Translations under genes and position numbers: made by a program
Notes under the pieces: generated by a model
What the model was told of the DNA's origin: nothing
Databases searched by the model: none
What the model saw: only the letters and a program-made list of their open reading frames with translations
Origin: an uncultured Selenomonadales bacterium
Lineage (GTDB): Bacteria; Bacillota; Negativicutes; Selenomonadales; Selenomonadaceae
Assembly (NCBI GenBank): GCA_937901445.1
Contig: CALDHY010000028.1
Coordinates: forward strand, 1-19,262
Direction of reading: 5' to 3'
DNA length: 19,262 nucleotides
Shown: positions 1 through 19,262 of the stretch, one piece after another
Position numbering within the stretch: position 1 is the stretch's first letter
Layout of the letters: each line of letters begins with the position of its first letter

Positions 1-36
1 GTGTGACTGGAGTTCAGACGTGTGCTCTTCCGATCT
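1..36 (+). other. Illumina sequencing adapter remnant (not genomic)
   Basis: Bases 3-36 match the TruSeq read-2/index adapter, ending in the diagnostic GCTCTTCCGATCT just before genomic sequence resumes at 37. Bases 1-2 (GT) may be the tail of the index or part of a longer adapter copy. This is an untrimmed library artefact at a contig end, and it should be excluded from any biological reading. It also means that the true upstream context of the first gene is missing. Confidence 0.97.
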
Positions 37-56
37 AAATTTATTAGGTGAAATTT

Positions 57-521
57 ATGAGCGAATATTTGACACTCGGCGCGGTTTTAATTTTGGGCGT
101 TGTCGGTCACAATATGACGGTAGTTTATGCGGCGGTAATTGTTTTGGCAATAAAAATTTTCGCGCAGGTTAGCGGCTCTCCAATTTTTTTAGATTATTTG
201 GGAAGTCACGGCTTAAATTTTGGAATAATAATTTTGACGGCGGCAATTTTGGTACCGATAGCAAACGGCACGGTTACAATCGCCACAATAATAAATTCCT
301 TCAAAACGCCGATAGGAATTGTGGCAGTTATCGCCGGACTTTTGGCGGCAATTTCCGGCGGCGCGGGCGTTCCCTTAATGCAAGAAAATCCTAACGTCAT
401 ACCTGCGCTAATCGTCGGAACAATGGCGGGCGTTTTCTTTTTCAAGGGAATTGCAGTCGGTCCGTTAATTGCGGCGGGCTTTACTTATTTTGTAATGGCT
501 TTATTTGAATATTTTAAGTAA
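57..521 (+). CDS. UPF0756 (DUF441) family integral membrane protein
   Basis: A 154-residue, very hydrophobic protein with about four or five membrane segments and no catalytic motifs. It resembles the UPF0756/DUF441 family (E. coli YeaL). The central stretch GIIILTAAILVPIANGT, the following glycine-rich segment with GVPLM, and the C-terminal VGPLIAAG are hallmarks I recall for that family. The function of the family is unknown; it is an inner-membrane protein. I take the ATG at 57, which has AGGTG at 46-50 about six bases upstream, rather than the GTG at 48 inside that ribosome-binding site. The gene sits only 20 bases after the adapter, so its promoter and any upstream partner are lost. The length is normal for the family. 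Confidence 0.87.
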   Translation: MSEYLTLGAVLILGVVGHNMTVVYAAVIVLAIKIFAQVSGSPIFLDYLGSHGLNFGIIILTAAILVPIANGTVTIATIINSFKTPIGIVAVIAGLLAAISGGAGVPLMQENPNVIPALIVGTMAGVFFFKGIAVGPLIAAGFTYFVMALFEYFK

Positions 522-532
522 TGTGGTACAAT
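505..532 (+). promoter_or_regulatory. Predicted extended -10 promoter for the NYN-thyX unit
   Basis: TTGAAT at 505-510 and TACAAT at 527-532 are separated by 16 bases. The -10 is preceded by TGG, giving the extended -10 form TGnTANAAT. The -35 overlaps the end of the UPF0756 gene. A transcript starting near 539 would give a leader of about 20 bases before the TTG start at 560. This is a prediction from consensus only. Confidence 0.5.
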
Positions 533-559
533 CGAAATAAAAACATTGAGGAAAATTAA

Positions 560-1864
560 TTGAGCGCACAAATTTTTATTGATGCAGATAACGTCAAGCC
601 GGAAATTGGATTCAAGGTAATTGAAAAGTTCAGCAACCTTTACACCGTTGACAAAGTAAATATTATCGGCAATGAAACAACTCTTTCAAGCAAGTACCTT
701 GAGGCGAGCAACCGCTATAATATACAAAATTGTTTTTACGGCAAAAATTCTGCTGATACGTGGCTTTGTACCGAAATTGCCAAAACTATTTTTGAGAATC
801 CCGCAGTTGACGTTATAATTATTGTTTCAAGCGACAGAGATTTTTTAGCCGCCATAAAACTTGCTACCGACCGAAAACGCAAGGTTATTTTTGTTTCAGA
901 GGGCAACGGGCATAAAAATTTAAAAGCCCTTTTGTACGATTTAAGAATTAACCCCGATTTAATTGAACTTGTTGACTTTCAAACTGATTTAACAATTAAT
1001 TCGCCCGTAAAAAAGAAAGGTGTTACCAATCCCATGAAAATTATTTCGCCGAATCAAAAGTTAAACAAAATCAAAGCCGTTTGTATGAAAAATTCTAACT
1101 TAAAAAAATTCTTTACTCAAAACGAGGCGAAATTTCAACTTGTAAAACTTAAACGTAACGGCGGATTTATTGAAATTCCTTTTTTTGAGGGTATAAATTT
1201 TTCGACGCTTACAAATATTTTAATGGCGTTAAAGGTTATCCCCAACGGCAGAACTTTAATGAAGATTTTTGCCGAAAATAATTTTGAAATTGTCAACAAC
1301 TGCGTTTACTTTGAAAATGTTGAGGGACTTTCGGAGCAAGAAAAAAATCCCTTCAATGACGTTATAAATTATTTTACAGCGCATTCTGCCGAAACCAAAA
1401 ATATTTTAATAAAGTGCGAAGATAAACTTCATGAAGTGCCTTTCGTCAACGGTATTTCGCTTGTAATGTTTTCAAGACTTTTGAAAGGTTATGAAATTGC
1501 CGACGACGCCGAAAAAATAAAAAAAATTATCGCCGACAGTTTTTTAAGCTTGCGCAGCGATAACAGAATTTATTTTCAAGACGAAGAAACTATTTCAGCC
1601 GATTTAAAATCTTACTTGCAAAAATTGCCGTCATCCGCGCTGGAGTTTATCCGCAAAAACGAAGATAAATTAAAAATCGTGGCAATAGCGCACAATGATT
1701 CGGTTCATAAAGTGCCGTTTGTCGAAGGGATACACCTTTCAATTTTTGTTAATATGTTGCGGACGCTGAATATTTTTGGCAAGAATACAAACTCTTCAAA
1801 AGTTTTAACCGCCAATGGTTTTAAAATCCAAGATAATTTAGTTTATAAAAAGGGTAGTGAATGA
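560..1864 (+). CDS. NYN-domain (PIN-like) protein with three C-terminal repeat modules
   Basis: A 434-residue soluble protein. Residues 1-140 form a NYN/LabA-like domain of the PIN nuclease fold. The acidic residues expected at the metal site are visible: D8 and D10 in IDADN, D66, and D92/D94 in SSDRDF. This predicts a metal-dependent RNase, but substrate and activity are unknown. Residues about 180-431 hold three diverged copies of a 70-residue module (about 180-252, 268-339, 357-431), each with a core like PF(V/F)xGIxL followed by a hydrophobic helix and ending in VYF or IYF. I do not recognise this module; by position it could be an RNA-binding or winged-helix-like unit, as OST-HTH domains are in some NYN proteins, but that is inference. 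The start is TTG with GAGG 8-12 bases upstream. The stop overlaps the thyX start (ATGA), so the two are probably translationally coupled. Confidence 0.8.
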   Translation: MSAQIFIDADNVKPEIGFKVIEKFSNLYTVDKVNIIGNETTLSSKYLEASNRYNIQNCFYGKNSADTWLCTEIAKTIFENPAVDVIIIVSSDRDFLAAIKLATDRKRKVIFVSEGNGHKNLKALLYDLRINPDLIELVDFQTDLTINSPVKKKGVTNPMKIISPNQKLNKIKAVCMKNSNLKKFFTQNEAKFQLVKLKRNGGFIEIPFFEGINFSTLTNILMALKVIPNGRTLMKIFAENNFEIVNNCVYFENVEGLSEQEKNPFNDVINYFTAHSAETKNILIKCEDKLHEVPFVNGISLVMFSRLLKGYEIADDAEKIKKIIADSFLSLRSDNRIYFQDEETISADLKSYLQKLPSSALEFIRKNEDKLKIVAIAHNDSVHKVPFVEGIHLSIFVNMLRTLNIFGKNTNSSKVLTANGFKIQDNLVYKKGSE

Positions 1865-2490
1865 CTTTGAAAATTATTGAACCTTCAGTTGAACTCGCGC
1901 AGGTTTTAGACGCGGCAGAAATTATGAAACACATTGAACGCGCGGGCAGAGTTTGTTATAAATCTGAATCGAATATTTCAGATGAATCCGCCGAAAAATT
2001 CATTGCGAATATCATAAAAAGCGGGCACGAATCGGTAATTGAACACGTCAGCATAACTTTCAAAATTATTTGTGATCGCGGCGTAACTCATGAACTTGTC
2101 CGCCACAGATTGGCGAGTTATTCGCAAGAGTCAACGCGGTATTGTGACTACAGCGGCGATAAATTCGGCGGCGAATTGACTTTTATAAAGCCGTGTTTTT
2201 GGAATGACAACGACGAAAATTTTTTGTTGTGGCGTCAAACTATGGCAACGATTGAAAAAAATTATCTTGAAATGCGCCAAAAAGGAGCGCGCCCCGAACA
2301 AGCACGCTCCATCTTGCCAAACAGTTTAAAGACAGAAATTTTTATGACGGCAAATCTGCGCGAGTGGCGACACTTTTTAAAATTGCGCACTTCCAAACGC
2401 GCCCATCCTCAAATGCGGGAAATTGCACTCAAAATTTATGAAATCCTCAATGAAAGTTTGCCGGTAATTTTTTCCGATATTGAAATTTAA
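1861..2490 (+). CDS. thyX: Flavin-dependent thymidylate synthase ThyX
   Basis: A 209-residue enzyme that methylates dUMP to dTMP using methylene-tetrahydrofolate, FAD and NADPH, in the cytoplasm. The ThyX signature RHRx7S is complete: R81, H82, R83 and S91, followed by TRY. Upstream, HESVIEHV (56-63) is the usual FAD/dUMP-region helix, and near the C-terminus the LRTSKRAHPQMR segment corresponds to the family's LRxxxxAQxEIR region. Length is normal. The ATG lies inside the stop codon of the NYN gene (ATGA overlap), so expression probably depends on translation of that gene. A structured terminator-like element begins 17 bases after the stop. Confidence 0.95.
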   Translation: MTLKIIEPSVELAQVLDAAEIMKHIERAGRVCYKSESNISDESAEKFIANIIKSGHESVIEHVSITFKIICDRGVTHELVRHRLASYSQESTRYCDYSGDKFGGELTFIKPCFWNDNDENFLLWRQTMATIEKNYLEMRQKGARPEQARSILPNSLKTEIFMTANLREWRHFLKLRTSKRAHPQMREIALKIYEILNESLPVIFSDIEI

Positions 2491-2506
2491 TTTATTTATT
2501 TTAAAT

Positions 2507-2657
2507 GTACTTTCTTTCTTTTAAAAAGACAGAAAGTACCAAAGAAAGAAACTTGCCCGCGCAGGGCACCGGCGTTCCTGTACGCTCGGAGTTGGGGGCT
2601 CGCCCACCTCGCACGCTCCAACATTACCTGGACCCGTGCAAAGCGCGGGCTTTTTTA
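2507..2657 (+). terminator. Composite structured 3' element A (hairpin plus GC stem plus T-run)
   Basis: Directly after thyX lie three parts in order. First is an AT-rich hairpin with arms GTACTTTCT (2507-2515) and AGAAAGTAC (2531-2539), which extends further inward past one mismatch. Next comes an AAAGAAAGAA spacer (2541-2550). Last is a long-range GC stem, GCCCGCGC (2555-2562) with GCGCGGGC (2644-2651), prolonged by GCAC/GTGC across a 3x3 internal loop and ending in TTTTTT (2652-2657). The roughly 80-base interior contains GGGCTCGCCC, a small hairpin. The layout suits termination of thyX transcription, but the interior is far longer than in a simple intrinsic terminator. Element B at 9640-9808 has the same architecture. 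Confidence 0.6.
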
Positions 2658-2668
2658 CAGACAATGTT

Positions 2669-3751
2669 TTAAATTTGTCGAATATATCCGCCGTCATTTT
2701 CTACAATGTAGCCTTTCAATTCCAACTGCAACATTATCGACGAAATTTCAGCCGTCGATATTTCATCAACATTCATTAAAATTTCTTCAAGCGTTATAGT
2801 TTCATCTTGCGGAATTTTATCATAAACAATCTTTTCAGCCGCTTCAAGTTCAACTTTCGGTTCAATTTTTGGAGCGGTTTTTTCGTTGCTTACATTGTAA
2901 TATTCCAGAATGTCAGCCGCGCTTGTAACTAAAATTGCGCCGTCACGTATCAAGTTATGACAACCCGCGCCTTTCACATAAAAAATATTATGCGGCACTG
3001 CAAAAACATCACGCGAATTATCAGCCGCAAAGCCCGCCGTAATTAACGCGCCGGATTTTTCGCCCGCCTCAACCACAATAACGCCGCGTGCAAGCCCTGC
3101 AATTATTCTGTTACGCGCCGGAAAAGTCCCCTTGTCGCCGTCAAAATTAGGCGGAAATTCTGTCAATATTGCGCCGCCGCCTTTTATAATTTCTTCAAAA
3201 AGTTTTCGCTTGTCACGCGGGATTTTATTTATACCGTAGCCCAAAACTGCAACAGTACGCCCGAATTTCAACGCTGCCTGATGTGCGAATGTATCAATTC
3301 CCCGCGCCGCGCCGCTTACAATCGTAATTCCTGCCGCCGCCAATTCTTCAGCCAAAAATTTTGTGGCTTTTTCGCCGTAAGGTGTAGATTCACGAGTTCC
3401 AACTATCGCTATTCTTTCGGCGTGCGGTTTTAATTCGCCGCGATAATAAAAAACCACCGGCGCACCGGAAATTTCTTTCAAAATTGGCGGGTAGTCTTCG
3501 TCATAAAGTGTACAGATTTTAACTTGTTTGATTTTGCAAAATTCAACCAGCTTTTCAACGGCGTCAGGATATTTACTGCGAAATTCTGTAAGGTTATTAA
3601 TAATTTTGGGATTAAAAGCTGTCTGCTGAAGTTGCGGCAATTCTGCGCGCCAAACATTTTCGGCACTGCCAAAAATTTCTACCAGTTTTTGTGTGGTTTT
3701 ACTTCCAATTAAATTTACTGCGTTCAAAGTTGCGAGGTAGTATTTTTCCAT
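2669..3751 (-). CDS. dprA: DNA-protecting protein DprA (Smf)
   Basis: A 360-residue protein that binds incoming single-stranded DNA and loads RecA during natural transformation. Residues 1-75 look like the N-terminal SAM-like region. The Rossmann-type core follows, with GTR (118-120), SGAARGID (146-153), FPARNRIIAGL (210-220) and EAGEKSGAL (228-236), all DprA hallmarks. Residues about 305-360 fit the C-terminal winged-helix domain (DprA_WH). The start codon is ATG at 3751; its GGAGG lies within the last codons of the upstream nuclease gene, 6 bases away, so dprA is the last gene of the murD-murG-ATPase-nuclease-dprA operon. No clear intrinsic terminator with a T-run on this strand is visible downstream before element A. 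Confidence 0.95.
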   Translation of the reverse strand: MEKYYLATLNAVNLIGSKTTQKLVEIFGSAENVWRAELPQLQQTAFNPKIINNLTEFRSKYPDAVEKLVEFCKIKQVKICTLYDEDYPPILKEISGAPVVFYYRGELKPHAERIAIVGTRESTPYGEKATKFLAEELAAAGITIVSGAARGIDTFAHQAALKFGRTVAVLGYGINKIPRDKRKLFEEIIKGGGAILTEFPPNFDGDKGTFPARNRIIAGLARGVIVVEAGEKSGALITAGFAADNSRDVFAVPHNIFYVKGAGCHNLIRDGAILVTSAADILEYYNVSNEKTAPKIEPKVELEAAEKIVYDKIPQDETITLEEILMNVDEISTAEISSIMLQLELKGYIVENDGGYIRQI

Positions 3752-3757
3752 TGAAGT

Positions 3758-5734
3758 TTAGCCTCCACATTTTGGGCAATAAACAAACCAATTCCCGTCC
3801 TGTTCAATGTGATAATTTACGGCGTGCTTTATTATCAAATTATTTGAACACTTACTGCAATGAGTTTTTACCCAAAATTCGCCGCAGTTTTCGCACTTCA
3901 AATAATATTTTATTTTGCCGCTGTGAGTTTTTTTTGGCTCTTTATTTACTTTCGAGCCGCATTTCCAGCAAATTTCCCACTGCCCCATAAAATATTCAAA
4001 AATCATTTTAAAAAACAGTGACAAATTTATTTCAGATTGATTGGGCGTTGAATCGTTTTCAATTTCCGGCAAAAGATAAAACGAGCCTACCTGTTGAAGG
4101 ACGCCATTCATTCCGGAAAATAATTTTTTAAAAAGTACCGTGCCGTTGTAGACAACGTATTTACCCAAAAATTTCCCGCGTTTGTCGTGGCTCCTGTCAG
4201 AATGTACAATGAACGACGCAGAAATTTTTGTAGCGGCGGCTTTTTCAATTTCGGCGATATATCTTTCAAAGCAAACGCCGTATAAATCTTTTTCCTTCCA
4301 ATAGTTAAAACCCTGCCGTTCGTAGTTTCTGTATTTGGCGTCAAGAATAAAAATTTTTGTAATATCATTTGCCGTAACTTTAAAAAGAAAATCCGGGCGC
4401 AAATTACAGCCGGTCGTATTCAGTGATTTATTAATTTCGGTGTTATAAAAAATTTCCATTGACATTGCGGAATTTTCGTGCGTCAAGGAAATTTTTTTAT
4501 TTGGCAGGTTTTCAAGATTGTTAAAAAGGCGGCGCAAAATTTCAAGCGGTGTACCGTCGCTTTTCCAATTTAACTTTACAACAAGAAATTCAATGATTTT
4601 TGCAAGCACCCACCATTCATAAATTTGATACATTTTTTCGGCGGGGAAAGACTTTTCGTCAGCGTCAAATGAAAAGTCAAAAATTTCATCCAGCGTTTTA
4701 AGTTTTTGGTAAGCGCGGCGGTAATTGGCGTCATTTGTAAAAATTTGCGTCATACGCCATTGTTCGTTTTTAATTTCAACTTCCCTGAAAACTTTCAAGC
4801 AAAGGCACTTTTCAAGGTTTTTGAGAATTTCATTTGGCGTAGCGGCAAGATTTTTTTCAGTGTCTTTCAGTTGTTCGTTCAAACTGCGCAGCGTATTTTC
4901 TGCCAAAAATTTATTGTCTTCAGTTTGGAGCGTCAAATTTTTAATGTACTCAATCTGCGCGACAATATCTTGTTTCAAATTTTCGGCTTTAATTTTTTGC
5001 AGTTGAGTTTGAGTTTCGACAAATTTTTTCAGCCGCCAAAGTTTATTTTTAAGCAGGCGATTTTCAAAAATATTCATTGAGAGTTTATCTGTCGAAACTT
5101 GAAATTTTTTTCCGGCTGGCGAAATAACATACTGTCTTATAATTTTATCATCGAAGCGGCGAATTTTTGACAGGTTGCAACTTTGCTGAATCTTTTGCAG
5201 TCCAAAACGCGGGCGGGCGTCAATTTTTTTCATAAGCCGCAATATTTCTTTTGCTTTCTCGTTCAAATTTGCCAAAATTTCAGCCCAAGTACGGTCGCGC
5301 AGATTTTCAAATAAATTGGAATTGTTGTCGTTACTTTTCTGAAAAAGTTCACGGTGAATAAAAAGCAATTCCCTAATCATCGCCGCGCATTCTTCCTTGT
5401 CGGGCAAAATTAAAAGTTTGTGCGTTTCAATAGTTGCGCCGTCCTTTAAAATAAAAATGTACGTCCAGCCGGCAACATTCCGCCCCAAATTTTTATCAAA
5501 GTAAAAATCCAAATGACGCTGAAATTTTTTGTGCTTGCCGTTTTCATCTGCGCTAAATTCCAAAAAATAATTGCCCGCCGCGTCTTCAAAGCTGAACGCG
5601 GGAATATAATTGCCAAAGTAAATGTGCGTTTGAAAGTAGCCGCGCTCGTCAGTGCGAAAAATATTTTCAGTGTATTCATTTTCGGCAAGCGGTGTAAAAT
5701 TTTGGGCGTTAATCATTGTCATCAAAAGTTTCAA
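3758..5734 (-). CDS. DUF2357-type PD-(D/E)XK nuclease, McrC-like, with two zinc ribbons
   Basis: A 658-residue protein, the likely endonuclease subunit of an McrBC-like restriction system. Residues 1-300 resemble the DUF2357 N-terminal region and include helical, coiled-coil-prone sequence (about 225-300). The nuclease domain follows: YEWW (372-375), then P447-D448 in RPDFLF and D465-A-K467 in ILDAKY. Together these give an intact PD-(D/E)XK catalytic set. The C-terminus adds two CxxC pairs of pairs: C589/C592 with C614/C617, and C626/C629 with C653/C656. These look like two zinc ribbons, probably DNA- or protein-binding. The start chosen is TTG at 5734, 9 bases after GGAGG that lies inside the end of the ATPase gene; ATGs at 5722 and 5716 are alternatives. 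It follows the ATPase by 3 bases and precedes dprA by 6. Assignment to DUF2357 rests on recalled family features, not on a search. Confidence 0.78.
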   Translation of the reverse strand: MKLLMTMINAQNFTPLAENEYTENIFRTDERGYFQTHIYFGNYIPAFSFEDAAGNYFLEFSADENGKHKKFQRHLDFYFDKNLGRNVAGWTYIFILKDGATIETHKLLILPDKEECAAMIRELLFIHRELFQKSNDNNSNLFENLRDRTWAEILANLNEKAKEILRLMKKIDARPRFGLQKIQQSCNLSKIRRFDDKIIRQYVISPAGKKFQVSTDKLSMNIFENRLLKNKLWRLKKFVETQTQLQKIKAENLKQDIVAQIEYIKNLTLQTEDNKFLAENTLRSLNEQLKDTEKNLAATPNEILKNLEKCLCLKVFREVEIKNEQWRMTQIFTNDANYRRAYQKLKTLDEIFDFSFDADEKSFPAEKMYQIYEWWVLAKIIEFLVVKLNWKSDGTPLEILRRLFNNLENLPNKKISLTHENSAMSMEIFYNTEINKSLNTTGCNLRPDFLFKVTANDITKIFILDAKYRNYERQGFNYWKEKDLYGVCFERYIAEIEKAAATKISASFIVHSDRSHDKRGKFLGKYVVYNGTVLFKKLFSGMNGVLQQVGSFYLLPEIENDSTPNQSEINLSLFFKMIFEYFMGQWEICWKCGSKVNKEPKKTHSGKIKYYLKCENCGEFWVKTHCSKCSNNLIIKHAVNYHIEQDGNWFVYCPKCGG

Positions 5735-5737
5735 AAA

Positions 5738-7120
5738 TTACCGCCTCCAAAAATCTGCCGTCTTATCTTTCGGCGAATTGATACGTTGCCAAATTTCCTT
5801 GCTTAAATCTCCGGTGCATAATTTTTCAATTTCGGCGGCGTAAAGTTCATAATTTTCTTCATCAAGGCGAACTTTAGGCAAAATGCACGACGCAACTATA
5901 TAATCTAAAAAATTTACAACCTCTGCACAATCCAAAATTTTTTTATTGCTCAAAAGTTTATCGGTTACGCGGCGGCTTATATAAGCAGACAAAAAATCTT
6001 GAAAAAATTTTATTATCGGCTCCAGATTACTTTTTTCATAAACAGCCGAAAAATTTTCACACGGCTTGTATTTCAAAGGTGTTTCATCGCCTACAGGAAT
6101 TTTTTCAACGTCAAAAAATTTTTCAACCCTAATCACGTATGAACGGTCTAAAACTTTTGGGCTAATGTCTAAAGTTGTTTCATCTTGATTCAGAGTGCCG
6201 AAAAACTTTACATTTTTTGGAATTTTAAATTTTGCGGGATAATTTATAAGCATCTGCGCGAGGCGTCGAAGTTCAAAATAATATTTGCGCTCCAACAAAG
6301 ACAAACTTTCAAGCGGCGTACCTTCATAAAAAATTTTATCGCCGTCAATTTTAAAGCCGCTGTTTTGCAATTCATAAAAAATATCTTTCGTCAACTGTTC
6401 ACTGTACAGCGTAACTTCCGGCGCGTCGTTATCCTGCAAAATGCTCAAAAATTCGGCAAAATAATATTCAACGTGCGCCAAATTCATTTCATCAAGGCAA
6501 ATTATATAAAGCTTATCGGGATTATTTTCAGCTTGCCGTGAAAATTTTATAAGCGCGTCAAGAAACGGCGTTGCAACATAATTTTTTTCAAGCGGGTTGT
6601 AGTAGCCGAGTAAATCGCTTTTATCAGTCCAGTTAGATTGAACGGGAATAATTTTGGCGGCGTCGAAGTTGAAAGATTTTGCAAGGGCTTTAACCAAACT
6701 TGTTTTGCCGGTGCCGGGATTTCCCATCAGCAAAATTAATTGGTCTGTTTGCAAGCCGAAATACAAACTTTCCAAAATTCTTTTGTCGTACTTCAAAAAA
6801 TTATATTTAGCCGTGTTCAAATGACTTTGCCAATAAATTATCATTTCGTCGAAGTCATCAAAATTTTTAAGATTTACAGATTTTTTTTGAGTCGAAATTT
6901 TTTTTGCAGAATCCCCGTTAAAAAGATAATCTATAAAATTGTTGTCAAAAATATCAGGTTGCTCCAAATTTTCGGCGGGCGCAGTTTCATCAGCATTTTC
7001 ATCAAAAAAATTAATCCCGTATGCACGTAAGGCATTTAATTTTTCTTCCAGTAAAATTTTTTCTTGTTTCAAACTTTCAATTTCATCTTTCAACGTTTCA
7101 AGTTCATTTTCTTTTTGCAA
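5738..7120 (-). CDS. McrB-like AAA+ ATPase
   Basis: A 460-residue ATPase, the likely NTP-driven motor of a two-gene McrBC-like system with the nuclease encoded 3 bases downstream. Residues 1-32 are a predicted coiled coil. Walker A is GNPGTGKT (133-140). WTDKSDLLGYYNP (164-176) is typical of the McrB/MoxR branch, Walker B is CLDEMN (208-213), the sensor-1 region is GTLNQDETT (308-316), and DRSYVIR (325-331) supplies candidate arginine-finger residues. It is probably a hexameric ring. No DUF3578, EVE, YTH or other modified-base reader is apparent in the first 110 residues, so target recognition may reside in the nuclease subunit (inference). The start is TTG at 7120 with AGGGG upstream, 12 bases after murG. 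Whether GTP or ATP is used cannot be told from sequence. Confidence 0.8.
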   Translation of the reverse strand: MQKENELETLKDEIESLKQEKILLEEKLNALRAYGINFFDENADETAPAENLEQPDIFDNNFIDYLFNGDSAKKISTQKKSVNLKNFDDFDEMIIYWQSHLNTAKYNFLKYDKRILESLYFGLQTDQLILLMGNPGTGKTSLVKALAKSFNFDAAKIIPVQSNWTDKSDLLGYYNPLEKNYVATPFLDALIKFSRQAENNPDKLYIICLDEMNLAHVEYYFAEFLSILQDNDAPEVTLYSEQLTKDIFYELQNSGFKIDGDKIFYEGTPLESLSLLERKYYFELRRLAQMLINYPAKFKIPKNVKFFGTLNQDETTLDISPKVLDRSYVIRVEKFFDVEKIPVGDETPLKYKPCENFSAVYEKSNLEPIIKFFQDFLSAYISRRVTDKLLSNKKILDCAEVVNFLDYIVASCILPKVRLDEENYELYAAEIEKLCTGDLSKEIWQRINSPKDKTADFWRR

Positions 7121-7132
7121 ATTATAACGCCC

Positions 7133-8233
7133 CTATTTCGCCAATTCCAAAATTAAATCTGCGATTGTTGCCGCCGCTTGCGGTTTTCCCAAACTCAAAC
7201 TTGCCGCCGCCATTTTTTTTAATTCGGCGGGATTTTCTAAGAGTTCATTCAAGTTTTGGGATAAAATTTCTGCGTTTAAATCTTTGTTTAAAATCATACG
7301 CGCCGCGCCGACTTTTACCAATGCTTGAGCGTTAAATTCTTGATGATTTTCAGCGGCGTAGGGGAACGGAATTAAAATTGAAGGTACGCCCCGCGCTGTC
7401 AATTCAGCAAGCCCTGTAGCTCCTGCGCGAAAAATTGCAAGGTCTGCCATTGCCATTGCTTGCGGCATATTGTACAGGTAGGGCACAATTTTAATATTTG
7501 GATTGTCAAAGTTAAAGCGGCCGTCTTTCAATTTTTGAGTAACTGAATCAAATTCGCCCTTGCCGGTAACGTGAAGAAATTGGGCGTTGCCTTTAGAATT
7601 TAACAGTACGTCAATCATAGCGTTGTTAATTGCGCGCGCGCCGCGACTGCCGCCGGAAATTAAGACTACCGGCTTATCTTCAGTAAAATTAAATTCCTTC
7701 AAGCCGTCAGATTTTTTAGCGGTTAAAACTTCAGAGCGAATTGGGTTGCCGGTATAAACTGTTTTTTCAGCAGGGAAATTTTTCAACGCAGGTTCAGTAC
7801 CGACTGCGATTTTATTTACAAACTTTGAAAGAATTTTATTTGTAATACCTGCAACGGCGTTTTGTTCCTGAATCAGCGTGGGAATTTTCATAAGTGCGGC
7901 GGCAAGCAGTACCGGTCCGCAAACATAACCGCCCGTACCAACTACAACATTTGGCTGAAATTCTTTTACAATCTTGCTTGCACGCTTGACGCTCAAAATT
8001 GCATCGGCAGCGCGTTTAAAATTTTCTAAAGTAAAATGACGTTCAAAGCCGCCCTCTAAACTTAGCGCAGTAAAATTTATTCCCGCCTTCGGTACAATAT
8101 CAGATTCAAGCCCCTGTTTAGTTCCAACGTACAAAAATTCGGCGTTCGGCATTTTCTTTTTTACGGCGTCAATCAAAGTCAGCGCGGGGTAAATGTGTCC
8201 GCCCGTGCCGCCGCCTGAAACAATTATTTTCAT
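7133..8233 (-). CDS. murG: UDP-GlcNAc:lipid I N-acetylglucosaminyltransferase MurG
   Basis: A 366-residue GT-B glycosyltransferase that converts lipid I to lipid II on the inner face of the membrane, the last cytoplasmic step of peptidoglycan precursor synthesis. The glycine-rich loop GGGTGGH (7-13) binds the lipid-linked acceptor. VVVGTGGYVCGP, SGGSRGARAIN and the donor-site segment GLAELTARGVPSILIPFP are all typical of the family. The ATG overlaps the stop of murD by 4 bases (ATGA), indicating coupling. In many bacteria ftsW lies between murD and murG; it is absent here, and murC and murB do not follow. The next gene downstream is the McrB-like ATPase, 12 bases on. Confidence 0.97.
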   Translation of the reverse strand: MKIIVSGGGTGGHIYPALTLIDAVKKKMPNAEFLYVGTKQGLESDIVPKAGINFTALSLEGGFERHFTLENFKRAADAILSVKRASKIVKEFQPNVVVGTGGYVCGPVLLAAALMKIPTLIQEQNAVAGITNKILSKFVNKIAVGTEPALKNFPAEKTVYTGNPIRSEVLTAKKSDGLKEFNFTEDKPVVLISGGSRGARAINNAMIDVLLNSKGNAQFLHVTGKGEFDSVTQKLKDGRFNFDNPNIKIVPYLYNMPQAMAMADLAIFRAGATGLAELTARGVPSILIPFPYAAENHQEFNAQALVKVGAARMILNKDLNAEILSQNLNELLENPAELKKMAAASLSLGKPQAAATIADLILELAK

Positions 8234-9594
8234 AGTGCATTAACAATCCTTTTAAAATCTTTGCCGCGTTGCTCGAATCCGTCGTACATATCGAAACTCG
8301 CGCAGGCAGGACTCAACAAAACAACTTGCGGAGCCTCTGCAATATTTTTGGCAAGTTCAACGGCTTTTTCCATTGAATAGCCCGCCTCAAGAATTTTTTC
8401 GGCAGGGAAATTATTTTTCAGTGCATCAGCTTTAAAACGCGCCGCCGCGTCTCCAACTAAAATTAAATAATCTACGCGCTGATTTACCAACTGCAAAAAG
8501 TCTGTTAAATCTGTAAGTTTATCGTCGCCGCCCGCAATTAAAATGATATTGCCGCTGAAAGTTTCCAACGCCTTAATCGCAGAATCTGTGTTGGTTGCCT
8601 TTGAATCGTTGTAATATTTTACGCCGTTAATTTCCCGCACAAATTCAATTCGGTGCTCAACGCCCGTAAACGCCTTTAAAACGCACGAAATATTTTCTGC
8701 GGTACAATTTACCAAAAAAGCCATTAAAGCCGCGCACAAGGCATTCTCGACGTTGTGAGAGCCTTTTATTCCAAGTTCGTCCACCGTGCAAAGTTCAAAA
8801 GTTTTGCCGCCGTAATTTATAACAAGTTTATCGCCGTCAAGGTACGCGCCTTCGTCCAAAATTTTTTTGCGGCTGAAGTAGACAACTTTGCATTTGGCGC
8901 GGTTTTTAATTTCCTGTACAAGTTCATCGTCGTAATTTAAAACCAAAAAATCGTCCGCTGTTTCTTGTGCAAAAATTTTTTCTTTCATAGCTTGATAAAC
9001 TGCCATTGTACCGTGTCTTTTCAAGTGGTCGGGCGTAATGTTCAAAATTGCCGAAATGTGCGGCTTAAAATTATTTGTAGCCTCCATTTGATAACTTGAA
9101 ATTTCCGCCGCAATACAACCGCCCGCGCCGGTTTCAAGTGCAACTTCAGAAAGTGCCACGCCGATATTTCCGCCTACTCCAACTTTTTTGTAAGCAGTTT
9201 CAAGTAAAAGCCCCAGCAAAGTTGTAGTGGTAGTTTTGCCGTTGGTGCCGGTAATTGCGCAAATTGGAGACTGCGCCAAATTATAAGCAAGTTCAACTTC
9301 ACTGATAACGGGAATATTTTTTTGAAGTGCAGATTGTAAAATTGGAACGCGCAAAGGAACGGCGGGCGAAACAATAATTAAATCGACGCCGTTTAAAAGT
9401 TCTTCAGTTTGTGCGCCGAATTTTAAATTTATTCCCACATTGCGCAATTCGTCAAAATTATATTTTAAATCAGATTCGTTTTTGGCGTCGCTAAGTGTAA
9501 CATTTGCGCCGAATTTTTTTGTAACTTTTGCCGCTGCAAAGCCGCTGATACCCGCGCCAATTACGAGGATATTTTTATTTGTAAATTCAATCAA
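8230..9594 (-). CDS. murD: UDP-N-acetylmuramoylalanine--D-glutamate ligase MurD
   Basis: A 454-residue cytoplasmic ligase that adds D-glutamate to UDP-MurNAc-L-Ala using ATP. The N-terminal Rossmann-like domain opens with NILVIGAGISG (8-18). The ATP-binding P-loop is GTNGKTT (116-122), and HNVENALCA plus NDSKATNTDS mark the central and C-terminal Mur-ligase domains. Length is normal. The start is TTG at 9594, with AAAGGAG about 10 bases upstream; the next residues, IEFTNKNILVIG, fit the usual beginning of MurD. It is the first gene of the five-gene operon ending in dprA. I see no convincing promoter between it and element B at 9640. Confidence 0.96.
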   Translation of the reverse strand: MIEFTNKNILVIGAGISGFAAAKVTKKFGANVTLSDAKNESDLKYNFDELRNVGINLKFGAQTEELLNGVDLIIVSPAVPLRVPILQSALQKNIPVISEVELAYNLAQSPICAITGTNGKTTTTTLLGLLLETAYKKVGVGGNIGVALSEVALETGAGGCIAAEISSYQMEATNNFKPHISAILNITPDHLKRHGTMAVYQAMKEKIFAQETADDFLVLNYDDELVQEIKNRAKCKVVYFSRKKILDEGAYLDGDKLVINYGGKTFELCTVDELGIKGSHNVENALCAALMAFLVNCTAENISCVLKAFTGVEHRIEFVREINGVKYYNDSKATNTDSAIKALETFSGNIILIAGGDDKLTDLTDFLQLVNQRVDYLILVGDAAARFKADALKNNFPAEKILEAGYSMEKAVELAKNIAEAPQVVLLSPACASFDMYDGFEQRGKDFKRIVNAL

Positions 9595-9639
9595 ATTGGA
9601 AAAACTCCTTTATAAAATTTAAAATCCAAGATAAAGATT

Positions 9640-9808
9640 AAAAAGCCGCGCACCGCACTTCGTTTTTACCGGCAACGCTGAAATTTCTGCAACGCATGCA
9701 AACGTGGCGCAAACTTTAAATCGGTATAATCTTCAACGTGAAAAACGCAGGTGCGCGGCGATTCTTTCTTTTAGGCGGCTTTTCTTTCTTCTAAAGAAAG
9801 AAAAACCG
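9640..9808 (-). terminator. Composite structured 3' element B, same architecture as element A
   Basis: Read on the minus strand after the aminopeptidase stop, it opens with an AT-rich hairpin, arms around 9776-9790 and 9794-9808, 15 pairs with one mismatch. Next comes an AAAAGAAAGAA spacer, then a perfect 10-base stem GCCGCGCACC (9750-9759 with 9645-9654) closing a 95-base interior, and TTTTT (9644-9640). Inside, CGTTTTT (9661-9667) pairs with AAAAACG (9741-9747), and ACCG (9668-9671) with CGGT (9722-9725), so the interior is itself folded. The position and layout suit termination of the aminopeptidase transcript, but the long structured interior resembles a small RNA or repeat element. It almost fills the 225-base gap before murD. 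Confidence 0.6.
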
Positions 9809-9819
9809 TGTTAAAAAAA

Positions 9820-11220
9820 TTAAATTTCTTTCAAAAATGCAACATAACCTTTTTTAGTTTCGTAGACGTCAATTTTTGAAACGGCTTCCCAAGGGGCGTG
9901 CATTGAAAGTACAGCAACACCGCTGTCAATAACCTCCATACCGTAAACCGCCATAATATGAGCGATAGTACCGCCGCCGCCCAAATCGACTTTGCCGAGT
10001 TCGGAAAATTGGTAGCCGACGTTATTTTTGTCAAGGATAGCGCGCAATTTGCCGACAAATTCAGCATTGGCTTCACTTGCGCCGGATTTTCCGCGACTGC
10101 CGGTAAATTTATTGAAAACCATCCCTTTGCCCAAATATGCAACGTTTTTCTTATCGTAAGCAGAGGCGTAAAGTGCATCGTACGCGCTTGAAACGTCCGA
10201 ACTAAGCATAAACGAATTTTGCAAGGCGCGGCGCAGTGCCAATTCTGTATATTGCCCGCAAACGTTCATTAATTCGGCAAGCGCATTTTCAAAAAACTTT
10301 GACTGCATACCGGTTGCGCCGAAACTTCCAATTTCTTCCTTGTCAACCAAAAGACAGCAAGCCGTCCTGTCAAGATTTTCATTGGCAATTTCCAACATTG
10401 CAACAAGCGAAGTATAAGAGCAAACTCTGTCATCATGCCCGTAAGCTAAAACCATACTTTTATCAATGCCAAGTTCACGCGCCCTGCCCGCCGGTACAAG
10501 TGCAATTTCAGCCGAAAGAAAATCTTCAGGCTCAATGTTGTAATTGTCTTTGAGAATTTTTAAAACGCCCGCCTTGACGGATTCTTTGTCTTTTTCGTCT
10601 TTGAGCGGATAATTTCCAACCAGAATATCTAAATTTTCGCCCTCAACAACTTTTGTAGCGTCTTTCTTCATTTGTTCCTGCGCGAGGTGTATAAGTAAAT
10701 CTGTAACGCAAAAAACGGGGTCTTCAGGTTTTTCGCCAATATTAATTTTTATGGTTGTACCGTCTTTTTTGATAACGACGCCGTGCATTGCAAGCGGCAA
10801 GGTTACCCATTGATATTTTTTAATTCCGCCGTAATAATGAGTGTCAAGGTAAGCAAGCCCGCCGTCTTCATAAAGCGGATTTTGTTTCAAGTCAAGGTGG
10901 CAAGTGTCAATGTGCGCGCCCAAAATTTTCAAGCCGTTTTGAATAGGTTCACTGCCAATTTGAAAAAGTACAAGCGATTTATTCATAAAAGCATAATAAA
11001 CTTTATCGCCCGCGTTGAGGCGTTGACGATTGGAAATAACGTCGCGCAGATTTTTATAACCGAATTTTTCAGCCTGTTCAATCGCAAATTCAACGCTCTC
11101 GCGTTCAGTCTTACAGGTACTCATAAAGTCAATATAATTTTTATTGAGTTCCTCAAGATTTTTTTTATCTTCGTCAGTGTACTTGCTCCAAATTGAAGGC
11201 TTTTTTTCTTTGTCAGACAT
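9820..11220 (-). CDS. M18 family metallo-aminopeptidase
   Basis: A 466-residue cytoplasmic zinc aminopeptidase of the M18 family (yeast aminopeptidase I / bacterial ApeA-ApeB type), removing N-terminal residues from peptides and forming large oligomers in known members. The co-catalytic site residues are visible: H103 in GAHIDTCH, D264 in GHDDRV, E295/E296 in DKEEIGS, D342 in SSDV and H441 in SMHAPWE. I take the ATG at 11220. The upstream TTG at 11238 starts the AAGGAAG that serves as ribosome-binding site, so the longer reading frame is unlikely. It has its own predicted promoter (11254-11282) downstream of the obg terminator, and element B follows its stop. Confidence 0.93.
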   Translation of the reverse strand: MSDKEKKPSIWSKYTDEDKKNLEELNKNYIDFMSTCKTERESVEFAIEQAEKFGYKNLRDVISNRQRLNAGDKVYYAFMNKSLVLFQIGSEPIQNGLKILGAHIDTCHLDLKQNPLYEDGGLAYLDTHYYGGIKKYQWVTLPLAMHGVVIKKDGTTIKINIGEKPEDPVFCVTDLLIHLAQEQMKKDATKVVEGENLDILVGNYPLKDEKDKESVKAGVLKILKDNYNIEPEDFLSAEIALVPAGRARELGIDKSMVLAYGHDDRVCSYTSLVAMLEIANENLDRTACCLLVDKEEIGSFGATGMQSKFFENALAELMNVCGQYTELALRRALQNSFMLSSDVSSAYDALYASAYDKKNVAYLGKGMVFNKFTGSRGKSGASEANAEFVGKLRAILDKNNVGYQFSELGKVDLGGGGTIAHIMAVYGMEVIDSGVAVLSMHAPWEAVSKIDVYETKKGYVAFLKEI

Positions 11221-11253
11221 TTTAAAACTTCCTTTCAAAATTTATGCTGTAAA

Positions 11254-11282
11254 ATTTTACACGTCGTTAATTTTTTCTGCAA
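11254..11282 (-). promoter_or_regulatory. Predicted promoter of the aminopeptidase gene with palindrome at the -10
   Basis: On the minus strand TTGCAG (11282-11277) and TAAAAT (11259-11254) are spaced 17 bases apart. The leader to the ATG at 11220 would be about 27 bases. A perfect 14-base palindrome, TGTAAAATTTTACA (11248-11261), covers the -10, so a dimeric repressor could act here (inference). Confidence 0.5.
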
Positions 11283-11292
11283 GTAATTTGTG

Positions 11293-11325
11293 CAAAAAAA
11301 AATAGCAATACCCTTTAAAGTATTG
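11293..11325 (-). terminator. Intrinsic terminator of obg
   Basis: On the minus strand CAATAC (11325-11320) pairs with GTATTG (11311-11306), with weak inner pairs possible. A run of nine T follows (11302-11294) after CTA. It starts 16 bases after the obg stop codon and precedes the aminopeptidase promoter. The stem is AT-rich and so only moderately strong. Confidence 0.6.
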
Positions 11326-11341
11326 ACTTAAAAAATTACGG

Positions 11342-12686
<1,345 letters not shown>

Positions 12687-12709
12687 CCGTTGAGAAAATT
12701 CCCTAATCC

Positions 12710-13414
12710 CTATTTAGTGGCGTAAATTCCAAAAAGCGGCACTGAATCATATTCCAATTTTTTATCTTTGTGAACGAGTGGCGCAATATCTGAATCGAAA
12801 GTTACTTGCAAGCCGAGCGTTTCCAAAAGTTCAATATCCCAGCGCGGGCGATTGTGCGTGCTGATTCTCAAACTGTTTTTAATTTCGTTGCACTCAACTA
12901 ACATTTCATCTTCAACTTCGCCCTTCGCGCAGGTTTCATTGTTCAGAAAATTTTTATTGCCGTAATCTGAATCAAAATTCATCAGCACGCCGCCGCGTTT
13001 TAAAACTCTGTACCATTCTTTGTAAGCCTCCATTGCGTCGGGAAGTGTCCACGTCAAATTTCGGCTAATTACAACGTCAAAAATTTCTGGGTCAAAAGAT
13101 AATTCCTGCGCGTTCATTTTAAAAAAATCTGCGCGACAATTTAAATCTGAAATATTTTTTCTTGCCTCGTTTAGCATTTTACTTGACATATCAACGCCTG
13201 TAACTTCGTGACCAAGTTTTGAAAGTAACACGGCGAAAAATCCCGCGCCCGTTCCAACGTCCAAAACTTTTAAATTCTTACCGGCGGGCAAATGCTTTTT
13301 TATAATTTCATTCCACGCGGCAAAATCTGCGCCTTCAATTTCCATTCGTCGAACGCGGCTAAAATCTGCGCTGCGCGTATCCCAATATTTTTCAATTCGT
13401 TCACTGATTTTCAA
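12710..13414 (-). CDS. Class I SAM-dependent methyltransferase
   Basis: A 234-residue cytoplasmic methyltransferase of the Methyltransf_11/UbiE-like fold. Motif I is VLDVGTGAG (50-58), which binds S-adenosylmethionine. The acidic residue ending strand 2 is D75 in VTGVDMS, and FDVVISRN (112-119) is the motif IV region, followed by VLKRGGVLM as motif VI. The substrate cannot be inferred. The C-terminal third carries no extra domain that I recognise. The start is TTG at 13414 with GGGAG 7 bases upstream. The gene lies 13 bases after the small secreted-protein gene and is probably co-transcribed with it. No intrinsic terminator is evident before the obg promoter. Confidence 0.85.
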   Translation of the reverse strand: MKISERIEKYWDTRSADFSRVRRMEIEGADFAAWNEIIKKHLPAGKNLKVLDVGTGAGFFAVLLSKLGHEVTGVDMSSKMLNEARKNISDLNCRADFFKMNAQELSFDPEIFDVVISRNLTWTLPDAMEAYKEWYRVLKRGGVLMNFDSDYGNKNFLNNETCAKGEVEDEMLVECNEIKNSLRISTHNRPRWDIELLETLGLQVTFDSDIAPLVHKDKKLEYDSVPLFGIYATK

Positions 13415-13427
13415 ATAAATTCTCCCT

Positions 13428-13832
13428 TCAATATCCGAAAGTTAAAAGTTTCCAGCTGCCGCCGTTTTTACGGGCGAGCCACCATTGATAGTCTTTGTAT
13501 TCGCTGTCGGGATTGAATACGGTATTGGTTGTTTTTGAAACGTAAAAATCGCTGAAAAATTCTATGCACTGCGTGAAATTTTCATTTGGGCGTAAATCGT
13601 TTAACCATTTTAAATTTTCGGCACTGTTGCAGTTATCTCCCGCGTATCGAATATTTTTTAATTTACAGCCTTTCCACTTGCCAAATTGTTTCTTGACGAT
13701 TTTAATTGCCGAGTCCATTTCTGCTTGCGTGTAAATTTCCGACGTGCCGTAATTAATTTTAATTTTCGCCGATGCTTGATTAAACGCCAATAAAATTATC
13801 GCCACCGCTAAATAAATTGCAGCCCTTTTCAT
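13428..13832 (-). CDS. Small secreted protein of unknown function
   Basis: About 134 residues. The N-terminus has a basic start and a hydrophobic stretch ending at QASAK, a good signal-peptide and AxA-type cleavage pattern, so the mature protein of about 112 residues is exported. It carries two cysteines in the mature region near GDNC and the preceding KGCK, plus one in TQCIEF; a disulfide is possible. The pattern AEMDSAIKIVKKQF, then a central FFSDFYV and a C-terminal NPDSEYKDYQWWLAR with a final GY resembles an uncharacterised domain I recall from secreted and M56-linked proteins of clostridia; the family name is not certain. The ATG at 13832 is preferred over TTG at 13838 because GGCGGTGA lies 6 bases upstream. 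The methyltransferase follows 13 bases on. Confidence 0.75.
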   Translation of the reverse strand: MKRAAIYLAVAIILLAFNQASAKIKINYGTSEIYTQAEMDSAIKIVKKQFGKWKGCKLKNIRYAGDNCNSAENLKWLNDLRPNENFTQCIEFFSDFYVSKTTNTVFNPDSEYKDYQWWLARKNGGSWKLLTFGY

Positions 13833-13850
13833 TTTCAATCACCGCCGTAA

Positions 13851-13856
13851 ATTATA
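13851..13856 (-). promoter_or_regulatory. Perfect -10 element before the secreted-protein gene
   Basis: TATAAT on the minus strand lies between the putP terminator and the secreted-protein gene, with a predicted leader of about 12 bases before the ATG at 13832. The -35 at the expected distance is only a T-run left by the terminator, so the promoter is weakly supported or needs an activator. Confidence 0.4.
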
Positions 13857-13872
13857 AAGTTTCTCATTAAAT

Positions 13873-13892
13873 AAAAAAAGCCCCGTTAGGGG
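13873..13892 (-). terminator. Intrinsic terminator of putP
   Basis: On the minus strand CCCC-TAAC-GGGG is followed by C and seven T, starting 14 bases after the putP stop codon. It is a compact, classical intrinsic terminator. Confidence 0.8.
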
Positions 13893-13905
13893 TTGAAGTT
13901 GTATT

Positions 13906-15384
13906 TTAAATTTGACTTTTGCCGACTTTGTCGAAAGTTTCAAGAATATCTTTGTCAGGCTCCTTGTCAAGTTTGCTTACCACGTAAATTGCAACCAGTG
14001 AAAAAATAAAGCCCGGCACAATTTCATAAAGTTCAAACGGCGCAAAATTTTTCCACGCAAGAATAGTAACACCGCCGACAATTATACCGGCAATAACGCC
14101 AATTCTTGTAGTGCGTTTCCAAAATAAACTCATTAAAAGTGCCGGACCGAACGCCGCGCCGAATCCTGCCCATGCATAAGCAACCATATCCAAAATAAAA
14201 CTGTTGGGGTTGAATCCCAAATAAACGGCGATTGACGCAATGATTAAAACGGACGCACGAGAAATCCACACCAATTCAGATTGTGCCGCGTCTTTCCTAA
14301 GCAAAGTTTTATAAAAGTCCTGCGCGAACGCCGACGCCGCAACTAAAAGCTGTGAAGAAGCAGTTGACATAATCGCCGCCAAAACTGCAGATAAAACCAC
14401 GCCCGCGACTATTGGCGGAAATAAATTATTCGTCATTACAAGAAAAACTTTTTCGGCGTCCGTACCCTCAAGCGGCGTTGTCAAATAAACAGTTCCGACC
14501 ATTCCGACTGCAACTGCCGCCGCCAAACTCAAAATAACCCACGTCATTGCAATTCTTGTAGCCGGCGGAATTTCTGCCGTTGATTTTACCGCCATAAACC
14601 TAACCAAAATATGAGGTTGTCCGAAATATCCAATTCCCCACGCCATTAACGAAACTATTTCCAACGCAGAAATTGTCGAGCCGTCCGGCTTTAAAAACGG
14701 GTCGAACATTGACGCCTTGAAATTTGAAATTGCAGAAATTGTATCGCCGAAGCCGCCCAAACTCATTGCCGCGCAAGTTGGAACAAGCAAAATTGCAAAA
14801 AACATCATAACGCCTTGAATAAAATCTGTGCGACTGACCGCCAAAAATCCGCCAATTAATGTATAGAAAACTACCGAGCCCGCGCCCAGTAAAATTGCAA
14901 TTTGAAAATCTAATCCAAAAACCGTTTCAAACAATCTGCCCGCCGAAACAAAGCCGCTTGACGTGTACAAAATAAAAAATATCAAAATGAAAATCGCCGG
15001 TACAATCCTCAAAAGGTTGCTTGTATCTTTGTAGCGATTCTGCAAAAATTCAGGGAGCGTTAAAGCGTTGCCTGCAAGTTCAGTATATTTGCGTAAACGC
15101 GCCGCCACAAAACGCCAATTTGCCCAAGTTCCTATCGCAATTCCAACGGCTATCCAGCCCGCGTTTAAACCGGCAAGATATGCAAAGCCCGGCACGCCCA
15201 TTAACATCCAGCCGCTCATATCTGACGCTTCAGCAGAAAGTGAAGTTACCCACGCGCCCAATCTGCGGTTGCCCAAAAAATAATCGCTCATATTTTTTGT
15301 CTGCCGGTAATAGTAAACGCCTATTGCCATCATCAGCCCGATATAAAATACAAACGCATTGATTATCATTGCATCATTTGTCAT
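13906..15384 (-). CDS. putP: Sodium/proline symporter PutP
   Basis: A 492-residue membrane transporter of the SSS family with about 13 membrane helices, importing proline with sodium. SDYFLGNRRLG follows the first helix. AEASDMSGW places D55 and S57 at the same numbers as the sodium- and proline-site residues known in E. coli PutP, and GIGYFGQPHILVRFMA is another typical family segment. Length matches the family. The ATG at 15384 has GAGGAG 8 bases upstream. Downstream is a compact terminator; upstream is a hairpin with T-run that also contains a near-consensus promoter (15416-15444). The C-terminal tail, with SKLDKEPDKDI, is cytoplasmic and charged. Confidence 0.93.
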   Translation of the reverse strand: MTNDAMIINAFVFYIGLMMAIGVYYYRQTKNMSDYFLGNRRLGAWVTSLSAEASDMSGWMLMGVPGFAYLAGLNAGWIAVGIAIGTWANWRFVAARLRKYTELAGNALTLPEFLQNRYKDTSNLLRIVPAIFILIFFILYTSSGFVSAGRLFETVFGLDFQIAILLGAGSVVFYTLIGGFLAVSRTDFIQGVMMFFAILLVPTCAAMSLGGFGDTISAISNFKASMFDPFLKPDGSTISALEIVSLMAWGIGYFGQPHILVRFMAVKSTAEIPPATRIAMTWVILSLAAAVAVGMVGTVYLTTPLEGTDAEKVFLVMTNNLFPPIVAGVVLSAVLAAIMSTASSQLLVAASAFAQDFYKTLLRKDAAQSELVWISRASVLIIASIAVYLGFNPNSFILDMVAYAWAGFGAAFGPALLMSLFWKRTTRIGVIAGIIVGGVTILAWKNFAPFELYEIVPGFIFSLVAIYVVSKLDKEPDKDILETFDKVGKSQI

Positions 15385-15398
15385 CAGCTCAACTCCTC

Positions 15399-15431
15399 AA
15401 AAAAAATACCCGACAATTATAATTGCCGAGC
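15399..15431 (-). terminator. Hairpin with T-run ending the ABC-transporter operon
   Basis: On the minus strand CGGCAATT-AT-AATTGTCG forms a stem with one G-U pair (15428-15411), followed by GGTA and eight T (15406-15399). It starts 18 bases after the stop of the Sel1-repeat gene. A T-run on the other strand (15432-15439) makes it symmetric. The T-run ends only 14 bases before the putP ATG. Confidence 0.65.
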
Positions 15432-15444
15432 TTTTTTTTGTAAA
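15416..15444 (-). promoter_or_regulatory. Near-consensus promoter of putP overlapping the terminator hairpin
   Basis: On the minus strand TTTACA (15444-15439) and a perfect TATAAT (15421-15416) are spaced 17 bases apart. The -10 sits in the 12-base palindrome CAATTATAATTG, which is also the top of the terminator hairpin. A start near 15409 gives a leader of about 24 bases containing GAGGAG. The palindrome could double as an operator (inference). Confidence 0.55.
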
Positions 15445-15449
15445 GTTTG

Positions 15450-16364
15450 CTAATCAATCAAGCTGCGCAGTTTCAATTTATAGTCAGCCTTTTCAGTGCG
15501 TAAAAGTTTTTTGATCTTGCGAATCTCTTGCAGAGCGGCAAATTCTCCGGCGGCGGCGGCTTTTCTGTACCAACGCAGGGCGCGGGGATATTGTTTGTGT
15601 TCGGTGTAAAGGTTGCCCATTACTTGCAGGGCGTAAGTACTGCCGCCGTTAATCGCTTTTTTTATCCAATAGTACGCCTTGTCAAAATTTCCTGAATAAG
15701 TAATCATAAGCCCCAAATTTGCCATTGCGTCAACATAGCCCAATTTTGACGCCCTGAAATAACACTCTTCAGCCTTTTCAAAATTTTGGTTAAAAAAGTA
15801 CAAGTTGCCCAATTGGTTTAAAGAATCAGTATCGCCCATTTCGACGGCTTTTTCAAAAAATTCTATTGCCTTTTGAATGTGGTTGCGTATTGCGTCCGCC
15901 TCAACATAATAATTTGCAAGTTCGAGGACAGATTTTAAATCCGTGCAACTTTCGGCTTTATCAACCCAAAATTTTGCGGCTTTTCTGTTTTTGTAGTGAA
16001 TTTTATAAATTCCTGAAAGATTCATCATCGCCGTAACGTCGCCCAATTCGGCGGCGCGTTTGTACCAATCCAACGCCGGCGCGTAGTCATTTTGCGTTTC
16101 GTAAATATAGCCGAGATTGTTTATGGCTACGACGTTATTAAATTCTGCCGCCTTTTTAAACCAGTAAACAGCTTTTTCAACGTCCTGTTTAATACCGTGT
16201 TCGCCGTCAAAATATAAATTGCCGCAAGCCGTCATTGCCGGTACAATCCCTGCTTCAGCCGCCTTCAGATAATATTTTAACGCCGTGATTTTATCGCCCA
16301 TTTCTGAAAAATCTTGTGCTAATTCGTAATTTTTTTTGTCGTTTTCTGAATATGTGTGGTACAT
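15450..16364 (-). CDS. Sel1-like (TPR-type) repeat protein
   Basis: A 304-residue protein made almost wholly of about eight Sel1-like/TPR helical repeats of roughly 34-36 residues, with recurring patterns such as A(L/V)xWYKRAAELGDVxAMxNLG. It has no signal peptide or membrane segment, so it is probably a cytoplasmic scaffold that binds other proteins or peptides. The partner is unknown. The ATG at 16364 is preceded by a weak GGGTG. It lies 15 bases after the second ATPase gene, so it is the last gene of the transporter operon, which is unusual company for an ABC importer. The final 40 residues are basic and lysine-rich. A hairpin with T-run follows. Confidence 0.85.
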   Translation of the reverse strand: MYHTYSENDKKNYELAQDFSEMGDKITALKYYLKAAEAGIVPAMTACGNLYFDGEHGIKQDVEKAVYWFKKAAEFNNVVAINNLGYIYETQNDYAPALDWYKRAAELGDVTAMMNLSGIYKIHYKNRKAAKFWVDKAESCTDLKSVLELANYYVEADAIRNHIQKAIEFFEKAVEMGDTDSLNQLGNLYFFNQNFEKAEECYFRASKLGYVDAMANLGLMITYSGNFDKAYYWIKKAINGGSTYALQVMGNLYTEHKQYPRALRWYRKAAAAGEFAALQEIRKIKKLLRTEKADYKLKLRSLID

Positions 16365-16379
16365 AGTTGCACCCGCTTT

Positions 16380-17015
16380 CTAAAATTCAAAAACTTTATC
16401 GCTGATTTCATTTAAAATCTTAAAATCGTGAGTAATGAAAAGCATTGCAAGTTTCTTTTCGGTACAAAGGCGGCGCAACAATTTAACAATTTGAGTTTGC
16501 GTTGTAACGTCAAGGGCTGAAGTTGCCTCGTCGCAGATTAATAATTTTGGCGAAATAGAAATTGCCCTTGCTATCGCCGCGCGTTGACATTGCCCGCCGG
16601 AAACTTCGTGAGGATATCTTTCTACAAAGTCCGGCGTTAATCCTACTTCAGCCAATAAATTTTTTATTTCGGCGTCAATATTTTTGAAATTGAAATTTCG
16701 CAGAGGCTCAGCGATACTCCAGCCCAAAGTCCGGCGCGGGTCAAATGAATCTTCAGGCAGTTGAAAAATCATTTGCATTTTGGCGTAGACAGATTTTAAA
16801 TTTTTTGTATTGGTAATATCTTGCCCGTCCAAAATAATTTGCCCGCCGTCGGCAGGAATAAAACGCGCTATAATCCTTGCAAGCGTGGATTTACCGCAAC
16901 CGCTGCGTCCGACAATCCCTAAACATTTGCCCGCGTTAATTTCAAAATTTACATTATCAAAAATTAATCTTTCGCCGAAACTTTTTTTTAAATTTCTAAC
17001 TTCCAAAATTGCCAT
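16380..17015 (-). CDS. ABC transporter ATP-binding protein, OppF/NikE-like
   Basis: A 211-residue nucleotide-binding subunit of a peptide/nickel-type importer. Walker A is GRSGCGKST (36-44), the Q-loop is Q85 in MIFQ, the signature is VSGGQCQR (138-145), Walker B is LLICDE (158-163) and the switch histidine is H196 in THD. The Q-loop region ...DSFDPRRT is characteristic of the OppF/DppF/NikE branch. The chain stops about 15 residues after the H-loop and so lacks the C-terminal oligopeptide/dipeptide extension of full-length OppF; it is also shorter than E. coli NikE. The ATG at 17015 has AGGAG upstream and lies 9 bases after the first ATPase gene, with which it probably pairs as a heterodimer. 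Confidence 0.88.
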   Translation of the reverse strand: MAILEVRNLKKSFGERLIFDNVNFEINAGKCLGIVGRSGCGKSTLARIIARFIPADGGQIILDGQDITNTKNLKSVYAKMQMIFQLPEDSFDPRRTLGWSIAEPLRNFNFKNIDAEIKNLLAEVGLTPDFVERYPHEVSGGQCQRAAIARAISISPKLLICDEATSALDVTTQTQIVKLLRRLCTEKKLAMLFITHDFKILNEISDKVFEF

Positions 17016-17024
17016 TGAAAACTC

Positions 17025-17681
17025 CTACAGTTGAAAAATTTCATCTGCAATATAATTCGCAACTTCCAAATTATGAGTAACCATTACGATTGAAACGCCG
17101 TATCGCTCGCGCAGTTTTAAAAATTCTTCAATGACGCTGTCTTGAGTTTCGGGATCCAGTGCGCTTGTCGGCTCGTCTGCCAATAAAATTTGCGGCTCCA
17201 AAATCATTGCCGCCAAAATTCCGGCGCGTTGCCCCATACCGCCGCTCAATCTGAAAGGATATTCGTCCAAAACTTTTTCTTCAAGGTTGATATTTTGCAT
17301 AATACTTTTTGCGCGTGAAATAAATTCTGCGCGGCTCCAGTTTTTGTGCGCTTGAACACTTTCAAAAATCTGCGCGCCTATCGTACGAATTGGGCAAAAC
17401 GACGCCGTTGCATTTTGAAAAATATAGCCTATCGATTCGCCCGCCAATTTTCGGCGTTCAGTATCTTCAAGGTAAGTAATGTTTCTGCCGTTGAAAAAAA
17501 TTTGCCCGCCGGTAATTCTGCCCGCGCCCAAAATTCCTGCAATCGCTTTTAGAATTGTAGATTTACCCGCGCCGCTTTGCCCGACGATAACAAAAATTTT
17601 GCCCTGCGCGACGGTAAAATTAATATTGTGGATAATTTCTTTTTCGCCGTATGAAATGCACAGATTTTCAACTTTCAACAT
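17025..17681 (-). CDS. ABC transporter ATP-binding protein, OppD/NikD-like
   Basis: A 218-residue nucleotide-binding subunit. Walker A is GQSGAGKST (34-42), the Q-loop is Q89 in YIFQN, the signature is LSGGMGQR (145-152), Walker B is ILLADE (165-170) and the switch histidine is H203 in THN. The signature with M after SGG is typical of the OppD/DppD/NikD branch. Like its partner it ends shortly after the H-loop with no C-terminal extension. Its ATG overlaps the stop of the solute-binding protein by one base (TAATG), so the two are coupled. The substrate must be inferred from the binding protein, and no permease gene lies beside it. Confidence 0.88.
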   Translation of the reverse strand: MLKVENLCISYGEKEIIHNINFTVAQGKIFVIVGQSGAGKSTILKAIAGILGAGRITGGQIFFNGRNITYLEDTERRKLAGESIGYIFQNATASFCPIRTIGAQIFESVQAHKNWSRAEFISRAKSIMQNINLEEKVLDEYPFRLSGGMGQRAGILAAMILEPQILLADEPTSALDPETQDSVIEEFLKLRERYGVSIVMVTHNLEVANYIADEIFQL

Positions 17682-19210
17682 TATTTTTTCTCCAGCGCGG
17701 GAGTTATTTCATAATAATCTGAAGGGTGCGCGGTAAAGCCTTCGACGTTCGGTTTCATTACGAAAGACATTTTCAAATGTGAGGCGTAGAATAACGCGCA
17801 GTCGTCCAAAATGTATTGCGTCATTTTTACGGCAAGTGCCGAACGTTCAGCCGCGTCAAAAGTATTGTGCAATTCGTTTTCATATTGGTTAACGTAGTAA
17901 TTGCTGTAATTTCCCGCGTTGTCAACCGCGCCTTCGACAATATGACTTGTGAAATAATATTCGGGGTCGCCCGTCGGAGCCGTAACAATCGCCTTTGAAA
18001 AAATATCGTATTCGCCGTTTTTCAAAAAAGTTTTATAGTTGTCGGTGGCGTTTACCTGTAAATCAATTCCGATTAACTTTAAATTCGCCTGCGCGGCTTC
18101 AGCCAAAAGCGGCAATTCTTGACGTGAAGTATAAGTTAAATAGCGCAGTCTTAAATTTTCGCCGTCTTTGTCAACGTAACCATCGCCGTCCGTGTCAACC
18201 CAGCCGCTTTCAGCCAAAAGTTTTTTTGCGCCTTCCAAATCGTAAGTAACGGCAGTAACAGCGTTATCGCCGAAAGTTAAATTGGCGGGGAAAGGTCCGA
18301 CTGCCGGTGTACCGTTGCCGCTAAGTAAAACTCTTGTAAAATTTTCTTTGTCAATCGCCATAGAAATTGCCTTGCGTACGTTTAAATCTTGCAGCGCGGG
18401 AGTATAAAAATTAAACGCGGCTTGATAAACTCTCGAAGTATCAACTTGACTGATTTTATATTGATTATTTTGGAAAAGTTGCAAGCTTGAATAGGGCAAA
18501 CCCTGTACCGCATCAAGTTCGCCGTTTTGCATTGCCATTGTTAAAGTATCGCCGTCTGTTATACTTTTGACGATAATTTTTTCAAGTTTAGGTTTAACTT
18601 CGCCCCAGTAATTTTCGTTTTTGGCAAGTTCAATTTCAGTATCTGAAACGTCAACGGCTTTATAAGGTCCAGTGCCAATAACAATTCCGTTATCAAATCC
18701 GGCGTCAACGTCGATAATGCAACCGTAAGGGTCGGAAAGATAATTTAACAGTGCGGGGACTTTTTCGGCAGATTTTATTGTAACGTATTGTCCGGCTTCT
18801 GCGATTGATTCAATTTTTAAATCACCCGGCGCGCGGTCATGAACTTTAATTAAATGTTCCAAGCATTTTTTAACCGCCTCGCCGTCAACTTTTTTACCGT
18901 TGCTGAAAACTACGTTATCTTTGATTTTTATTTGAAGTGTGAACTCGTCCATTTGCTCAAAACTTTCGGCAACCCACGGCTCCAGTTGCATTTGTTCATT
19001 GAACCTGAAAAGCGTTTCGCCAATACCGTAACGAATACAACTCCAGCCGCTGTAACTTTCGTGCGGATTAGTACCGGCGTTTTCCATTGCCACGCCGTAT
19101 GCAACCGTTCCATACGTGAAAGTCGTTTTATCTTCGACAGTATCATTTCCGCCGCAACCTGTAAATAAAATTCCCGTTGTCAGAATCGCCGCTACAATTT
19201 TTTTTCTCAT
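17681..19210 (-). CDS. Solute-binding lipoprotein of a peptide/nickel-type ABC importer (SBP_bac_5)
   Basis: A 509-residue extracytoplasmic binding protein of the SBP_bac_5 family (OppA/DppA/NikA). A lipoprotein signal is clear: basic N-terminus, hydrophobic stretch and lipobox LFTGC with lipidated C19. The family core includes GETLFRFNEQMQLEPWVAESF near the N-terminus, TGPYKAV, and VRKAISMAIDKENF. The DTDGDGYVDKDG loop, an EF-hand-like calcium motif, is often seen in this family. Whether the ligand is nickel, a metal chelate or a peptide cannot be settled from the sequence; the ATPase types and general resemblance to NikA-like proteins make nickel or a peptide plausible. The ATG at 19210 has AAAGGAG 10 bases upstream. 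The two permease genes usual for this family are not seen; they may lie upstream beyond the window. Confidence 0.9.
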   Translation of the reverse strand: MRKKIVAAILTTGILFTGCGGNDTVEDKTTFTYGTVAYGVAMENAGTNPHESYSGWSCIRYGIGETLFRFNEQMQLEPWVAESFEQMDEFTLQIKIKDNVVFSNGKKVDGEAVKKCLEHLIKVHDRAPGDLKIESIAEAGQYVTIKSAEKVPALLNYLSDPYGCIIDVDAGFDNGIVIGTGPYKAVDVSDTEIELAKNENYWGEVKPKLEKIIVKSITDGDTLTMAMQNGELDAVQGLPYSSLQLFQNNQYKISQVDTSRVYQAAFNFYTPALQDLNVRKAISMAIDKENFTRVLLSGNGTPAVGPFPANLTFGDNAVTAVTYDLEGAKKLLAESGWVDTDGDGYVDKDGENLRLRYLTYTSRQELPLLAEAAQANLKLIGIDLQVNATDNYKTFLKNGEYDIFSKAIVTAPTGDPEYYFTSHIVEGAVDNAGNYSNYYVNQYENELHNTFDAAERSALAVKMTQYILDDCALFYASHLKMSFVMKPNVEGFTAHPSDYYEITPALEKK

Positions 19211-19262
19211 TTGTCAATTTCTCCTTTTTTAGATTAAACTTTTTTTTATTTTAAATTTTTTT

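Follow-up and report, generated by a model that had tools for sequence, protein, structure and literature searches.

The window, i.e., the whole analysed stretch of 19,262 nucleotides from an uncultured Selenomonadales bacterium that is likely a rumen bacterium, encodes two adjacent proteins, an McrB-like AAA+ protein of the NxD kind and a PD-(D/E)xK nuclease similar to McrC, which probably make up an immune complex of the CoCoNuT type (type IV restriction-like). This complex and its role in defence are predicted. The two genes are likely an old cassette in the junction between murG and dprA and would be co-transcribed with an essential cell-wall operon. The presence of the pair in this place is more than chance, since both genes are found in the same order and at the same place, between murG and dprA, in two further carriers from a search of genome contigs, the Selenomonadaceae MAGs from goat rumen and from red deer.

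Gene order and transcription signals

On the minus strand, murD, murG, the AAA+ gene, the nuclease gene and dprA follow each other in a row according to the list of open reading frames (Table 1). The gaps comprise 12 bases between murG and the AAA+ gene, 3 bases between the AAA+ and the nuclease gene and 6 bases between the nuclease gene and dprA. The preliminary description had given this co-directional layout with these gaps; its reading frames were found as described and its gene names were confirmed by profiles. Past dprA, the row is followed by thyX, a NYN-domain gene and a DUF441 gene on the opposite strand.

Table 1. Features of the murD-dprA row and of the proteins encoded by the cassette, in positions of the window
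Feature	Position	Strand	Details
murD	8230..9594	-	first gene of the stretch; TIGR01087 418.9 bits, cut-off 211.95
murG	7133..8233	-	upstream flank of the cassette; TIGR01133 303.2 bits, cut-off 250.25
cnuB-like AAA+ gene	5738..7120	-	TTG start, 460 aa; AAA_5 and PDC-M26A 2.9e-70
Walker A GNPGTGKT	6701..6724	-	residues 133-140
Walker B DEMN	6482..6493	-	residues 210-213
Walker B-to-NxD insert	6236..6403 (approximate bounds)	-	exceeds that of E. coli McrB by about 47 residues
NxD motif NQDE (sensor 1)	6179..6190	-	residues 311-314
cnuC-like nuclease gene	3758..5734	-	TTG start, 658 aa; PF04411 over cut-off; PDC-M26B 4.3e-11
Ig/FN3-like beta-sandwich	5405..5734	-	residues 1-110
DUF2357-like helical part and stalk	4679..5398	-	residues 113-352; stalk helices within 223-297
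PD-(D/E)xK nuclease domain	4076..4642	-	D448, D465-A466-K467
Zinc-ribbon-like tail	3764..3976	-	four CxxC, at residues 589, 614, 626 and 653
dprA	2669..3751	-	downstream flank of the cassette; TIGR00732 241.7 bits, cut-off 191.15

It had also been stated that the row contains no promoter or terminator. The part on terminators stands, as a scan of positions 2400-9900 revealed no minus-strand terminator-like site from murD to the nuclease gene; the two sites of this kind in the scan are located at 3029-3012 within dprA and at 2568-2554 past dprA. The part on promoters needs a caveat, as a promoter-like match, TTGGAA-18-TATAAT, ends 1 base before the TTG start codon of the AAA+ gene, so that a transcript from there would begin within this gene. 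Across the whole stretch, promoter-like matches are in excess, with 28 observed versus 15.1 +/- 3.6 in shuffles.

Probable affiliation with CoCoNuT and McrBC systems

The AAA+ protein matches AAA_5 with 35.9 bits (cut-off 22) and it carries the NxD signature of CoCoNuTs, the NxD branch of McrBC, as NQDE. The tally of NxD motifs among the homologues is a pattern count in which the patterns for Walker B and for NxD were missed by P0131 and P0145, respectively, although both read NQDE. Walker B and sensor 1 are separated by 101 residues compared to 54 in E. coli McrB. The insert forms two helices (492-504 and 526-544) in the modelled homologue P0049, and a similar insert length was observed in the distant homologues P0143, P0149 and P0159 from Bacillus and kin.

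At its N-terminus, the AAA+ protein cannot be much longer than annotated, as murG ends with a stop codon in the same frame, 5 codons ahead of the TTG. It is devoid of the OB-like N-terminal domain (aligned coverage 0.00) that is found in P0049 and, with the same N-terminus, in the AAA+ protein of genome G001. In the P0049 model this domain consists of strands 35-44, 49-57 and 76-79, a helix 82-90 and strands 98-105 and 111-117, an order that looks OB-like as judged by eye, and it is followed by a 134-residue helix, to the end of which a coiled-coil stub of about 35 residues of the window's protein is aligned. A Pfam search of the N-termini of five CnuB proteins and of three CnuC inserts yielded no cold-shock domain, its sole match below 0.01 being CyRPA in the G001 N-terminus (20.5 bits, cut-off 38.1); the label OB-like thus rests on the strand order of one model. 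In an alignment and tree of 65 of the 120 listed CnuB homologues, the clade around the window has 15 members, eight without and seven with the OB-like domain, and mixed sister pairs are well supported (P0050/P0051, 100; P0052/P0058, 99). Six changes of the domain were counted in this clade, which is a rough count because most supports inside the clade are low (seven range from 20 to 53). Some short CnuB proteins may have been truncated at contig ends or in gene calling, but the OB-less P0052 is listed with a contig of 133.8 kb. The window's OB-less copy, which has retained just the stub, could be partly inactive.

The nuclease matches PDDEXK_7 (29.4 bits, cut-off 22.1), and P447, D448, D465 and K467 are invariant in all 46 rows covering them in an alignment of 47. 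It was modelled with a pLDDT of 86.8 and its best PDB matches are McrC; a sequence search of the PDB with the nuclease alignment returned neither McrC nor anything else relevant, and the alignment to the single E. coli McrC sequence was weak (7.7%). In the G002 nuclease (P0017) the stalk carries inserts of 30 and 140 residues. Similar ones occur in several further nucleases but are absent from P0002-P0015 and from the window's nuclease, in which no insert of at least 25 aa was found by comparison. A string in the P0017 insert appears cold-shock-like by eye and is not recognised by Pfam. The nuclease alignment comprises 44 rows, i.e., 43 of the 47 listed homologues and the window; P0002-P0016 come from metagenome contigs.

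Fold and motifs place the pair in the McrBC superfamily, but it is not a canonical McrBC. Its anatomy is that of Type I CoCoNuT and of PADLOC PDC-M26, a phage defence candidate. In common with the Type I CoCoNuTs (CnuB/CnuC) as described in the main text of Bell et al. (2024, PMC11090510), there is a two-gene McrB/McrC-like pair with NxD followed by E, a DUF2357-like stalk and a zinc ribbon, and CnuC has an Ig-like N-terminal beta-sandwich and an active-looking PD-(D/E)xK site. The Walker B-to-NxD insert may correspond to the one described for Type I-A. In contrast to these systems, the window's CnuB lacks most of the coiled coil that precedes their AAA+ domain, of which the stub may be the remainder, and the CSD-like OB fold that is usually present in Type I, and its CnuC lacks the CSD-like insert in the DUF2357 stalk that is a trait of Type I-A (PMC11090510). 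The describers predicted CoCoNuTs to act on RNA, and section 7 of their article states that no NxD-motif McrB GTPase has been characterised yet (PMC11090510). Each protein of the pair matches its corresponding PDC-M26 model, but the best stretches are partial, with positions 223-454 of 724 in A and 762-837 of 845 in B. For the G001 and G085 nucleases there was no PDC-M26 match at 1e-5, and PDC-M26 is not mentioned in the main text of PMC13356809, a survey of defence systems in the rumen. The profile searches proposed in the preliminary description thus resulted in matches to both PDC-M26 models, whereas DUF2357 remained below the Pfam cut-off (19.8 bits, cut-off 23.3).

That description had termed the genes an McrBC-like restriction pair. 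The superfamily and the defence-candidate profiles agree with this; a canonical McrBC that cuts methylated DNA does not, in view of the NxD motif, the lack of a DUF3578 match and the CoCoNuT architecture. With E. coli K-12 McrBC the pair has in common the AAA+ fold, the stalked nuclease and the adjacency of the genes, while the E. coli system differs in its NxxD motif, its shorter Walker B to sensor 1 spacing and, according to the main text of PMC11090510, its DUF3578 domain and the absence of an Ig-like domain. It is very improbable that the pair is a canonical McrBC acting on DNA with modified cytosine: the superfamily is shared and the nuclease site is intact, but NxD replaces NxxD, DUF3578 was not matched at E 0.01 and the Ig-like and zinc-ribbon-like parts are additional. 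The label canonical McrBC was rejected as neither NxxD nor, at E 0.01, DUF3578 was found in the AAA+ protein. For the AAA+ protein, MoxR-type, RavA and MCM ATPases were level with McrB in VIA-align, and a PDB sequence search with the CnuB alignment listed midasin first (6.8e-10) and McrB near the end (5.4e-4), so that these tests cannot tell McrB from other AAA+ proteins.

For the predicted CoCoNuT-type complex, the AAA+ subunits would assemble into a nucleotide-hydrolysing ring into which the nuclease stalk would plug, stimulating hydrolysis, in analogy to McrC and McrB. Recognition of foreign nucleic acid, either RNA or DNA, would release the nuclease, and its cutting would stop the phage or the infected cell. 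As the OB-like domain is absent here, the target would have to be recognised by the Ig-like domain, by the zinc ribbon or by another partner.

The murG-dprA junction in relatives and the age of the cassette

The genus of G001 was sampled as 66 genomes, of which five contain a clear nuclease homologue and 61 contain none; a weak match in G061 (E 1.7e-4) was left out of this count. G125 yielded fragments only, near a contig end. A murG match over cut-off together with a dprA match was present in 55 of the 66 genomes, as read by eye from the tables and with the dprA of G044 and G051 counted although under the curated cut-off. The two genes share a contig in seven of these 55 genomes, are adjacent in six and lie on separate contigs in the other 48. 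Separate contigs can also be produced by fragmented assemblies.

Of the six relatives with adjacent genes, two (G001 and G002) contain the pair and one (G006) has a remnant of it; the junction is clean in G021, G035 and G036. The best comparison is G035, which has the window's order NYN-thyX-dprA-murG-murD and 9 bases from the murG stop to the dprA start. In the G006 remnant, the AAA+ gene is broken by stops past the NxD motif, and the nuclease frame is open but short of about 617 residues, the catalytic site among them. Genomes with no pair or with a decayed one have retained dprA. Between the nuclease gene and dprA of the G002/G006 branch, a TATAAT-like box was seen by eye, so that dprA need not rely on read-through there. 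The comparison of murG-dprA intervals that had been suggested thus revealed the pair in some relatives and clean junctions in others. The earlier assumption of an old or cleanly integrated insertion is supported by the clean empty junctions and by the synonymous divergence of the pair, which is within the range of the flanks.

This divergence was calculated between the window and G001: dS is 0.46 for the AAA+ gene and 0.72 for the nuclease gene compared to 0.30-0.83 for the flanks, for which reason the pair appears to be a long-standing resident under purifying selection; dN/dS is well below 1, with 0.345 and 0.272, respectively, and 0.089-0.201 for murG, murD and dprA. Overall GC in the window is lower for the pair (35.0 and 37.1%) than for the flanks (41.3-43.2%). 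Third-position GC of the pair comes close to the flanks, with 34 and 40% versus 36-40% in the window and 48 and 52% versus 44-50% in G002; it is clearly lower for the G001 AAA+ gene (30% versus 37-44%), and also lower for the pair in G013 (32 and 35% versus 42%). In a tree built from M18 peptidase, MurG and Obg, the latter a 94-aa piece in G002, the window groups with G001 (83), followed by G035 (100), G021/G036 (90) and G002/G006 (98). The node of window and G001 obtained a support of 66 in a five-gene tree and 53-82 in single genes, and in the dprA-only tree G035 joins the window with a support of 70. The nucleases of the murG-dprA site form one clade (99), which also includes unplaced metagenome proteins, with the copies of G013 and G052 outside.

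From these data we infer, as the simplest story, a single gain of the cassette by the ancestor of the group and several losses, which probably occurred via recombination between the conserved flanks. Two gains at one site would, however, require just as many events. Repeated insertion or exchange at murG-dprA by homologous recombination of the flanks, i.e., a strict minimal mobile element, is possible but rather unlikely. The patchy presence on the flank tree, the exact empty junctions and another clean junction in the genus, rimI-rph, are in its favour; however, the dS of the pair is within flank range, the nuclease branching is compatible with the flank tree, a single kind of cassette occurs at the site in the six relatives with adjacent flanks, and 49 of the 55 genus genomes with both genes offer no adjacent murG-dprA.

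Other sites and significance

In G013 a related pair is located between rimI and rph. A match to rph was found in 63 of the 66 genus genomes, and 30 rph loci were read: in G004, G025 and G052 rimI and rph lie side by side without the pair, 15 to 278 bases apart, and in the other 26 loci rimI was not seen upstream of rph. In G052 a pair precedes hisZ by 18 bases. The other 29 hisZ loci read contain no nuclease at this site, and those of G004, G025 and G013 have a common, different upstream sequence that is coding by eye. Throughout the order, eight of 189 genomes encode the nuclease at E <=1e-20. Five of these (G001, G002, G006, G013 and G052) have it in or against housekeeping operons; as all five belong to one genus, they do not represent five independent events but at most three sites. 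Known defence genes are neighbours in two others, namely Cas6 and RAMPs in G085, where an integrase is also close by, and GmrSD in G238, and in G079 the nuclease is found beside an AAA-ATPase_like/PDDEXK_9 protein.

The preliminary description had considered that the pair polices DNA taken up by competence. Such a surveillance of transformation DNA, tied to DprA through co-expression, is hardly probable at all. The gap to dprA is only 6 bases and the comEC family (PF03772) occurs in seven of eight genomes tried, missing in G013, among them G001, G002 and G006; but it occurs equally in G021, G035 and G036, where the site is empty, related pairs precede rph and hisZ, and dprA persists where the pair is absent or decayed. 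To our knowledge, rph and hisZ have no role in transformation. A domesticated pair that has lost its defence function and serves a housekeeping role in cell wall or RNA handling appears improbable as well. It would be in line with the position in the operon, the purifying selection and the absence of the OB-like domain, yet the pair is missing or decayed in four of the six relatives with adjacent murG-dprA, 61 of 66 genus genomes lack a clear nuclease homologue, and relatives beyond the genus adjoin type III CRISPR genes or GmrSD.

The predicted immune cassette resembles the minimal mobile elements of Neisseria, as the G013 pair stands in a rimI-rph interval that is empty in three relatives, and as murG and dprA are conserved flanks with the cassette present or absent between them, which is a trait of these elements. 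According to excerpts of PMC3082526 and PMC7973814, minimal mobile elements are whole-gene cassettes between two conserved genes that are moved by homologous recombination (PMC3082526), and the pheS/pheT interval of Neisseria holds a restriction-modification system (PMC7973814). Common to both is a defence cassette between conserved housekeeping genes that is present in some lineages. In contrast to the alternating cassettes of Neisseria, murG-dprA showed presence, decay or absence only in the six relatives, and the window's cassette is a predicted CoCoNuT instead of the restriction-modification system at pheS/pheT. Through this precedent the behaviour of the murG-dprA site is of a known kind. 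A CoCoNuT between conserved housekeeping genes was not found in the literature, searched at listing level, and the words housekeeping, murG, dprA and peptidoglycan are absent from the main text of PMC11090510.

As a speculative and more doubtful extension, the CoCoNuT pairs of rumen Selenomonadaceae might be promoterless minimal mobile elements of essential operons (murG-dprA, rimI-rph and before hisZ), which are swapped or removed by recombination of the flanks and whose N-terminal sensing domain is swapped or shed while motor and nuclease stay; innate immunity would then be a constitutive passenger of core metabolism outside defence islands.

Defence genes are usually sought in islands adjoining mobile elements. 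The findings at murG-dprA suggest that small immune cassettes may also settle cleanly in essential operons and would be switched on with them. A CoCoNuT in a peptidoglycan operon, together with precisely empty junctions, one decaying copy and another operon site within the genus, would constitute a natural experiment on the movement of small recombinase-free immune modules, on how long they persist and on whether they are constitutively expressed or not. The OB-less form would help to ask which part of a CoCoNuT senses the target.

Related pairs at other loci

Homologous gene pairs, each composed of a predicted AAA+ ATPase gene and a PD-(D/E)xK nuclease gene, were also read outside the murG-dprA interval (see table). 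In the same-genus genome G052, hisZ starts 18 bases after the related pair, and the sequence upstream of hisZ in its sister species is common to these and unlike that of G052. In G013, of the same genus, the pair is divided between two contigs, with tsaD-rimI on one side and rph-rdgB on the other, and its AAA+ gene consists of two separate frames; rimI-rph is found without the pair in G004, G025 and G052. Downstream of the pair in G238, a genome of the same order, lie a 721-aa frame, for which no Pfam match was found at 1e-4, and a GmrSD type IV restriction gene.

Coordinates of the features described
Feature	Genome	Locus (contig)	Positions
Dispersed repeat	window		2500-2590
dprA	window		2669-3751
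Decaying pair	G006	L077	5011-7089
Pair at hisZ	G052	L085	5422-11154
Pair at rimI-rph	G013	L082 (C121), L081 (C204)	
Pair beside GmrSD	G238	L196 (C41)	

Sequences surrounding dprA

The palindromic intergenic sequence beyond dprA is a dispersed repeat, with matches in relatives carrying the pair (at least 10 in G001, 10 in G002), in G006 with its decayed copy (3) and in relatives with a clean junction (at least 41 in G035, 1 in G036). None were found in G021, G013 and G052, and at the murG end of the cassette no copy was observed.

In sister pairs that have the cassette as in those that lack it, DprA has diverged far more rapidly than MurG and MurD, which are encoded next to it (74% versus 93-94% identity between window and G001; 71% versus 87-90% between the cassette-free G021 and G036).

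The decayed copy and dprA expression

Stops interrupt the AAA+ gene of the G006 copy. Its nuclease gene has suffered a large deletion, yet the frame remains unbroken as far as dprA, possibly owing to selection for translation into dprA. The string TGATATAAT, recognized by eye between the nuclease gene and dprA in both G002 (L002) and G006, is a possible promoter of dprA's own.
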